A stretch of 64,000 nucleotides of DNA from contig NC_013923.1 of assembly GCF_000025625.1 (NCBI RefSeq), positions 248,001-312,000 on the forward strand, read 5' to 3'. The stretch is from Natrialba magadii ATCC 43099 (lineage in GTDB: Archaea > Halobacteriota > Halobacteria > Halobacteriales > Natrialbaceae). Position 1 is the stretch's first letter, and each line of letters opens with the position of its first letter. The translations under genes were made by a program, and so were the position numbers. Under the pieces are notes generated by a model. The model made no database searches and was not told the DNA's origin. It saw nothing but the letters and a program-made list of their open reading frames with translations. Of this stretch, positions 1-64,000 are shown piece by piece.

Positions 1-670
1 CTTCAGCGCTCAGTCGGACACCAACGGCGAAGCCGTCGCTGGTTCGCTCCCTGATCTCGTCGACGATGTCGACGGTGAACCGACAGCGGTTCTCGAGGTC
101 GCCACCGTACTCGTCGGTGCGGTCGTTGAGATGCGGACTCCAGAACTGTGCGGGGAGGTAGCTGTGCGAGCCGACGATCTCGACGCCGTCCAGTCCGGCC
201 CGCTCCATCCGCTCGGCTGCAGCGGCGAAGGAGTCGATCATCTCGCGAACTTCCGCGGTCGTCAGCGGTCTCGGGACGACCTTCAGTCGGTCGGTCGGCG
301 TATCCGACGGCGCAGGGGCCGGCGGTGCGTAGTCGCCCGTGTAGCGCTCGCGGCCGCCGTGGAAGAGCTGTGCGAAGACGGCCGCGCCATCGTCGTGGAG
401 CTGCTCTGTGACGGGTTCGTAGGCGTCAACGATGGCGTCCCGGCTCGCGTCGATCGTGTGCGAGGTCAGTAGACCGCTCTCGTCGACTGCGTGAGCTTCG
501 AGAACGATCAGACCGGCCCCACCCTGTGCGCGGGCCCGGTGATACGCGGTGAAATCTTCGGTCGGGAGGTGATCCGAGACGAGCGTCGTCTGGTGGCCCG
601 AGGACATGATTCGATTCCGCAGCGTGACGTCACCGATTGACAAGGGGTCGAAGAGACTCTCGTAACCCAT
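1..670 (-). CDS. Old yellow enzyme family NADH:flavin oxidoreductase (N-terminal 223 residues; 3' end outside window)
   Basis: The reading frame starts MGYESLFDPLSIGDVTLRNR, the typical N-terminus of FMN-dependent old yellow enzyme / 2,4-dienoyl-CoA reductase proteins, and contains QLFHGGR and the FWSPHLNDRTDEYGG segment of the TIM barrel. The family reduces activated C=C bonds with NAD(P)H. In most relatives the substrate-binding segment reads GVEIHGAHGYL; here it is GVEIVGSHSYL, so the first His of the usual pair is Val, which may alter substrate choice. The gene stays open to base 1, so about the last third or more (and any FeS/FAD domain) is not visible. It is divergent from the transducer gene that follows. 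Family is firm, substrate unknown. Confidence 0.88.
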   Translation of the reverse strand, partial: MGYESLFDPLSIGDVTLRNRIMSSGHQTTLVSDHLPTEDFTAYHRARAQGGAGLIVLEAHAVDESGLLTSHTIDASRDAIVDAYEPVTEQLHDDGAAVFAQLFHGGRERYTGDYAPPAPAPSDTPTDRLKVVPRPLTTAEVREMIDSFAAAAERMERAGLDGVEIVGSHSYLPAQFWSPHLNDRTDEYGGDLENRCRFTVDIVDEIRERTSDGFAVGVRLSAE

Positions 671-774
671 ACCTGCATCTTGGTATCATACAACACAAAT
701 GTATCGACAGCCGTGACAGACCGACAACGCATCACGGCCATAACTGCTATGCCAGTATCACATAACCTACAGAC

Positions 775-2034
775 ATGAGTGAACGTGGCGAACTGCAAAA
801 CGTGGTCGAGCACACCGAGACCGTCCACGAGCGCATCGGTGAGACGGTCGCAGTAACCGAAACGCAGTCGACGGAACTCGCGGCGCTGCGCCGCGAGATC
901 GACACGTTGAGTGCAACGATGGAGGAGGTTGCCTCGAGTGCGACCGAGGTCGAGACGCTAACCGAGGAGGCGTCCGACACTGCTTCGAGCGGCGTCGAAC
1001 GGAGCGAGAGGGTGAGCGAGCACGCCGATCAGGCATCTGCCGACGTCGAACGATTGCTGGACGCCGTCGAATCGGTCGGCGAACAGACCGACCGCGTCCA
1101 CGAAATCGTCGACATCATCGTCGATATTGCCACGCAAACGCACGTACTGGCACTCAATGCGAGTATCCAGGCTGCACACGCCGGTGAGTCAGGAGCCGGC
1201 TTCGCCATCGTCGCAGACGAGGTCAAAGCACTCGCCGAGGAGACGGAGTCGAACGCGACCGAGATCCGCTCGGTCCTCGACACGCTGACGACTGACATCG
1301 AGACCGGACTCGAACGCGGCACCGAGACGCAGGGATCCGTCGAGGAGATGGTTGCGCAGGTCGACGAGATGGCCGACGCGCTGGGCGAGATTCAGCGCGC
1401 CGTCGAACGCTCGAGCGACGGCGTCCGCGAGATTGCAGACGCGAACGACGATCAGGCCGTCAGCGTTTCCGAACTGGCGACGCGACTCAACACGGTTTCC
1501 GAGCAGGCCCAGACGGTCCAACAGGAGATGACAGCGGTCGACGCCGACGCAGACGCACAGCGCCAGCGGATTCGGCACATTACGTCCTTCGTGGACAACC
1601 TCCCCGGCTACGCCTACCGCAACGAGAATGAAAAGGGCTGGCCGGTGCAGTTCGCCTCCGAGGGTATTGCCGAACTGACCGGCTATACGTCGTCACAGCT
1701 CGTCAGCGGCGAGGTCTCCGTCGGCGACGACATCGTCCACGACGACGACCAGGCAGCGATCTGGGAAACCGTCCAGAAGCACCTCGACCGGCGCGACTCG
1801 TTCGCACTCGAGTACCGGATGAACACAGCCAGCGGAGACGTCATTCGCGTCCGCGAGCAGGGACGAGGGCGGTACGACGAGAACGGCGAGGTCGTCGCCA
1901 TCGAGGGCTACGTCTGGCGCGTTGACAACACCTACAAACAGATCGCACCGAAACGGTCTGCAGCGCACGACGGTGAGACGGAGCCAGCGCGCGAGCGCGA
2001 CCGCGACCGATCCTCGACGGTCGGCGCAGAATAG
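775..2034 (+). CDS. Soluble methyl-accepting-type transducer with C-terminal PAS domain
   Basis: A 419-residue acidic protein with no membrane segment, so probably a cytoplasmic taxis transducer. Residues about 1-265 form the long antiparallel coiled coil of a chemoreceptor signalling domain; the conserved tip (IATQTHVLALNASIQAAHAGE, then GFAIVADEVKALAEET) lies near residues 117-152 and would contact CheA/CheW. Residues about 275-385 look like a PAS domain (LPGYAYR, ELTGYTSSQL, EGYVWRV), as in haloarchaeal sensor proteins. There is no HAMP domain. The order signalling hairpin first, sensor last is the reverse of a standard receptor. Glu/Gln-rich heptads could carry methylation sites. The ligand is unknown; PAS could bind haem, flavin or a small molecule. 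Confidence 0.85.
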   Translation: MSERGELQNVVEHTETVHERIGETVAVTETQSTELAALRREIDTLSATMEEVASSATEVETLTEEASDTASSGVERSERVSEHADQASADVERLLDAVESVGEQTDRVHEIVDIIVDIATQTHVLALNASIQAAHAGESGAGFAIVADEVKALAEETESNATEIRSVLDTLTTDIETGLERGTETQGSVEEMVAQVDEMADALGEIQRAVERSSDGVREIADANDDQAVSVSELATRLNTVSEQAQTVQQEMTAVDADADAQRQRIRHITSFVDNLPGYAYRNENEKGWPVQFASEGIAELTGYTSSQLVSGEVSVGDDIVHDDDQAAIWETVQKHLDRRDSFALEYRMNTASGDVIRVREQGRGRYDENGEVVAIEGYVWRVDNTYKQIAPKRSAAHDGETEPARERDRDRSSTVGAE

Positions 2035-2043
2035 GAACCCGGC

Positions 2044-3429
2044 TCAGAGCGTCTCGACGTACTGTTCTCGCTCCCAGTCGGTCACCGTCTTGCGGAACGA
2101 CTCGAGTTCCGCTCGCTTGGCGGCGACGAACGCCTGGATCAGGTCCTCGCCGAGGCGAGCGGTCAGCGTCTCGTCGGACTCGAGTGCGGCGAGTGCGAGT
2201 TCGGGTGACTGTGGAAGCGGCGGCCGGTCGCCGGCGGGGTCGCCGGAGACGGGTGGTTCGGGTTCGAGGTCCCGTTCGATGCCGTCGAGGCCGGCCGCGA
2301 TGGTGGCGGCGATGACGAGGTAGGGGTTCGCGTCGGCGCTCGGAATTCGGTTCTCGATGCGGGTGGTTCCGGAAGGGATTCGGAGGCCCGTCATGCGGTT
2401 GTCGTAGCCCCAGGAGGCGGTGTAGGGCGCGAACGAGCCGCGTTCGTAGCGCTTGAAGCCGTTGATCGTGGGTGTGCCGAGCGCGGCGAGGGCGTCTGCG
2501 TGGTCGACGACGCCGGCGACGAACTGGCGGCCGGTTCGTGAAAGGGTGGCCTCGCCGTCGTTGGTGGTACGCTCGCTCATATCCACGTCGTCCGCTTCAA
2601 ACACGTTCTCGCCGTCCCGGAACGCCCCAATGTGGAGGTGATATCCACTTCCTGCGCGCCCGCCGAACGGCTTGGCCATGAACGTCGCCCACAGATCGTG
2701 ACAGCGACCGGTCTGTTTGACCAGGCGCTTGAAATCGAACGTGTCGTCGGCCTGCCCCATCGGCTCGCCGTACTCGAACAGCACCTCGAGCTGGCCGGCA
2801 CCGTGTTCGTGCATGAGCGAGGTCACCGTTGCGCCGTACTCCTCGCTCCAGGCCGCCAGATCGTTGTAGAACGCCGAGACCTCCTCGGTTGCCCAGGAAA
2901 CACACTCGTGTTTGTGGGAGGTGATCGGCTCGTAGCCCGACCCAGACTCCGTCTCGGAAAGCAGGTAGAACTCGAGTTCGCTTCCCACGGTGAACTCGAA
3001 ATCGACCTCGTCGGGGACGGACTCGAGTACCCGCGCGAGCGCGGTCCGGGGGGCGGCACCGACGAGGCCGCCGCCGTCGACAACGTCACAGAGGACACGG
3101 GCCGCGTCGTCACGCCAGGGGAGACGACACGCTGTGTGCGGAAGTGGCCGGAGTCTGCCGTCGCCGTAGTCGATCTCCTCGCCGACGCCGGAGCCCTCGG
3201 GGACGGCGTTGCGCGGTGTCTGTGCGAGGAGAAGGAGATTCACCGGAAACCCGGTCTCCCACGAGTCGAGGAAATAGTCGGTGCGTAGCTGTTTGGTACG
3301 CGAGATGCCGTTGATGTCTGAAAATTCGACGAAGACGTGGTCGATGTCGGGGTCTGAAAGCAGGTCGAGCATGTGCTCGACGTGGTCGTCGTCGTGCTCA
3401 CTCGGTGTTGGTTCGGTCGCGTCAGTCAT
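2044..3429 (-). CDS. Glutamine synthetase family ligase, likely gamma-glutamylpolyamine synthetase (PuuA-like)
   Basis: A 461-residue GS-fold enzyme. Visible GS motifs: GSELEF with metal-binding Glu near 151-153, HEHGAGQLE near 206-214, GSGYHLH near 259-265, NGFKRYERGSFAP in the ATP/substrate region, and RIENRIPSADANPYL. Relative to canonical GlnA the glutamate/ammonia-site residues are altered (GAGQ rather than GPGQ, GSGYH rather than GSGMH), and the protein lies in the divergent GS-like branch that includes PuuA and GlnA3/A4-type ligases, which join glutamate to amines with ATP. Nearby genes for agmatinase, a Pot-type importer, a PuuB-like oxidase and an aminotransferase favour a polyamine substrate. 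Which amine is glutamylated cannot be read from the sequence. The start follows an intergenic region without a clear TATA box. Confidence 0.85.
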   Translation of the reverse strand: MTDATEPTPSEHDDDHVEHMLDLLSDPDIDHVFVEFSDINGISRTKQLRTDYFLDSWETGFPVNLLLLAQTPRNAVPEGSGVGEEIDYGDGRLRPLPHTACRLPWRDDAARVLCDVVDGGGLVGAAPRTALARVLESVPDEVDFEFTVGSELEFYLLSETESGSGYEPITSHKHECVSWATEEVSAFYNDLAAWSEEYGATVTSLMHEHGAGQLEVLFEYGEPMGQADDTFDFKRLVKQTGRCHDLWATFMAKPFGGRAGSGYHLHIGAFRDGENVFEADDVDMSERTTNDGEATLSRTGRQFVAGVVDHADALAALGTPTINGFKRYERGSFAPYTASWGYDNRMTGLRIPSGTTRIENRIPSADANPYLVIAATIAAGLDGIERDLEPEPPVSGDPAGDRPPLPQSPELALAALESDETLTARLGEDLIQAFVAAKRAELESFRKTVTDWEREQYVETL

Positions 3430-3653
3430 TGGCTCCTCCAGTGTGGGTGGCTCCAGTATGGTGGTGGTGATCGGAGGCGGTCACAGTCGATTCGGCCAGT
3501 CGCTGGCATCCCGCCGCAGTGCTGGAATATCGTCGGTGCCCGAAGGTGTCTGCTCCCATTGTCTGTTCGTATCGTCTTCCGTCTCACTCGACCGTATTAA
3601 GTCACTCGTTGACACGGGTCACTGCTGACTGTCAGGACCACCGCACACAGCGC

Positions 3654-4208
3654 TCATCGGAGCGGGGAGTCGTACGCCCCCGGTTCGTCCGCCGGCTTCT
3701 CGCCGCGTTTGGCGCTCCAGCGATCGACCGCGAGCCGGTAGACGGCCGTCCGATCGATCGACTCCTCGCTCATCGGCTCGTAATCCTCGCCCGGGGTGAG
3801 CTGTGGGGCGAACTTGTCCATGAAGGACTCGAGTATCTCCCGTTTCTCCGCTCGCTCCGTGAGAAGCGAGACCGGGCCGTAGGCGACGACGCTTGCGTAT
3901 TCGACGGTGAAGTTCACCGGCTCCTCCGCAGGGATGAACCGGCCCATCTCGCTCGTCGTGAAACAGGCCTGTGGCTCGTCGGTACTCGAGACGAGGTCGT
4001 AGGCGCGCCCGTCGCGGGCACCGTGGACGTAGATCGAATCTCCCTCACAGACGAACAGTTGCGTGACGAGGTGTGGTTCCTCGTCGTCGGTGAGTCCGAG
4101 GACGCCGGTTTCTTGCCCGGCGAGGAACTCCCGGATCCAGTCTTCGTCAGAAACTGCCTTACCCTGATATCGTATGTCGTCGGATGCGACGCTCGGAGAG
4201 TCGTCCAT
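3654..4208 (-). CDS. Pyridoxamine 5'-phosphate oxidase-like flavin-binding split-barrel protein
   Basis: A 184-residue protein of the PNPOx-like FMN/F420-binding split-barrel family: EFLAGQETGVLGLTDDEEPH at the N-terminus, then a strand carrying DSIYVHGARDGRAYD, SVVAYGPVSLL, and DRTAVYRLAVDRWSAKRG at the C-terminus. These small dimeric proteins reduce or bind flavin or F420 substrates; haloarchaea carry many of unknown role. I chose the internal Met (MDDSPSVAS) because a TATA-like CTTATCAC on the minus strand lies about 28 bases upstream, fitting a leaderless mRNA; the longer frame would add 16 uncharged residues. Divergent from the aminotransferase gene, with an 86-bp hairpin repeat in between. 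A link to PLP supply for that aminotransferase is possible but unproven. Confidence 0.8.
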   Translation of the reverse strand: MDDSPSVASDDIRYQGKAVSDEDWIREFLAGQETGVLGLTDDEEPHLVTQLFVCEGDSIYVHGARDGRAYDLVSSTDEPQACFTTSEMGRFIPAEEPVNFTVEYASVVAYGPVSLLTERAEKREILESFMDKFAPQLTPGEDYEPMSEESIDRTAVYRLAVDRWSAKRGEKPADEPGAYDSPLR

Positions 4209-4270
4209 AGCGTTTGTTTTGGCGAACGGTGTGATAAGTGTACACACTACCCACATAGCTTGCGTTTGTC

Positions 4271-4356
4271 CTATAGTAACAACTGCAACTAGTTACACAC
4301 TGCTCGCCGAGTCATCTGGCGAGCAGGTGTGCAGTGACTTGCAGTGGCTACTATAG
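4271..4356 (-). repeat. 86-bp hairpin repeat, copy A
   Basis: One of three 86-bp elements in this window (others at 32608-32693 and 45092-45177, which read in the opposite direction). The ends are imperfect inverted repeats (CTATAGTARCMACTGCAA), and the centre is a perfect 9-bp stem, CTGCTCGCC paired with GGCGAGCAG. It sits upstream of the aminotransferase promoter, between two divergent genes. No target-site duplication is evident. It could be a miniature transposable element or a structured regulatory element. Confidence 0.85.
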
Positions 4357-4432
4357 CTGTTCATCCCGGACAGACAGATGGGCGGCGCGATACATATCGA
4401 GCGATTTTCGCCGCGAACGGCCGCTCTAAGAC

Positions 4433-4442
4433 AAAAATTTAT
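4433..4442 (+). promoter_or_regulatory. TATA box of the class III aminotransferase gene
   Basis: AAAATTTATT lies about 30 bases upstream of the internal ATG at 4468, the usual archaeal TATA-to-start distance for a leaderless transcript. It is the main reason for choosing that ATG rather than the upstream one at 4378. Confidence 0.6.
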
Positions 4443-4467
4443 TAGGTGTGCCTCGAACTACCATGAT

Positions 4468-5817
4468 ATGGAGCTCTGGGACGAGATAGACGCATCCTAC
4501 CGCGAGCGAACGCCAACGAGCGAACGAGCATACGAAGAACTCTACGAGCACGTGCCGGCAGGGGTCGCCAGCACGTACCGTGCGTTCGAACCGTATCCAA
4601 TGGTTATCGACCGAGCGGACGGGCCGTACCTCCACGACGTCGACGGCAACCGCTACATCGACTACGACCTGAACAACGGCGCGGGCATGGTCGGCCACAA
4701 CCACCCCGCCGTCACCGACGCACTGCGCGACCAACTCGAGAACGGGACGCTGTTCACCCACCCACACGAACTGCTCGGGGAGGCTGCTGAGGCGATCAAG
4801 GATCGCTGGGATCCGATCGACCTCGTTCGGTTCACCAACAGCGGCACCGAGTCGACGATGCACGCGATTCGGGTCGCCAGAGCCTACTCTGGCCGGGAGA
4901 AGGTTTTGAAGATCGAGGGCTCGTATCACGGCGCACACGACTACGTCCTGCTGAGCAAGTCGGTTCCCGCACACAAACTCGGCCACCCGAAACAGCCAAC
5001 CACGGTGATCGAGAGCGAGGGTGTTCCCGAAGCGATCGCAGACACCGTCGAGATCGGCCCGTGGAACGACCTCGACGCCATCGAGTCGATTCTCGAGGAG
5101 AACGCGACCGAAATCGGGACGCTCATCGTCGAACCGATCGTGATGAACGTCGGCGTCACGCAGCCACACGGCGAGTACCTGCAGGGACTGCGCGAGCTGT
5201 GTGATGAGTACAACGTCGTCCTCATTTTCGACGAGGTCAAGACCGGCGTGAAGGTCGCACCGGGCGGTGCGGCGGAATACTACGGCGTCGAGCCCGATCT
5301 GGTCACGATGGCAAAGAGCATCGGCGGAAACACGCCCGTCGGCGCGTTCGGCGGCCGCGAAGACATCATGCGCGAGATTGAGAACGGGGCGGCCCACTAC
5401 GGCACCTACAACGGCAACCCACTCGTTTTGCGCGCCGTGACGACCGTGCTGAACGAGGTGCTCACGGACGACGCCTACGACCACGTCGACGCTCTCGGCG
5501 ACCGACTCGCGTCCGGTTACGAGGAAATCATGGCCGACGAGGGCCTCGCTGGCCACGTCGAACAGGTCAACTCCCAGGGCATCGTCGTCTTCACCGACGA
5601 GGAAATCAACAACTACCGCGACTTCGACGAACACGTCGACGTCGAGTTCCACGAAAACTACTGGTTCGCCATGCTCGAACGCGGCGTCCTGCCACACCCC
5701 CACCACGCCTCCCAGCAGTGGACCATCAGCGTCCAGCACGAGGACGAACACATCGACCGCCACTTAGAGGCGTTCAAGGACGTGGCTCCGATGCTCGCCG
5801 AACAGCAAGAGTCCTGA
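4468..5817 (+). CDS. Class III PLP-dependent aminotransferase (glutamate-1-semialdehyde aminomutase-like)
   Basis: A 449-residue fold-type I PLP enzyme. Motifs in order: YLHDVDGNRYIDYDLNNGAG near the N-terminus, FTNSGTESTMHAIRVARAYS (phosphate-binding turn), SYHGAHDYVL, LIFDEVKTGVKVAPGG with the PLP-pyridine Asp, and VTMAKSIGGNTPVGAFGG with the Schiff-base Lys. It resembles HemL-like aminotransferases, but haem-type HemL is normally a separate housekeeping gene; in this neighbourhood a GABA- or polyamine-derived amine (PuuE/GabT-like role) is a reasonable guess. The ATG used here follows a good TATA box, and the longer frame adds 30 residues with no family counterpart. Convergent with the deacetylase-like gene downstream. 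Confidence 0.88.
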   Translation: MELWDEIDASYRERTPTSERAYEELYEHVPAGVASTYRAFEPYPMVIDRADGPYLHDVDGNRYIDYDLNNGAGMVGHNHPAVTDALRDQLENGTLFTHPHELLGEAAEAIKDRWDPIDLVRFTNSGTESTMHAIRVARAYSGREKVLKIEGSYHGAHDYVLLSKSVPAHKLGHPKQPTTVIESEGVPEAIADTVEIGPWNDLDAIESILEENATEIGTLIVEPIVMNVGVTQPHGEYLQGLRELCDEYNVVLIFDEVKTGVKVAPGGAAEYYGVEPDLVTMAKSIGGNTPVGAFGGREDIMREIENGAAHYGTYNGNPLVLRAVTTVLNEVLTDDAYDHVDALGDRLASGYEEIMADEGLAGHVEQVNSQGIVVFTDEEINNYRDFDEHVDVEFHENYWFAMLERGVLPHPHHASQQWTISVQHEDEHIDRHLEAFKDVAPMLAEQQES

Positions 5818-5897
5818 CGGAGCCTGCGTTCACACCCTGTTTTTGACGCACACTGTCTCGACTGGGGCCGAAACCGAGAGCCGAAGCTGAGGCACAA

Positions 5898-5937
5898 GAA
5901 ACGAGAGACGAGAGACGAGAGATGAGAAACGAAAACC
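5898..5937. repeat. Short purine-rich tandem repeat between convergent genes
   Basis: Imperfect copies of an ACGAGAG/ATGAGAA-type 8-bp unit follow the aminotransferase stop codon and precede the end of the convergent deacetylase-like gene. No coding potential is seen. It belongs to the set of short tandem tracts found at gene 3' ends in this window. Confidence 0.6.
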
Positions 5938-5982
5938 AGAAACGAGACACGGAGCAGGGAACAGGGAATCTCGTCGCCCCGA

Positions 5983-7101
5983 TTACTCGAGTGCCGGCCA
6001 GTACTCGCTGTGATACGTCGCGATGTCTTCGATGGTGCGCCGTGCGGAGTCGTAGTCTTCGTCCATCCAGGCCATGGGATCGTCAATGCCGGTTTCGACG
6101 CCAAGGACGCCCTCGAGAACACCGAGCGTCGCGTAGGCGAGGTGGCTGACCTGATAGCCGCCTTCCTGGACGACGGCAAGGTTGCCGCCGGCGTACTCGT
6201 CAGCGAGCACTCGTGCGCGCCGCCCCAGTTCTTCGAAGCCGCCCTTCGTGACGACGTTGCGCCCAAGCGGGTCCATCGTACCGGCGTCCTGGCCGGCGCT
6301 GATGAGCAGTAGGTCGGGATCGTACGAACGCAAGAGGGGTTCGACGATACGGTCGAAGACGTGTTCGTAGCCTTCGTCACCGGTTCCCGGCGGGAGCGGG
6401 ACGTTTACGTTGTAACCCTCGCCGTCACCAGTGCCGACCTCGTCGAGGTCGCCCGTCTGCGGGTGGGCCTCGGGGTCCCACGACCAATGGTCGTTGTGGA
6501 TGCCGATCACGAGCACGTCGTCGCGGTCCTCGAAGCACTCCTGCGTGCCGTTGCCGTGGTGCACGTCCCAGTCTACGATGGCGACGCGTTCGGTGTCGGT
6601 CGTCTCGAGGATGTGATCCGCTGCGACGGCGACGTTGTTGAAATAGCAGAAGCCATCGACCTGTTCCGGCTGAGCGTGGTGGCCGCTCGGTCTGACCATC
6701 GCGTACGGAACGTTGTCCAAGGAATGCTCGAGTGCGTGTTCGGCAGCGAGGCAGGCCGCACCTGCGGCGTGGGTAGCGGCACGGAAGGTGTGTTCGTTCG
6801 CGCCGGTTTCGGCAGTGATCCGCCCGCCGCCGTCGGCGCAGAACGCCTGCAGGTCGTCGATGTGGTCGGCGGTGTGGGTGCGCTCGAGTTGCACTCGAGT
6901 TGCGGGTTCGACGTCAGCCAGTGTGACGTGGTCGGCGAGTTCGGCCTGGAGGATGCTGTAGATGTTTTTGAGTCGCTCGGGTCGGTCTGGATGTGGTTGG
7001 CGATACGCCAGTCTGCCAGTCCACTCGGATTCGAATTCGCCGGCTGGCTGTTCGTGAGCAATGAAGCTCTCGTCCCAGAATGCGGTTATCGTTCGGCCCA
7101 T
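5983..7101 (-). CDS. Histone deacetylase superfamily hydrolase (acetylpolyamine amidohydrolase-like)
   Basis: A 372-residue arginase-fold zinc deacylase. Active-site elements are complete: RPSGHHAQ with the His dyad near 141-142, DWDVHHGNGT with zinc ligands D179 and H181, SAGQDAGTMDPLG with the third zinc Asp, and VQEGGYQ with the transition-state Tyr. In prokaryotes this family includes acetylpolyamine amidohydrolases, AcuC and class II HDAC-like enzymes. Its location between the aminotransferase and a Pot-type importer suggests removal of acetyl groups from imported acetylated polyamines; protein deacetylation is the main alternative. A TATA-like element (TCTTATGTG) about 25 bases upstream supports the start. 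Confidence 0.87.
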   Translation of the reverse strand: MGRTITAFWDESFIAHEQPAGEFESEWTGRLAYRQPHPDRPERLKNIYSILQAELADHVTLADVEPATRVQLERTHTADHIDDLQAFCADGGGRITAETGANEHTFRAATHAAGAACLAAEHALEHSLDNVPYAMVRPSGHHAQPEQVDGFCYFNNVAVAADHILETTDTERVAIVDWDVHHGNGTQECFEDRDDVLVIGIHNDHWSWDPEAHPQTGDLDEVGTGDGEGYNVNVPLPPGTGDEGYEHVFDRIVEPLLRSYDPDLLLISAGQDAGTMDPLGRNVVTKGGFEELGRRARVLADEYAGGNLAVVQEGGYQVSHLAYATLGVLEGVLGVETGIDDPMAWMDEDYDSARRTIEDIATYHSEYWPALE

Positions 7102-7355
7102 GCCTGGTACTCTCTGTCATTTCACATAAGACCTTCTGTCTCCGTGACCGGTCTGACAAGGTCAAGCGTTGGGGGGACACCACTAATCTGGCTCGTGATC
7201 GGCCATAGACATTGTTTCCGTCCGAAAACTGGAGCCTGGTAGACAGAGTGCGTTATATGTCCTTATACAGACTGCTGTTGTCCATACATTCGTCTCTTTT
7301 CCATTGATTAGTAGTATTATTGGACAGAATTCAGCATCAGACATTCTCGTCGAAA

Positions 7356-7363
7356 TCTATATG
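7356..7363 (+). promoter_or_regulatory. TATA box of the polyamine-type ABC transporter operon
   Basis: TCTATATG is centred about 28 bases upstream of the ATG at 7388. It selects the start that places the twin-arginine motif close to the N-terminus, and it probably drives all four transporter genes. Confidence 0.6.
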
Positions 7364-7387
7364 TGGTGTGAGCAGATAACAAAGAGC

Positions 7388-8539
7388 ATGGTTGAGAGAA
7401 ATATCAGCCGACGGACTGTTCTGAAAACAACGGTTGCCGGCGGCGCAGCGGCGGCGGCCGGTTGCCTCGGTGGGGGCGATGACCGCGAGTACGTGCGCCC
7501 GATCGACGTCGACCTCGACGACGTGGAACCGGAAAACGAGATCAACATGTGGAACTGGTTCTACGACTTCCGTGACTGGACCGTCGAGGAGTTCAGCGCA
7601 GAGTACGGCATCGAGAGCTCTTCCTCGACCGGCTACTCCTCCGCGGCGGAGTGGTACTCCCGCTTAGAAGCCGGTAACCACGCTATCGACCACGTCGGTT
7701 CGACCGGGAACTACACCGTTCGCTCCGTCGAGAACGACTTCTTCGAACCGTTGCCGGTCGACCAGTTCGAGGGCTGGGAGGCGCTGCCCGACTTCCTGCA
7801 AGACACCATGCACGACTACGCCGGGAAGGACGGCGAGGTGTACGCGATGCCCCAGTCGTTGCTGCTGTACCCGACGCTGACGTACAACGAAGATCACTTC
7901 TCGAGTCCGCCGGATTCGTGGGGCGTCCTCTGGGACGAGGAGTACGCCGGCGACATCTGCATGTGGGACGAAGCGCAGTACCCCTGCCAGATCGCGGCGC
8001 TGTACACGGACCAGGACCCGTTCGATCCCGACGATCTGGACGAAATTCAGGAAGTGCTCGAACAGCAGATCGACCTCAACGAAACGCTCTGGGACGAGTA
8101 CAACCACGCCCGCGGCCTCTTCGTCAACGAAGACGTCGTGGTCGGTCCGCTGCTCGACGGGCAGACGTACCTCGCCCGATTCGAGGATGAAGCGCCGATC
8201 AACTACACGATTCCCGAAGAGGGCGGGCTGTACCAGCTCGACGATATGGCAATCCCGACGGATTGTCCAAACCCGCGTGCAGCGACGCTGCTCATGGATT
8301 GGGTCACCCAGCCGGACAACCTCAAGAACATCTTCCACGAGAGCGGTTACCCGCCAGCGATCGACCACGACGACTTCGAAGAGCTGTACGCCGAGGATCT
8401 CGAGGAAGGAACGATCACCGAGGAAGAAATCGAGTTCTTCCGCTGGGGTGAACTCGAGGACCGCCTCATGTTCGCTGAACCGCTCGGCGACGACCTGCTC
8501 CAGACGTACGACCAGATCTGGACCGAAGTGAAGAACTGA
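7388..8539 (+). CDS. potD: ABC transporter substrate-binding lipoprotein, spermidine/putrescine type (PotD-like)
   Basis: A 383-residue exported protein with a twin-arginine signal (SRRTVLK) and a lipobox AAGC at the end of the signal peptide, so it is probably lipid-anchored on the outer face of the membrane. The mature part follows the PotD/PotF-type type II binding fold (INMWNWFYDF, SSTGYSSAAEW, AMPQSLLLYPTLTYNEDHF, RAATLLMDWVTQPDNL). It heads a tight operon with one ATPase and two permeases. Family assignment to the polyamine/opine/iron class is good; polyamine specificity is inferred from surrounding enzymes. The longer frame with 28 extra residues would bury the Tat motif and is rejected. 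Confidence 0.85.
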   Translation: MVERNISRRTVLKTTVAGGAAAAAGCLGGGDDREYVRPIDVDLDDVEPENEINMWNWFYDFRDWTVEEFSAEYGIESSSSTGYSSAAEWYSRLEAGNHAIDHVGSTGNYTVRSVENDFFEPLPVDQFEGWEALPDFLQDTMHDYAGKDGEVYAMPQSLLLYPTLTYNEDHFSSPPDSWGVLWDEEYAGDICMWDEAQYPCQIAALYTDQDPFDPDDLDEIQEVLEQQIDLNETLWDEYNHARGLFVNEDVVVGPLLDGQTYLARFEDEAPINYTIPEEGGLYQLDDMAIPTDCPNPRAATLLMDWVTQPDNLKNIFHESGYPPAIDHDDFEELYAEDLEEGTITEEEIEFFRWGELEDRLMFAEPLGDDLLQTYDQIWTEVKN

Positions 8540-8548
8540 CTGATACCG

Positions 8549-9631
8549 ATGTCTGACATTACAATCCACGACTTGCGAAAGGAGTTCGGTTCGGTGCTGG
8601 CGGTTGACGACGTCGATTTCGATATCACCGAGGGAGAATTCATCTCGATTCTGGGACCGAGTGGCTCCGGGAAGTCGACGATTCTACGGATGATCGCCGG
8701 CTTCGAGTCCCCGACGGCGGGCGAGATCAGAATCGGCGGCGACGATGTCGTCGGGGAGCCGCCGTTTGACCGGGACGTGAACATGATGTTTCAGGACCTG
8801 GCGCTGTTTCCACATTTGACCGTCGCCGAAAACATCGCGTACGGGCTCAAGCAAGGCGGTGTTCCAGCCGACGAGCGCGAGGACCGCGTCCAGGAGATGC
8901 TCGAAATCGTCCACCTCGAGGGGTACGGCGACCGTGAGCCCCACGAACTCTCGGGTGGTGAGCAACAGCGTGTCGCGCTCGCCCGGGCACTGATCAACGA
9001 ACCGAAATTACTGTTGTTCGACGAACCGCTGGCGTCGCTCGACCGAAAGCTTCGCCAGCACATGCAGATCGAACTCCAGCAGATCCAACACGAGACCGGC
9101 ATCACGTTTCTCTACGTCACCCACGACCAGGAGGTCGCGATGGCCGTCTCCGACCGGCTGATCGTCCTCAACAACGGCCAGATCGAACAGATCGGGACCG
9201 CAGAGCAACTCTACGACGAGCCGAACAACAGCTTCGTCGCGAACTTCATTGGCGATATCAACACGCTGCCGGCGGAACTCGAGCGCGACAACGGCAATAT
9301 CACGGTGGACATCGACGACGCGACACGGGCGGTTGATGGCTCGTACGTCGATCCGGGAGTCCGCGACAACGGCCACCACGAGATCGACTTCTGTATCAGG
9401 CCGGACGATATGCGAATCGAGCCGTCCACAGCAGCCGAGGCGAACGCAATCGCAGGAACGGTCCGAAACCGCATCTACAAGGGCGGAACGACGACGTATC
9501 ACATCGACACCAACGTCGGGACGGTCACGGCAGAGTTAGGATCGAGTCAGTTCGATGTCGGTGACGAGGTCGGCGTCTCGTGGAGTGACGATGCCGCCTA
9601 CCTCTTCCCGCGGAGGGAGTCTGAGGCATGA
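8549..9631 (+). CDS. potA: ABC transporter ATP-binding protein, polyamine type (PotA-like)
   Basis: A 360-residue importer ATPase. Walker A GPSGSGKST, Q-loop region MMFQDLALFPHLT, signature LSGGEQQRVALARAL, Walker B LLLFDEPLASLD and the switch His in YVTHDQ are all present. The C-terminal roughly 110 residues carry the TOBE/regulatory fold of PotA/FbpC/MalK-type ATPases (FCIRPDDMRIEP, VGVSWSDDAAYLFP). It starts just after the binding-protein gene, and its stop codon overlaps the ATG of the first permease, so the operon is translationally coupled. It energises uptake through the two permeases. Confidence 0.9.
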   Translation: MSDITIHDLRKEFGSVLAVDDVDFDITEGEFISILGPSGSGKSTILRMIAGFESPTAGEIRIGGDDVVGEPPFDRDVNMMFQDLALFPHLTVAENIAYGLKQGGVPADEREDRVQEMLEIVHLEGYGDREPHELSGGEQQRVALARALINEPKLLLFDEPLASLDRKLRQHMQIELQQIQHETGITFLYVTHDQEVAMAVSDRLIVLNNGQIEQIGTAEQLYDEPNNSFVANFIGDINTLPAELERDNGNITVDIDDATRAVDGSYVDPGVRDNGHHEIDFCIRPDDMRIEPSTAAEANAIAGTVRNRIYKGGTTTYHIDTNVGTVTAELGSSQFDVGDEVGVSWSDDAAYLFPRRESEA

Positions 9632-10548
9632 GTTCGGCCAGACTGCCCGGTATTCGTGCGAACGTGGCAGACGGGTTCGAACACTGGCAGTCATTCCTGC
9701 GCGAGCGCCCACGGCTGAAGATTTTCCTGATCGTCTTTCCGCCTGCACTAGTGCTTGCGGTCTTTTTCCTCCTGCCGCTCGTGTTCATGGCGTACCTCTC
9801 CCTTCTCGAGGGGATGCCGCCAGCACCAGCAACGTTCGAGAACTACATGCGCCTCGTCACGCAGGACGTCTATCTGTCGGTCCTGTGGCGGACGACCGTG
9901 ATTACGGCGCAGGCGACGATACTGACGGTGCTCATCGGCTACGCGATCGCCTACAGTATGGTCCGGTTCTCCCGACGGACGACGATGATTCTGCTGTTGG
10001 TCATCATGCCGTTCTGGACGAACTACATCATCCGGATGTACGCCTGGATCAACATCCTGCAGACGAACGGTGTCCTCGACGCAGCACTGCTGTTCGTCGG
10101 CGCGATAAACGAACCCCTCGGCGTGCTCTACAGCCACGAGGCGGTGCTCATCGGATTTATCTACATCTACCTGCCGCTGGCAGTCCTTCCCTTCTACGCC
10201 TCGCTCTCGTACCTCGATCAGGACCTCATCGACGCGTCGATGGATCTCGGAGCAGGACCGATCAAGACGTTCCTCTCGATCACGCTCCCGATGACGAAAA
10301 ACGGGATCATGGTCGGCGTGATTCTTGTCGGAATTCCGATCTTCGGCTCGTTCATCACGCCCCAGCTTCTGGGCGGGACGGACAACACCATGGTCGGCAT
10401 GGTAATAGAAAACCAGTTTATCGAGGCGTTCAACTGGTCGTTCGGTGCCGCACTCAGTATCACCGTCGCGGTCATCGTCGTTGCCATGCTCGTGCTGGGA
10501 ATGCTGGCCGGCGGGGACTTCTTCGACCTCGGAGGTGAGGGCGAATGA
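9628..10548 (+). CDS. potB: ABC transporter permease, PotB type
   Basis: A 306-residue inner-membrane subunit with about six hydrophobic helices; the first (FLIVFPPALVLAVFFLLPLVFMAYL) is followed by a long extracytoplasmic loop, as in PotB. The EAA-type cytoplasmic loop that contacts the ATPase is visible as DASMDLGAGPIKTFLSITLP near residues 205-225. Its ATG overlaps the stop of the ATPase gene, and its own stop overlaps the start of the next permease. Together the two permeases would form the translocation pore for the substrate brought by the binding protein. Confidence 0.9.
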   Translation: MSSARLPGIRANVADGFEHWQSFLRERPRLKIFLIVFPPALVLAVFFLLPLVFMAYLSLLEGMPPAPATFENYMRLVTQDVYLSVLWRTTVITAQATILTVLIGYAIAYSMVRFSRRTTMILLLVIMPFWTNYIIRMYAWINILQTNGVLDAALLFVGAINEPLGVLYSHEAVLIGFIYIYLPLAVLPFYASLSYLDQDLIDASMDLGAGPIKTFLSITLPMTKNGIMVGVILVGIPIFGSFITPQLLGGTDNTMVGMVIENQFIEAFNWSFGAALSITVAVIVVAMLVLGMLAGGDFFDLGGEGE

Positions 10549-11384
10549 GCACACTCTCGTCTGCGTGGAATCTCCTCGAGCGGGTCGCTTACAACCACGG
10601 ACGAAAGGCAGGGCTCACGTGCCTCGTGCTCGCGATCCTCTACCTCTGGTTTCCCATCTTCGTCGTGACCTTCATGTCGTTCGCAGAACGGGAGGTACTC
10701 ACGTTCCCACCGTCGAGTCTCACGCTCGACTGGTACATGGTCTTCCTGGAGAACGACGCTGCGATTAGCGCGACGATCACGTCGCTACAGATCAGCTTCA
10801 TCACGACGCCGATCGCAGTGGCGCTCTCAGTGCTTATCGCGTACGCCATCGACCGCTACGTCTTCCCTGGGAAGAGCATACTCCAGCTCGTCGCGGTGCT
10901 TCCGATCGTCGTTCCGCTGATCGTCGTCGGTGTCGCGATGACGATCTTCTTCGGCATCGTCGGCATCCAGGCGAGCTTCTGGACGGTCGTCGCCGCACAC
11001 GTCATTCGGGTGATCCCGTTTACCGTCCTCATCCTCGTTCCGACGCTGGTTGCCTTCGACCGGTCGTTAGAGGAGGCGTCGTACGACCTCGGCGCGAACG
11101 AGTTGACGACGTTCCGGAAGATCACCGTCCCGAACATCATGCCCGGCGTCGTCGCAGCCGGCTTGCTCGCGTTTACGATCTCGTTCAACGAGTTCGTCTA
11201 CACCTACTTCGTCAAGGACGCGCGAACGCAAACGCTGCCGACGTACCTGTGGGACCAGCTCCGACAGCATGCGACGCCTGAAGTGAACGTCATCAGCGTC
11301 GTCTTCATCGTCTTCGCCATCTCCACCGTGCTCATCGCGGTGGCGCTGACGAACGTCGAGCGAATCACGACGCACGACGGCTAG
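10545..11384 (+). CDS. potC: ABC transporter permease, PotC type
   Basis: A 279-residue membrane protein with about six predicted helices and the EAA loop EEASYDLGANELTTFRKITVP near residues 170-190. The N-terminal helix (LTCLVLAILYLWFPIFVVTFMSF) and overall length match PotC-like subunits. Last gene of the four-gene importer operon, starting inside the stop of the preceding permease. The M20 hydrolase downstream is on the opposite strand, so the operon ends here. Confidence 0.9.
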   Translation: MSTLSSAWNLLERVAYNHGRKAGLTCLVLAILYLWFPIFVVTFMSFAEREVLTFPPSSLTLDWYMVFLENDAAISATITSLQISFITTPIAVALSVLIAYAIDRYVFPGKSILQLVAVLPIVVPLIVVGVAMTIFFGIVGIQASFWTVVAAHVIRVIPFTVLILVPTLVAFDRSLEEASYDLGANELTTFRKITVPNIMPGVVAAGLLAFTISFNEFVYTYFVKDARTQTLPTYLWDQLRQHATPEVNVISVVFIVFAISTVLIAVALTNVERITTHDG

Positions 11385-11543
11385 GTGACGACTAGGCAAG
11401 GCGCGCCGCTTCGCCACCACCTTCCCGATTCGCGTACTCGTACTCGTTTCTGCGTTGTCCTCTCAACCGCCACGAAGAGCTGATACGGCCGCTGCAGGAG
11501 ATTGTCGACGAGTTCGTCTGAAAAAAGAAGCGTTATTTGCGGA

Positions 11544-12845
11544 TCAGTTCTCGGTCCCACACCACTCCATCGCCGTCAGTGCCAGCGTCTGTGCCGTCTC
11601 GACGAGCGACTCGAGTTCAACGTACTCGTCGGCACCGTGTCCACCCCGCCCACGTGGACCGACAGAGATTGCGGGAATGTCGTAGTAGAGGGCGTAAAAC
11701 CGCTCGTCGAGGCCACCGAGGCCGCCGACGTACGAGGTCTCACCGCCGGTCGTTCGTTCGGCGTGGGTCGTCGCGACCTGGACGATCTCTTCGTCGGTGT
11801 CGATCTCGTGCGGGTCGGCGTCCCAGCCGAACCACTCGATCTCCGGTTCGTGCTCGGCGAGCCACGGATCGTCCTGTGCGGCGCTCATCACCGCGTCGGT
11901 GACCTCCTGGCGAACATCCTCGCTGCGCTCGCCCGGCGGCCAGCCGATTCGACCGGTGAGAACGGCTTCGCCCGGCACCTTCGACACCCAGTCGCCGGAC
12001 TCCGCGACGCTGACGCTGAGATTGGTGACGCTGCCTTCGGCCTTCGGGTCCTTCCGGACCGCCGGCTCGTAGGAGATCCGCTCCCGGCGCTCTTCGTCGA
12101 GTTCCTCTAGTGCACGATAGATCGTCGTCGCGTTACCGATTGCGTTCACGCCACGATACTTGCGCGCGGTGTGTGCCGCCTTCCCCGGAACAGTAATTCG
12201 GAAGTACGAGACGCCGGCACCGGCGATGCCGACATTTGGAAGCTGGAACGGCTCCGGAATGATTGCGGCATCTGGCTGATACCCGCGCTCGAGTACGGAG
12301 AGCACGCCGCCCACCCCGCCGGCTTCCTCCTCGATGGTCGTCTGCAAGAGTAGGTCGCCCTCGAGTTCGACGCCGAGGGACTCGAGTACCTCGAAGGCGT
12401 GGACGAACGCGGCGATGCCGCCTTTCATGTCCATCGTGCCGCGGCCGTACATGCGGCCGTCTTCGATCGTCGCGTCCCACGGGTCGTACGACCAGTCGGC
12501 GACGGGTTCGGGTGTGACGACGTCGATGTGGCCGCTAAAGGTCAGGCTTCGCCCGTTCTCGGGATCGCTCCCGGGTCGCGTGGCGACGACGTTTTCACGA
12601 TCCTCGTAGCCGTATTCCTCGTAGGTGACCGTCTCGGTGAACCCCGGATGCGATTCGAGGTTCGAGGCCGATGGCTCCCAGGTATCGATCTCGAGGTCGC
12701 CGTCGGATTCACGCAGACGGTCGAGGACGACCTCCTGACCCGGTTGCTCCTGTCCGGACAGTGATTTTGCGGCGACCAGTTCTTCGAGGAAGTCGAACAG
12801 TCGATCTTGCGTTCGCTCTATCTCAGCGCATACCTCCGATTCCAT
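11544..12845 (-). CDS. M20 family metallohydrolase (ArgE/DapE/ACY1-like)
   Basis: A 433-residue di-zinc amidohydrolase with an intact active site: SGHIDVV (metal His and catalytic Asp), YGRGTMDMKGG (bridging Asp), IEEEAGG (catalytic Glu pair), IPEP (metal Glu) and GGHGADEY (second metal His). These enzymes cut amide bonds of N-acyl amino acids or short peptides. It follows the amidase gene on the same strand with a gap of about 60 bases, so the two may be co-transcribed, although a TATA-like AACTATACC about 26 bases upstream gives it its own promoter. In the polyamine context it could hydrolyse gamma-glutamyl or N-acyl intermediates; N-acetylornithine-type substrates are the alternative. Confidence 0.86.
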   Translation of the reverse strand: MESEVCAEIERTQDRLFDFLEELVAAKSLSGQEQPGQEVVLDRLRESDGDLEIDTWEPSASNLESHPGFTETVTYEEYGYEDRENVVATRPGSDPENGRSLTFSGHIDVVTPEPVADWSYDPWDATIEDGRMYGRGTMDMKGGIAAFVHAFEVLESLGVELEGDLLLQTTIEEEAGGVGGVLSVLERGYQPDAAIIPEPFQLPNVGIAGAGVSYFRITVPGKAAHTARKYRGVNAIGNATTIYRALEELDEERRERISYEPAVRKDPKAEGSVTNLSVSVAESGDWVSKVPGEAVLTGRIGWPPGERSEDVRQEVTDAVMSAAQDDPWLAEHEPEIEWFGWDADPHEIDTDEEIVQVATTHAERTTGGETSYVGGLGGLDERFYALYYDIPAISVGPRGRGGHGADEYVELESLVETAQTLALTAMEWCGTEN

Positions 12846-12906
12846 GACATTCGGTACCGTGTGGCGGAAGGTATAGTTTCCGCTGCTCCAGCTCCGGCTT
12901 CAGGGG

Positions 12907-14349
12907 CTACCGCGGGTACGCGTCGTGCCACGGCCGCGTGCGCTCGAGTGCCCCGGCAGCGGCGAGGACGTCTTCGTCGCGGTGGCGCGGTGCGGCGATT
13001 TGCATGCCGATCGGCAGTCCGTCGTCGGTCAGTCCGGCGGGAGCGGTAGCCGCCGGCTGGCCGGTGAGGTTGTACGGCTGTGTCAGAATCCAGCCGCGGT
13101 ACTGCTCGACATCGGTGCCGTCGACCGCCTCGGGGTACGCGCCGTGGTCGAACGGGGGGACCGCCATCGTCGCGGAGACGAGCAGGTCGTACTCCTCGAA
13201 CAGGTCGCAGAGTCCGTCGAGAACGGCCGTCCGGACGACGTTCGCGTCCCGGTAGGCCTTCATCGTCGGCTCGTCGGACTCGAGTATGAGGTCGACCAGG
13301 TAGGGGCGTAGTTTCTCTCGGTCCGCGTCGTAGGGGTCGAAGCCGTCGTCTTGCAGATTCTCGAGGAGCATTCCCCACAGGACATTCGCGAAGGTGTAGT
13401 AGGCGTCGACGATCTCCTCTTTCGTGTGGCCGAGGTCGGGGTCGACGCGTTCGACAGTCGCACCCGTATCTTCGAACGCGCCCACAGCGTCGTCGAGGAC
13501 GCTCGTCACCGTCTCGGAGACCGGATACGTGCCGAGGTCCGGGCTGTACGCGATCGTCAGGTCGTCGATTGGGCGGTCAGGTGCGTCTGCGTACGTGGTT
13601 CCGTCGTCGGGAAGCGAGAACGGGTCGCGCCCGTCGGGGCCGGCCATCACGTCGAGCATGAGTGCGGCGTCCTCGACGGTTCGACTCATCGGACCGAGAT
13701 GGCTACACGGCGTGTGATTGCTGAACGCGTTCGGTCGACCTGGCTCGGGAACGAGCCCGAACGTCGGTTTATGTCCGAACACGCCACAGCAGGCCGCAGG
13801 GACGCGGATGGAGCCGCCGGTATCCGACCCCTGGGCGATGGGGACGAGCGAGTCGCCGAGTGCGGCACCCGCGCCGCCCGATGAGCCGCCCGAAATTTTT
13901 CCCGGGTCGAACGGCGTTCCCGTGGGACCGGCGACCAGATTATCCGTCGCGACACCCAGGCCGAACTCGGGTGTGTTCGTCTTTCCGACGATGATCGCAC
14001 CGGCCTCCTTCAACCGTGACACGAACAGGTCGTCTTCCTCGGCGACGTTATCCTCGTACAGCTTCGAACCGAACGTGGTCCGGATCCCCTCGACGTTGTC
14101 AAGGTCTTTGATCGCAACCGGAACGCCGTGAAGCGGACCGAGCGACTCGCCGTTCTCGATCGCTCGTTCGGCTTCGCGAGCCTGTTCGCGGGCCAACTCC
14201 TCGGTGATGGTAACGAAGGCGTTCGTCCGTTCGTTTCGGTCGGCGATTCGATCGAGGTGTGCGTCGACGACCGCTGTCGGCGAGACGTCGCCGTCCCGAA
14301 TCCGTCGGGCGATTCCCGCAGCAGACATGTGAGTTAGTTCGTCAGTCAC
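12907..14349 (-). CDS. Amidase signature family hydrolase
   Basis: A 480-residue amidase. The Ser-cisSer-Lys triad is visible: Lys in GVPVAIKDLDNVEG, the Gly/Ser-rich GGSSGGAGAALGDSL, and the nucleophile in QGSDTGGSIRVPAACCG. The family hydrolyses amides and includes GatA, acylamidases and carbamoyl hydrolases; no GatB or GatC lies beside it, so a catabolic role is likelier than tRNA amidation. The GTG start is chosen because a TATA-like ACATTTTACC on the minus strand lies about 26 bases upstream; an ATG seven codons later is the alternative. Divergent from the AOR gene. A role in cleaving gamma-glutamyl-GABA or another amide of this locus is inference. Confidence 0.87.
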   Translation of the reverse strand: MTDELTHMSAAGIARRIRDGDVSPTAVVDAHLDRIADRNERTNAFVTITEELAREQAREAERAIENGESLGPLHGVPVAIKDLDNVEGIRTTFGSKLYEDNVAEEDDLFVSRLKEAGAIIVGKTNTPEFGLGVATDNLVAGPTGTPFDPGKISGGSSGGAGAALGDSLVPIAQGSDTGGSIRVPAACCGVFGHKPTFGLVPEPGRPNAFSNHTPCSHLGPMSRTVEDAALMLDVMAGPDGRDPFSLPDDGTTYADAPDRPIDDLTIAYSPDLGTYPVSETVTSVLDDAVGAFEDTGATVERVDPDLGHTKEEIVDAYYTFANVLWGMLLENLQDDGFDPYDADREKLRPYLVDLILESDEPTMKAYRDANVVRTAVLDGLCDLFEEYDLLVSATMAVPPFDHGAYPEAVDGTDVEQYRGWILTQPYNLTGQPAATAPAGLTDDGLPIGMQIAAPRHRDEDVLAAAGALERTRPWHDAYPR

Positions 14350-14436
14350 GGCTACTAGCTCGTTCGCGTCGGTAAAATGTATGCGGGTCGGTCACATCCT
14401 TCGCCGGGAGTTTGCGCCACCCAGCCGCGCTATGAA

Positions 14437-14446
14437 CTTATTTATA
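14437..14446 (+). promoter_or_regulatory. TATA box of the aldehyde:ferredoxin oxidoreductase gene
   Basis: CTTATTTATA lies about 28 bases upstream of the ATG at 14470 and supports that start over the longer frame beginning at 14377. Confidence 0.6.
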
Positions 14447-14469
14447 GATTGGAATGCGTGTGTTTGGTA

Positions 14470-16329
14470 ATGGCACAGGCAACTGTCAACACCCCCGAGC
14501 AGGTGACACAACTCGAGACGCTCGTCAGGGTGAACCTGACAGACGAACAGATTACGACCGAGACGGTACCGCAGGAGTACCGCGACCGATTCATCGCCGG
14601 CAAGGGGCTCGGTGCGGCGTTGCTCCTCGACGAGGTCGAGGCCGGCGTCGATCCGCTCTCGCCGGAGAACAACCTCTACTTCATGTTCGGACCGCTCACC
14701 GGATTCGCACCGGGGACCTCGCGGTACGGAGCCGTCACGAAGTCGCCGCTGACCGGCACGTTCGTCGACTCCTACTCCGGCGGCCACTTCCCGACCATGG
14801 TCCGGTACGCGCTGCCGGACGTGCTCGCGATCGCGATCGAGGGCCGCGCGGAGAACCCGATGACGCTCCGGATCACCGAGGGCGAACTGACACTCGAGGA
14901 TGCCACTGAGCTGTGGGGCCTGGATACGAAAGAGACGGCCCGCCAGTTCGAGGGCAAGCAGACGAAAACGGCGTGTATCGGGCCGGCCGGCGAGAACGAG
15001 GTCGCCTACGCGACGATCTCGAGCGACGAGGGCACCCACCACGCGGGTCGCGGCGGTGTCGGCGCTGTCATGGGCTCGAAAAATCTGAAGGCGGTCGTGG
15101 CAACGGGGAACTCGCCGCCGAAAGCACCCGATATTCAACAGCTGAAGGTCGAGCACACCCAGCGACTGGGAACCGACGACGAGGTCTCCTGGGCGCGAAA
15201 CGGCGGGACACAGCTCATCGTCGACTGGACCCAGCAGGTCGGCGCGCTGCCCTCGCACAACTGGTCGCGTGGCACCGTCGAGAACGTCGACGATCTGAAC
15301 ATCGACGCCTTCTCGGAGGGGCACGTCGGCACCGATTCGTGTTTCGGCTGTCCGGTCGCCTGCGGCCACGTGGTCGATTTCGAGGAAAGCGACGCCGACG
15401 TCGACGGTGTGTTCCAGGGAGCCAGCGTCGACTGGGGGCCGGAGTACGAGACGATCGGCATGATGGGCGCGAATACGGACATCACGAACGTGACCGAGGT
15501 GACCGAACTCGCGAATCTCGCCGACACGCTCGGCATGGATACGATCTCGCTCGGCAACGTCCTCTCGTGGCTGATGGAGGTCTCCGAGGAAGGACTGGTC
15601 GACTCCGATCTGCGCTGGGGCGACGCCGAAGCCGCCGCCGAAGTCATCCGCGATATCGCCCAGCGAGAGGGCATCGGCGACGAACTCGCAGAGGGGACCG
15701 CCCGCGCGGCGGAACTGCTCTGTGACGGCCACCCCGACGCGCGGGAAGCCGCCGTCCAGGTGAAGGGACTCGAGTTACCCGCCTACGAACCCCGGGCCTC
15801 GTTCAGTATGGCGCTCGCGTACGCGACCGCAGACAGGGGTGCCTGCCACCAGCGGGCGTTCCCAATCGGCTCCGACGCGCTGGGTGGGGAACGAGACCCA
15901 CACGATACAGACGGCCACGCCGAAGTGGTCATCGACGAGCAAGACGAGACCGCGCTGACCTACAGCATGGTCTCGTGTTCGTTCACCGCGTACAACTACG
16001 AGCGGGTCTGTGAGTGGCTCAACGAACTCGCCTACGACGTGACAGTCGAGGACCTGCAGGCGGTCGGTGAACGCGCCTGGAACGCCACGCGGCTGTTCAA
16101 CCTCCGCGAAGGGTTCGAGCGAGACGACGACGCCTTGCCGGAGCGATTCACCACGCCACTCGAGCGCGGTGGGCCGGCGGACGGGAACGCGATCACAGAA
16201 GAGCAGTTCGAGACGATGCTCGATTCGTACTACGAACAGCGCGGCTGGACGGAAGCAGGAGAGCCAACACCCGAGACGTTAGCACGGCTCGAGATCGAGT
16301 CGCTCGCGCCGGAGTCGCAGTCGGCGTAG
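14470..16329 (+). CDS. aor: Aldehyde:ferredoxin oxidoreductase family tungsto/molybdoenzyme
   Basis: A 619-residue AOR-family protein. The family oxidises aldehydes to acids with ferredoxin as electron acceptor, using a bis-pyranopterin W (or Mo) centre and one [4Fe-4S] cluster. Cluster ligands are visible as C291-x2-C294-x3-C298 (SCFGCPVACG) and the distal C503 (MVSCSF), spaced almost as in Pyrococcus AOR. Pterin-binding segments include KGLGAALLLDEV, GPLTGFAPGTSRYG and AGRGGVGAVMGSKNLKAV. No ferredoxin or cofactor gene lies beside it. Flanked by an amidase and a flavin amine oxidase, it is well placed to remove the amino-aldehyde that amine oxidation makes; that substrate is inferred, not shown. 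Confidence 0.92.
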   Translation: MAQATVNTPEQVTQLETLVRVNLTDEQITTETVPQEYRDRFIAGKGLGAALLLDEVEAGVDPLSPENNLYFMFGPLTGFAPGTSRYGAVTKSPLTGTFVDSYSGGHFPTMVRYALPDVLAIAIEGRAENPMTLRITEGELTLEDATELWGLDTKETARQFEGKQTKTACIGPAGENEVAYATISSDEGTHHAGRGGVGAVMGSKNLKAVVATGNSPPKAPDIQQLKVEHTQRLGTDDEVSWARNGGTQLIVDWTQQVGALPSHNWSRGTVENVDDLNIDAFSEGHVGTDSCFGCPVACGHVVDFEESDADVDGVFQGASVDWGPEYETIGMMGANTDITNVTEVTELANLADTLGMDTISLGNVLSWLMEVSEEGLVDSDLRWGDAEAAAEVIRDIAQREGIGDELAEGTARAAELLCDGHPDAREAAVQVKGLELPAYEPRASFSMALAYATADRGACHQRAFPIGSDALGGERDPHDTDGHAEVVIDEQDETALTYSMVSCSFTAYNYERVCEWLNELAYDVTVEDLQAVGERAWNATRLFNLREGFERDDDALPERFTTPLERGGPADGNAITEEQFETMLDSYYEQRGWTEAGEPTPETLARLEIESLAPESQSA

Positions 16330-16377
16330 CACACCAGTTCTGCTTTCAATTTTGTAAGGCGTATGAGCCACAGCCCC

Positions 16378-17586
16378 TCAATATTCGCCCGTCGGAAACG
16401 TCGACGGCATCTCCTCGATCTCGTGGACGCGAAAGTCGGCCGGCGGGTCGTCGAACCGATCGAGTTCGAACGGCTCGAGCGAAACCATCGGCTCCTCACC
16501 CGTCACGAGCGCACGGACTGCAGTGCCCGTGAACGGTGACATCGAAATTCCGGCCGTCACCCCCGTAACGACCACCAGTCCGTCCGGTGCGTTCTCGGGC
16601 GCATCCAGAACGGGAAGCCCGTCGGGCGTGATCGCCGACCCTTTCGAACAGGTGTGATAGCTGCCGTTCACGATCCGTACCTCGTCGATATCAGTTGCGA
16701 CGGACTCGAGTACCCCCTCGACCTCGCGAAGATACTCGGCGGGCGGACTTCGCGGCGGCCGGTCGCGCTCCGGCAGGAAGTACATGCCACCAGAGACAAG
16801 GAACGTCTGCGGCCGGTCGGGTTCCGGCCGCCACCAGACGTCCCTGCCGTACATCATCGGGTATGCGTCGTCGAGTTCGCCGTCTACGTTGACCCGGAGG
16901 TTACAGTAGATGAACTGCCGCGTCGGCAGGTCCACGAACGACTCGACAAGCGACCCAGTCTGTGCACCAGCGGCACAGACGACCGTCTCGGCCTCGATAC
17001 GGCCGTCGGGCGTCTCGACACCGACGACGGTGTCGTCGTCAGTCACAATCCGTTCGACCGGCGTCTGCGTTCGGATCTCCGCGCCGCGTTCGCGTGCCGT
17101 TTCGGCGAGCGCCGTCGCGTACTCTCTAACGTCGATGATCCCACTCTCTGCCTTCACGAGGCCACCGTCGAACCCGTCGAGATCGAACCGACCGGGCCAG
17201 CGCTCCGCTAGCTCCGACGTGGGACAGTACTCGAGTTCGTATCCCTCGCGGTCGAACAGCGGCTGGTACGCTTCGACGAACGAGTCCCGTTCGGCGTCCG
17301 TCTCGGCCAGTTCGACGTACGGCCGGTCGTGAAACGTGAAGCCGTGGCTTCCATCGAGTGCTCGAAACGCCTCGATAGAGTGCTCGACGGCGGCCGGATA
17401 CGGCGCCCAGTCCGCGAACGGTCCGACGAAGCCGGCGGCGTACCCTGACGCACCCGCACCCACGCGGCCGGCCTCGAGGACGACCACGTCGTGGTCCGAC
17501 GCGAGTTCGATCGCGCTCCACAGCCCGGATGCACCTGCGCCGATGATGACGACATCTGCTCTCCCTTCGGATTGGTCTATGCCCAT
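16378..17586 (-). CDS. FAD-dependent amine oxidoreductase (DAO/PuuB-like)
   Basis: A 402-residue flavoprotein of the D-amino-acid oxidase / glycine oxidase / gamma-glutamylputrescine oxidase superfamily. The N-terminal Rossmann motif ADVVIIGAGASGLWSAIELA binds ADP of FAD, followed by AGRVGAGASGYAAGF; the C-terminal FAD segment is GLVVVTGVTAGISMSPFTG. Length is close to PuuB. It would oxidise an amine or N-alkyl amino acid to an aldehyde plus ammonia or amine and H2O2. It is convergent with the AOR gene and next to the agmatinase. The start MGIDQSEG is preferred because an AT-rich TATA-like element lies about 30 bases upstream; the longer frame adds 21 residues before the dinucleotide fold. 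Confidence 0.85.
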   Translation of the reverse strand: MGIDQSEGRADVVIIGAGASGLWSAIELASDHDVVVLEAGRVGAGASGYAAGFVGPFADWAPYPAAVEHSIEAFRALDGSHGFTFHDRPYVELAETDAERDSFVEAYQPLFDREGYELEYCPTSELAERWPGRFDLDGFDGGLVKAESGIIDVREYATALAETARERGAEIRTQTPVERIVTDDDTVVGVETPDGRIEAETVVCAAGAQTGSLVESFVDLPTRQFIYCNLRVNVDGELDDAYPMMYGRDVWWRPEPDRPQTFLVSGGMYFLPERDRPPRSPPAEYLREVEGVLESVATDIDEVRIVNGSYHTCSKGSAITPDGLPVLDAPENAPDGLVVVTGVTAGISMSPFTGTAVRALVTGEEPMVSLEPFELDRFDDPPADFRVHEIEEMPSTFPTGEY

Positions 17587-17613
17587 CGTTACCACCCATC
17601 GTGTATCCGGAGC

Positions 17614-17622
17614 AAAATAAAT
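17614..17622 (-). promoter_or_regulatory. TATA box of the FAD-dependent amine oxidoreductase gene
   Basis: ATTTATTTT on the minus strand, about 30 bases upstream of the ATG at 17586, fits leaderless transcription from that start. Confidence 0.5.
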
Positions 17623-17721
17623 GAATTGACTTCTCGCACTCGCACTCACACCGGCGAACAGGAGCCATGGAATAACGGGCTATCGAACGCTCGACGCTCG
17701 GAACGTCGAGCGCCGACGTAC

Positions 17722-18687
17722 CTACATAAACTTCGACTCGATAAACCGCGACACCGCCGCCGCACCCAGTCGCTGCGTATTCCGTGTCGGATCCAGTCGC
17801 GGCGCAACCTCGACGAGGTCAAGCGCACCAATTGCGTCGCAGGTGCCGAGGTACTCGAGTGCGGTGAGGAACTGGTTCGCATCGAGGCCGCCGAATTCGG
17901 GAGTTCCAGTTCCAGGGGCGATCGTGGGTTCGACGACGTCGATGTCGACGGTGAGGTAGACGACGTCACAGGAGGCTGTGACGTGGTCGATTGCGTCGGC
18001 GAGGCAGGCTTCGATCCCGCGGTCGTGGACATCTCGCGCGTAGTCGACGTAGAGACCGGATTCGTCGACGAACGACGGGAACTCGGGGTCTTCGAAGGCA
18101 CGCAGGCCGATCATCGCGTGGGTTTCGTAGCTGCCGTGGGGTGAGTCGGCGATGAGGTTCATCGGTGAGCCGTGCCAGTGTTCGCCGTGGAGGTCGCGCT
18201 CGCCGTAAATATCGGAGTGGGAGTCGAGGTGGATCAGGCCGACGCGGCCGTCGACGGTCTTCGAGAAGCCAGTGAACGACGGGTAGGTGAGGTAGTGGTC
18301 ACCGCCGAGGACGACGGGGAACGTGTGTGTGGCAACTGTTTCGACGGCGTCTCGAATGTAGTCGCCCGTCTGCTCGACATCGGTCGTTACCACGGGAACG
18401 TCACCACAGTCCTGAATCTGGATGGAGCCATAGTCTGTGACCTGGCCCGTCCCTGCATTGTACTGTGGCTCGCTCCGGCCGTACCAGCCCGATTCGCGAC
18501 GGAGTGCTTCCGGGCCGTACCGTGTTCCTGGTTGTCGTGAGGCGGCACCGTCGAAGGGGACACCAAGCACGCCGATGTCGACGTCGTCAGTGAGTTCGTC
18601 TCGGGGCTTCCGAACACCGTTCAGGAACGAGTCCGCGCCGACGTAGCTCGGTGAGAGCTCGTCGTTTTGCGTGTCATCTTCTCCCAT
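17722..18687 (-). CDS. speB: Agmatinase/ureohydrolase family enzyme
   Basis: A 321-residue ureohydrolase with the full binuclear manganese site: VVLGGDHYLT, IHLDSHSDIYGE (H-x-D-x-H-x-D type) and YLTVDIDVVEPTIAPGTGTPE. Family members hydrolyse guanidino compounds; the GTGTPE ending of the third motif is typical of the agmatinase branch rather than arginase. Agmatine would give putrescine plus urea, feeding the ligase, oxidase and AOR encoded nearby. Guanidinobutyrase or formiminoglutamase activity cannot be excluded. A TATA box about 28 bases upstream supports the start. It shares a strand with the amine oxidoreductase downstream, but a separate promoter lies between them. Confidence 0.88.
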   Translation of the reverse strand: MGEDDTQNDELSPSYVGADSFLNGVRKPRDELTDDVDIGVLGVPFDGAASRQPGTRYGPEALRRESGWYGRSEPQYNAGTGQVTDYGSIQIQDCGDVPVVTTDVEQTGDYIRDAVETVATHTFPVVLGGDHYLTYPSFTGFSKTVDGRVGLIHLDSHSDIYGERDLHGEHWHGSPMNLIADSPHGSYETHAMIGLRAFEDPEFPSFVDESGLYVDYARDVHDRGIEACLADAIDHVTASCDVVYLTVDIDVVEPTIAPGTGTPEFGGLDANQFLTALEYLGTCDAIGALDLVEVAPRLDPTRNTQRLGAAAVSRFIESKFM

Positions 18688-18711
18688 GTCCTGGGCAATG
18701 GATGCGGCTGG

Positions 18712-18720
18712 GATAAATAT
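18712..18720 (-). promoter_or_regulatory. TATA box of the agmatinase-family gene
   Basis: ATATTTATC on the minus strand about 28 bases upstream of the start codon; typical haloarchaeal leaderless spacing. Confidence 0.6.
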
Positions 18721-18890
18721 GCTGATAGGTGGTACAGTCTGGTACAGGATACTGCTTTCCAGAAGTCAGTTAAAAGTCAGTCGCGCTACGTGGCCGTTGT
18801 CCTGGCATACAGATACATCCTCTCAGGGTCTGCTTGCTTCGCCAGCCAACATCCGTTGACTGCGGGTACGGACGACTCATACGGATCGTA

Positions 18891-20378
18891 TCAACGGTCA
18901 GCGTATGCCAGCAGCATCTCGGCGTGGGAGAGTTCACAGTCGACGAGCCCGCCGATGGTATCGTTGCCGTCAATGGCCAAGAACTCGTCGGCGCCTTCGG
19001 AGTTGGCGCCGTACCCGAGCCCGACACCATACAGGACGGGAATGTCAAATCGCGTCCCGAACACCGCCCAGGGAACACCGCCTGCGGAGAACGGCCACAG
19101 CGTCACGTCGGTATCATGGTTCTCGAACACATCTCTGGCGGCCACGACGAGGTCGGAGTCTGGATCGGTCTTACACCAGGTATGTTTCCCGAACACGTCA
19201 ACGTCGATGTCCGCAAATCCCTGGTTGTCGAGGTGTTCGCGGAGTTGCCGATAGACGACGTCCGGATCGAAGCCGCGAGGCATTCGAATGTCGAGCGTTG
19301 CGTGTCCCTCTCCCGGAAGGATGAACGGCTTGGTTCCCGTTCCGGAACCGAGGAAGCCTGTGTTAATTCCCTGAATATTGAACGACTCGGGTCCGTAGAA
19401 GTGCTGGACGAACGCCTCCACGACGTCTTCATGGAGGTCCGATTTCAGTTTCGTCACTTCGCCGGCGCCTTGAGAGAGGCCCGGAAGGTGTTGCCACAGT
19501 TCCTCTCTGGGCGTCTCCGTCTGACTGTCGAGGCGATCGACGAACGCTCGAACCTCCTCGCGTTCGTCCGCAGTCGGCGGTTCATACTGGTCGTAGAAGC
19601 CGCTGATTTCGATCTGGGTTCCATTTTCGTCAGTCAGCGAGGAGAGGGCGTCCACGAGTCGCCATGCAGGACTATCGACGGTCGCGTTACTCATCGCATG
19701 GATGTCGCCGCCGGCCGGCCCACGTCCCCATCGATCGCCCGAGACCTGCAGGGTGAAATACAGTGCGGACTTGTAGCCAAGTGAGCCCGTTACGTTTCCG
19801 TCCTCGCTCTGACCAGCGAGCGGGCAAAAACAGGCGTCAGCTTCCCGAATGCGGTCGGCATACTGATCGAGCATCTCGTAGTAGTGAGGACTCCCGTTGA
19901 GCTCCTCAGCTTCTAGCAGAAACATAACGTTCACCGGCAACTCACCGAGTGCCCGCTTGGTCGCCTCGAGAGCGTTGAGCCAGGCGACGAACGCACCTTT
20001 AACTTTGACTGCTCCACGTCCGTAGATGACACGACCGTATTCGTCAGTCTCGACGAGTGTGCCACCGAAGGGATCGTGCGTCCACTCGTCTTCGTCGCCG
20101 ACGGGACGAGTGTCTAACATTCCATAGTTAACAACCGTCTTCGCTGCGCCGGCGTCATAATACCCCCAGACGCCTGGTGCACCGTCGGTCTCGATCAGTG
20201 CTGCCTCCCCACATCCGATCTCTTCGAGGTAGCCACGAGCCAGTTCGGCGATTCCTCGAAGCCCGTTTCTGTCGACGCTGACGCTCGGTTGGCGGATCGT
20301 CTGCTGAATCCGATGAACGTGATTGTCCAGGTCTGACTCAATTTGCTCGCGGAGTTGTTTGCTTTCTTTAATCATCAT
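18891..20378 (-). CDS. M20-fold protein with degenerate metal site (probable pseudo-peptidase or altered enzyme)
   Basis: A 495-residue protein that follows M20 dipeptidases along its length, but the metal ligands are replaced. Where relatives have GH-x-D it reads YGMLD (M87); the bridging Asp of GRGA-x-D-x-KG is Lys (GRGAVKVKG, K125); the metal-binding Glu/Asp position reads CFCPLAGQ; and the last His before DE is Asn (GANSEGADEF, N459). The Glu pair (EAEE, E158-E159) and the His of the dimer-interface loop (GGDIHAMS) remain. It is not frameshifted, so the change looks selected rather than decayed. It lies 82 bases after the CUT1 permease genes on the same strand, suggesting a role with that transporter. 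Function unknown. Confidence 0.8.
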   Translation of the reverse strand: MMIKESKQLREQIESDLDNHVHRIQQTIRQPSVSVDRNGLRGIAELARGYLEEIGCGEAALIETDGAPGVWGYYDAGAAKTVVNYGMLDTRPVGDEDEWTHDPFGGTLVETDEYGRVIYGRGAVKVKGAFVAWLNALEATKRALGELPVNVMFLLEAEELNGSPHYYEMLDQYADRIREADACFCPLAGQSEDGNVTGSLGYKSALYFTLQVSGDRWGRGPAGGDIHAMSNATVDSPAWRLVDALSSLTDENGTQIEISGFYDQYEPPTADEREEVRAFVDRLDSQTETPREELWQHLPGLSQGAGEVTKLKSDLHEDVVEAFVQHFYGPESFNIQGINTGFLGSGTGTKPFILPGEGHATLDIRMPRGFDPDVVYRQLREHLDNQGFADIDVDVFGKHTWCKTDPDSDLVVAARDVFENHDTDVTLWPFSAGGVPWAVFGTRFDIPVLYGVGLGYGANSEGADEFLAIDGNDTIGGLVDCELSHAEMLLAYADR

Positions 20379-20460
20379 TGTCTACCTCTAGCATGGGTCG
20401 TGCAAGATACTATACTCGATAATGGGAGGAGTGAACGGGAACGGCCAAAGCGGAGAGTGA

Positions 20461-21315
20461 TCAGACGGTGCTCACACCGAACCCCTTGATCAGGTGCTTG
20501 TAGACGAGGAAGACGAACAACACCGGCGGGAGGATCATGATCATCACGCCGCCGAGGATCATGCCCCAGTTGGTCGTCGCCATATCGATCAGGTTCGCAA
20601 TCCCGAGTGGAAGCGTGTACAGCGCGTTATCGTTGAGGATGATGAGCGCGAAGAAGTACTCGTTCCACGAGAGGAAGAACGCAAAGATCGACGTCGCGAC
20701 GATTCCCGGGAGCGAGAGTGGCAAGATGATCTTCGTGACGATGGTCACTCTGCTCGCCCCGGCAAGTCGCGCGGACTCCTCGATCTCCGGGGTGATATCG
20801 AGGAAGAACACCCGGAGTAACAGCAACGCAAACGGCAGTGCGAACGCTGTGTGGGCGAGTGCGAGCCCGAACAGCGAGTTAGTGAGGCCGATGTTCTGGA
20901 AGATGATGAACAGCGGAATACCGAGCAGGATGAGCGGGAACATGTAGATCAACACGCTCAGGTTCGCGATGTACCGCCGGCCGTGGAACTCGTAGCGCGA
21001 GACGGCGTACGCCGCGGGAATCGCGATGAGCAGCGTCAGGATGATCGTCGTTACCGCGACGATGAGACTATTCCGGAAGTACAACGCGAAGTTCGTCTGC
21101 TCGAAGAGGATGTGGTAGTTCTCGAAGGACACCTCGGAGGGGACGATCACGGGTGGCCACGAGAACAGTTCCTCACTCGGCCGAACCGTCGAGAGGAATC
21201 CCCAGATTAACGGTATCAACACGACGAACGTCGTGACGATCACCGCGGTGTACGTTGCGATTCGTTCCAGGTAGTGTCGTTGCTGCTGCGTGAGTTGTGG
21301 TGAGAGTGACGTCAT
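20461..21315 (-). CDS. Carbohydrate-type ABC transporter permease (MalG/CUT1-like)
   Basis: A 284-residue membrane subunit with about six helices, starting with IVTTFVVLIPLIWGFLSTVRP as in MalG-type permeases, and an EAA loop EESARLAGASRVTIVTKIILP near residues 180-200 for contact with the ATPase. It starts inside the stop codon of the upstream permease gene. The operon order is binding protein, MalF-like, MalG-like, M20-fold protein. The matching ATPase is encoded about 5 kb away, beyond the TrmB regulator. The substrate is not evident; CUT1 systems usually move oligosaccharides, polyols or glycerol-3-phosphate. Confidence 0.9.
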   Translation of the reverse strand: MTSLSPQLTQQQRHYLERIATYTAVIVTTFVVLIPLIWGFLSTVRPSEELFSWPPVIVPSEVSFENYHILFEQTNFALYFRNSLIVAVTTIILTLLIAIPAAYAVSRYEFHGRRYIANLSVLIYMFPLILLGIPLFIIFQNIGLTNSLFGLALAHTAFALPFALLLLRVFFLDITPEIEESARLAGASRVTIVTKIILPLSLPGIVATSIFAFFLSWNEYFFALIILNDNALYTLPLGIANLIDMATTNWGMILGGVMIMILPPVLFVFLVYKHLIKGFGVSTV

Positions 21316-22259
21316 CGTGGTTCCTCCGTCGTTCCGTACAGTCTGAAGTAGCCGTACACGATCACTGCGAGCACGAGGAACGTCACGACTGCGACGCTCG
21401 CCCCTTCACCAAGGTCGTTCCCGATGAACGTCAGCCGGTACGCCATGATGGGAAGCGTCTCGGTTGCGTTCCCGGGGCCGCCCTGCGTGCCCAGCCAGAT
21501 GATGTCGAACAGGTTGAACGTCCAGACAAGGCGCAGGAGGATTGCCACGAACAGCACGCCACGAAGCTGTGGTAGTGTGATGTAGCGGAACATCTCCCAT
21601 CGTGACGCCCCCATGAGCCGCGCCGATTCGTAGTACGACTTGGGGATGGTCTGGAGCTTTGCAAGCACCAGCATCGTCACGAACGGATACAGCCGCCAGC
21701 CGCTGATCAAAATCAACGCGGGCATCGCGTACCGCGTACTCGCGAGCCAGGCGATTGGCTCATCGATCAGCGTCGAAACGACGAGCGCGTAGTTGCCGAC
21801 GCCGTACAGGCCGTCGAGCATCCAGCGAAAGAGGATGACCGCCGCAACCGTCGGAACCATGTACGGAACGAGGATCAACCCCGTCGCGATCCGCTCACCC
21901 GTAAACGTCCGATTGAGCAAGAGCCCGGTTGCAACACCGACAACGACGGTGAGGAACACCGACCCCGCTGTGTAGATGACCCCATTCCAGAGCGCGTTGT
22001 AGAACGTTCCGGATCGAAGGAGATCGATGTAGTTCGCGAGCCCGACGACCTCCGAATCGCCCAGAAAGATGCTGATGTCCTGTAGGCTGTAGATGATCGC
22101 CTGGACGGTCGGGTACAGATAGAGCGCGACGAGCGTCGCGACTAGCGGTAACACCAGCAAGATGCCGACCGTATTCTCCTGGAGCTCGTCGAACTCCCGC
22201 CGCGCAAGATACCGAAATTCCCGTTTTGCAGTTGTGATGAAATCGCTCGCGTAGCTCAT
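21312..22259 (-). CDS. Carbohydrate-type ABC transporter permease (MalF/UgpA-like)
   Basis: A 315-residue permease with an N-terminal helix (TVGILLVLPLVATLVALYLYPTV), about six helices in all and an EAA loop YESARLMGASRWEMFRYITLP near residues 220-240. Starts two bases from the stop of the binding-protein gene and overlaps the next permease by four bases, so translation is coupled. UgpA-like length without the extra N-terminal helices of E. coli MalF. Confidence 0.9.
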   Translation of the reverse strand: MSYASDFITTAKREFRYLARREFDELQENTVGILLVLPLVATLVALYLYPTVQAIIYSLQDISIFLGDSEVVGLANYIDLLRSGTFYNALWNGVIYTAGSVFLTVVVGVATGLLLNRTFTGERIATGLILVPYMVPTVAAVILFRWMLDGLYGVGNYALVVSTLIDEPIAWLASTRYAMPALILISGWRLYPFVTMLVLAKLQTIPKSYYESARLMGASRWEMFRYITLPQLRGVLFVAILLRLVWTFNLFDIIWLGTQGGPGNATETLPIMAYRLTFIGNDLGEGASVAVVTFLVLAVIVYGYFRLYGTTEEPR

Positions 22260-22261
22260 TG

Positions 22262-23653
22262 CTAGACGTTCAGTTGATCTTCGTAGTCATCGCGAATTTC
22301 GTCCGCCCAATGTTCGGCTGCATCCTGGGGATCTTCGTCCTCCAAGATCACGTCCTGAACGGAACTGATAACGTGTGTTTCGGCGACGGCCTGCCCCGTC
22401 ACCGGGTTGATGTGACCCTCGTTTTCCTCGACGGCGACGACCCGACCGTACTCGTCTGCGATGTCGACGAGGTCCCGGTAGTGCTCTTCGTAGTCCTGCA
22501 TAACGTCCGTCTCCCACAGGTCGTCCTCCTCGAGTATGCCGTGAATCGCCGGAACGTGACTCGCCGGCTGGGCGGTCATCAATCGCATGACGCCTTCGAA
22601 CGAGGTGATCTCTCGCAACAGGTCCTTCGCTAGCTCCGGATGTTCGGTCTCGGCACCGAGTCCGTGGCCCAGGCCGGTCAGCCGCGCAACCGGCTCGTAA
22701 CTCGAGTCGTACGCTGGAATCGGCGCAACCTGCACGTCTCCAGTCAGGTCCGGGTTGTATTCTTCGATGTCGTACGGAATGACGTTGGTGGAGTACCACG
22801 TCATCGCGTACGTCCCCTGGTACAGCGGCGGACGCATTTCCGGAATGTCAGCACCGTGGGCCGCCTGTGGACTGAATTCGTTCAGGTCCCGCATGAACTC
22901 GAGCATCTCGACCGTCTCCTCGGAGTCGTAGACGACCTCGTCGTCTGTGTTGATGACCGAACCGCCTCGGCCGTGAAGCAGAGACAGGGGCAGGATTCCG
23001 TGGAAGTGGTTGCTCCCGAGGAAGACCGGGCTCCCGTACAGGTTTTCGTCCTCGTCGGTCATCGTCTCGGCGGCGGTGTGGTATTCGTCCCACGAGTCAA
23101 ATGGCGGCATCGGCGCATCGTACTCGTTGAACAGGTCCTCGCGGTAGATGAGCGTCGAAACTGTCCCTGTGTTCGGCGCGAAGTAGTAATCGCCGTCCAT
23201 CTGGACGAGGAACTCCTCTCGCCAGTGGTCCTCTGCACCCATGTCCTCGATGACGTCGTTGATCGGCTGGTACAGCCCTTCCTGCACGCCGAACACGTTG
23301 TTCCCCGGCGAGGCGAGCATCAGCAGGTCGTACGGATTGCCGCCGGCCTGTGCCTGTGCGGCTTCCGATGGCGCGGATGCGAAATCGGATCGGGTGTACT
23401 CCACCTCACAATCGTGTTCCTCCTCGAACTCGTCGAAGATTGCACGGTACTCGTCCTCTTGTTGCTGGTACGCCGAGTTGATGACTCGCAACACTGGGCC
23501 GCCGTTCCCGCCGCCCAGACAACCAGCCACCGACAGTGCACCGATCGTCGCCCCCGTCGTTGCACCCTTCAGGACAGTTCGTCGACGGTACGTGTCCCGA
23601 GACGTTGCACGCTGCGTTGCGCCATTTCCATGATCTTTCGTATCATTACCCAT
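22262..23653 (-). CDS. ABC transporter substrate-binding lipoprotein (CUT1 type)
   Basis: A 463-residue exported protein with an RRRTVLK twin-arginine signal and lipobox VAGC before a Gly-rich linker, so it is probably anchored to the outer face of the membrane. The mature protein follows the extracellular solute-binding family 1 fold (EYRAIFDEFEEEHDCEVEYT near its start, PVFLGSNHFHGILPL, GLGHGLGAETEHPELAKDLL). First gene of the transporter operon. Upstream, a TATA-like CTTAAGCT and an inverted repeat (23693-23711) could be the control site for the neighbouring TrmB protein. Substrate unknown. Confidence 0.88.
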   Translation of the reverse strand: MGNDTKDHGNGATQRATSRDTYRRRTVLKGATTGATIGALSVAGCLGGGNGGPVLRVINSAYQQQEDEYRAIFDEFEEEHDCEVEYTRSDFASAPSEAAQAQAGGNPYDLLMLASPGNNVFGVQEGLYQPINDVIEDMGAEDHWREEFLVQMDGDYYFAPNTGTVSTLIYREDLFNEYDAPMPPFDSWDEYHTAAETMTDEDENLYGSPVFLGSNHFHGILPLSLLHGRGGSVINTDDEVVYDSEETVEMLEFMRDLNEFSPQAAHGADIPEMRPPLYQGTYAMTWYSTNVIPYDIEEYNPDLTGDVQVAPIPAYDSSYEPVARLTGLGHGLGAETEHPELAKDLLREITSFEGVMRLMTAQPASHVPAIHGILEEDDLWETDVMQDYEEHYRDLVDIADEYGRVVAVEENEGHINPVTGQAVAETHVISSVQDVILEDEDPQDAAEHWADEIRDDYEDQLNV

Positions 23654-23692
23654 GGTTGAGTATGACTCTCATATTAGAGCTTAAGTGTGATT

Positions 23693-23711
23693 CACTACTC
23701 GGGAGTGGTAG
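23693..23711. promoter_or_regulatory. Possible TrmB operator upstream of the solute-binding protein gene
   Basis: CACTACTCGGGAGTGGTAG contains the arms CACT and AGTG; on the minus strand it reads CTACCACT-CCC-GAGTAGTG. Related half-sites (ACCACT and GAGTA) occur in the nitrilase/RraA promoter region at 25784-25805, though with a different spacer. It lies just upstream of the putative TATA box, where an activator would act. Confidence 0.35.
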
Positions 23712-23937
23712 GCGAATCGTGCCAGTATAGGCCAGCGACGAGCCGGTTCTGTGCACTCGATGAGAGCACACTGACACTGGGTTCGAAGTGCCAGCAGCAC
23801 ACTCGTCTGCCCGGTTGTGACGTCCTCGGACAGGACGTTGCCGAGCAGTGGGCCGAGGACCGGTTGTGAACGAACCCGGTCTGAAATGCAGGCACCGGCG
23901 TCTATACCAGGTCCGGAGACCGTGTCGTCATCGACAA

Positions 23938-24732
23938 TCATACCGACACCGGTTCGGCCACGTCCCACAGATGATTGAAAACCAGGTACGCCGTCTGGAC
24001 CATCTGCTGGTTCTCGATCGAAATCGCGACGTAGCGCTCTCGACTATCGTTCTTGAACGCCAGTACCAGCCGGTCGTCGTCGTAGGTATACAGCCGCCCC
24101 TCAACGTCAGAGAGGTGACGAAGCTCACCCCACTCGGAGATGGCCTCGATATATGTCTCCGGAAGATCTGAAACGGTGCTGATAATCTTGATCGAGACAC
24201 CTTCCTCGCTTTTTCGGCGAAGAACGTCGTTGTGCTGCGTCACGATCCGCTGGAGACTGTTCTCCGTCGTAACCTTGTAGATCCGGTCGTCCGCTTTCTC
24301 CATCATCTCCCCACCCCGGGTCAGAATGTCGCTTTTCCCGACGTACGACCAGAAAATATCGATCTCATCGTAAATTGGATAGCCGCCGGTGTCGTCGTTG
24401 TACGCGTCCAGAAACAGATCCCCTGCTTTCTCGATTGAGGCGAGTTCGCTCTCGAGTTCCGCCTGTTTTCGTTGCTTGACGTTATCGAGTGCTGTCTCCG
24501 GCGGTACTGGCCCGTACTTCTTCGGCCGCCCCGGTTGTACTTTCACCAGTCCCGAACTCTGGAGGGACTCGAGTACGTCGTAGACGCGTGAGTAGGGAAT
24601 ATCGGCGGCTGAGCCGACCTGCTTTGCGGTCGAGACGCCGTGTTCGAGCAAGGAGAGGTACGCGCTCGATTCGTATTCCGATAGGCCGACGTCCTGCAGA
24701 TAGGACGTCATATCCCGGCTGTCATCGCTCAT
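23938..24732 (-). CDS. TrmB-family sugar-type transcriptional regulator
   Basis: A 264-residue protein with an N-terminal winged helix (LQDVGLSEYESSAYLSLLEHGVSTAKQVGSAA region; YSRVYDVLESLQSSGLVKVQPGRPKKY) of the TrmB type, a coiled-coil linker (KQRKQAELESELASIEKAGD) and a C-terminal ligand-sensing region (KITSTVSDLP-like segment, YTYDDDRLVLAFKND). TrmB proteins bind promoters of sugar transport and metabolism genes and respond to the substrate. It sits in the middle of the split transporter locus. I start at MSDDSRDMTS; an upstream Met adds MHLRLLWLLLT, which is unlike the family, although a TATA-like element fits that start too. Confidence 0.85.
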   Translation of the reverse strand: MSDDSRDMTSYLQDVGLSEYESSAYLSLLEHGVSTAKQVGSAADIPYSRVYDVLESLQSSGLVKVQPGRPKKYGPVPPETALDNVKQRKQAELESELASIEKAGDLFLDAYNDDTGGYPIYDEIDIFWSYVGKSDILTRGGEMMEKADDRIYKVTTENSLQRIVTQHNDVLRRKSEEGVSIKIISTVSDLPETYIEAISEWGELRHLSDVEGRLYTYDDDRLVLAFKNDSRERYVAISIENQQMVQTAYLVFNHLWDVAEPVSV

Positions 24733-24932
24733 CGTCAACAATAGCCATAGCAGCCTCAAATGCATTAGGGACCGGTGAAATACTTGCCCCAGTTAGTATT
24801 TAGTGCAGAAATGATTGCGGTAATGACAGTCAGGGTACAGTGGAGTTCGTCAGTCGCCGCACGCAAAATGCAGTAGTGGGAGGCAGTCAGCGTGAGTAGC
24901 AAGACCGAGAGCGGGCTCGGCAGCGAAAACGG

Positions 24933-25748
24933 TCAGTAGAGTTCGTCTCGCTTGTGCTCGAGACACGGGATTTTCTGCCGAACCTCAGCGAGGTAGTCGA
25001 GATCGACCTCGGCAGTGACGACCTCCTCCCGGTCACTTGCCATTCTAATAACGTTACCCCACGGGTCGATGATCACCGACTTACCAAACGATGGCACGGA
25101 GCTCGGTTTATCGCCGATTTGTCCGGCTGCAACGACATAACACTGCGTTTCGATCGCGCGAGCCTTCAGGAGCGGAAGCCAGTGATCTTTTCCGGTGAAC
25201 AGCGTGAACGCGGCCGGAACGAACAGTACCTCCGCACCCTGCATCGCCATCGACCTGTACAGTTCGGAGAATCGGAGGTCGTAACAGACCGAGAGCCCGA
25301 ACGTCGCGAGGTCCGTCTCGACGACGGTGACATCGTCGCCAGGGGCAACGTGCTTTGATTCCTGAGTGACGACTTCGTCGCCGATCGTCACGTCAAACAG
25401 GTGTGTTTTCCGGTACTGTGCCTGAATCTCGCCATCCGGATCGATCACGACGCTCGTGTTGTACACACGGTCGCCGTCGCCGGCTTTCTCGAAGAAACTG
25501 CCCGAGTGGACGTGCAGTCCGTGGGTTGTCGCTTTATCTGCGAGTGCCGCAGTCGTCTCGCCAGGAACCGGTTCCGCATGCGTCGAGTACGCCTCTTTCT
25601 CCCCCATAAACGAGAACATCTCGGGAAGCGAGACGACGTCCGCCCCCTTCTGGGCTGCCTCGTCGATGAAATCGAGAGCCTGGGTGAGGTTCGCTTCTTT
25701 GTCGTCCTGTGAGTCCATCTGGCACGCCGCAATGGTGAATGTGCTCAT
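24933..25748 (-). CDS. Carbon-nitrogen hydrolase (nitrilase superfamily, omega-amidase/carbamoylase-like)
   Basis: A 271-residue nitrilase-fold enzyme with the complete Glu-Lys-Cys triad: E43 in VSLPEMFSF, K114 in QYRKTHLFD and C155 in LSVCYDLRF. The family hydrolyses nitriles, amides or N-carbamoyl compounds; the short length and YRKTHLFD motif resemble the Nit1/Nit2 (omega-amidase, deaminated-glutathione amidase) branch. Divergent from the RraA-like gene, sharing a roughly 90-base promoter region with an inverted repeat. In this locus it may process an amide-containing nutrient, but a damage-repair role as in Nit1 is also possible. Start at MSTFTIAACQMDS matches the family; the longer frame adds nine residues. 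Confidence 0.88.
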   Translation of the reverse strand: MSTFTIAACQMDSQDDKEANLTQALDFIDEAAQKGADVVSLPEMFSFMGEKEAYSTHAEPVPGETTAALADKATTHGLHVHSGSFFEKAGDGDRVYNTSVVIDPDGEIQAQYRKTHLFDVTIGDEVVTQESKHVAPGDDVTVVETDLATFGLSVCYDLRFSELYRSMAMQGAEVLFVPAAFTLFTGKDHWLPLLKARAIETQCYVVAAGQIGDKPSSVPSFGKSVIIDPWGNVIRMASDREEVVTAEVDLDYLAEVRQKIPCLEHKRDELY

Positions 25749-25783
25749 GACACACAGGTCTGGAGCCACCACCAAGTAGCTGA

Positions 25784-25805
25784 TTTACTCACGGTCAGTG
25801 GTAAA
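25784..25805. promoter_or_regulatory. Inverted repeat in the nitrilase/RraA divergent promoter region
   Basis: TTTAC and GTAAA arms separated by 12 bases, with the minus strand reading TTTACCACT-GACCGT-GAGTAAA. It covers the TATA-like GTAAATCA of the nitrilase gene and lies upstream of the TATA box (AAATATA, about 25813-25819) of the RraA-like gene. Half-sites resemble those at 23693-23711 and, loosely, the TACT-N7/8-GAGTA motif known for haloarchaeal TrmB. Confidence 0.4.
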
Positions 25806-25838
25806 GAAGCTACAAATATATGTGTGATAATGCCATTC

Positions 25839-26504
25839 ATGATGAGCATGAACACAATCGATCGAGTCGACTCGGATACCATCGAGGCTGCAGCAACCCT
25901 CGATCCAAACGACCTCGGACACCACTTCCACTTCGGATTCACGACACCGGAGATTCAGTTCATGGAGACGACTGAACCGGTCGAGATGGTCGGCCAGGTC
26001 GTTACGGTCCGCATTCCACCAGAGGACTCGACGATGGTTCACAAGGCGACCGAAATCGCCGAACCAGGTGACGTCATCGTCGTCGACATGCAGGGACACA
26101 CAACGAACGCACCATGGGGCGAAATGACGACACGAGCGGCGATCGAAAGCGGTGTCACCGGCGCAGTGATCGACGGCAGCATCACAGACTCGCGTGAGAT
26201 CGATGAACTCGAGTTCCCTGTGTATGCTCGTGGGAAGAGTGCTCGAACGACCCGGTTACACGGCCGCGGTGGCGAGATAAATTCGCCGGTACAGATCGGC
26301 GGCTCCGTCGTGAACCCGGGGGATATCGCCATCGGAAATGAAGACGGTGTCCTCTTCCTTCGACGAGAGAAGGTCGACGAGGCGATCGAATACTGTAAGG
26401 AGGTCAAATCACAGGAAGAGGAAACGATCCAGAAGCTCGAGAGCGGTGCGTCGCTCGCCGATCTAACGGCGGCGAACGAACTGCTCGATCAAGCGGGGGA
26501 CTAG
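25839..26504 (+). CDS. RraA-like protein (HMG/CHA aldolase / RraA family)
   Basis: About 221 residues of the RraA/4-hydroxy-4-methyl-2-oxoglutarate aldolase fold: GDVIVVDMQGHTTNAPWGEM (with the conserved G-x2-V-x-D and following W-G-E), GVTGAVIDGSITDSREI (G-x-V-x-DG-x-x-D) and YARGKSARTTRLHGRGG. The true aldolases carry an R-D pair at the end of the D-G motif; here it is D-G-S-I-T-D, which leaves the Asp but not the Arg, so aldolase activity is uncertain. Several Met codons cluster at the start; those at 25839-25848 best fit the TATA box. It overlaps no gene but is only five bases from the ATPase gene, so the two form an operon. Confidence 0.75.
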   Translation: MMSMNTIDRVDSDTIEAAATLDPNDLGHHFHFGFTTPEIQFMETTEPVEMVGQVVTVRIPPEDSTMVHKATEIAEPGDVIVVDMQGHTTNAPWGEMTTRAAIESGVTGAVIDGSITDSREIDELEFPVYARGKSARTTRLHGRGGEINSPVQIGGSVVNPGDIAIGNEDGVLFLRREKVDEAIEYCKEVKSQEEETIQKLESGASLADLTAANELLDQAGD

Positions 26505-26509
26505 CGACG

Positions 26510-27658
26510 ATGGCGTCTATCACACTGGACACGGTTCGCAAGCAGTTCGGTGACGTCGTCGCAGTCGAGGACGTCGATCTGGAAATCGAAGACGGCGAGT
26601 TCATCTCGATCGTGGGACCGAGCGGGTGTGGAAAGACGACGACGTTGCGGCTAGTTGCCGGTCTCGAACAGCTCACGAGTGGGCGCATCTTCTTCGGCGA
26701 TACGGACGTGAGTAACACGCCCGCGAAAAAGCGCGGGATCGGCATGGTGTTTCAGAATCTCGCGCTCTACCCGCACATGAGCGTCCGCGAGAACATGGAG
26801 TTCGGACTCTCCGTCGCCGACGTCCCCCAGGAAGAGCAAGACGAGCGGATCATCAAGATCGCCGAGATGCTCGACATCGCGGAGTTGCTCGACCGTGAAC
26901 CGAGTGAGCTGTCGGGCGGCCAACAGCAACGCGTCGCGATCGGACGAACGATGGTACTCGAGCCGAACGTCTTCTTGCTGGACGAGCCACTTGCGAGTCT
27001 GGACGCGAAACTCCGCGTCGAGATCCGAGAGGAGTTACAGGAACTCCAGAAGGAAATCGGCGTGACGACGATCTACGTGACCCACGACCAGGAGCAGGCG
27101 ATGACGATGAGCGATCGAGTGATCGTCATCAACGACGGCGAAGTACAACAGTTCGCGACGCCAGAGGAGATTTACAACGAACCCGCAAACAGGTTTGTCT
27201 CACACTTCATCGGAACGCCATCGATGAACTTCGTCGACGCACAGCTTTCCGCGCCGAGCGATTCACTGACGGCAGACTTCGGGTCGGTACAGGTCGATCT
27301 CGAGCGGCCGGCCGACGGTTCGCCGGAACTCCTCGACAGAGACGCAACACTTGGGATCCGACCGGAACACCTGGAGCTTTCGACGACTGAAGAACCGACG
27401 GGGACAAACACGGCCCTCGCACAGGTTCGAATCGTCGAGCACACGGGGGCGAACAAGATCGTCCACCTCACGATCGACGAGCGCGACTTCACGGCGCTGG
27501 TTCCCGAGTCGACGAACGTACAGAGCGGCGACGAGGCCACCGTTCGATTCCCGTCCGAGAACGTGTATCTATACGATAGCGAGTCAGGTGATCGACTCTA
27601 CTACCGCTCTTCGATCGATTCGCACCACTCCACGCGAGAAATCGAAAACAAGAGCTGA
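26510..27658 (+). CDS. ABC transporter ATP-binding protein (MalK/UgpC-like)
   Basis: A 382-residue CUT1-type ATPase: Walker A GPSGCGKTT, GMVFQNLALYPHM, signature LSGGQQQRVAIGRTM, Walker B VFLLDEPLASLD, switch TIYVTHDQEQAMT, then a C-terminal OB-fold regulatory domain (LGIRPEHLELS, VRFPSENVYLYDSESGDRLY). This is probably the motor of the split transporter whose permeases and binding protein are encoded at 20.5-23.7 kb on the other strand, since no other permease pair lacks an ATPase here. Confidence 0.9.
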   Translation: MASITLDTVRKQFGDVVAVEDVDLEIEDGEFISIVGPSGCGKTTTLRLVAGLEQLTSGRIFFGDTDVSNTPAKKRGIGMVFQNLALYPHMSVRENMEFGLSVADVPQEEQDERIIKIAEMLDIAELLDREPSELSGGQQQRVAIGRTMVLEPNVFLLDEPLASLDAKLRVEIREELQELQKEIGVTTIYVTHDQEQAMTMSDRVIVINDGEVQQFATPEEIYNEPANRFVSHFIGTPSMNFVDAQLSAPSDSLTADFGSVQVDLERPADGSPELLDRDATLGIRPEHLELSTTEEPTGTNTALAQVRIVEHTGANKIVHLTIDERDFTALVPESTNVQSGDEATVRFPSENVYLYDSESGDRLYYRSSIDSHHSTREIENKS

Positions 27659-27694
27659 GCCGGCGAGGAAAATCAGAGAACCGACCTGAGCAAA

Positions 27695-28915
27695 TCACTC
27701 GACGCCGTACTGCTTTGCAATCGTATTCAACTGGATTTCGTCCGTTCCCTCGACGATCCGCATAATTCGTGCACGATGGATGTTGTCCATGAACGGGTTC
27801 TCCTCGGCGAGACCGTCGCTGCCGTGGATCTGAACCACGTCGTCTGCAACCTCCCAGAACGTATTCGTTGCGAGCCACTTGCAGATCGACGACTCCGCGA
27901 TTGCGGCCTCACCCTGATCGAGCAGCCACGCACAGCGCAGGCCGGCCGCATCTGCAGCAAAGGCGTTCGCCCGGCCGCGAGCGATCTTGTGGGAGATTCC
28001 CTGGAAGTTTCCAATCGTTCGTCCGAACGCCTCCCGGTCGTTTGCGAACTCGGTTGCGGCATCCAGAAGCCAGTTCGTTCGGCCGACGGACTCGGCAGCG
28101 ATTTCAATCCGGCCGAGGCCGAGGAAGTCCATCGCGTCGTAGAAGGCAGCACCCTCCTCGCCCAGCACGCGGTCGGCCGGGATCCGGACATCGTCGAGTT
28201 CCACCTCCGCCTGTCGGCCAACAGCGCCGACAGCGTTGTTGAGCGAGCCGATTTCGTACTCGTCGGCTTCGACGATAAAGCAGGTCACACCCCCGTAGCG
28301 ACCGACCTCGTCCTGTGGACTCGTCCGGGCGAACACCTGCACGAAGTCCGCGTAGGGTGCGTTCGTAATCCACTGCTTGGTTCCGTTGAGCACCCACTCA
28401 TCACCGTCTCGCTCCGCACGGGTCGCCATGTTCGGCGAGTCGGAGCCGACACCCGGCTCCGTCTGTGCGAACGCCGTCGTCTTCTCGCCGGCCATCGTCG
28501 GTTCGAGATAGCGTTCGACCTGTTCACCCGTTGCCTGTGCCAGCAGCGGCTTCGGACCGCCGGGACCCGCCAGCACCGCACTCGTCAGCGGAACCCCAAG
28601 CTCCGCGAGTTGCTTTTTCGCCAGGTACCACGTCACCGCCGAGACATCGTCGCCGCCAACCTCGGCTGGCATGTTCATCGCGTAGAACCCGGCCTCTGCG
28701 CTCGCCTTCCTGATCTGCGCTTCAGCTTCGAGTACCTCGTCGCTCAGCCGGCCGTCGGGGTCGTGTCCAAGACGCGGATTCGACAGCGTCTCGCCTAGCT
28801 TCTCAACTACCAGCTCGACTTCCTGTTCGACGAATTCGACGAGGCTCTCCAGGATGAGTTCTTGTTCCTCGGTCTGTTCGAAGGACACGCCGGCTCCCGC
28901 TTTAGGTGTGTTCAT
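27695..28915 (-). CDS. Acyl-CoA dehydrogenase
   Basis: A 406-residue flavoprotein with the ACAD signature regions: FAQTEPGVGSDSPNMATRAE, WVLNGTKQWITNAPYADF, the RQAEVELDDVRIPADRVLGEEG loop, FQGISHKIARGRANAFAADA and the catalytic Glu in MRIVEGTDEIQLNTIA. It oxidises acyl-CoA to the 2-enoyl form and passes electrons to ETF. It is followed on the same strand, 94 bases upstream in the genome direction, by the CoA-transferase gene; the pair probably activates and oxidises an organic acid. Chain length or branched-chain preference is not evident. Confidence 0.9.
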   Translation of the reverse strand: MNTPKAGAGVSFEQTEEQELILESLVEFVEQEVELVVEKLGETLSNPRLGHDPDGRLSDEVLEAEAQIRKASAEAGFYAMNMPAEVGGDDVSAVTWYLAKKQLAELGVPLTSAVLAGPGGPKPLLAQATGEQVERYLEPTMAGEKTTAFAQTEPGVGSDSPNMATRAERDGDEWVLNGTKQWITNAPYADFVQVFARTSPQDEVGRYGGVTCFIVEADEYEIGSLNNAVGAVGRQAEVELDDVRIPADRVLGEEGAAFYDAMDFLGLGRIEIAAESVGRTNWLLDAATEFANDREAFGRTIGNFQGISHKIARGRANAFAADAAGLRCAWLLDQGEAAIAESSICKWLATNTFWEVADDVVQIHGSDGLAEENPFMDNIHRARIMRIVEGTDEIQLNTIAKQYGVE

Positions 28916-29008
28916 TGTGAACAGTGTTCCCTGTTGCGATACTTAACTCTCGGTGGTGGTCGTAATGGTATGCGATTGTCGTAGAGGATTCCATTCCCTC
29001 CATTGCCT

Positions 29009-30211
29009 TCACTCAGGAATTGCTCCCGACGCGCGCAACTGCTCGAGTGCATCCTCCTCGTAGCCACTCTCCTGCAGGACCGATTCCGTATCGTCACCGT
29101 GTTCTGCAACCGCGGTCGGTCCATCGTGGTCAATATCGGTCCCACGAGCGGGGAAGCCAACCACCGGTGGCGGTGGTTCACCCTCACCGACTGCTGCTCC
29201 ACCGGCGACGTATCCACGTGCCACAATCTGTGGGTGTTCAACCATCTCGGCCGGCGTATAGACGCCACCAACTGCTGCATCGACCCCCTCGAAAAACGAC
29301 ACCCACTCGTCACGGGTTCGTGTTTTGAAGAGCGACTCGAGTGCCTCCCGAAGCGTCTCGAGTTCGGCAGGATCGCTAGTCATGTGATACTCGATCCACT
29401 CCTCGTGGTCGACGGCTTCGCAGAAAGCGTGCCAGAAGTGCGGTTCCAGCGCGGCGAGCGTAACGTAGCCCTCGGCAGCGGGGTAGACGTCGTACCAGGG
29501 GAACTGGCCGGTTAGCGGCGTCTCGCCGGGGCGGGGGTCACCGCCCGCGAGTGCGCGTGGAGCCACCGCCTGTGAGAACGAAACGGCAGCGTCAGTCAGC
29601 GAGACGTCGATGTACTCGCCGGTTGCGTCGTTGTCCACGTCAGCCTGGTCGCCTACACCGTTCCGATTCTGATTCCCAGCACCGAGTTCCCGAGAAAGCA
29701 GCGCGCCCACGATCGAGAGGGCCGCGAACAGCCCACCGCCAATGTCTGCGACCTGATAGCCGGGGACTCGGGGCGTCTCGTCCTCGGACTGGCGAGTCAT
29801 GTCGAGCAGGCCGGCCAGCCCGATATAGTTCAGATCGTGGCCGACCCGGTCGCTGTACGGACCCGTCTGTCCGTACCCCGAAAGCGAGCAGTAGACGATT
29901 CCCGGATTGACCTCGCGGACTGCGTCGTAGTCGACACCCAGCCGATCGACCACGCCAGGACGGAACTGCTCGAGGACGACATCCGCGGTCGCAGCGAGGT
30001 CGAGAAACGCCTCGCGCCCACCCTCTGTCTTGAGGTTCAGCGCCACACGGCGCTTGCCGCGATTTATTGACTCGAGTGTCGGCCCCGATTGTGCATCACC
30101 CGGTCGTTCGATCCGAATCACCTCGGCACCCATCTCCGCCAGAAGCTGTGTGGCGTAGGGACCGGGAAGCAATCGGCTGAGATCGAGTACACGGATGCCG
30201 TCCAGATTCAT
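29009..30211 (-). CDS. CaiB/BaiF family CoA-transferase (possibly Amacr-like racemase)
   Basis: A 400-residue class III CoA-transferase: N-terminal IRVLDLSRLLPGPYATQLLAEMGAEVI, INRGKRRVALNLK, VLEQFRPGVVDRLG and the region with catalytic Asp GHDLNYIGLAGLLDM. The GHDLNY form is common in alpha-methylacyl-CoA racemases of the same family, so a racemase is as likely as a transferase. It lies upstream of the acyl-CoA dehydrogenase on the same strand, consistent with degradation of a branched or methylated acid. Confidence 0.88.
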   Translation of the reverse strand: MNLDGIRVLDLSRLLPGPYATQLLAEMGAEVIRIERPGDAQSGPTLESINRGKRRVALNLKTEGGREAFLDLAATADVVLEQFRPGVVDRLGVDYDAVREVNPGIVYCSLSGYGQTGPYSDRVGHDLNYIGLAGLLDMTRQSEDETPRVPGYQVADIGGGLFAALSIVGALLSRELGAGNQNRNGVGDQADVDNDATGEYIDVSLTDAAVSFSQAVAPRALAGGDPRPGETPLTGQFPWYDVYPAAEGYVTLAALEPHFWHAFCEAVDHEEWIEYHMTSDPAELETLREALESLFKTRTRDEWVSFFEGVDAAVGGVYTPAEMVEHPQIVARGYVAGGAAVGEGEPPPPVVGFPARGTDIDHDGPTAVAEHGDDTESVLQESGYEEDALEQLRASGAIPE

Positions 30212-30438
30212 GTCCGCAGTGTTACTCGAGTACGACTATCAGGTTGTGGGTTATTCGCACAGTGACACACGAACACATCTGGCACTGATATCGTGGTCGC
30301 ATCGGTTGCACTGGGCTCATTCTGCAAGATTCGATAGCGATAAGCGCCTACACAATACAGCCCGGACAATCACCACTGGTCGCGGAAACAGAAGGCTTAT
30401 TCTTCGATCGTCACTGCGATCAGATAACTCGCCCGCTG

Positions 30439-30747
30439 ATGATCCCCTCTACACGCATCAGACAAACACTGATTGCCGTCTGCTCGCCGGTCGCCAGCCT
30501 CCTCGCTGCGGGCTGGGCGTACCACCTCCTTCTTGGCACGCCGTCGCCTGCGACCCAGCGCTGGATCGAAACCACAATCCCGTCGCTCGCCGGTGTCGAG
30601 CCACACTTGATCGCCGCGCTCGCGCCGACCGTCCTCGTGGTCAGTTGCGTGGTGACAGCCGTGCTCGCAGAACAAACTGCACGGCTGACTGCCGCACAGA
30701 CTCGCCGGCGAGAACTCGAGACGCACTTTTTCGAAGAGAGCGAGTAG
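30439..30747 (+). CDS. Small two-helix membrane protein, unknown function
   Basis: A 102-residue protein with two predicted transmembrane helices (about 10-32 and 58-78) and a charged C-terminal tail (TRRRELETHFFEESE). A TATA-like GGCTTATTC lies about 40 bases upstream. It is convergent with the partition-partner gene, ending 12 bases from its stop. No recognisable domain; haloarchaea carry many proteins of this kind. Confidence 0.6.
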   Translation: MIPSTRIRQTLIAVCSPVASLLAAGWAYHLLLGTPSPATQRWIETTIPSLAGVEPHLIAALAPTVLVVSCVVTAVLAEQTARLTAAQTRRRELETHFFEESE

Positions 30748-30759
30748 AAAAGCCAGTCG

Positions 30760-31497
30760 CTACTCAGCCGACTCGAATCCCCACGCTTCGAGGCGCTCGA
30801 CAACGTCGTCGACGTTGTGCATCGCAGCCTCGTATGCCGCCTCGCGGACGTCCGTCTTCGACACCTCGGTTCCGAGTTCGTCACTCACCGCAGCGACGAA
30901 CTCGTCTTCGGCGTCGACGAGGTAGTCCCGAAGATAGAACTGCACCATGCCGCGGTCCTGCTTGACGTTGTCGCGAACGTACACCCACGGAATACCGCCA
31001 TCATCAGCGCCAGCCTGTGGCGGTTCCGGGACGACGGCGTTCGTCTCTTTTGGCGCAGTCTCGTCACCAGTAGTTGGTCCCGCCTCGTCACCAGTAGTTG
31101 GTTCCGCCACACTTGCTGCTGGCGTCTCCTCGCCGGCCTTACTCGAGTCCCCCTCGGTTGCAGCGGCTTCATCGAACGTTGTCGTCGTTTCGGTGCTCGC
31201 CGAGTGTGAGTGGGAGGTACTCGAGTTGTTGGTCGTCTCGGCTGTGTCCGTGCTCGTGTTCGTGTCCGTGTCTGGTTCTGTCTCTGTCTCTGTCTCTGTC
31301 TCTGTCTCTGTCCCTGCCGTTGCCTTTGCCGACCCATCCGTCGTCTCTTGTGCAGATTCGACAGCCTCCTGTTCCGTTGCTGAGGAATCACCGGCGTCCT
31401 CGCTGGCCGGTTCAGCCTCGTCTTCTTCGTGATCCGTTCCGTCGTCAGTTTCCGCCTCGTGATCTGCGAACGGATCGCTGCCAGAGCCTTTCTTCAT
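30760..31497 (-). CDS. ParA-associated partner protein with acidic repeat linker
   Basis: A 245-residue protein whose start overlaps the parA stop codon, so the two are co-translated. It begins MKKGSGSDPFADHE, then has about 150 residues of very acidic, low-complexity Thr/Glu/Asp/Ser sequence including a TE-repeat coded by five perfect 6-bp units (31281-31310), and ends in a compact conserved-looking domain (IPWVYVRDNVKQDRGMVQFY, then DELGTEVSKTDVREAAYEAA). The layout of a disordered linker with a C-terminal domain fits a ParB-like or adaptor partner, but I see no helix-turn-helix, so DNA binding is not established. Confidence 0.7.
   Translation of the reverse strand: MKKGSGSDPFADHEAETDDGTDHEEDEAEPASEDAGDSSATEQEAVESAQETTDGSAKATAGTETETETETETEPDTDTNTSTDTAETTNNSSTSHSHSASTETTTTFDEAAATEGDSSKAGEETPAASVAEPTTGDEAGPTTGDETAPKETNAVVPEPPQAGADDGGIPWVYVRDNVKQDRGMVQFYLRDYLVDAEDEFVAAVSDELGTEVSKTDVREAAYEAAMHNVDDVVERLEAWGFESAE
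31281..31310. repeat. Hexanucleotide repeat inside the ParA partner gene
   Basis: Five perfect copies of TCTCTG (plus degenerate neighbours) encode the Thr-Glu repeat on the minus strand. The unit is a multiple of three, so gain or loss of copies would change linker length without breaking the frame. Confidence 0.85.
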
Positions 31498-32342
31498 AGC
31501 CCGCCCACCTCTTCGACCTGTGTTGCCAGGTCGTCGATCTTCTCGAGTGTCTCCATCTCGTGGTCGCGCGTGCGGTCACGGTACTCCTCGACGTAGTACG
31601 CCGGCGTACACTGCTGGTCCCAGCAGCCTTCGAACAGGGACGAGCGTTCTCGCAGCGCGACAGGTGCGGGGTAGCCGCGTTCGTGAATCTCGTTGAGGTA
31701 GCGTTCCTGATCGGTCGTGCGCCCGATACCGTTCGGGACGGCAGCAAGGACACCGATTTCGGCTTCGAGTCGGTCCTCGAGGCCCTCGACGAGTTCCTCG
31801 AGACCGATGACACTTTGCATTCCCTTTCCGGTTGGTTCGACCGGGATGACCAGACTCCGGGTCGCCGACACTGCGTTATAGAGGTGCGGGCCAGCCGTCG
31901 CCGGCGGGTCGACGACGATGACGTCGTACTCCTGTGGAATGCCGGCGTCCATGAGCACCTGCCGGAGTCGGTCGTACGGATCGAAGTCGTCGCCCTCGCC
32001 GAGGTCGTCGGCCATCTGCTGGGCGCGGTTCAGGAGATCCTCGAGATTCTCGAGCATGTTGTGACTCGGGAGCAGATCGAATCCGTGTTCTGTCTCGTGG
32101 ATGAGGTCGGCGAGGTCGCCCTTCGGTCGATCGATCATATGCCGGACGATGTTGTCTGCCTGGCTGTCGTCTCGCGGCGCGTCCACGTCGAGCAGATACG
32201 TTAGCGAACCGTTCTGCTGGTCCATGTCGATCGCAAGCACATCGAGTCCGTGTTCAGCGTGGGCTTCGAGCAGTGCTGCGCCGACGGTCGTCTTCCCGAC
32301 GCCGCCCGCCTCCGAGTAGGTCGTGTACGTGAGCATACCCAC
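31494..32342 (-). CDS. parA: ParA/SopA-type partition ATPase
   Basis: A 282-residue ParA-family protein. The deviant Walker A (EAGGVGKTT) begins at residue 11, with Walker A' LDVLAIDMDQQNGSLTYLL and Walker B YDVIVVDPPATAGPHLYNA following. It has no N-terminal helix-turn-helix, so it resembles type Ib ParA/Soj proteins. It heads an operon with the acidic partner gene. Directly upstream is a gene-free tract of 1.2 kb with repeated GTTAG-N-CTAAC palindromes, which is the expected position of a centromere and of autoregulatory sites; a TATAATA-type box lies about 21 bases upstream. Role in chromosome or megaplasmid segregation is inferred. Confidence 0.88.
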   Translation of the reverse strand: MGMLTYTTYSEAGGVGKTTVGAALLEAHAEHGLDVLAIDMDQQNGSLTYLLDVDAPRDDSQADNIVRHMIDRPKGDLADLIHETEHGFDLLPSHNMLENLEDLLNRAQQMADDLGEGDDFDPYDRLRQVLMDAGIPQEYDVIVVDPPATAGPHLYNAVSATRSLVIPVEPTGKGMQSVIGLEELVEGLEDRLEAEIGVLAAVPNGIGRTTDQERYLNEIHERGYPAPVALRERSSLFEGCWDQQCTPAYYVEEYRDRTRDHEMETLEKIDDLATQVEEVGGL

Positions 32343-33537
32343 CAGTTAGTCTCCTCGAATATAATACTCCGCAATACGAATTTCAAAGCCTAATGAAATA
32401 GCATAACTAGTTAGCCTAACCGAGAAGACAGACACCATTGTGATGGGCCGGTAGTACGCTTCAGTGGACGAGTTGCCAAGAACGGGAAGCCAACTACCCA
32501 TACGGGCCTGCTACCAGGATAGTCAACACAGGTGGCCTAACCAAGAAGCCTAACCAGGAAGAGTTCCTAGACTAGCTACCTCAATATGCACGTCCGTCTG
32601 TGAGTAGATATAGTAGCCACTGCAAGTCAATGCACACCTGGTCGCCAGCCTGCTCGGCGATCAGTGTGTAAATAGTTGCAGTTGTTACTATAGTGTGCAG
32701 CAGCCCTGATAGATAGTCTGTCTAGTTAGGCTAACCAAATATGCCAACCAGAATCCCCGACCAGAATGCTCAGATAAAACACGTACCAGCTCTCAACCGA
32801 GGCGCATGGATCGAGCGTTCAATGAGCCCGACCAGTTAGCATAACCGATCAGGATACCGAAGTAGTCAAACTCGAGATACTCGATAGCTATACAGATCTG
32901 ATAGGCAGTCCAGAAACGAATCATAGCCACCACCGAGAAACGCATCGAATAGGCTTCCTGGTTAGGCCGCCCCGATAGGCCAAATGAATATGTCAGTCAG
33001 TACGTCCAGAGCGACAACCCATGACAAAGCGAAGCCAGTCGTGAGTGGGCAACTCGAGTACCACGTCAACGAGCACCCAAACTGCGAACTCTATCACCTA
33101 TCTAGGAAGAATAACCAGATGGCCTAACTAATTAGCCCACCTGAATAGACCAACAGAATCGTCTTGAAGAGAGGGGCAACCAAAGACAGTGATGACACTC
33201 AACAGGTTTGAGGACTAGCAACAACCGCTAGCGAGTTAGTCTAACTAGACAGCCTAACTAGCTAGTCAGCTAAGTTCACCATCCCAGAACGATCAGATCA
33301 GTGTACAGATTATGAGTTAGTAGGCACAGTTGATAGGAAAAACGGATTGGGGTCAGATCGGACGGCTGCTAGACCGTATTTGGTTTCGGTGGTGTACCGT
33401 AACCGACATGACAGAGCGTGGTTGTGGCTAGTTCTGATATGCCATGTTACTGGAGAACAGGAGCCATAGATAGGGTTCGCGGGTTGCCGGCTAACGAACT
33501 CCTTTGAACAAATAGGATAAGGAACTGGTACTTATCC
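32343..33537. repeat. Gene-free tract with GTTAG-N-CTAAC palindromes (putative parS/centromere region)
   Basis: About 1.2 kb, visibly AT-richer than its surroundings, with no credible gene. Near-identical 11-bp palindromes occur at 32410-32420 (GTTAGCCTAAC), 32725-32735 (GTTAGGCTAAC), 32835-32845 (GTTAGCATAAC) and 33235-33245 (GTTAGTCTAAC). Half-sites GCCTAACC at 32535-32542 and 32548-32555 are 13 bases apart; others are at 32345, 32961, 33121-33139 (GCCTAACTAATTAGCC) and 33252-33270. Arrays of inverted repeats beside parA are the hallmark of partition centromeres; they could also be iterons of a replication origin, but no Orc1/Cdc6 or Rep gene is in the window. It also holds one 86-bp hairpin repeat. 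Confidence 0.65.
32608..32693 (+). repeat. 86-bp hairpin repeat, copy B
   Basis: Same length and same terminal sequences as the copies at 4271-4356 (opposite orientation) and 45092-45177. The central stem is CTGGTCGCC paired with GGCGATCAG, with one G-T wobble at position 4, where copy A has C-G and copy C has A-T. It lies inside the palindrome-rich tract upstream of parA. Confidence 0.85.
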
Positions 33538-34983
33538 GTGACTCGGTTCCCGAATCCGCTGCGGCTGACGATCCTCTATATCGGTCTCGCTCTCGCGCGC
33601 CTTGGGTTGATAGATCGCGAACGCGCCATCCGGACGACCGTGCTCGCCTGGCCGCGCATCATCACTGGTATCGCTCGCATGTCGAAAAGTGCCGTCGACG
33701 TCGCGATGGTCGGCGTTGCAGTCGGCACCTCAGCAGTTGCAGGTGTTGGCTTTGCGGGTCCCTTCTGGGGGCTTGCCTTCGCGATTGGCGGCGGTGTCGC
33801 CGGCGGGACGATTGCACTCGTCTCCCAGCGGTACGGTGCTGAAGCCTACGAGGAACTCGGACTCGCCGTCCGCTCGAGTACACTGCTCGTTCTCGTGATC
33901 AGCCTCCCAGTGCTGGGACTGTTCTGGACGTTTCCAGAAGAGTTCATTTCGCTGATCACCAATAACGAGGCGGCGATCAATCACGGGGCGACGTATCTGC
34001 AGTACGTGGCACTCGGGATTCCGTTCGCGGGGCTCAACCTCGTCGGCAGCCGCGTCCTGGTTGGAGCAGATGACTCCTACACGGCAATGCAGGTTCGTGC
34101 CGGCGGTGCGGTTCTCAACATCATCTTGAGCGCGGTGTTTATCTTTGGGCTCGACCTGGGTGTCGCCGGCGCTGCCGCCGGAACCGTCCTGGCAAACCTC
34201 GCAGTGACAGCAGGGTTCGCTATCGGCCTCAGTTACGGGACACTCCCTGGCGTCGGCGACTTTCCGGTTAAAATCGACCCGTTCGGTTCGTATCTCGATC
34301 CAGAGACCATTCGAAACATCGTCAAAATCGGGCTCCCCGTGGGTGGCCGAAACCTCGTCTGGGTCGTCGCCGAATTCCCCATGCTCGGGATCCTGAATAT
34401 CTTCGGCGAGAATACAGTCGCCGCGTTCGTTATCGCCCGCCGGATCTGGGGTATCATGAACACGCCCGGCTGGGGCTTCGGCCTGGCATCCTCGAGTCTG
34501 GTCGGCCAGGAACTTGGCCAGAACAACGAACAGTTGGCAGAGGCGTACGGTCGCGATATCATTCGCTTCGCTGTTGCCACGTACATCGTCTCGGCGATCG
34601 TGATCGCGCTGTTCGCCGACCAGATCGTCGTCCTGTTCGCGGACGACCCAACCAGTGCGGAAATTCCGATCGCCACGGACCTCGTCTACGCGGCCTGTGT
34701 CGCCGTTGTCTTCCAGGGCGTCGCCGGTGCCGCCGCCGGGCCGCTCGACGCAAGTGGTGATACGAACGTACCGTTCGCCAGTCAGTTCATCGGGATGTTC
34801 CTCGGATCGATCCCGCTCGCGTACCTTGGTGCGACCACATCACTGGGCTACTGGGGGCTGTACCTCGCCTTCATCGCAGAGACAACGATCCCCGCGGCGA
34901 TCAACTACTGGCGTTTCCGGACGGACAAGTGGAAGTCTATCAGCCAGACGTACCGTCCGGATGCTGCAGTCGCCGACGACTAG
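33538..34983 (+). CDS. MATE family efflux transporter
   Basis: A 481-residue membrane protein with about twelve helices in two similar halves, as in NorM/DinF-type MATE exporters. Recognisable stretches are MSKSAVDVAMVGVAVGTSAVAG (N-lobe), RYGAEAYEELGLAV, GSRVLVGADDSYTAM and the matching C-lobe segment SLVGQELGQNNEQLAEAYG. MATE proteins expel cationic drugs or metabolites in exchange for Na+ or H+. The GTG start is supported by an AT-rich element about 28 bases upstream. It faces away from the parA region. Confidence 0.88.
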   Translation: MTRFPNPLRLTILYIGLALARLGLIDRERAIRTTVLAWPRIITGIARMSKSAVDVAMVGVAVGTSAVAGVGFAGPFWGLAFAIGGGVAGGTIALVSQRYGAEAYEELGLAVRSSTLLVLVISLPVLGLFWTFPEEFISLITNNEAAINHGATYLQYVALGIPFAGLNLVGSRVLVGADDSYTAMQVRAGGAVLNIILSAVFIFGLDLGVAGAAAGTVLANLAVTAGFAIGLSYGTLPGVGDFPVKIDPFGSYLDPETIRNIVKIGLPVGGRNLVWVVAEFPMLGILNIFGENTVAAFVIARRIWGIMNTPGWGFGLASSSLVGQELGQNNEQLAEAYGRDIIRFAVATYIVSAIVIALFADQIVVLFADDPTSAEIPIATDLVYAACVAVVFQGVAGAAAGPLDASGDTNVPFASQFIGMFLGSIPLAYLGATTSLGYWGLYLAFIAETTIPAAINYWRFRTDKWKSISQTYRPDAAVADD

Positions 34984-34999
34984 GGTGAATTCGTCTCTT

Positions 35000-35045
35000 G
35001 CGACTATCGCGACCATGGCGACCATGGCGACCATCGCGACAATCG
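35000..35045. repeat. 9-bp tandem repeat after the MATE gene
   Basis: Five near-perfect copies of GCGACCATG/GCGACTATC-type units lie between the stop of the MATE gene and the end of the convergent zinc-ribbon gene. No coding evidence. Confidence 0.7.
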
Positions 35046-35190
35046 AAACACCCGACTTTCGAAACCACGACAGTGCCAGCACGAGATTGTGTGTTGCTGG
35101 CTTTCGTCCGTGTGTTCACTAGCGTCGACAGTACTCACATCTCAGGCGGAGAACACGCAATGAGTGGAAGCGGAAAAGAGAACGAAACGA

Positions 35191-35592
35191 TTAGTGATCG
35201 GCTGTCGTCGGCGTCTCGGTCGCACACCACGGGCAGAACGACACGTCGTCTTCGAGTTCCCGGTGGCAAGAGGCACAGAGGTTCGCTTCCTGTACCTCGA
35301 TCTGGCGGTTGTGCTGGCGTGCCAGCACGTAGGCGTCGAGCACGCTCGCGACGCCGACAGCAAGCAGCGGGGCCGCATCCCAGAACGAGGCCTGCATCGG
35401 ATCGGTGAGGACGGATTCGGGGACGAACAGCCCGCCAACGAGGAAGGCAAGCGCGAGCCAGCCGAGTGCGCGAAGCCAGCGCCGGAGATATATCTGGCCG
35501 AGACCAGTAATGAGAAGACCGAGAACAGCCGCAAGCCAGGGCCGCTTGCGGGATTTCGATTGTGTCTGAGAGTGAGACTGCGCCTGATCCAT
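35191..35592 (-). CDS. Small membrane protein with C-terminal zinc ribbon
   Basis: A 133-residue protein: a charged N-terminus (QSHSQTQSKSRKRPW), two to three hydrophobic helices (AAVLGLLITGLGQIYL, LGWLALAFLVGGLFV, APLLAVGVASVLDAYV) with the GLGQIYL-RRWLRAL pattern common in haloarchaeal TM2-like proteins, and a C-terminal CASC-x11-CPWC zinc ribbon. The ATG used follows a TATA-like CTTACGG about 26 bases upstream; a longer frame reaches into the 10-bp repeat region and gives implausible Phe/Cys-rich sequence. Function unknown. Confidence 0.75.
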   Translation of the reverse strand: MDQAQSHSQTQSKSRKRPWLAAVLGLLITGLGQIYLRRWLRALGWLALAFLVGGLFVPESVLTDPMQASFWDAAPLLAVGVASVLDAYVLARQHNRQIEVQEANLCASCHRELEDDVSFCPWCATETPTTADH

Positions 35593-35720
35593 ACAGGTAC
35601 TGAATGACTGGTCAGCCGTAAGTCTTCCTGTGGCTCCCTGTTGAGAGTGTGTGAACGAGAACAGTTTGCGAGCGGCACAGAACAGCCATGAACAGCAGAA
35701 AGCGCACGAGAACAGCACAG

Positions 35721-35786
35721 AACAGCCCAAAACAGCCCAAAACAGCCCAAAACAGCCCAAGAACGGCCCAAGAACGGCCAAAACCA
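35721..35786. repeat. 10-bp tandem repeat AACAGCCCAA
   Basis: Four perfect copies at 35721-35760 are followed by diverged GAACGGCCCA/AGAACGGCCA units and preceded by scattered AACAGCA/AACAGCC fragments from about 35668. It lies downstream of the TetR gene stop and upstream of the zinc-ribbon gene, with no coding evidence. Confidence 0.85.
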
Positions 35787-35873
35787 GCATCACGCAGTCA
35801 GACAATACGGATACACCAGCCCACAGACCGTCAGACACGTGGTGTCAAATCAGTTCAGAAAGCAGTGTTCGGT

Positions 35874-36518
35874 TCAGGCGTCGTCACACCCCTCCGCAGC
35901 GAGCAGTGTCTGCTCGAGTTGGTCGAGCAACACAGCCCGATTCCGTTCGATCAATGCTTGATCTTCGAGCGTCACACCGCGTTCCATAATGCCAGAAACC
36001 GTCGAGAAGATGAGCTCTGCCTGTCGCTCCGGATCGATATCGACGAATCGACCCGACTCGACGCCCCACTCGAGTGTTTCGGTGAGCGCTGTAATGAAAA
36101 TCTCGTCAGTGCGCAGAATCTGGTCGTAGTAGGACTGGTTGTGCGGTGCCTGTGAGCGAATTTCGAAAAAAGCCTGCCTGAACTGGATCGCTTCGTCGTC
36201 AAGGTCGGCAGGGAGAATCCGGGTTAGCAGATCGGTGAGCTGTTCGAACGGATCATCGTGGGTGTCGTCCTCGAAGGACGTCTCGAGTTCCTCGCAGACG
36301 AACGCAAAGAAGTCGTTGAGAATCTCCTCTTTGCCGTCGTAGTGGTAGTACAGCAACGACTTGCTCTTCTCGAACTCGGCAGCGATTCGGGACATCGTCG
36401 TCTCCGGATAGCCGTGTTTCGAAAGTGCGAGGTAGACGGCTTCCATGATCGCCTCGGTCGTGTCGTCTCGTTCCTCGGCGATGGTTGCTGTATGATCCGT
36501 GTCCGATGTATCTGCCAT
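35874..36518 (-). CDS. TetR/AcrR family transcriptional regulator
   Basis: A 214-residue repressor-type protein. The N-terminal helix-turn-helix is clear: TEAIMEAVYLALSKHGYPETTMSRIAAEFEKSKSLLYYHYDGKEEIL over residues about 20-67. The C-terminal helical domain (about 75-210) would bind an inducer and dimerise. A TATA-like element about 27 bases upstream supports the start. The MATE exporter nearby is a possible target, as TetR proteins often control efflux pumps, but two loci separate them. Confidence 0.88.
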   Translation of the reverse strand: MADTSDTDHTATIAEERDDTTEAIMEAVYLALSKHGYPETTMSRIAAEFEKSKSLLYYHYDGKEEILNDFFAFVCEELETSFEDDTHDDPFEQLTDLLTRILPADLDDEAIQFRQAFFEIRSQAPHNQSYYDQILRTDEIFITALTETLEWGVESGRFVDIDPERQAELIFSTVSGIMERGVTLEDQALIERNRAVLLDQLEQTLLAAEGCDDA

Positions 36519-36540
36519 ATCGCTATACTCGACAATGAGA

Positions 36541-36550
36541 CGTAAATACT
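36541..36550 (-). promoter_or_regulatory. TATA box of the TetR regulator gene
   Basis: AGTATTTACG on the minus strand, about 27 bases upstream of the start codon, fits a leaderless transcript. Confidence 0.55.
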
Positions 36551-36623
36551 TCAGGTTCCCGTTGTGTCGCCGTGCGCTACCGTGCAGTAAATAAATTGAA
36601 TGGTCAGATAAAACACACCTGCG

Positions 36624-37244
36624 TCAACTGCTCGAGTTTCTATCATTGGCGTCGCCGAAGCCGGCACTCAACACACGGGTCAATGCATCGCCAGTCGATT
36701 CCTCGAGTTCGGTGAGTTCCGATTGGTGAACCTCGATGAGGAATCCGGTCGTGATGTTCGGTGAAGTTGGGATGAAAATGACTTCCTTGCCGTCGGTTGT
36801 CGTACGGCCCGTTTTGAACGCCGTCATGCGGAGCCCGTCCCAGACTTCGAGCTTGACCGGCTCCTGAAGCTGCTCCTGTTCTCCGAAGGCAGTCTCGGAG
36901 GCGGTTTTGGACGCGTTGTAGACGACGCGGATTCCAGGCAGCCGGTTTGCGCCCGCATCGAGAATACGCTCAGAGACCGTTCCGATGGTCGTTCGCATCA
37001 GGAACCCAGCGATACCGATAACAACGAACAGCGTCGCCAGTGAGAGGACAACGCGCAAGATTTCGATCGCTTGATCGCGAACGGCAGGGTTCTCGATGAG
37101 ATGATCGAGGAGTTCCGCCGGAATGAGAAACTCGGGCGTCAGTCCCTCGACGAAACTATAGATGAAGTAGAGGACGAACAACGTGACGAGTATCGGGCCA
37201 AGAACGATGAGTCCGCTGACGAAGTCGCGTTTCCATGCCGACAT
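36624..37244 (-). CDS. DUF502 family membrane protein
   Basis: A 206-residue protein with two N-terminal transmembrane helices (FVSGLIVLGPILVTLFVLYFIY and VVLSLATLFVVIGIAGFLM) and the soluble signature PGIRVVYNASKTASETAFGE, then VFIPTSPNITTGFLIEV-like sequence (VIFIPTSPNITTGFLIEV). This matches the DUF502 family found across bacteria, plants (COV/LCV proteins) and archaea, whose biochemical role is unknown. Transcribed away from the ZIP-like gene. Confidence 0.87.
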   Translation of the reverse strand: MSAWKRDFVSGLIVLGPILVTLFVLYFIYSFVEGLTPEFLIPAELLDHLIENPAVRDQAIEILRVVLSLATLFVVIGIAGFLMRTTIGTVSERILDAGANRLPGIRVVYNASKTASETAFGEQEQLQEPVKLEVWDGLRMTAFKTGRTTTDGKEVIFIPTSPNITTGFLIEVHQSELTELEESTGDALTRVLSAGFGDANDRNSSS

Positions 37245-37536
37245 CTACTCGAGTCCTCCAGTCTGACAGTACACACCAGTACTGGTGCGCGTGCTATCAA
37301 CCTTTCCGAACGTCAGCTGGATATGTCTGTGATCGCCATCCAGTTTCGCTGCTGATCGATTCCGAGGACCCATTGATACCTGACGACTGTCGTCGATGAC
37401 TGAACGATTAGTCAGTGTCGAAATAAACGTTACTACTGGCGCCGGTCCGGAACACTCTGCACTGGCGCTGCGGACCACTCTACCCGGCATTCGCAGCGAA
37501 AAAGGAACCATACGCAGCCATCGAATTGCCTTTACG

Positions 37537-38325
37537 ATGGGTGTGCTCGCGGTAGTGGTGATGATGACGGAGATGGTAGCGGTGGTGCTTGACGAACTCC
37601 TGGTGGCGGGACTCATCCTGGGGATCGCACTCGTTCATCTCCTCCCAGCGTCTCTCCCCGGTGTGCCGTTCGTCTCACGAGGGAGCAGCCTCTCTGCGGC
37701 CGGCGGTATCTCGATCGTCTACGCATTCCTCCATCTCTTTCCAGAACTCGACGCGCATCGGGATGCACTTGAAGACGTGGATCTGATTGTCGCCACGCTT
37801 ACTGCAGAGCATATCTACGGTCTCGTGTTCATCGGCATTGCGTTGTTCTACGGACTGGAGCGCGTCGCAACGCTCTCGCAGGCAACAGATCTCCCATCGC
37901 CACTGAAGGACATGGGCATCAGCGATCACTCGGTGTTCTGGGCCCACATCGGTGGCTTCGTCGTGTACAATGCGTTCATCGGATATGTGATTGTGCAGGG
38001 ACGAACCGGAACGGAGAGCACCCTGCTCTTCGCGTTCGCAATGGGATTTCACCTCTTTGGGAACGACGAAGCGATGGAACAACACTATCATAAGCTCTAT
38101 AACAACGTTGGACAGTGGATTCTTGCCGGTGCCGTCATCGCGGGTGGCCTCGTCGCGCTCGTCTACACGCTCTCCGATGCAGCGTTTACCGTCTTGCTCG
38201 GCTTTCTCACCGGTGGCGTGATCTTCAACGCGATCAAAGACGAACTCCCGCGAACACGCGAGAGTCGATTCTGGGCGTTCGCGCTGGGATCGCTCGTCTA
38301 CGCGCTGATTTTGTTCTCGCTCTGA
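37537..38325 (+). CDS. ZIP-like divalent-metal transporter family membrane protein
   Basis: About 262 residues with seven to eight helices. Polar residues within helices resemble ZIP carriers: ALVHLLPASLPG, SIVYAFLHLFPELDAH, TAEHIYGLVFIGIALFYGLE, GFHLFGNDEAMEQHYHK and GVIFNAIKDELPR, with recurring His and Glu that could line a metal path. The match is to the fold rather than to a known substrate. The start is uncertain: an upstream Met at 37396 adds 47 mostly polar residues, while the chosen Met begins directly at the first helix. Confidence 0.65.
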   Translation: MGVLAVVVMMTEMVAVVLDELLVAGLILGIALVHLLPASLPGVPFVSRGSSLSAAGGISIVYAFLHLFPELDAHRDALEDVDLIVATLTAEHIYGLVFIGIALFYGLERVATLSQATDLPSPLKDMGISDHSVFWAHIGGFVVYNAFIGYVIVQGRTGTESTLLFAFAMGFHLFGNDEAMEQHYHKLYNNVGQWILAGAVIAGGLVALVYTLSDAAFTVLLGFLTGGVIFNAIKDELPRTRESRFWAFALGSLVYALILFSL

Positions 38326-38436
38326 ACTGCCGCTGTCGCTGTGGTCGTCTGCGCTGACGGCTACGGAGACACAAGCAGCCCACCAGTGGCGGATTTGTCT
38401 GGAAACGGAATCTTTTCGCAGGGAGTCTGCCTATTC

Positions 38437-39651
38437 ATGGACGTGAGTACCGTCTCGACACCGTCACCCGAACCCGACAGCCGTCGTAGCTGGGGCGTTG
38501 CACTCGCCGGTGCGATTGCGATGGTGTTTACGTTCGGTACACCGCTCTCCTACGGCATTTTCCAGCAGCCGTTCAGCGAGACGTTCGCCGTCTCTCCCGT
38601 CGCTCTTTCCGGTGTTTTCGCGGTCATGTTGTTCACCTTCTTTATTGGCTCCGGACTCGTCGGCATCTTCGCCGCACGGCTCCCCGTTCGAGGCGTACTG
38701 CTGGTGTGTACCATCGTAACAGCACTTCTCGCGCCCTCACTGTACGCAGTCGACTCGTATCTCGGGCTTACGTTCGTCTTTGCAGCCCTCGGACTCGCGC
38801 TGGGGACCGTTTTCGTGCTGGTCGCATCCGTCGTTCCGCGGTGGTTCGACGAGCGGCGGGGCGCTGCAACTGGATTGATCTTCGTCGGTAACGGGCTCGG
38901 ATTGTTCGTTCTGCCACCAATCTGGCAGTACGCACTCAGCACCGTTGGTGTTCGCGAGGGTTTCCTGATCATCATAGCGACGACGGCCAGCGCGTTCTTC
39001 CTTGCAAGCCTGCTCTGTCGGCGACCACCCTGGGCCACACGGTCGACGGACTCGAATAGCGCGCTCGTGTCCTGGCTCAGCGGACTCATCAGGGCGCGAA
39101 CCTTCCAGTTGCTCTTCGTGGGGATGTCACTGGCGTTTGCCTGGTATCAGCTCCTTGCGGCGTACGCGATCGACCTGTTCGCTGCGCGCGGGTTGACCGA
39201 AGCTGGGGCGTCAACGTTGTTCGGCCTGATCGGTGGCGTGAGTATTATCTCCCGAATCGGTGGTGGGTATATCGCCGATATTGTCGGGTCGCGTCGGGCG
39301 TTTCTCGCATCACTCGGCTGTGCCGCCGTCGGAATCGTCCTGTTGCTCGTCCCGCAGTACGCGATACTCACCGTTGCTGTCTTCAGTATCGGGTTGGGTC
39401 TCGGTGGCTGTGCAACCCTGTACATCCCGTTGCTGATGGAGACCTACAATCCCGAGAAAGACACTGCGATTATCGGTGTCTTCAACGTCGGCGGTGGGAT
39501 CGGTGCGCTGGCGATGCCGCCACTTGGAACGGCGAGCGTCGCCTACACCGAGAGCTACACCGTCGCAATCTTGCTCACACTCGGGGTGACAATCGTCTCG
39601 TTCTGGGCTGTGGTCGTCGGAACTGCTGGAGGCGCATCGACTCAGTCCTGA
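38437..39651 (+). CDS. MFS transporter, oxalate/formate antiporter or monocarboxylate type
   Basis: A 404-residue carrier with twelve predicted helices. MFS landmarks include VPRWFDERRGAATGLIFVGNGLG between helices 4 and 5, GGVSIISRIGGGYIADIVGSRRAFL between helices 8 and 9, and PLLMETYNPEKDTAIIGVFNVGGGIGALAMPPLG. These are typical of the monocarboxylate/oxalate:formate antiporter branch. The start MDVSTVSTPSPEPDSRRSWG is preferred over a frame with 32 more residues. Substrate probably an organic acid. Confidence 0.87.
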   Translation: MDVSTVSTPSPEPDSRRSWGVALAGAIAMVFTFGTPLSYGIFQQPFSETFAVSPVALSGVFAVMLFTFFIGSGLVGIFAARLPVRGVLLVCTIVTALLAPSLYAVDSYLGLTFVFAALGLALGTVFVLVASVVPRWFDERRGAATGLIFVGNGLGLFVLPPIWQYALSTVGVREGFLIIIATTASAFFLASLLCRRPPWATRSTDSNSALVSWLSGLIRARTFQLLFVGMSLAFAWYQLLAAYAIDLFAARGLTEAGASTLFGLIGGVSIISRIGGGYIADIVGSRRAFLASLGCAAVGIVLLLVPQYAILTVAVFSIGLGLGGCATLYIPLLMETYNPEKDTAIIGVFNVGGGIGALAMPPLGTASVAYTESYTVAILLTLGVTIVSFWAVVVGTAGGASTQS

Positions 39652-39660
39652 AGAGGCTGC

Positions 39661-39716
39661 TGATTGCTGACTACTGATTGCTGACTACTGATTGCTGACT
39701 ACTGATTGCTGACTAC
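39661..39716. repeat. 14-bp tandem repeat between convergent genes
   Basis: Four perfect copies of TGATTGCTGACTAC follow the MFS stop codon, with a partial fifth, and end just before the stop of the convergent membrane-protein gene. Confidence 0.9.
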
Positions 39717-39734
39717 TGACTGCCGAGAACAGGG

Positions 39735-40115
39735 TTACGCTTCCGCCGTTCGGATCGCTTGAACGACGATACCGAGGAGTACGAGACAGAGCGCAATCAT
39801 CAGTCCTTGCGAGACAGTTGCGATGGTAGAGTCGACTGCACCACCCGTGAGCAACGCGATGAGATCCGAAACACCACGTGCAGAGCCGAGAATACCGGCG
39901 ACTGCGAGTGCGCCGATTCCGTACGTTGCGAGTCGGTCTCGACCAATCGCGTCACCACCAAGTCGCAGGCCAATGACGAGGAGGCCGAATAGCGCCGGGA
40001 TGAGTGCGGTAACGCTCTCGAAACTGGAACCGACGTACGCGCCGCCACCGAGAACGAGCAATCCAGCGCCAACTGCGAGCGAACCGTTCCGTGCGAGTGA
40101 GGGTGTTTCTCCCAT
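39735..40115 (-). CDS. Small four-helix membrane protein, unknown function
   Basis: A 126-residue hydrophobic protein with four predicted helices (about 12-28, 33-52, 64-80, 96-122), a short polar N-terminus and a C-terminal IRTAEA. No recognised domain. It is convergent with the MFS gene and separated from it by a 14-bp tandem repeat. Codon use and composition match its neighbours, so it is probably a real gene. Confidence 0.65.
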   Translation of the reverse strand: MGETPSLARNGSLAVGAGLLVLGGGAYVGSSFESVTALIPALFGLLVIGLRLGGDAIGRDRLATYGIGALAVAGILGSARGVSDLIALLTGGAVDSTIATVSQGLMIALCLVLLGIVVQAIRTAEA

Positions 40116-40494
40116 AGAAAAGAATTGTGTACTGACCGACCAAGAAGTATTGGTGTTGTCCCACAGACTGGGTCTACTGACGAGTCATTGCCAGCGGCGT
40201 TCGATCGCTACAAGAACATCATAACCCTGGTAGACTATGGGATATGTCTGAGTGACTAGTGGTATTGTCCGGTTGTTATATGGGTTTGAATAGACAGGAG
40301 GCATATATTTACAAGATTAAAAGTGTCGAATATTGTCGCCCACGCCGTATAGGGGCCAACACCTGGTTAGACAGCAAACAGTTCAACCGAATCGTCTCTC
40401 CACCGCCCTAATATAACAGTCTACAATCAACATATATCATCATACCAAATCGATAGAAGGCCTTTTAGCCGTTCAGTCGGACCCATGAGACAAG
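40116..40494. other. AT-rich intergenic region without a gene
   Basis: About 380 bases between a small membrane-protein gene and the NSS symporter gene. AT-rich stretches (for example around 40300-40330 and 40420-40445) probably hold the symporter promoter. No open frame or repeat of note is seen. Confidence 0.6.
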
Positions 40495-41961
40495 ATGACA
40501 CGAGAGACGTGGGGAACCCGACTCGGATTCATTTTGGCCGCCGTCGGGAGCGCAGTCGGACTGGGGAATATCTGGCGGTTCCCCTGGATGACAGCTGAAA
40601 ACGGTGGGAGCGCGTTCTTGTTGCTGTACGTTCTCATCGTTCTCGTCGTCGGGGTTCCTGGCCTGATGGCCGCGTTCGTCATTGGCCGCCGATCGAACCG
40701 AAATCCTGTCGGCGCGTTCAAGACACTGACGGGATCTCGTGCATGGACTGCGCTGGGTTTTCTCTGCGTTGTTACGGCGATTGCACTCCTGTCGTTCTAC
40801 AGCGTGGTCGGCGGGTGGATCCTCCGGTACTTCGTCGAGAGCTTTACTGGTGCGTACTTCGCCGATCCGGGAACGCACTTCGACACGATTAGCTACGGAC
40901 TCGAGGCGTTCGTCTACCAGTTGTTCGTTCTCGGCGTCACCGCTGGGATCGTCATGGCTGGCGTCCGCCGCGGTATCGAAGCCGCGACGAAATCGATGAT
41001 GATTGGGATCGTGATACTTCTCGTCGGCCTGACGATCTGGGCGTCCCAGCAACCCGGCGCAGCAGCGGGCTACGAGTTCTTCCTCGACTTCGATGCCCAC
41101 TACCTCTCGAACAACTTCTTCTCGGTCCTCGGCGCTGCCGCCGGCCAGGCGCTGTTTACCCTCTCGATCGGCGGTGGGACGATGATCACGTACGCGTCCT
41201 ACATCGATGACGACCGCTCGCTTCCGTTCGATGCTACCGCGATTGCCAGTCTCAACCTCGGTATCGGTATCCTCTCAGGACTGCTCCTGTTTCCGCTCCT
41301 CTTCTCGTTCGCTGACGGCCCAACCGCGGGCGGTCCCGGCGCGCTATTCGTCGGTATCGCCGGCGCGTTCGCACAACTGCCGGCTGGCTGGCTCTTCGGT
41401 GCCGTCTTCTTCCTCGTCGTGCTGCTCGCCGCAATTACCAGCCTGATCAGCATGCTCGAGATTCCCGTCTCGTTCCTCGTCGACGAGTTCGACGTGAACC
41501 GCTCCGTCGCAACAGGAGCCCTCCTCAGCGTTGTCGGGGTCACTGGCGCGTTCAACGCCTTCAGCGCTGCGGTGTTCACGCTCGTCGCCGATCAGCTCGT
41601 CGACCTCCTGCTGACGATCGGACTGACCGGTTTCATGTTCTACGTCGCGTGGGTGCTCGGTCCAGATGCAGTCGAGGAGTTCCGCAACGGCGCTGGAACG
41701 ATCGCTCGCTCGATCGCAGTTCCATGGCGATACGCCCTCGGAACGGTTTTCCCAACATTCCTGCTGTTTACGTTCTACAGCGACAGTCTCCGACTGTTCG
41801 GCTACAGCCCGGACACCGAAACGCTCGTCGCACTCACACTCGTCACCGCCGTCTCGTTCGTCGGGCTCATCGTCTGGTCCACCGACAACGAGTCACAGCA
41901 AGCGACGACCGATACCGAAACTGAAGCGGAGACTGATCCAAAAACCGAATCTGCCGACTAA
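40495..41961 (+). CDS. Neurotransmitter:sodium symporter (SNF) family transporter
   Basis: A 488-residue carrier of the LeuT fold. The first helix reads LGFILAAVGSAVGLGNIWRFPWM, the family signature with the unwound sodium/substrate site, followed by ENGGSAFLLLYVL; helix 6 appears as FTLSIGGGTMITYASYI. Bacterial and archaeal members take up amino acids or related amines with Na+, fitting a halophile. The C-terminal tail is acidic and Thr-rich (DTETEAETDPKTESAD). No partner gene is needed. Confidence 0.92.
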   Translation: MTRETWGTRLGFILAAVGSAVGLGNIWRFPWMTAENGGSAFLLLYVLIVLVVGVPGLMAAFVIGRRSNRNPVGAFKTLTGSRAWTALGFLCVVTAIALLSFYSVVGGWILRYFVESFTGAYFADPGTHFDTISYGLEAFVYQLFVLGVTAGIVMAGVRRGIEAATKSMMIGIVILLVGLTIWASQQPGAAAGYEFFLDFDAHYLSNNFFSVLGAAAGQALFTLSIGGGTMITYASYIDDDRSLPFDATAIASLNLGIGILSGLLLFPLLFSFADGPTAGGPGALFVGIAGAFAQLPAGWLFGAVFFLVVLLAAITSLISMLEIPVSFLVDEFDVNRSVATGALLSVVGVTGAFNAFSAAVFTLVADQLVDLLLTIGLTGFMFYVAWVLGPDAVEEFRNGAGTIARSIAVPWRYALGTVFPTFLLFTFYSDSLRLFGYSPDTETLVALTLVTAVSFVGLIVWSTDNESQQATTDTETEAETDPKTESAD

Positions 41962-42472
41962 CGTGGAGCCGAGTGGTCGAGTGTGGGCTCGAGTACAGTC
42001 CTGTACACCCCCGTTCCGTAACCGCGTTATCTGTGGATAGGCGTCCGTATGAGGCCGTTCGACCGTATTATTGCGATTGGTTACCACGGTACTATTAAGT
42101 AGATGATTGATGACTAGCTTTCATATGGTACCCGCCAGCACAACGGAGGAGTGTGGCGCCAGTGGCCAGTTTCTGCGAGTGAGTTCAGACTGGGTGACAC
42201 AGTTCCTCTGGACACGGTGGACACGGCAAGCGGCGCTGGCGGGGCGTTCGATTTCACGTGCGATGCGGTCGATTCAGGACACTTCCCCGCTGTCGCTGCG
42301 ACGCATATCTCACGTGCGGTCGCAGGGAGCAACCGATGGTGACGCCGGCCGGTAACAGCGACCGACGGCGACGAACCGATTCCCCGGCGCTCTCGATCCG
42401 GATCAGGGCTGAGAGTGTCCCGGTAGCAACAGCCAGAGCGACGCATTCGGAGATGCGAAACATCCGACGACA
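41962..42472. other. Intergenic region upstream of the E1 genes, no convincing gene
   Basis: About 510 bases. Short frames exist in several phases (for example 42107-42355 and 42151-42342), but they overlap each other, have no domain and no supporting TATA spacing. It may hold decayed coding sequence and the promoter of the E1 operon. Confidence 0.5.
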
Positions 42473-43621
42473 ATGAGCACGCAAAACGAAGCGGACCAGC
42501 AACCAGACAGTGCAACGGCACACGGCACGGCCGATCCACTCCAGATTCTGGACGCGGACGGAACCGTGCTGTCGAACGCGACGGTTCCAGACCTTTCGGA
42601 CGGCGACCTGATCGCGATGTACGAAGACATCAAACTCGCTCGCCGATTCGATCAGCGGGCGATCAGCCTGCAACGACAGGGACGGATCGCGACGTACGCG
42701 CCGATGACAGGACAGGAAGGAGCACAGGTCGCAACCGGGTACGCGTTGGCAGCGCAAGACTGGCTCCTCCCGACGTATCGAGAGCACGCCGCCAAGTACG
42801 TCCACGGAATGGATCTCGCATCGCTGTTGAAGCCACTGTGTGGTCTGCGGGAAGGGTACGCGATTCCCGACGACGTAAACGTCATGCCAGAATATATTCC
42901 GATCGCAACGCAGGTACCACAGGCCACCGGTATGGCCTGGGGGAAGCAACGACAGGGAGAGACGGATACTGCCGTCCTCTGTCACTTCGGCGACGGGGCG
43001 ACCTCCGAAGGCGACTTCCACGAGGGCCTCAACTTCGCCGGCGTCTTCGACGTCCCCACCGTCTTCGTCTGTAACAACAACCAGTGGGCGATTTCGGTCC
43101 CTCGCGAACACCAGACTGCCAGTGAAACCATCGCCCAGAAGGCCGCAGCGTACGGAATAGAGGGGGTCCGAGTCGACGGCCTCGACCCGCTCGCCGTCTA
43201 CGCAGTAACGCGTGCAGCACTCCAGAAGGCGAAGAACCCGGCCGACGACGAACGGCGGCCCACGCTCATCGAGGCCGTCCAGTACCGCTACGGCGCACAC
43301 ACGACCGCCGACGACCCATCAACGTACCGCGAGGAAGACGAGGCCGAGGACTGGCGCGAGAAAGACCCGCTCGACCGAATGCAGAACTTCCTCACCAACA
43401 GGGGACTGCTCGACGACGACCTGGAAGCCGAAATCGACGAACGGATCGAGACACAGCTCACCGAGGCGGTCGAGTCCGTCGAAGCAGCAACGACAGACCC
43501 GGCGACGATGTTCGATCACGTCTACGACGTACTTCCTGCTCGCCTTCGTGAGCAGCGAGCCGAACTCGAGTCCCTCCGCGAGAAGTACGGCGACGACGCG
43601 TTCCACGAGGTGTTAGAATGA
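42473..43621 (+). CDS. pdhA: 2-oxoacid dehydrogenase E1 component, alpha subunit
   Basis: A 382-residue thiamine-diphosphate enzyme subunit. The TPP motif is clear: CHFGDGATSEGDFHEGLNFAG, ending in CNNNQWAIS, and the N-terminus (YEDIKLARRFDQRAISLQRQGRI) with GQEGAQV matches PDH/BCKDH E1 alpha. With the beta subunit it decarboxylates a 2-oxoacid (pyruvate, branched-chain or acetoin-type substrate) and passes the acyl group to a lipoyl E2. Its stop overlaps the start of the beta gene. Which 2-oxoacid it uses cannot be told from these motifs. Confidence 0.9.
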   Translation: MSTQNEADQQPDSATAHGTADPLQILDADGTVLSNATVPDLSDGDLIAMYEDIKLARRFDQRAISLQRQGRIATYAPMTGQEGAQVATGYALAAQDWLLPTYREHAAKYVHGMDLASLLKPLCGLREGYAIPDDVNVMPEYIPIATQVPQATGMAWGKQRQGETDTAVLCHFGDGATSEGDFHEGLNFAGVFDVPTVFVCNNNQWAISVPREHQTASETIAQKAAAYGIEGVRVDGLDPLAVYAVTRAALQKAKNPADDERRPTLIEAVQYRYGAHTTADDPSTYREEDEAEDWREKDPLDRMQNFLTNRGLLDDDLEAEIDERIETQLTEAVESVEAATTDPATMFDHVYDVLPARLREQRAELESLREKYGDDAFHEVLE

Positions 43622-44658
43622 GTTCGAAAAGCCCCGACGAGTCGACGACACCTCGCGATTCTCAGACCGAATCCGCAACCGAGACGATGAACCTCGTCGA
43701 AGCCGTCCGCCACGCCCTCCACACCGAAATGGCCCGCAACGAACGCGTCATGGTCCTCGGCGAAGACGTCGCCGAAAACGGTGGCGTCTTCCGCGCAACT
43801 GCAGGGTTACTCGAGTCCTTCGGCGGCGAGCGCGTCGTGGACACCCCACTCGCGGAGTCGGGAATCGTCGGTACGGCGATCGGACTCGCTATGACGGAGA
43901 TGCGGCCGGTTGCGGAGTTGCAGTTCATGGGGTTTGCCTACCCGGCGTTCGACCAGCTCGTCAGTCACGCGGCGCGGATGCGAAGCCGAAGTCACGGCCA
44001 GTACACGGTGCCGATGGTGGTTCGTGCACCCTACGGCGGCGGCATCCGCGCACCGGAGCACCACTCCGAGTCCAAGGAGGCGTTCTTCGTCCACGAACCC
44101 GGTCTGAAAGTCGTCGTTCCGAGCACGCCCGCGGACGCGAAGGGGCTGCTTATCGCGTCGATTCGTGATCCGGATCCGGTCGTCTTCCTCGAACCGAAGC
44201 TGGTCTATCGCGCCTTCCGTGAGGATGTGCCGACGGATGCGTACGGGACACCGCTCGGCGAGGCGTCTATCAGGCGAGAAGGCTCGGACGTGACGGTCTA
44301 CACATGGGGTGCGATGGTTCATCCGACGCTTATCGCCGCGGATAACGTCGCCGACGAGGACGGTATCGACGTCGAAGTCGTCGACCTGCGGACGCTCTCC
44401 CCGCTGGACGTAGAAACCGTCGTCGACTCGTTCGAGAAGACTGGCCGCGCCGTCATCGTCCACGAAGCGCCGAAAACAGCCGGACTGGGGGCAGAAATCG
44501 CAGCGACGATTCAGGAGGAAGCGCTCTTGCACCAGGAGGCTCCGATCAGCCGCGTCGCCGGCTACGACGTGCCGATGCCGCTGCACGAACTCGAGGACTA
44601 CTATCTGCCGCAGGCGCTCCGGATCCAGGAGGGCATTCGCGAGGCAGTCTCATTTTAG
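43618..44658 (+). CDS. pdhB: 2-oxoacid dehydrogenase E1 component, beta subunit
   Basis: A 346-residue transketolase-like subunit: MNLVEAVRHALHTEMARNERV, LGEDVAENGGVFRATAGL, TPLAESGIVGTAIGLAM, APYGGGIRAPEHHSES and the C-terminal domain with VDLRTLSPLDVETVVDSFEKTGR and VHEAPKTAGLGAEI. It pairs with the alpha subunit by a four-base overlap. In haloarchaeal complexes E2 and E3 genes normally follow; here the next 790 bases carry no gene, so E1 must use E2/E3 from elsewhere or act alone. Confidence 0.9.
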   Translation: MSSKSPDESTTPRDSQTESATETMNLVEAVRHALHTEMARNERVMVLGEDVAENGGVFRATAGLLESFGGERVVDTPLAESGIVGTAIGLAMTEMRPVAELQFMGFAYPAFDQLVSHAARMRSRSHGQYTVPMVVRAPYGGGIRAPEHHSESKEAFFVHEPGLKVVVPSTPADAKGLLIASIRDPDPVVFLEPKLVYRAFREDVPTDAYGTPLGEASIRREGSDVTVYTWGAMVHPTLIAADNVADEDGIDVEVVDLRTLSPLDVETVVDSFEKTGRAVIVHEAPKTAGLGAEIAATIQEEALLHQEAPISRVAGYDVPMPLHELEDYYLPQALRIQEGIREAVSF

Positions 44659-45091
44659 GGCATATTGGCACCACGAAATCGGTCAAAGCCCACTGGTTGG
44701 GTTCAGAAGTTATCTGGGAGTTCCGTCACAAGAACTGGCGTGGTTTCTAAGTAAATTCGTTCATCGATTAATCATCATACAAGACATGTGAGTCGGAACT
44801 TCGAAGTTGGCATATAATCTCCCGCGATACCTGTCCACATCCAGCTAATCGGGGTATCGCTATGACAAGCATAGCTTTGTTCTAGCAATACTGAGCCGCA
44901 TCCTGTGAGATTACCGTCACATCCGACTTCAGACATTAGTAACTCTTAGTCTCATAGAACGAACCGAGGGCTTGCTGTCGATCACTGACTCTTCTCACAC
45001 TCCCTCAGCCATTGGTTTCCTCATAATTAAGACGGCGAATCATGTATCGTGAAAGTTATTATATGACCTTCCTTACATCTAAGAGTGGGAA

Positions 45092-45177
45092 CTATAGCAG
45101 CCACTGCAAGTCACTTCGCACCTGATCGCACAGCCGTCGTGCGATCAGTGTGTAAATAGGTGCAGTTGTTACTATAT
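45092..45177 (+). repeat. 86-bp hairpin repeat, copy C
   Basis: Same orientation as copy B. The central stem CTGATCGCAC pairs perfectly with GTGCGATCAG (10 bp) around a seven-base loop, so both sides differ from copies A and B in a matched way. Termini CTATAGCAGCCACTGCAA and the complementary right end are conserved. No flanking direct repeat is evident. Confidence 0.85.
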
Positions 45178-45204
45178 CTAAATATGACCGAATCAAACTA
45201 GACT

Positions 45205-45306
45205 TACTCAAACGACAGTGTTTTGATCGGTGGGTCTAGGACGTAGCGACCCTCCGAACGGAGGTTGTTGCGTAGCAGGAACATCGTAGAGATAATCGAT
45301 ATCAGT
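45205..45306 (-). pseudogene. Possible C-terminal remnant of a membrane protein
   Basis: A 33-codon frame (LISIISTMFLLRNNLR, then SEGRYVLDPPIKTLSFE, stop) reads like a terminal helix plus cytoplasmic tail but has an in-frame stop directly upstream and no start region. It may be the end of a gene lost when this stretch was rearranged. No family can be named. Confidence 0.25.
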
Positions 45307-45450
45307 CCCGACTGCTACCTTCGAGCGGAAAATCAGTAACCGAGAACCCCTGGGTGCACACCTTTTCTTCCGATGTGAATTCCAAATAGGTGGCTAAAAT
45401 CCCGTGTTTTTCTTACTTTCAAAAACAATCAAAATCGAATACTCGGGTGA

Positions 45451-45858
45451 TTAGACGACGGTCTTTGAGATGTTGAGTTTGGCGTCGGACCCGTGTAAAA
45501 CGCTGATCCAGGAACCCCCACTTGGGCCAATGTCGCCTGTGAGTTCATTGCTATCCCAATCGGTGACAACGGTCACGGTTGCTTCGAATGCCTCTTCGAT
45601 GCCAAGATCAGGTTGCTTTCTCGGTGGTGATCCATCCTCCTCTGCTCCAGCAAAACCATCGAACTCCAACGCCTCGTCGTAGACGACTTCCCCGGTATCG
45701 ACGTTAGTGATCATGACGTCGATCATAACTTGATCTTCGTACCGATTGCTGACGGAGATGTACGTTGGCTCTTCACCTTCGGCATCCAGACAGCCAACTG
45801 TGAGTATTGTTCCGGCGGCTGTCGCGTTTCTCAGGAACGACCGACGTGTGTCGAGCAT
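45451..45858 (-). CDS. Twin-arginine lipoprotein, unknown function
   Basis: About 135 residues with a Tat signal (TRRSFLRN) and lipobox TVGC near residue 23, then an exported domain rich in Asp/Glu that resembles a beta-sandwich (YISVSNRYEDQVMIDVMITN, DTGEVVYDEALEF, DAKLNISKTVV). It lies four bases after the stop of the HEXXH gene and completes a three-gene operon. The start at MLDTRRSFLRN places the RR motif normally; a Met six codons earlier would overlap the upstream gene. Confidence 0.7.
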   Translation of the reverse strand: MLDTRRSFLRNATAAGTILTVGCLDAEGEEPTYISVSNRYEDQVMIDVMITNVDTGEVVYDEALEFDGFAGAEEDGSPPRKQPDLGIEEAFEATVTVVTDWDSNELTGDIGPSGGSWISVLHGSDAKLNISKTVV

Positions 45859-45862
45859 CAAT

Positions 45863-46546
45863 TCAATATTCTTCATTTAACCAACGAGTAGCTTCTGATT
45901 CGGTACACTCGGAGAGGTCAGGTGTCCAGTTGGGATCCCCTGACGGGTCATCTTCGTACCCACAGAATTCAGACGGTGGGGGATTGGTGCCAACCCCGGG
46001 AAGCGAAAGTGCATACCCCGTCGCCATCGGCGTAATAGTTGCCTGAAACAAGGAGTCCTCAACGTGACCACAGGAATGATCGTCACTTCTTGGACCGTGC
46101 GTTCCTGGACAGTTGTCGTCGCCGTTCATCAACGAGTGGAGGAGTTCGTGCTTGACTGCATTCCTAAATGCACTCTCGCTCCCAACAATACTCTCCATAA
46201 GCTGCGCATTGACGACTGCGTAGCAGGTATCATCGGAGCGGAGCCGACTCCGGCTGGCACCCATTGTGACATCGCTGTCCAAGTCGCGTTTGTAGAGAAG
46301 GAGCCCCTGATTCCCATCGGGAATGAAGTCGACGTTGACTCCAGGTACATCCTCATCCTCAAGTTCACTCAGATAACCATCGTAGTCATCGTGGTCGGGC
46401 CCATCTCGTTTGCCGCGAGGTGTAGCTGATGAGTCAGTCCCAAGTTGGTCTGCGAGATTTCCAATGGCGTCCGACGCTACGATGAGGGTGTCATTGTCGA
46501 CATCCTCGTCCCTGAACAATGTTACATCCAACGCTGGACTGGACAT
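45863..46546 (-). CDS. HEXXH-motif putative zinc metalloprotease, uncharacterised
   Basis: A 227-residue protein with a zincin helix AFRNAVKHELLHSLMNGDDN (HELLH near residue 137), the classic zinc-binding and catalytic motif. Downstream THGPRSDDHSCGHVEDS offers His/Cys candidates for a third ligand. There is no signal peptide, unlike both neighbours, so it may act inside the cell or be exported with a partner. The ATG overlaps the stop of the upstream gene by one base (TAATG), indicating translational coupling. The C-terminus is truncated-looking (SECTESEATRWLNEEY) but not frameshifted. Protease activity is a prediction from the motif only. Confidence 0.7.
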   Translation of the reverse strand: MSSPALDVTLFRDEDVDNDTLIVASDAIGNLADQLGTDSSATPRGKRDGPDHDDYDGYLSELEDEDVPGVNVDFIPDGNQGLLLYKRDLDSDVTMGASRSRLRSDDTCYAVVNAQLMESIVGSESAFRNAVKHELLHSLMNGDDNCPGTHGPRSDDHSCGHVEDSLFQATITPMATGYALSLPGVGTNPPPSEFCGYEDDPSGDPNWTPDLSECTESEATRWLNEEY

Positions 46547-47523
46547 TAGCAACCCACCCCCGTTGTGATGTCGATAAACAAAAGTTCCGGACCGATTCTC
46601 GCCCAGCGACTATCATCAAGTGGCGCGGCCGGATCGATCCCAATGCGCTTGAGGAACTGTGTGACTGCCTCGCTCGGCTCACCTTTCTCGGTGATACCCC
46701 CCTCACTTGCAAATGTGAGTATATCTTGCTCTTGAGTTGAGAGTAGAGACAGTTGATCGTCCAGAACGAGTTGCTCAGTGGAGAACCACTCGTCGAATTC
46801 CGCAGCCGTCTTCGCGACAGATTCGGTACGGACGTGGTAAATCGCTACGTTTGCCTGCGTTGATCTGAGGGAAAGTCGGTAGTAGTCCCCGGTTTCGTCT
46901 TGGACATAGTGTGGGAAATCCACGCCGGCCAACTGGGTTGGGACGTTCTCTGACGCGCCGAACACGTACCCGCGCTGGCGGGGCATTGTGTCGTCGACTG
47001 AAGTGTTGGTTTCCGTTTCGAGAAGGTGCAGATACCGCTCACGGCCGATCGCACCATGAATTGCTTCCCAAGCAGCGGAGGTAAACTCGTCAATCGAGGT
47101 GATGGAATCCGTTCCGGGTTCCTTTCCATCTACGGATTCTGCGACGAGTACCGGCGCCTCTCTTGTTTTACGACCGGAAAATGAAACGTTGTACTGGTAA
47201 TATTCGTCGTCGACGACGAAGCCAGTACCACGAACCCATGGTCGTTCGTACCGAGTGGTTCGACCGGTTTCGATAGCGGTGTTGATCGTCGACTGTGAAT
47301 CATCGGCGAGCGTCTCGAACTGATCAGGCACGACCGCGGCGGGTGATCTGTCGCCGTATCGTTCGACTTCGACAGTCAGGTGCCGAGTTGCACTCTCGGT
47401 CTCGTCCGGGGTTCGTTGTTGATCCCCATTGCGAGCAGCGGCAACCGTGGTTAATCCAGCAGTTGCCGAAGCTCCTGCCGCAGCGAGAACTGTACGACGG
47501 CGGAGTGGGTTGTCTTTCGACAT
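46546..47523 (-). CDS. Twin-arginine-exported protein, unknown function
   Basis: A 325-residue protein with a Tat signal (LRRRTVLAAAGASATAG) without lipobox, cut probably after VAAA, followed by a mixed acidic domain with repeated aromatic residues (DEYYQYNVSF, GDYYRLSLRST, VAIYHVRTE). No known family recognised. First gene of the coupled trio with the HEXXH protein and the lipoprotein. A strong AT-rich promoter (TATATTATA region) lies about 24 bases upstream. Codon use is less GC-rich than in the surrounding genes, suggesting acquisition. Confidence 0.7.
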   Translation of the reverse strand: MSKDNPLRRRTVLAAAGASATAGLTTVAAARNGDQQRTPDETESATRHLTVEVERYGDRSPAAVVPDQFETLADDSQSTINTAIETGRTTRYERPWVRGTGFVVDDEYYQYNVSFSGRKTREAPVLVAESVDGKEPGTDSITSIDEFTSAAWEAIHGAIGRERYLHLLETETNTSVDDTMPRQRGYVFGASENVPTQLAGVDFPHYVQDETGDYYRLSLRSTQANVAIYHVRTESVAKTAAEFDEWFSTEQLVLDDQLSLLSTQEQDILTFASEGGITEKGEPSEAVTQFLKRIGIDPAAPLDDSRWARIGPELLFIDITTGVGC

Positions 47524-47537
47524 ACAATATATTGTTA

Positions 47538-47550
47538 TAATATAGTATTA
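47538..47550 (-). promoter_or_regulatory. TATA box of the exported-protein trio
   Basis: A run reading TAATACTATATTA on the minus strand, about 24 bases upstream of the first gene, in a very AT-rich stretch. Confidence 0.55.
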
Positions 47551-47985
47551 AAAGGTATCTATTAAGTTAATGAGAATATTTACTAGAGTTAGTTAATATA
47601 GTATTTGCTGTGTTTTATTAAATAAGGAGATCTAACGGACCTTTTGATTTGGGTACAATATTTCAGGCCAGCGTCTGTCTTTTGCCGCCTCGAAGTCGAC
47701 TTCAGGAACTCCGTGGAGGTGTTATAGACGATTACTCGAAATACCGGTGTGGTCGAAATAGTAGGGGAGTCGTGGTTGAGTGGAGTCCAGAAATTGAACA
47801 ACAGTTGCCCCGTCCCGAGGTAAAAGACACAGGCCTGTGGACTAACAGAGTCATATTGACCAATGGAATCCTACTTCAGCTATCAGATCGCCGTCTCAAT
47901 ACGCCACCAGTACCGGTCCTGATAGGGGAGCTGTCGAAGATTTCGCTCTGCAACGTCTATGTTGGTGTTGCAGACTGACCACGTC

Positions 47986-48222
47986 CCGCCCCCTTCGATC
48001 TCGAGATTGTCACGGACGTTTATTGCCTTGCTCTCGGCGTATTCCACCTCATCGGAGGTGTCGGACTCGTGCCCAGCGATTCCCACTCCTACCTCTCGCT
48101 CCGCGGCGAAGACGGGATGATCCCACTCGAGTCCCTTGGCTACATCGTACTCGTCGTCACGCTGGTCGCCTACCTGCTCACCGAATCCGTATCTGGGTAT
48201 CGTGCCTCCCGTCAAGGATGAG
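47986..48222 (+). pseudogene. Possible 3' remnant of a membrane-protein gene
   Basis: After an in-frame stop, the plus strand reads FDLEIVTDVYCLALGVFHLI, GGVGLVPSDS, then ESLGYIVLVVTLVAYLLTES and a short basic tail before TGA. Two hydrophobic helices separated by a polar loop look like the end of a multi-pass protein, but there is no start codon in the right place. Probably a truncated relic. Confidence 0.3.
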
Positions 48223-48259
48223 TAGCTGAATCTCGAGTTCCTGTCCGTCTTGGGCGGTA

Positions 48260-49267
48260 CTAGCGGAACTGCGGTGCAACCTCCTCACCGAGTCGGCGGA
48301 CGCACTCGACCATCGCATCGGTTCCGACACCCGGGTGTGCCGTCCGGAAAATGAAGTGGATGTCGTCGCCGAGCGCATCACGGTAGGACTCGAGTTCCGC
48401 CGTCACCTGCTCGGGGGTGCCAAAGATAGCCTGCTCCTTCAGCTCCTGTTTTCGCTCGTCGTCGAGGTCCTCGACGGACTCACCCGAGAATATTTCCTCG
48501 TAGCGGCGCTGGATGTAGAAGTAGCCGTCGCGCATGGTTTCCCAGGCGTCCTCGCGAGAGTCGCCGACCCAGCCGTGCTGGAGGACGTAGACCGTGAACT
48601 CGCCGTCGATACCTTCTTCGTCGCGAACTCGGCGGATGTCCTCGACGCGCTTTCGTACGCCCGCAACAGGCAGCGAGGAGGGCGCACACCAGCCCTCCGC
48701 AGTGCGAGCGGCGCGCCGCACGGCCGGCTTGGCCGCCCCGCCGAGCATGATCGGAACCGAGTCGCCGGTCGGCTTCGGCGTGATCGAGACATCTGTCGGG
48801 ATGTCGTGGAAACTCGAGTTGTACTCGAGTTCCCCCGCACTCCAGGCACCGTCGAGAAACGAAACGAGGTCGGCGAGGCGTTCCGCACGCTCTTCACGAG
48901 GGACACCGAAGACGTCGAACTCGTCAGGGTTCGAGCCAATTGCGAGGCCGAGCGTGAGTCGGCCGTCCGAGAGCAGGTCGACCGTCGCGGCGTCCTCTGC
49001 GAGATGGATCGGGTCGTACAGCGGGCCGAGCGCGACACAGCTTCCGATTTCGATCTCCTCGGTGTCGGCGGCCATCGCGCCGAGTGTTGGCATCGTCCCG
49101 GAGAGGTAGCCGTCCTCGGCGAAGTGGTGTTCGGAGACCCACGCGCTGTCGAGTCCGGCGGCTTCGGCTTCGCGTGTGACCGTCCGAAGTTCGTCGTACA
49201 GCGCGGCCATCTCGCGGTCGTCGTCCGGTCGCCGTTGGCCGGTGAAGAGGCCAGTACCGAGTTTCAT
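48260..49267 (-). CDS. LLM-class (luciferase-like) F420- or flavin-dependent oxidoreductase
   Basis: A 335-residue bacterial-luciferase-fold protein: MKLGTGLFTGQRRPDD, GLDSAWVSEHHFAEDGYLSGT, VALGPLYDPIHLAEDAATVDLLSDGRL, LGLAIGSNPDEFDVFGV and PIMLGGAAKPAVRRAAR. Actinobacterial and archaeal members of this group commonly use coenzyme F420, which haloarchaea make, but FMN use is possible. Transcribed with the M24 gene in the same direction but separated by 90 bases. Substrate unknown. Confidence 0.88.
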   Translation of the reverse strand: MKLGTGLFTGQRRPDDDREMAALYDELRTVTREAEAAGLDSAWVSEHHFAEDGYLSGTMPTLGAMAADTEEIEIGSCVALGPLYDPIHLAEDAATVDLLSDGRLTLGLAIGSNPDEFDVFGVPREERAERLADLVSFLDGAWSAGELEYNSSFHDIPTDVSITPKPTGDSVPIMLGGAAKPAVRRAARTAEGWCAPSSLPVAGVRKRVEDIRRVRDEEGIDGEFTVYVLQHGWVGDSREDAWETMRDGYFYIQRRYEEIFSGESVEDLDDERKQELKEQAIFGTPEQVTAELESYRDALGDDIHFIFRTAHPGVGTDAMVECVRRLGEEVAPQFR

Positions 49268-49357
49268 ACGCCAACGTGTACGTGAACTAACTTAACCGTT
49301 GACACGAACTGCAACGATATGGTCCGAACCCGGAGATTTGTTGAGCGCACCACGAGG

Positions 49358-50632
49358 TCAGTGGTCGATAACCGTAATCTCCTCGACCGGCCACTGACTC
49401 AGAATCTCGACGCCGTTCTCGCGAACGACGACCATCTCTTCGACGCGGACACCCTGTCTATCCGCCGGCTGCATCGTCTCGACGGCCATCGTCATCCCCT
49501 CCTCGATCTCGATCGGATGGTCCGGTGAAAGGCCACGCCAGATCAGCGGCACTTCGTAGAGCTGGAGCCCGAGACCGTGGGCCCAGTGATTCGTCGTCAT
49601 CTCCCAGAACTCGTCGGCGTCGTACCAGTCCATGTGCTCGCCTTCTTCGTCCGGGAACGCCTGGCAGATCTCGTCGGTCGTCGCACCGGGCTCGATGCAC
49701 TCGAGTACGTTGTACAGATCGTCCCGTGCTTTTTCGTAGGCGTCCTGCTGTGCCTGCGTTGGCTGGCCGATCGAGAAGGTGCGGTAGTAACACGACCGGT
49801 AGCCGAGGTAGCCGATGTTGTAGAAGTCGGCGTAGACGAGGTCGCCCGGGCGGATCGCCCGGTCGGTGGTGTTCGCCTGGTGTTTGGGCCACGTGTTCGG
49901 CCCCGACGTAACGTAGCCGCCGCCGACGAACGCGCCGTGACGCCAGAGTTCGCGGACGGCTTCGCCCCAGACCTCGGTCTCGCGCATCCCCGGCTTGGCG
50001 GTGTCCTTGATGGTCTGAAAGCCAGCCTCACAGATCGAGGCGACCATCCGTAAACACTCGATCTCGTCCTCGGTTTTGATCTTCCGGGCGTCCTCCATCA
50101 CCGCTTGTGCGGTGTCGACATCGACATCAACGCCGCGGTCCTCGAACACCGAGACGAGACTCTGATTGCCGATATCGATCCCGAGCGTCTCGTCGGCGAC
50201 GCCGTACTCTTCCATCGCGTCGTGAACGGTTTCGGCCATCTTCGATCGCAGGAACTGGCGGGCCGAGGCGCTGCCAGAGGCTCGCGGAACGTTGCCGAGC
50301 CCCGGACAGGCATAACGGATGTCGTGAAGCCACGGGCAGTTGAACCGCTGGTTGCTCGCGTGGTCCGCGGTGTCCCAGTGAACGATGTCGCCGTTTTCGG
50401 TAAGGAGGGTGTAGTGGTCCGCGCCGCTGCCACCGGTCATCGCCAGCCCGGTCACGTAGCGGATGTTCGGATCCGAGACGAGGAGCATGGCCCCGAGGTT
50501 GGTCTCCTGGAGGCGTTCGAGCGCCCTCGCTTTGCGCTCTTCGCGGAGGCGCTGGGTATCGATGCGCTGTTCCCAGTCGACCGCCTGCGTTCCTCGAGTA
50601 CCCGCCATAAACTGCCGGTCGTGAAACGACAT
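49358..50632 (-). CDS. M24 (pita-bread fold) family enzyme, Xaa-Pro peptidase/creatinase-like
   Basis: About 424 residues: an N-terminal creatinase-type domain (LGAMLLVSDPNIRYVTGLAM) and a C-terminal pita-bread domain. Metal-ligand positions: Asp in LVYADFYNIG, His in NHWAHGLGLQLYEVP, Glu in TMAVETMQP and Glu in VRVEEMVVV are present, but the second Asp of the usual S-D-x-x-R-T motif is Cys (YRSCYYRTF). The family includes prolidases, creatinase and the DMSP lyase DddP, so it may not be a peptidase. A TATA-like GATTTATG favours the ATG used here; Met codons five residues earlier and eight later are alternatives. Beside an MFS carrier on the same strand. Confidence 0.82.
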   Translation of the reverse strand: MSFHDRQFMAGTRGTQAVDWEQRIDTQRLREERKARALERLQETNLGAMLLVSDPNIRYVTGLAMTGGSGADHYTLLTENGDIVHWDTADHASNQRFNCPWLHDIRYACPGLGNVPRASGSASARQFLRSKMAETVHDAMEEYGVADETLGIDIGNQSLVSVFEDRGVDVDVDTAQAVMEDARKIKTEDEIECLRMVASICEAGFQTIKDTAKPGMRETEVWGEAVRELWRHGAFVGGGYVTSGPNTWPKHQANTTDRAIRPGDLVYADFYNIGYLGYRSCYYRTFSIGQPTQAQQDAYEKARDDLYNVLECIEPGATTDEICQAFPDEEGEHMDWYDADEFWEMTTNHWAHGLGLQLYEVPLIWRGLSPDHPIEIEEGMTMAVETMQPADRQGVRVEEMVVVRENGVEILSQWPVEEITVIDH

Positions 50633-50717
50633 GGATAGGTAGCGCATTCACGTTGGGCGACATAAATCCCAGCGCCGGTCTGTGTCGGCATCGTGTTTTG
50701 GTGACCAGAACCACCAG

Positions 50718-51878
50718 TCACGTCGGTAGTCGGCCGGCGCGCTCGAAGATGGTCAGAACGACGATCAAGGCACCGAGCAAGAGCGCACCGCCAGTGAATA
50801 CCGCGTCGTAGGAATATCCCTGTTCGATGAGCGTCCCGACGGCTGAGGAGCCAAGCGCCTGCGTCGCCATCCAGAGCGAACTAAACACGGCGTAGGCACT
50901 CCCGCGCGTCGAGTCGGGAAGCGTATCGAGCATGAACGTATCCACCGCGGGAAACAGCGAGTGGATGACGAAGCCGACGACAACGGACATGACGATCAAC
51001 CCGATCAGGCTCTCGACCATCGTCAGGACGATCACACTCACGGCGAAGACGCCGACGATACCGAGGAGGTACGGAATCTGCGGAAGCCTGTCGGCGAAGT
51101 CACCGCCGAAGTAGAACGCTGGAACGCCGGTGGCGAAGACGATCGTGAGCATCATCCCGGCTGCACGATCCGAGAGGCCCTTCGACTGGATCATGTACAG
51201 TTCGTAGAAGTTGAACAGGCCTTGCCAGACGAACACCGCGAAACCGACGATAGCGAGCGCGGTGGCGATAAGCCGCCACTCCGAGAGCGCGCCGGCGACG
51301 AAGTTGCGATCCGCCTGTCCCGCACTGGGCATCTCGGTTTCTCGGGCAACGAACCACGTGTAGACAGTGATGATGGCAGCACCGACGGCAATCGCCCACA
51401 GGGAGAGTCGCCAGTCGACGAACAGCGTGAGTGCGACGAACGGCGCAGCGACGACGGCCGCGATCTGGTTCGCAGCGCCGTGGATGCCCATCACTCGACC
51501 GATCCGCTCCGGATACAGCTCGCTCAGCAGTGGATTCGCCGAGACGAAGTAAACACCCGAAGCGATCCCCATGAAGAACGCGCCGACCATCAGGTGCTCG
51601 ACGGTCGTCGCCGTTGCAGCGATTGCGGATGACACCGCGAGAATGGAACCTGAACTAATCACGACGTAGTGTCTGGGAACTTTCGTGAGAAGCCAGCCGG
51701 TCGGCAAGCGCGGGGCCGCACTCCCGATCCAGGCGAGCGTGACGATGAGCCCTGCAGTCGCCTCGCCGATACCGAACTCGCTGATAAAGACGTTGAGAAG
51801 GGGCGCAAAGACGATTCTGGCGAGGTTGATGAAGAAGACGAGAACGCATAGCGAGGTGAAGAGACGGGCCCTGGCCAT
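50718..51878 (-). CDS. MFS transporter
   Basis: A 386-residue major facilitator with twelve helices: INLARIVFAPLLNVFISEFGI in helix 1, AWIGSAAPRLPTGWLLTKVPR between helices 2 and 3, LSELYPERIGRVMGIHGAANQIAAV in helix 5, and VIHSLFPAVDTFMLDTLPDSTRGSAYA in the second half. It lies 70 bases upstream of the M24 gene on the same strand, so import of that enzyme's substrate or export of its product is plausible. Substrate not identifiable. Confidence 0.88.
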   Translation of the reverse strand: MARARLFTSLCVLVFFINLARIVFAPLLNVFISEFGIGEATAGLIVTLAWIGSAAPRLPTGWLLTKVPRHYVVISSGSILAVSSAIAATATTVEHLMVGAFFMGIASGVYFVSANPLLSELYPERIGRVMGIHGAANQIAAVVAAPFVALTLFVDWRLSLWAIAVGAAIITVYTWFVARETEMPSAGQADRNFVAGALSEWRLIATALAIVGFAVFVWQGLFNFYELYMIQSKGLSDRAAGMMLTIVFATGVPAFYFGGDFADRLPQIPYLLGIVGVFAVSVIVLTMVESLIGLIVMSVVVGFVIHSLFPAVDTFMLDTLPDSTRGSAYAVFSSLWMATQALGSSAVGTLIEQGYSYDAVFTGGALLLGALIVVLTIFERAGRLPT

Positions 51879-51960
51879 AGCCCGTATTTCAGACCGTGAA
51901 TCTCAAGGCTTCCGGAACAGTTCTCGTTTGCCTACATGTGGTCCCACACACATCAACGCC

Positions 51961-52120
51961 AAGTGACGCGGTGTGACGCCAAGTGACGCGGTGTGACGCC
52001 AAGTGACGCGGTGTGACGCCAAGTGACGCGGTGTGACGCCAAGTGACGCGGTGTGACGCCAAGTGACGCGGTGTGACGCCGAGTGACGCAGTGTGACGCC
52101 GAGTGATGTAGTGTGATTCT
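51961..52120. repeat. 20-bp minisatellite, eight copies
   Basis: Six perfect copies of AAGTGACGCGGTGTGACGCC (51961-52080) and two diverged ones, between the start of the MFS gene and the stop of the TPP-enzyme gene. Each unit contains GTGACGC twice, so it arose from a 10-bp half unit. There are no spacers, so it is not a CRISPR array. Confidence 0.95.
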
Positions 52121-52154
52121 GGTTGTCACGGTGGCCGACCAGGAGAACTCACAC

Positions 52155-53864
52155 TCACTCGTGTAACCCGCCAACTGACTCGTAGAACGACGACGATAGC
52201 GTTTCCGCCATATCCTCCTCGCGATCAATCCGAACGTCGATCACGTGTGGCACGTCCGCCGACTTGGCGGACTCGAGTACCCCAGCCAACTCACTGGGCT
52301 CAGTCACCCGCTTGCCGACCGCGCCGAAGGCCTCGGCGATGCCGACGAAGTCGGTGTCGTGGAACTCCACGCCGGCGATGTCGCCATCCTCGTGTTGCAT
52401 CTGGCGGACCATCCCGAGGCTGGTGTCGTTCAGAATGACGAACGTGGGCGCGACGCCGTACTCGACGGCAGTTTCGACGCTGTTCATCGTCATCGAGAAG
52501 CCGCCGTCGCCGGCGACGGCGATGACGTCTGTTTCGTCGTCGGTTGTGAGCGCCGCAGACACCGCAGCGGGGTTGGCCCACCCCATACCGCCGACGCCGC
52601 CACTGCCGAAGTAGGTTCTGACGGCGGGCGTCTGGAGGTAGTACAGCAGCCAGAAGCGGTTGTTCCCCGAGTCGGCGGTGACGATGGTGTCCTCGTCGAC
52701 GACTGACTGGATGGCCGTCGCAGCGCGCTGGGGCTTGATCGGTGCCGAATCGTCCGTACACTCGGGTGCGTCGAACCACTCACGAGCCTCGGCGGCGCGC
52801 TCGAGTGCCCACCCGTTCGACGAGCCTCCCGAACCTGCCTCGGCGAGCACCGCGAGCGTCTCGGCGGCGTCACCGATCAGGCCGACGTCCGCGGGATAGA
52901 CCCAGCCAGCGTTTCGCGTGTCGATATCGGCGTGGATAATCGTCTGCTCGTCCGGGCGGATGAACTCGGGCGCCTGCCAGTTGGTGTCCATTGGGTTCAG
53001 CCGGCACCCAACGACCAGCAGCGTGTCGGCCTCGCTGACGACGCGGTTTGCCCCCTCGTGGCCGAAGGAGCCGATAACGCCCGCTGCCCGCTCGTCAGTT
53101 TCAGGGTAGGTCGACTTGCCGAGGTAGGACGTGACGACCGCACAGTCGTACGTCTCGGCAACCGCCGCGAGTTCGTCGTAGGCCTGTGCGGCGTGGACGC
53201 CGTTGCCCGCAACGATCACTGGTCGCTCGGCGGACTCGAGTACGCCCACCGCTGCCGCGGTGTCGGTGGCGGTCGGCGCGGCGTCCCACGTCCGCGTCTG
53301 TGCTGCTGCATCCCAGGCTCTGGGTGTTGGGTCCTCGGGAACCTCAGCAGTGATCGCGTTCCCGTCGAGGATAACTGCTGTCGGGCCGGAGCGACCGGCG
53401 ACCGCGTGTTTGAACGCCAGTTGCGTCGAGCGAATCGTCTCGACCGGCGTCCGCGGGAACCACCACTCCTTGCTCACACCGTCGAGGATATCCGGGAGGC
53501 TGAAGCCACCGTAATCGCCGCGAGCCTGCTGGTACGGCGCGAGCGTCGAGTACTCGCCGCGCTCGGAGGCTTCGGTGAGAACAACCATCGGCGAAGAGGC
53601 AAGTCGGGCCTCCATCTGGCCGATCATGCCGATACTGCCGATCCACGGCCCCTGCCCGGTGAGGACGCCCGGATCTCCGGTTAGCCGGCCGTACATTTCG
53701 GCCATCACGCTCGCCTCGCGCTCGTCTCGCGGCCGGACGAGGTCGATATCGGCGTCGGGAACCGCCTCGAACAGTTCGATCACGCGGCCGCCCGGGTAGC
53801 CGAAGACGTACTCGACGCCGAGGTCCTCGAGTGTCTCGACGAGTGTGGCTGCTGTGGACGTCAT
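52155..53864 (-). CDS. Thiamine-pyrophosphate enzyme, acetolactate synthase/2-oxoacid decarboxylase-like
   Basis: A 569-residue three-domain TPP enzyme. The N-terminal domain has GVEYVFGYPGGRVIELF and the catalytic Glu in RPRDEREAS; the middle domain has RPVIVAGNGVHAA; the C-terminal domain has the TPP/Mg motif AVAGDGGFSMTMNSVETAVEYG ending in ND. The usual ALS GSG and FAD-binding residues are only partly kept, and no small regulatory subunit gene is adjacent, so a catabolic decarboxylase or lyase (oxalyl-CoA, benzoylformate or sulfoacetaldehyde type) is as likely as acetolactate synthase. It follows the MFS and M24 genes on the same strand. Confidence 0.85.
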   Translation of the reverse strand: MTSTAATLVETLEDLGVEYVFGYPGGRVIELFEAVPDADIDLVRPRDEREASVMAEMYGRLTGDPGVLTGQGPWIGSIGMIGQMEARLASSPMVVLTEASERGEYSTLAPYQQARGDYGGFSLPDILDGVSKEWWFPRTPVETIRSTQLAFKHAVAGRSGPTAVILDGNAITAEVPEDPTPRAWDAAAQTRTWDAAPTATDTAAAVGVLESAERPVIVAGNGVHAAQAYDELAAVAETYDCAVVTSYLGKSTYPETDERAAGVIGSFGHEGANRVVSEADTLLVVGCRLNPMDTNWQAPEFIRPDEQTIIHADIDTRNAGWVYPADVGLIGDAAETLAVLAEAGSGGSSNGWALERAAEAREWFDAPECTDDSAPIKPQRAATAIQSVVDEDTIVTADSGNNRFWLLYYLQTPAVRTYFGSGGVGGMGWANPAAVSAALTTDDETDVIAVAGDGGFSMTMNSVETAVEYGVAPTFVILNDTSLGMVRQMQHEDGDIAGVEFHDTDFVGIAEAFGAVGKRVTEPSELAGVLESAKSADVPHVIDVRIDREEDMAETLSSSFYESVGGLHE

Positions 53865-54022
53865 CTAGAACGGTTGTCCATTCCACCGCTCTTTGTTCTA
53901 CCGGTGTGATAGTACGTGCCGCAGTAACGAGTGACGGTTCAGCTAGCTGGCACCACACCGGGTTTCCGGTGAATGTGCCGGACAGAAGTCGGTATCACCG
54001 GCAAAACACGGGAGGAAAAACA

Positions 54023-55003
54023 TCACTGCGTCGGCACACCGCCACCGTGACCGGACCCCCGCGATTCCGTCTCGCTGTCCGTGTCCGTGACCGGGACCGC
54101 AGACACCCGTCGGAACACCGCTTCTGGATCACGGTTCCAGTGCCAGTGCCACCGCGTCCGGACGAGACACCGCAGTTTGCGGGCCGTCGACAGCGACGGA
54201 GCCGACGTGAGTACGTCGTACTCCTGGGCGCGAATAATCGCGTGATGCTCCGCGTAGAGAACTGCAGCGAGTAACACCGGTAACTGGCAGTCATCAGGAA
54301 GATACTGAATGCCGGCAACTCCCTCACGGTATCGCTCCTCTGCACGCTGGAGTTCCTCGCGCATCACCGACTCGAACGAGTGGCTGTGCTCGAGACGCTC
54401 GATCTGTGTCTCGGAGACGCCGTGCTTCTCGAGTGTCCGCTGTGGCAAATAAATACGGTCACGCTCGACGATATCCTCGCGAACATCGCGTAGAAAGTTC
54501 GTCAACTGAAATGCCTCGCCGAGGGCGATCGCGTGCGGGAGTGCAGCCGCCTCCAGTTCGGGCTCCATATCCATGATCGCAGTCATCATCACACCGACTG
54601 CCGCCGCGGAGCCGCGCATGTACGACTCGAGTTGCGCGTACGTTTCGTACCGACTCGTCGTGATGTCCGACGCCATCGCGTCGATGAAGACGTCGACCTC
54701 TTCGTCCGTGATCTCGGCTGCGTCTTTCAACTCGGCAAAGGCCGCGAGAACGGGATCATCGGCGTCGACCTCGCCGAGCGCCTGGGCACGGAGGGACTCG
54801 AGTTCGGCGCGCTGCTCGGCCGGTGGCATACCGGCGGCGTCGTCGACGACTTCGTCCGCGATCCGAAAGAATCCATAGAGGACGTGTGTTGCGTGCCGAA
54901 CGCGTGACGGAAGGAACCTGGTCGCGAGGTAGAACGTCTTCCCGGTTCGCTTCTGGATCGCCTTCGCCTTGTCCGAGTCGATGTGGCCCTGGTGCAGGTG
55001 CAT
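54023..55003 (-). CDS. crtB: Phytoene/squalene synthase family protein (phytoene synthase)
   Basis: A 326-residue head-to-head prenyl synthase. Both Asp-rich motifs are present, YGFFRIADEVVDD near residue 50 and LTNFLRDVREDIVERDRIYLP near 168-188, with TFYLATRFLP at the N-terminus. It condenses two geranylgeranyl diphosphates to phytoene, the first step to C50 bacterioruberin and retinal in haloarchaea. Downstream of the Bat-like regulator on the same strand; Bat is known to control carotenoid and opsin genes in Halobacterium, so regulation by that neighbour is plausible. The tail (ESRGSGHGGGVPTQ) is low complexity. Confidence 0.9.
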   Translation of the reverse strand: MHLHQGHIDSDKAKAIQKRTGKTFYLATRFLPSRVRHATHVLYGFFRIADEVVDDAAGMPPAEQRAELESLRAQALGEVDADDPVLAAFAELKDAAEITDEEVDVFIDAMASDITTSRYETYAQLESYMRGSAAAVGVMMTAIMDMEPELEAAALPHAIALGEAFQLTNFLRDVREDIVERDRIYLPQRTLEKHGVSETQIERLEHSHSFESVMREELQRAEERYREGVAGIQYLPDDCQLPVLLAAVLYAEHHAIIRAQEYDVLTSAPSLSTARKLRCLVRTRWHWHWNRDPEAVFRRVSAVPVTDTDSETESRGSGHGGGVPTQ

Positions 55004-55100
55004 TCTCTCTCCGCTGACGCAACGGGGGTCGTCAGGTGACAGGTCTAGCCGAGAGACAGATAAAAGAGCTAACCCACACTAGTATGGCTCTGGCTCTGGT

Positions 55101-55210
55101 TCGCCCTCGCCCTTACCCTCATCCCCGCCCTCGTCCTTACCCTCACCCTCGCCCTTACCCTTACCCTCACCCTCACCCTCGCCCTCGTCCTTACCCTCAC
55201 TCGCCCTCGA
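55101..55210 (-). repeat. Telomere-like G-rich hexanucleotide tract between the Bat-like gene and crtB
   Basis: On the minus strand, about 16 units of GGGTGA/GGGTAA/GGGCGA follow one another, with runs of GGG every six bases, beginning within the last codons of the Bat-like gene. The spacing of GGG with three-base loops would allow G-quadruplexes in DNA or in an mRNA running into crtB. No telomere function is implied. Confidence 0.85.
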
Positions 55211-56810
55211 ACAGTTCGTCGAGAAGTTTCTGCTGAGCCAGTCGCAGGTGCTGGTGGTAGGTCGACCGCGAGATGTCCATCGACGCAGCGAGTTCCTCGC
55301 CGGAGATACTGCGAGGCCACTCGAAGTACTCCGCGTAGTAGGCCTTCCGAAGCGCCATCCGTTGGCGTTCGGTGAGCGCCGACTCGAGTGTGGACATGAG
55401 ATCCTGGGCCGTCTGGGCCGGCCGCTCTACTTCCTGATAGCTGATCAGTTCAACCTGCTCGAAGCGGTCTTCGAGGTAGTCGTACATCGACCGACCCGAC
55501 TGTGCGTTAGGCAGTTCGAGCGCCATGTCGGCGACGCCGCTGTCCGTCTCGAGGTGCCGAATGACCGCACCATGTTCGGCGAGCGTCGACACGAAGCTCC
55601 CGCTGCTGTCGAGCGTCAACTCGAGTAACGTCCCATCGTCGGTCGCCGAGAGCACCGTCGCGTCGGTGATACCGTGGCTGTCCGCTGCCGTCACCGCGAC
55701 CGCCTCGGGACGGTCGACGTGGACGAACGCAAGCGGCGTGCCGTCGCCGTCGTAGGCGACTCCGCGGAAGGTAACCGTCGCCGCGAGGTCGTCAGCCAGC
55801 GCGGTAACGAACAACGAGGAGTCCTCGATGGCCAACTCGAGTTCGACGACCGCTTCGGTCGTCAGCATTCGGCGGGTCTCGAGTGCGTTGATTGCGGTCG
55901 CAATCGTCCCGGCGAGCGACTCGAGGATGAGCACGTCGCGGTCTGCGAACGCATTCGTCTCCGCGGCGAAAACGACGAGGACGCCGTACGTGACCTCGCC
56001 GTAAGCGATTGGCACCGCAGCCACGGCGTCGATATACTCCCCCGCTGCGATCGGCCACCACTGTTCGGCCGCCTCGAAGGAGTCGAGGTCGCTGACGACG
56101 CGAGAGTCACCCCTCTCGAGTGCAGCGACTGCCGGATGGCTCTCGTCCTGTCCGAGCGTGAGCTGGTTGTTCTCGAGTGGGACCTCGTCTTGGCTAGCCC
56201 ACTCGCTGGGTGTGATCTGACGATTCGTTACGTCGACGCGGCCGATCCAGGCGAGTTCGTATGGCGACTCCGCTGCGAGTCGCCTGCAGACGCGTCGTTC
56301 GATCTCAGTGCGAGTTCCTGCAGTGACGGCTGCGTCAGTGACGTCTCTGATCAGCCCGTCGACCCGTTCGAGGACGTCCTCGAGTGCCTGCCGTTCGGCG
56401 CGGACGCGGGTTGCTGACTCTTCGGCGTCGATTTCGGCCAGTTTCCGGTCCGTAATATCGAGGTGAACGACAACGACGTGGCGTTCGCCGTCGACGCTGA
56501 ACTGCCGCGCCCACATCGAGAACCACCGTTTTTCCCCGGGCGAGTGACACGGGTACTCCATCGTAAACGTCTGTTGGTCGCCCGCGAGAAGGCTCTCGAG
56601 TCCGGTGACTGCGCGCGAGGCATGCTCGTCGTCGGTGGTCGACGCGACAGCAAGATAGTCGACACCGACGTGGTCCGACGGCTGCTCGTTCGGGCCGAAC
56701 GTCCGCCACTCCTGGTTCGTCAACAGGATTTCGCCATCACTCCCAAGAACAGCGACCGTAACCGGCAACGTCTCGAGTGTCGCTGCCGCCAGTTCGTTCT
56801 TGGTTGACAT
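55197..56810 (-). CDS. Bat-like regulator: PAS, GAF and HTH_10 domains
   Basis: A 537-residue haloarchaeal sensor-regulator. Residues about 8-125 are a PAS domain (VAVLGSDGEILLTNQEWRTFG to VVVVHLDITDRK), about 135-290 a GAF domain (ESPYELAWIGRVD, VVFAAETNAFADRDVLILESLA), about 300-455 the Bat-type insertion region, and 470-530 the bacterio-opsin activator helix-turn-helix (LTERQRMALRKAYYAEYFEWP, then ISGEELAASMDISRSTYHQHL). No kinase domain. Bat in Halobacterium responds to oxygen and light and activates bop and crtB1; the neighbouring crtB supports a similar role, though orthology is not shown. Confidence 0.9.
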   Translation of the reverse strand: MSTKNELAAATLETLPVTVAVLGSDGEILLTNQEWRTFGPNEQPSDHVGVDYLAVASTTDDEHASRAVTGLESLLAGDQQTFTMEYPCHSPGEKRWFSMWARQFSVDGERHVVVVHLDITDRKLAEIDAEESATRVRAERQALEDVLERVDGLIRDVTDAAVTAGTRTEIERRVCRRLAAESPYELAWIGRVDVTNRQITPSEWASQDEVPLENNQLTLGQDESHPAVAALERGDSRVVSDLDSFEAAEQWWPIAAGEYIDAVAAVPIAYGEVTYGVLVVFAAETNAFADRDVLILESLAGTIATAINALETRRMLTTEAVVELELAIEDSSLFVTALADDLAATVTFRGVAYDGDGTPLAFVHVDRPEAVAVTAADSHGITDATVLSATDDGTLLELTLDSSGSFVSTLAEHGAVIRHLETDSGVADMALELPNAQSGRSMYDYLEDRFEQVELISYQEVERPAQTAQDLMSTLESALTERQRMALRKAYYAEYFEWPRSISGEELAASMDISRSTYHQHLRLAQQKLLDELFEGE

Positions 56811-56915
56811 CGGTGATACCTAGGGGGAGCACGCTCTTAACGAGCGCGGAAGTCGAAAGTTCGTCCAGAGGGTTTGATTCGGCGAAAACAGCTCGTATTC
56901 TGTCTCGTCCGTTGC

Positions 56916-57284
56916 TCACTGCGTGAGTTCGACTGCAACCCCACCATCCATCTCGATAGCGATGCTGATCTCGTCGAGTTTCTGTGTATACTCACTGACG
57001 TGTTGGCCCGATCGGCGGATTCGAAGCCGTTCTTCGAGGACGGCTGCGTCGGTGAGGAGGTCGAGTTTGCGATAGGTTGTCGACAGTGGGACGTCACAGC
57101 TGTCAGACACCTCGCTTGCCGAGAGGTAGTCGTCGGTGTCAGTAATCGTCTCGAGGATCGCTCGGCAGTCGGTGTCAGTAAGGATCGAGAGGAGTTTGTC
57201 GGCATCGCCGTCGGCGGCCAGTTTGTCGTCGCTGTGTCCGTCAGGTGTGGTTCGGGGCGACGTCGCCTGCATCGAGTGACTCAT
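56916..57284 (-). CDS. Haloarchaeal winged-helix regulator (ArsR-like)
   Basis: A 122-residue protein with a winged helix at about 27-85: DKLLSILTDTDCRAILETI, LSASEVSDSCDVPLSTTYRKLDLLTDAAVLEER, then a C-terminal strand pair. This arrangement is common in haloarchaeal ArsR-type and DUF7344-like regulators. The Met used is the only one just before the domain; the longer frame adds 59 residues of hydrophobic, Cys-rich sequence unlike a real protein. A TATA box (CTTATAAAG) lies about 55 bases upstream, so a short leader is expected. Confidence 0.8.
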   Translation of the reverse strand: MSHSMQATSPRTTPDGHSDDKLAADGDADKLLSILTDTDCRAILETITDTDDYLSASEVSDSCDVPLSTTYRKLDLLTDAAVLEERLRIRRSGQHVSEYTQKLDEISIAIEMDGGVAVELTQ

Positions 57285-57463
57285 ACTACTGCGTAGCCGC
57301 GGGGAACCAACCAGTGTGCACCACAGATATGATGGGATCTTTATAAGCAATGCAGAACAATCGCCGAGATAGCGGTAGATCGAGGAGACGGCAAGATAAC
57401 TCGTGAACGAACAGCAAACGAACAGGACGTACCACGACAGGTCGAGTTCGGCTCTACCCACAG

Positions 57464-57619
57464 CTATCCGTCACAGGCAGTATCAAACGCGTTCCGATTG
57501 ACCGACGCCCCACAGATAACACACCCATTCTCGACGAGAGCCTCCCGCATGGAAGCGTTAACTGTAATGGACTGGGAACACTCCGGGCAAACGAAGGTGT
57601 AGTCCTCACAGGTGCTCAT
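57464..57619 (-). CDS. Small zinc-ribbon protein (51 residues, DUF7560-like)
   Basis: A short gene that a 60-codon cut-off would miss. The protein begins MSTCEDYTFVCPECSQSITV and has CPEC plus CVICG, two CxxC pairs 19 residues apart, ideal for one zinc ion. It resembles the haloarchaeal DUF7560-type zinc-ribbon proteins. A TATA-like CTTATTAC about 28 bases upstream gives leaderless spacing. It lies between two regulator genes; a related protein is coded at 59142-59411. Function unknown; such ribbons often bind nucleic acid or protein. Confidence 0.85.
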   Translation of the reverse strand: MSTCEDYTFVCPECSQSITVNASMREALVENGCVICGASVNRNAFDTACDG

Positions 57620-57643
57620 TGGTAGTTGCTGAGACGGCGTGTT

Positions 57644-57652
57644 GTAATAAGT
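57644..57652 (-). promoter_or_regulatory. TATA box of the small zinc-ribbon gene
   Basis: ACTTATTAC on the minus strand about 28 bases upstream of the ATG at 57619. Confidence 0.55.
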
Positions 57653-57746
57653 TCCCGTCTCTTGTGCGACTCAGTGAGAAGCCTCCCACACGGTCGGATC
57701 AAACCGCACGTTCAAGACCCCTGAATACAAACCACCAGCAGAGAGT

Positions 57747-58550
57747 ATGTCGTCCGGAATCCGTGCGACGGTGTCGTTCGAGACGCCAGTTGGGTGTCCA
57801 ATCGCAGCCTTCTCGAGACGCACGGAGACGACGATCGACCAGCTTTCGACGAGTGTCACGCAGCCGATGGCCGATAAGAGCACCACCGAATTTCTGGCGA
57901 AGACCGATGTCTCGGTGGCATCACTCGTCGAAGAGTGCGACGACGCTGCTGCTGAGAACGGCAACGGGGACACCGAAGCCACCGCTGGCAAGCAACCACA
58001 CGCACCACAGACCGACACAGCACAGACCGACAGAGCGGAACAACCCGATCCACTGGTCACCGAATCCGTGTTTGGCCCGGTATTCTCCTACGGCGAGACG
58101 AACCTCTACCGCTGGGTTCGCGACGAGGACCAGCAAAACTCGTGTCCGTGCTCGTGCCCATGTGCGTGTCTCGGCTCGTTCGGCTGTCCCGTCCACCGCT
58201 ACACAGTCGACAACGGGGTCGTCACGCTCGTCTTCCACGCAACGGATTTCGAGGAGTTGCAGACGATCATGAACGAGTTTCGGGACCGATTTCCGAGTGT
58301 CGACGTCAAACGGCTGCTTCAGCCGCCACTCGAAGGCACGCCAGACGAACGAGTGTTCGTCAACCGGGGGAAACTTACGGATCGCCAGCAGGAGGTACTC
58401 GAGACGGCCTACCGGATGGGTTACTTCGAGCGGCCAAAAGGCGCGAACGCGACGGAGGTGGCGACCGAACTCGACATTACGCAGTCGACGGTAACCGAGC
58501 ACCTGAGTGCGGCCCAGCGCAAGATTTTTGCGGATGTACTCGGCCAGTGA
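57747..58550 (+). CDS. Bat/DmsR-like HTH_10 regulator with a cysteine cluster
   Basis: A 267-residue regulator. Residues about 205-265 form the HTH_10 domain (LTDRQQEVLETAYRMGYFERP, then NATEVATELDITQSTVTEHL). Upstream lies a tight cysteine cluster, SCPCSCPCACLGSFGCPVH, with Cys at 133, 135, 137, 139, 141 and 147 plus a final His, and an acidic low-complexity linker before it. A similar Cys-rich motif is known in haloarchaeal DmsR-type regulators and could bind metal or an Fe-S cluster as a redox sensor. A TATA-like GAATACA about 25 bases upstream supports the start. Confidence 0.83.
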   Translation: MSSGIRATVSFETPVGCPIAAFSRRTETTIDQLSTSVTQPMADKSTTEFLAKTDVSVASLVEECDDAAAENGNGDTEATAGKQPHAPQTDTAQTDRAEQPDPLVTESVFGPVFSYGETNLYRWVRDEDQQNSCPCSCPCACLGSFGCPVHRYTVDNGVVTLVFHATDFEELQTIMNEFRDRFPSVDVKRLLQPPLEGTPDERVFVNRGKLTDRQQEVLETAYRMGYFERPKGANATEVATELDITQSTVTEHLSAAQRKIFADVLGQ

Positions 58551-58648
58551 GTCGCTGTGGCGGCGACCCCATGCCCGAACGACGTGGTGATCGACGAACG
58601 GGAACGGAACTGGTTTACTACCGCACACAAATCTCTCAGCGTACGACA

Positions 58649-59110
58649 ATGGCACTCGCCGAGGAAACCGAAATGACGGAGGCAGAGATAGATGCCTTTC
58701 TCAGCCGTCACGAAACAGGTGTGCTCGCGCTCGCGGATTCGGACACGCCGTACGCGATTCCGATCTCGTACGGCTACGACGCCGAGAGCGCAACGTTCTA
58801 TATGCGGCTCGTCTCGACGCCCGAGAGCGAAAAGCGACAGTTCCTCGAGTCGTCGCCACGCGTCCGCCTCGTCGTCTACGAGGAATCCGACGGGGGGCGC
58901 ACGTATCGGAGCGTCGTCGCCGTCGGAACGATCGACGAGATCGACCCTGAGGACCTCACAGCGGCACACATCGAACAGTACGGCGAGGCAAAACGGCCGT
59001 TGTTCGAAATCTGGGGCCAATCGAAGCCGGACCTCAACATTCAGCTCTACGAGTTCGAGCCGACAGATCTGAGTGGCCGCCGGACCGAAATCGAACGGGA
59101 CGACGAGTAG
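58649..59110 (+). CDS. Pyridoxamine 5'-phosphate oxidase-like flavin/F420-binding protein
   Basis: A 153-residue split-barrel protein: MTEAEIDAFLSRHETGVLALADSDTPYAIPISYGYD, FYMRLVSTPESEKRQFLESSPRVRLVVYEE and YRSVVAVGTIDEIDPEDL. Same family as the gene at 3654-4208 but only distantly similar. The start is preceded by a TATA-like GGTTTACTA about 33 bases upstream; the longer frame in the same phase runs back through the regulator gene and is a shadow. Role unknown; these proteins bind FMN, F420 or haem. Confidence 0.85.
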   Translation: MALAEETEMTEAEIDAFLSRHETGVLALADSDTPYAIPISYGYDAESATFYMRLVSTPESEKRQFLESSPRVRLVVYEESDGGRTYRSVVAVGTIDEIDPEDLTAAHIEQYGEAKRPLFEIWGQSKPDLNIQLYEFEPTDLSGRRTEIERDDE

Positions 59111-59141
59111 TGAGTAGTGATCAGTAGTCAGTAATTAGTAG

Positions 59142-59411
<270 letters not shown>

Positions 59412-59883
59412 CGGTTACTCTCCTACTCGAGAAAACGGGACCACCCATCACCAACTCTCAGCCACTATATAGGGGCCCTTCATCACATGCTCGACAGCAA
59501 CTCGGCAAAGTGCCGAAGGCAGAAACGCCACCAATCCGGCCCCAGACGACTGTAACAGTGGATACGGCCGGACAATCACTACCGTGGCTGCGTCGCGACG
59601 CTTGCCGTGGAGTGCACCACCGGCGACCGCGACAGTGACCCCGTGCTCGAAGTCGCGTTCTCTGGAGGGCACCCCGGGCAGAGACACTGAACGCCCCGCC
59701 TGCTGGTTCAGGCCAACGCGTTATCCGCAGCTTCGATGTGTACTCGAGTACCAGTCCCGTTGGGACCCATCACCGCTCTGTCTTGGCACGTGTGGCTGAC
59801 GCCGAACAGGACGTGCTGACACTGACAGTGGTAGTGGCAGTGGCAGTGGTTGCACAATCGAACCCCGACATCGATTCACAGCT
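59412..59883. other. Intergenic region, no convincing gene
   Basis: About 470 bases between the zinc-ribbon gene and the lactone oxidase. A minus-strand frame (59448-59687, 79 codons) has no domain or TATA support. Around 59820-59855 there is a short TGGCAG repeat just before the oxidase gene. The oxidase promoter must lie in the last 80 bases but no clear TATA box is seen. Confidence 0.5.
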
Positions 59884-61119
59884 ATGGAACAGGACACAAT
59901 CGACGAAGACACGAGCGAGATGTGGACGAACTGGTCGGGCAGCATTTCCTTCGAACCGGATCGAATTCTCGAGCCAGAGAGCGAGACGGAACTGCAGTCG
60001 ATCGTTCGAGAGTGTGCCGAGCGGGGTGAGACCGTTCGCGTTGTTGGGTCGGGTCACTCCTGGACCCCAGTCGTCGAAACCGACGGCGTGCTCGTCTCAC
60101 TCTCGAAAATGACCGGACTGATCTCTCACGACGCGGACGCCAAGACGGCAACGCTCTACGCGGGGACGACACTCGAGGAGGCGGGGACGGAGCTCCACGA
60201 CAGGAACCTCGCCATGCCGAATCTCGGCGACGTCTCGATGCAGACCGTCGCGGGCGCGTTCGGGACGGGAACGCACGGGACGGGTCCCGAGTTCGAAAAT
60301 CTCTCGGGGACACTCATCGGTGGTCGAATGGTCACCGGGACAGGCGACGTGCGGGAGTTCAGCGCCGAGGAGGACCCCGACCTCCTGCGTGCGGCCCAAT
60401 TATCGCTTGGAACCCTTGGCATCTTCACCGAGATCGAACTGGACCTGCAGACGACCTACAAGATCCAGCGCCGTGAATACTGTACGAACTGGCGAGCGTG
60501 CAAAGACCACATCCCGACGCTGATCGAAGAGAACCGCAACTTCGACTTCTACTGGTACCCCCGTTCGAACGAGGTAAAGCTCCGGCTGCTCAACGCGCCG
60601 GGCGGCGGCACAGATCACGAGGACCTCTCGTACGCGACGCAGGTCGAGGATCAGACCGGCTGGTGGCAGGAGATCATCCCGGAACACGACGACATCGGCC
60701 GCGAGTTCGACGAGATGGAGTACGCACTCCCAGTCGAGGATGGACTCGACTGCTTCGAGCGCGTTCGCGAACGGGTCCGCGAACGCTGGCGGGCCGATGT
60801 CGGCTGGCGGTTGCTCGTCCGTACCGTCGCGGCAGACGACGCGATGCTCTCGGCCGAGTACGACCGCGACGTGATGACGATTTCGTGCATCCAGAACGCC
60901 GAATTGGACCACTGGGAGTACTTCGAGGACATCGAACCAATCTTCCACGAGTACGACGGCCGCCCACACTGGGGCAAGAAACACACGCTTCGCGCGCCCG
61001 AACTCCGGGAGCTGTACCCTGAGTGGGACCAGTTCCAGGAACTCCGACGCGAACTGGATCCGGACGGCGTGTTCATGACCGACTATCTCGAGAAGCTACT
61101 CGAGGAGGGCGACTCATGA
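59884..61119 (+). CDS. FAD-linked sugar-lactone oxidase (D-arabinono-1,4-lactone/L-gulonolactone oxidase family)
   Basis: A 411-residue vanillyl-alcohol-oxidase-type flavoprotein. The PP-loop FAD motif is VRVVGSGHSWTPVVETDG, in which the His is the usual site for covalent flavin attachment; further FAD contacts are LGDVSMQTVAGAFGTGTHGTG. The C-terminal ALO domain contains FYWYPRSNEVKLR and PHWGKKHTL, the HWGKxH signature of aldonolactone oxidases. It would oxidise an aldono-lactone or alditol with O2 or another acceptor. Its stop overlaps the start of the ASRT-family gene. Confidence 0.9.
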   Translation: MEQDTIDEDTSEMWTNWSGSISFEPDRILEPESETELQSIVRECAERGETVRVVGSGHSWTPVVETDGVLVSLSKMTGLISHDADAKTATLYAGTTLEEAGTELHDRNLAMPNLGDVSMQTVAGAFGTGTHGTGPEFENLSGTLIGGRMVTGTGDVREFSAEEDPDLLRAAQLSLGTLGIFTEIELDLQTTYKIQRREYCTNWRACKDHIPTLIEENRNFDFYWYPRSNEVKLRLLNAPGGGTDHEDLSYATQVEDQTGWWQEIIPEHDDIGREFDEMEYALPVEDGLDCFERVRERVRERWRADVGWRLLVRTVAADDAMLSAEYDRDVMTISCIQNAELDHWEYFEDIEPIFHEYDGRPHWGKKHTLRAPELRELYPEWDQFQELRRELDPDGVFMTDYLEKLLEEGDS

Positions 61120-61580
61120 CGGAGTCGGAACCAAATACGGATTCAGCGGCAGAACAAGCGGGAGACGCCGGTGGTGAGTCGCTAGCGCCGATCGGCGAAA
61201 CGCGCTGGGAGATTCCCGGCGGACACGTCCCCGTCGAGAGCACCGGCCCGGAGCCGGAGCTGGTCAGCAACGAGAAACTGTGTCTGCTGAACACCGGTCC
61301 GGAGATGGCGACACTCGAGCTTACCCTGTACTATGCGAACGGGCACGAAGCCGGCCCGTATCCGCTCAGCGTCGCGCCGGAGCGAGTCCGCCACGTTCGG
61401 GTCAACGACCTGATCGACCCGTACGCGCCGCCGCTGGCCGAGGACTACGGGATCGTCGTCGAGTCCAATGTGCCGATCGTCGTTCAGTGGAGTCGACAGG
61501 ATACGCGCCAGGCGGCGAACGCGGGGCTCTCCACGATGGCGTACGGCGAGGACGACGTGTCGACAGAGTCCGACGGCTAG
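61116..61580 (+). CDS. Sensory rhodopsin transducer (ASRT, PF07100) family protein
   Basis: A 154-residue protein. After an acidic N-terminus of about 28 residues, it matches the Anabaena sensory rhodopsin transducer family: IPGGHVPVESTGPEPELVSNEKLCLLNTG, LYYANGHEAGPYPLSVAPERVRHVRVNDL, and ESNVPIVVQWSRQDTRQAANAGLSTMAYG-type segments (key blocks: TGPEPE, CLLNTG, RVRHVRVNDL, VPIVVQWSRQD). Members form beta-sandwich tetramers and are thought to bind small molecules, often near sugar-metabolism genes. No rhodopsin gene lies here; the four-base overlap with the sugar-lactone oxidase instead suggests a sugar-linked role. Confidence 0.85.
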   Translation: MTESEPNTDSAAEQAGDAGGESLAPIGETRWEIPGGHVPVESTGPEPELVSNEKLCLLNTGPEMATLELTLYYANGHEAGPYPLSVAPERVRHVRVNDLIDPYAPPLAEDYGIVVESNVPIVVQWSRQDTRQAANAGLSTMAYGEDDVSTESDG

Positions 61581-61697
61581 CTGATTGGTACGGCTGATTG
61601 GTGGTGGACGACAGCGACCAGCTGGCGTCTGGTGGACGATGGACGACAGGACGGCACCGAACCGGACGGCAGGGAACGCGACGCGTCGAGTCCCGGT

Positions 61698-62606
61698 CTA
61701 CGTAATCAGTGTGATCAACACGAACAACGTCACGATCGACGCGAGCGTCGTGGTGAACACGTTCAACGACGCGAACTCCTCGTCGCCCTCGAGTTGGGCT
61801 GCAAAAACGTACGTCGAAACAGCAGTTGGCGTCCCGAGCATGACGACCGAGGCGGCGAACGTCGCGGTGTCGACCGCGAGAGCGGAGAAGGCGACCCACG
61901 CGAGCACCGGCATGGCGACGATTTTCACTGCGACGACGGAGCCGGTTGCGCCGTAGTCGATCGACGGCAGATCGACGTCGAGGGACGCACCGACACAGAG
62001 GAGGGCAAGCGGGAGCGCGAGCGAACCGATTGCGTCGAGCCCGACGACGGCAGTTCCCGGGAACGTAATTCCAAGCGAGCCGATCGCAAGGCCGACCAGA
62101 AGCGAGACGAGGACCGGATTGACGGCCAGCCCGCGCAGTTCCTCGGCGAGTTCGGCGTCGGCACCGTTCGCCGTCGAGAGGACGACGATCGTTAGCGGGA
62201 CCTGCACGAGGGTCACGACGCCGAGGATCACGCTCGCGATTGCGGTAACCGGATCGGCAAACGTCGCGGCAACCAGCGGCAGACCAAGGTACCCCAGATT
62301 CGAGTGATACGACTGGACGATCGCGACGCCCTGTCGGCCGCTGTCTGCCTTGTTCCGGTGAACAAACCACGCGATTCCGGCCGTCGTGAAGAACACGACG
62401 AGCAGGCCGCCGACCAGTTCCAGCGACAGTAACTCACCAATCGCCTGATCGTACGTCGAGACAAAAATGAGCGCCGGCAGCGCGACGTAGTAGGCGACGG
62501 CGTTCAACCGATCAGTCCGGGTTGCATCGAGAATTCCGGACACTCGAAGCCCCGTGCCGACAAGCAGGACAACGAGCAACGCCGACAGCCGAAGAAGCAC
62601 CTCCAT
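61698..62606 (-). CDS. AEC (auxin efflux carrier) family permease
   Basis: A 302-residue membrane protein with about ten helices. Typical AEC features: NAVAYYVALPALIFVSTYDQ (helix 2), VAIVQSYHSNLGYLGLPLV with the N-x-G-Y-x-G-x-P motif in helix 4-5, and LALPLALLCVGASLD opening the second half, ending with MLGTPTAVSTYVFAAQLEGDEE. Bacterial members export or take up malate/malonate and related acids. The start MEVLLRLSALL begins at the first helix; the longer frame adds 92 residues with no family similarity. Confidence 0.87.
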   Translation of the reverse strand: MEVLLRLSALLVVLLVGTGLRVSGILDATRTDRLNAVAYYVALPALIFVSTYDQAIGELLSLELVGGLLVVFFTTAGIAWFVHRNKADSGRQGVAIVQSYHSNLGYLGLPLVAATFADPVTAIASVILGVVTLVQVPLTIVVLSTANGADAELAEELRGLAVNPVLVSLLVGLAIGSLGITFPGTAVVGLDAIGSLALPLALLCVGASLDVDLPSIDYGATGSVVAVKIVAMPVLAWVAFSALAVDTATFAASVVMLGTPTAVSTYVFAAQLEGDEEFASLNVFTTTLASIVTLFVLITLIT

Positions 62607-62754
62607 ACTCGGCCCAGTCGACTGGGACGTTTCTGCCACACGGTTGCCTATGACGGCCCGAAGCGGCGACGAATTCGCACCAAAAAAAGTGGAAGTTGCG
62701 TGTGGGTGCCAGACAGTGACGGGATGGGACGAACGGAATAGAACAGCGCTCGAG

Positions 62755-64000
62755 TTAGCCGAGCAGTCCGATTCCGTTCGCGATACCGTTTTCAAACGGG
62801 TTCGCACCGAGCGCTGCTCCCGGTGGTGCCCCATCGAAACCGCCCGGATCTGCTGGGAAGGCGACTTCTGCAGCGTCATCAACCGTCACTTCACCGTCAG
62901 CCATCTCCTGCAGCGTCGAAACCGTGTACTGGTAGGTACCCGGTTCCGTCTCCGAATCGACCTCGTGGGTGAGCGTCACCGTGTCGGATTCGCCACCCTC
63001 GAGTTCGATCGATTCCATCGAGTCGATACCTGCCTCGCGGAGTTCAGCCACAGACTCCGCGTCCTCGAGGTCGCTCATCGCAGCGTCCCAGAACAGGAAG
63101 ATGTCCTGCTGGTCCGCTTCGTCGCCGGTGTTCGTGATCGTCGCGTTGACCGTCAGTTCCTCGCCTGCGTCAACGGACTCCGGTGCGTCGTGCTCGGTCA
63201 CTTCGAAGTACGCTGGCTCCGGCTCGCCAGCCTCTTCAACGTCGGTCTGTGCCGTCGCAGAGTCGTTCTCGGACGAGACAGTGTGTTCGTACGTACCTTC
63301 ATCCGCTGGGAGTTCGGTACTGAACTCGAGTTCCGTCGACTCGGTTGCGTCGAGCGAGACGGTCTCGTTGGCGACGGTCTCGTCGTCGAACGCGTAGGTG
63401 ACCGTCTGCGTGCCGGCGTCGTCGCCGGTGTTTTCGAGCGTGGCGGTGACCGACACGGTCTCGTTCGGTTCAGCATCTGCCGGTGCGTCGAGGTCCGACA
63501 CGTCGAAGACGGGTTCGCCGTCGTCTTCGTCGCCTTCGATGGTGATGAACGTCGATTCGACCTCGTCAGCCGAGACACCGTGTTCGTACTCGCCCGGTTC
63601 GTCGTCAGCACCGACCTCGTAGGTGAACTCGACCGTCGTCGACTCGCCGCCCTCGAGTGTGACCGTCTCGGCCAGTTCAGGCTGGTAGTCGATAACGTCG
63701 GTGCCGAAGTCAGTGCCCGGCGGGAAGTAGAACACCGTTCGGGTGTCTTCCTGCTCGCCGGTGTTGGTGACCGTCGCGTTGACGGTGATCTCCTCACCCT
63801 GCTCGGCGGTGTCAGGTGCTGCGAGGTCGTCGACCTCGAAGTAGGTGCCGAGCGTGAGGTTCGCGGTCGTCGTCTCGCCGGTCTCAACGTCGACGAACTC
63901 GACGTTCGAGTCGTCGTAGCCATCAGCGACCGCGCGGAGCGCGTTCGTGCCGGGCGTGACGTCCTCGATTTCGTAGGAGCCGTCCTCGGCGGTCGTCACG
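62755..64000 (-). CDS. Surface/secreted protein with repeated CARDB-like beta-sandwich domains (C-terminal part; N-terminus outside window)
   Basis: At least 415 very acidic residues, open to the window edge. It begins within a carboxypeptidase-regulatory-like fold (DGSYEIEDVTPGTNALRAVADGYDD) and continues with three CARDB-type repeats, each opening FEV-x-DLxAP and containing NATVTNTGEQEDTRT, ATLENTGDDAGTQTV or NATITNTGDEADQQDI and closing with a GEYEHGVS/GTYEHTVS/GTYQYTVS strand. The C-terminus is a Gly/Ala tail without a PGF-CTERM motif. Typical of haloarchaeal cell-surface proteins; adhesion or enzyme scaffold roles are possible. The signal peptide is not visible. Confidence 0.8.
   Translation of the reverse strand, partial: VTTAEDGSYEIEDVTPGTNALRAVADGYDDSNVEFVDVETGETTTANLTLGTYFEVDDLAAPDTAEQGEEITVNATVTNTGEQEDTRTVFYFPPGTDFGTDVIDYQPELAETVTLEGGESTTVEFTYEVGADDEPGEYEHGVSADEVESTFITIEGDEDDGEPVFDVSDLDAPADAEPNETVSVTATLENTGDDAGTQTVTYAFDDETVANETVSLDATESTELEFSTELPADEGTYEHTVSSENDSATAQTDVEEAGEPEPAYFEVTEHDAPESVDAGEELTVNATITNTGDEADQQDIFLFWDAAMSDLEDAESVAELREAGIDSMESIELEGGESDTVTLTHEVDSETEPGTYQYTVSTLQEMADGEVTVDDAAEVAFPADPGGFDGAPPGAALGANPFENGIANGIGLLG

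Follow-up and report, generated by a model that had tools for sequence, protein, structure and literature searches.

A phased array of 13-bp units upstream of a ParA-family ATPase gene is a candidate centromere of the Natrialba magadii replicon pNMAG01

We analysed a stretch of 64,000 nucleotides (the window) that corresponds to bases 248,001 to 312,000 of pNMAG01 (378,348 b; C2) in the 4.44 Mb genome of Natrialba magadii ATCC 43099, whose other replicons measure 3,751,858, 254,950 (C3) and 58,487 b. pNMAG01, on which rRNA genes are located, has been termed a small chromosome (PMC3403918), and its faithful inheritance should therefore matter. At the locus considered here, a parA gene and an overlapping downstream gene, termed the partner, are preceded by 1.2 kb of DNA that is bounded on its far side by a MATE transporter gene (33538). 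The first-pass annotation of this tract, as a gene-free and AT-richer candidate centromere, holds in substance with its details corrected. No ORF of 80 aa or more was found in window positions 32343-33537, and the GC content is 48% (32343-33300) compared with 60% for the whole window, but the repeat array extends only to about 33265, leaving the last 270 bp of the originally reported stretch outside it. The features of the locus are listed in the table.

Table. Features of the parA locus, with coordinates as positions in the window.
Feature	Position	Strand	Basis
Partner, candidate centromere-binding protein; MKKGSGSDPF start, acidic linker, C-terminal domain at residues 160-245	30760..31497	-	4-bp overlap with parA
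parA, Walker ATPase, 280 aa from ATG 32336	31494..32336	-	Pfam AAA_31 1.5e-18
Half-site CCAGTTAGTC between TATA-like box and start codon, candidate operator	32342..32351	.	same place in 6/6 other Natrialba loci
TATA-like box (GTATTATATT), parA operon, about 26 bp ahead of ATG	32358..32367	-	sequence; same place in Natrialba relatives; promoter function inferred
Centromere-like array, seven clusters of 13-bp units, CTAACYRRNTAGN	32390..33265	.	lag-13 vs 5,000 shuffles; PWM from 7 relatives; seven clusters in three other Natrialba
Cluster 1, closest to parA, contains palindrome 32410-32420	32390..32427	+	PWM, exact palindrome
Cluster 2	32525..32562	+	PWM
Cluster 3, contains palindrome 32725-32735	32705..32754	-	PWM, exact palindrome
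Cluster 4, contains imperfect palindrome 32835-32845	32816..32865	+	PWM, palindrome search
Cluster 5	32941..32990	-	PWM
Cluster 6, longest of the seven	33098..33161	+	PWM
Cluster 7, contains palindrome 33235-33245	33228..33265	+	PWM, exact palindrome

Judged by its profile matches, the ATPase is a member of the ParA/MinD group: besides AAA_31, the ATPase family profile that is characteristic of type I partition, it matched CbiA (4.9e-10) and the structures of Soj/ParA proteins (best 1.4e-13). Its probable start is the ATG, with a GTG at 32342 lying two codons upstream. The Walker motif begins at approximately residue 8-10 from the ATG, there is no N-terminal HTH domain, and centromere-like repeats lie upstream of the operon, the latter two features being those that define type Ib partition systems. 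The deviant Walker A motif with its signature lysine (KGGxxK[S/T]) was not found. All 89 family members lack this lysine and read SE[A/S]GGVGKT (SEAGGVGKT in N. magadii), with alanine, or in one case serine, at the position of the lysine of KGGxGKT.

The partner is annotated as a hypothetical protein, and neither Pfam nor NCBIfam assigned it to a family. A simple ORF rule recovered its gene from 53 of 61 loci in one survey and from 28 of 30 in another, and at these loci the gene either overlaps the end of parA or adjoins it. The proteins have a common build, of an (M..)MKxGxGxDPF start followed by an acidic linker of variable length and a conserved end domain of approximately 80 residues. Close species have linkers of different length (partners of 154-245 aa), and at 31276-31313 an expanded six-base repeat encodes Thr-Glu repeats in the linker of the N. 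magadii protein. AF2 models of end domains from two classes agreed with one another, presenting an extended segment followed by one long helix and two shorter ones (pLDDT 88 for N. magadii and 93). From these models we suspect that the end domain is the monomer of a ribbon-helix-helix protein, in which the strands would pair only in the dimer. Searches with the domain profile against PDB chains returned no sequence match to a DNA-binding protein, hhalign found no match between the domain and the RHH_1 proteins of the same genome, and all Foldseek E-values for the end-domain models exceeded 0.2.

Upstream of parA, the TATA-like box lies at the distance expected of a leaderless archaeal transcript, if its promoter function is as predicted. 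Because a conserved half-site is situated between this box and the ATG, autoregulation of parA is plausible, as had been proposed from the proximity of the first palindrome to the parA start, which was given as about 70 bases and measures 74 bp to the probable ATG. We additionally identified a short element, CGTCAGAC (read away from parA), approximately 34 bp before the parA start and beside the TATA-like box, that spans array classes. It is exact in 36 of 88 loci and present with at most one mismatch in 54 of 88, compared with no exact copies in control DNA 100-300 bp further out; examples lie within the first 70 bp upstream of parA in L044, L045, L128 and L166, and a degenerate copy occurs at window positions 32368-32376. 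It could be part of the promoter, or else a second conserved site for binding.

The first-pass annotation had described four GTTAG-N-CTAAC palindromes and at least six half-sites in the tract. Three of the palindromes are exact (32410, 32725 and 33235) and the fourth (32835, GTTAGCATAAC) is imperfect, with one mismatch; the tract contains 8 CTAAC and 7 GTTAG. Positions 32343-33300 contain 13 half-sites, approximately six times the average of 2.0 in 5,000 dinucleotide-preserving shuffles, among which the highest count was 7; none of these shuffles reached the three palindromes of the same interval. Across the entire window there was no excess of palindromes with two or fewer mismatches (13 against 11.8 expected); this count is misleading because it ignores clustering, 7 of the 13 lying inside the tract.

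The main order of the tract is a phased unit of 13 bp, which had been missed, and the palindrome is its by-product. The unit has the consensus CTAACYRRNTAGN and ends in CTAAC and TAG, so that two adjoining units form GTTAG-N-CTAAC, and each palindrome is a unit junction. The 11-bp palindrome was accordingly rejected as the repeat unit, the spacing being 13 bp. The self-match of the tract at lag 13 is 0.383, a value that none of 5,000 dinucleotide-preserving shuffles attained even at its best lag between 5 and 65. When the entire 378-kb replicon was scanned for lag-13 self-match in 400-bp windows, independently of any motif, the top ten windows all fell in the tract. A position weight matrix (PWM) placed the units in seven clusters, each of 38-64 bp, that lie 111-186 bp apart.

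This arrangement is shared with close relatives. In six other Natrialba genomes and one Natrinema, in which parA is 87-98% identical, the top lag upstream of parA is likewise 13 or 26, and seven clusters were also identified in three of the other Natrialba genomes, indicating that the number has been kept across four species. In Natrinema altunense (L043 / L124) a transposase-like gene interrupts the tract approximately 740-1440 bp upstream of parA, and three clusters are left.

We investigated the distribution of the motif over the genome by a genome-wide search for the exact palindrome, and by a motif model of two joined units that was trained solely on seven relatives and then run on N. magadii (score cut-off of at least 16; main chromosome represented by a 400 kb sample of its 3.75 Mb). 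An even spread over the genome had been named in advance as the outcome that would speak against a centromere. Instead, all five exact palindromes in the 4.44 Mb lie on the 378-kb parA replicon, three of them in the tract. Of the sites identified by the motif model, 22 fell within the 1.2-kb tract and 8 on the remainder of the 378-kb replicon; the 255-kb replicon had 3, the 58-kb replicon had 1, and the 400 kb of main chromosome sampled had none. Strong distal sites on the 378-kb replicon lie at 150.03, 150.34 and 359.37 kb, the last of these upstream of a gene, unrelated to the cassette, that reads like an M24-type peptidase. The palindrome at 359.4 kb has been kept at the orthologous place in 4 of 4 genomes in which the flank was found, while the intergenic surroundings have diverged; in draft assemblies these orthologues lie on contigs other than that of parA, and their replicon is uncertain.

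Several minor observations were made during these searches. Isolated palindromes in two other genomes (G005:C39 and G003:C36) stand without any units beside them and were set aside as chance-like. A CRISPR array of at least 14 repeats (GTTTCAGACGAACC...) occupies L073 9825-10690 (C2 149125-149990) and ends approximately 30-40 bp before the distal site at C2 150026. On the 255-kb replicon, a weaker lag-13 peak at C3 232000-232600 (L096; ~232 kb), in and before a gene resembling the Fic family, is possibly a phased array or due to chance.

Beyond the genus, the same type of ParA was identified in 33 of 61 related genomes (E 1e-40), in 177 plasmid records, the named ones being haloarchaeal, and in three contigs of a viral collection. 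Among the 60 loci with enough DNA upstream of parA, the strongest lag was 13, 26, 39 or 52 in 45, although these loci are kindred and do not amount to 45 independent cases; in the remaining quarter the top lag was not a multiple of 13. Control DNA, taken from downstream or from the parA coding region, gave top lags that were scattered or codon-like. The arrays fall into classes that are unlike in their letters and have the period in common, of the GTTAG-N-CTAAC, CAGTNANACTG, TCTAAGA, AACANNTGTTTG, AATGAACA and TAGCTANAC types. Thus, it is the architecture, not the sequence, that is common to this ParA family across the haloarchaea. When four further genomes were each searched with the motif of their own class, all 24 matches fell on the parA contig (10 of 10 in G007, and 14 of 14 in G049, G024 and G034 together), compared with 2 for reversed controls. 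The G007 matches occupy four places on a 768-kb replicon, indicating that distal sites are not peculiar to N. magadii.

Array and partner move between host families together, as a single cassette. In 66 of 69 leave-one-out assignments the array fell into the class defined from its partner, a lenient test in that close relatives stayed in the training sets, and motif class and partner class both follow the ParA tree. It is likely, from these sequence associations, that the partner is the putative reader of the 13-bp unit. Within bands of equal ParA identity, the putative DNA-reading strand of the partner was weakly linked to the motif; since the classes follow the ParA tree and this pairwise test at fixed identity is weak, we do not claim that the putative beta strand sets the motif.

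With the motif concentrated on the parA replicon, and the architecture of the array common to the ParA family, the earlier reading of the tract is supported, and the phased array is very probably the candidate centromere of the parA-partner pair. We are fairly confident that the locus as a whole is a replicon-partition cassette of ParABS type, resembling type Ib, in which parA and a co-transcribed partner are preceded by a centromere of phased 13-bp units. The observations behind this reading are the array with its periodicity and conservation, the gene pair, the restriction of the motif to the parA contig in each of four other genomes, and its strong concentration on the parA replicon in N. 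magadii. In known type Ib systems, small partners with a flexible N-terminus and a DNA-binding C-terminal domain bind repeats upstream of the operon, repress it and stimulate ParA, and the likeness to type Ib is proposed because these workings fit the gene order, the promoter position and the array. The C-terminal domain of the N. magadii partner would bind the 13-bp units as side-by-side dimers, in seven clusters over approximately 1 kb, giving a large nucleoprotein complex. Its N-terminal MKxGxGxDPF motif, held on the long acidic linker, would contact ParA-ATP on the nucleoid and trigger the ATPase, and this activity would in turn move and separate the sister replicons. Binding near the TATA box could block transcription and may thus also repress the operon, and the different 13-bp motifs of the cassettes on different replicons would allow each to recognise its own DNA molecule. 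Haloarchaea are polyploid, and as a counterpoint to a partition cassette, random segregation could suffice.

An array in this position might instead act purely as an operator for the repression of parA, by the partner or by ParA itself, and take no part in segregation. Cluster 1 and the half-site flank the TATA-like box and the start codon, some cassettes have an array of merely 100-200 bp, and the distal site at 359.4 kb precedes an unrelated gene, all of which would suit this explanation. We nevertheless consider it unlikely, as seven clusters over 0.9 kb, in a number kept in four species, far exceed the needs of an operator, and the distal sites keep to the contig that carries parA. The operator and centromere readings are in any case not mutually exclusive, because known centromere-binding proteins serve as both centromere binder and repressor.

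Short-repeat arrays beside replicon-maintenance genes can also be the iterons of a replication origin; the Deinococcus array upstream of parAB, in which ori-like and parS-like roles are combined (PMC7671480), is a precedent. For the N. magadii array this is very improbable, given that the Orc1/Cdc6 gene lies at C2 ~1.5 kb, approximately 100 kb off across the numbering origin, that the genes seen next to the tract include no initiator, and that the array travels with parA and the partner among hosts. Hardly credible is an explanation as functionless low-complexity or degenerate AT-rich intergenic DNA. The tract is AT-richer than its surroundings, as would be expected of such DNA, but the dinucleotide shuffles, the motif model trained on relatives, the family-wide 13-bp period and the conserved distal site all contradict it.

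The systems nearest to the proposed partition cassette are SegAB, AspA-ParB-ParA and bacterial type Ib, each of which differs from it in a defining point (PMC12284271, PMC5120986, PMC9178275). With type Ib systems (ParF-ParG of TP228, delta-omega of pSM19035) it shares a ParA without an N-terminal DNA-binding domain and repeats upstream of the operon; however, the units are of 13 bp, in contrast to the 7-bp heptads used by omega, the haloarchaeal partner is unrelated by sequence search and has a long acidic linker, and the haloarchaeal ParA lacks the signature lysine. SegA-SegB of the Sulfolobales similarly pairs an archaeal ParA homologue with an overlapping downstream gene for a small DNA-binding protein, here a putative one, and SegB sites are likewise 13 bp long and palindromic (TCTAGASTCTAGA) (PMC12284271). 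SegB sites are, however, single, chromosome-wide and mostly inside genes, whereas the haloarchaeal units stand in tandem, form clusters in front of parA and occur mainly on a single replicon. A SegB-type 13-bp palindrome with an AGA-S-TCT core was not found, the unit being CTAACYRRNTAGN here and different again in other classes, and, at the sequence level, no SegB chain was matched by the partner domain profile among all PDB chains.

AspA-ParB-ParA of pNOB8 is an archaeal plasmid partition system with a palindromic site upstream of its operon, and its spreading binding would be a further likeness, but it comprises three genes, uses a winged-helix binder together with a ParB adaptor, and has a single 23-bp site (PMC5120986), in contrast to the two genes and phased array identified here. 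The parABS systems of Deinococcus radiodurans also have a repeat array upstream of parAB on secondary replicons, which helps to maintain them, but these are bacterial and combine ori-like with parS-like functions (PMC7671480).

More tentatively, and as something we hold to be slightly less likely than not, the cassettes could represent a third archaeal segregation machine across the haloarchaea, with a lysine-less ParA lineage, a centromere-binding family of new sequence and possibly new fold, and 13-bp phased-array centromeres that act as an address code to distinguish the several large replicons of a cell. No published haloarchaeal centromere, or account of this partner, was found in the literature searched, from which subscription journals were mostly absent. 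The nature of archaeal centromeres, both chromosomal and plasmid, was described as an open question in a 2016 review of archaeal segregation (PMC5120986). The array provides a concrete candidate centromere for one haloarchaeal replicon, its 13-bp period a recognisable signature by which further such arrays can be found, and the partner, at present annotated as a hypothetical protein, a named candidate binder; the cassette may additionally supply parts that confer partition or incompatibility on haloarchaeal vectors. The presence of several large replicons is common among haloarchaea. Relatives of the cassette were also identified on chromosome-size contigs (L131, L136, L047, L050, L051 and L065), and some of these may be chromosomal or integrated.
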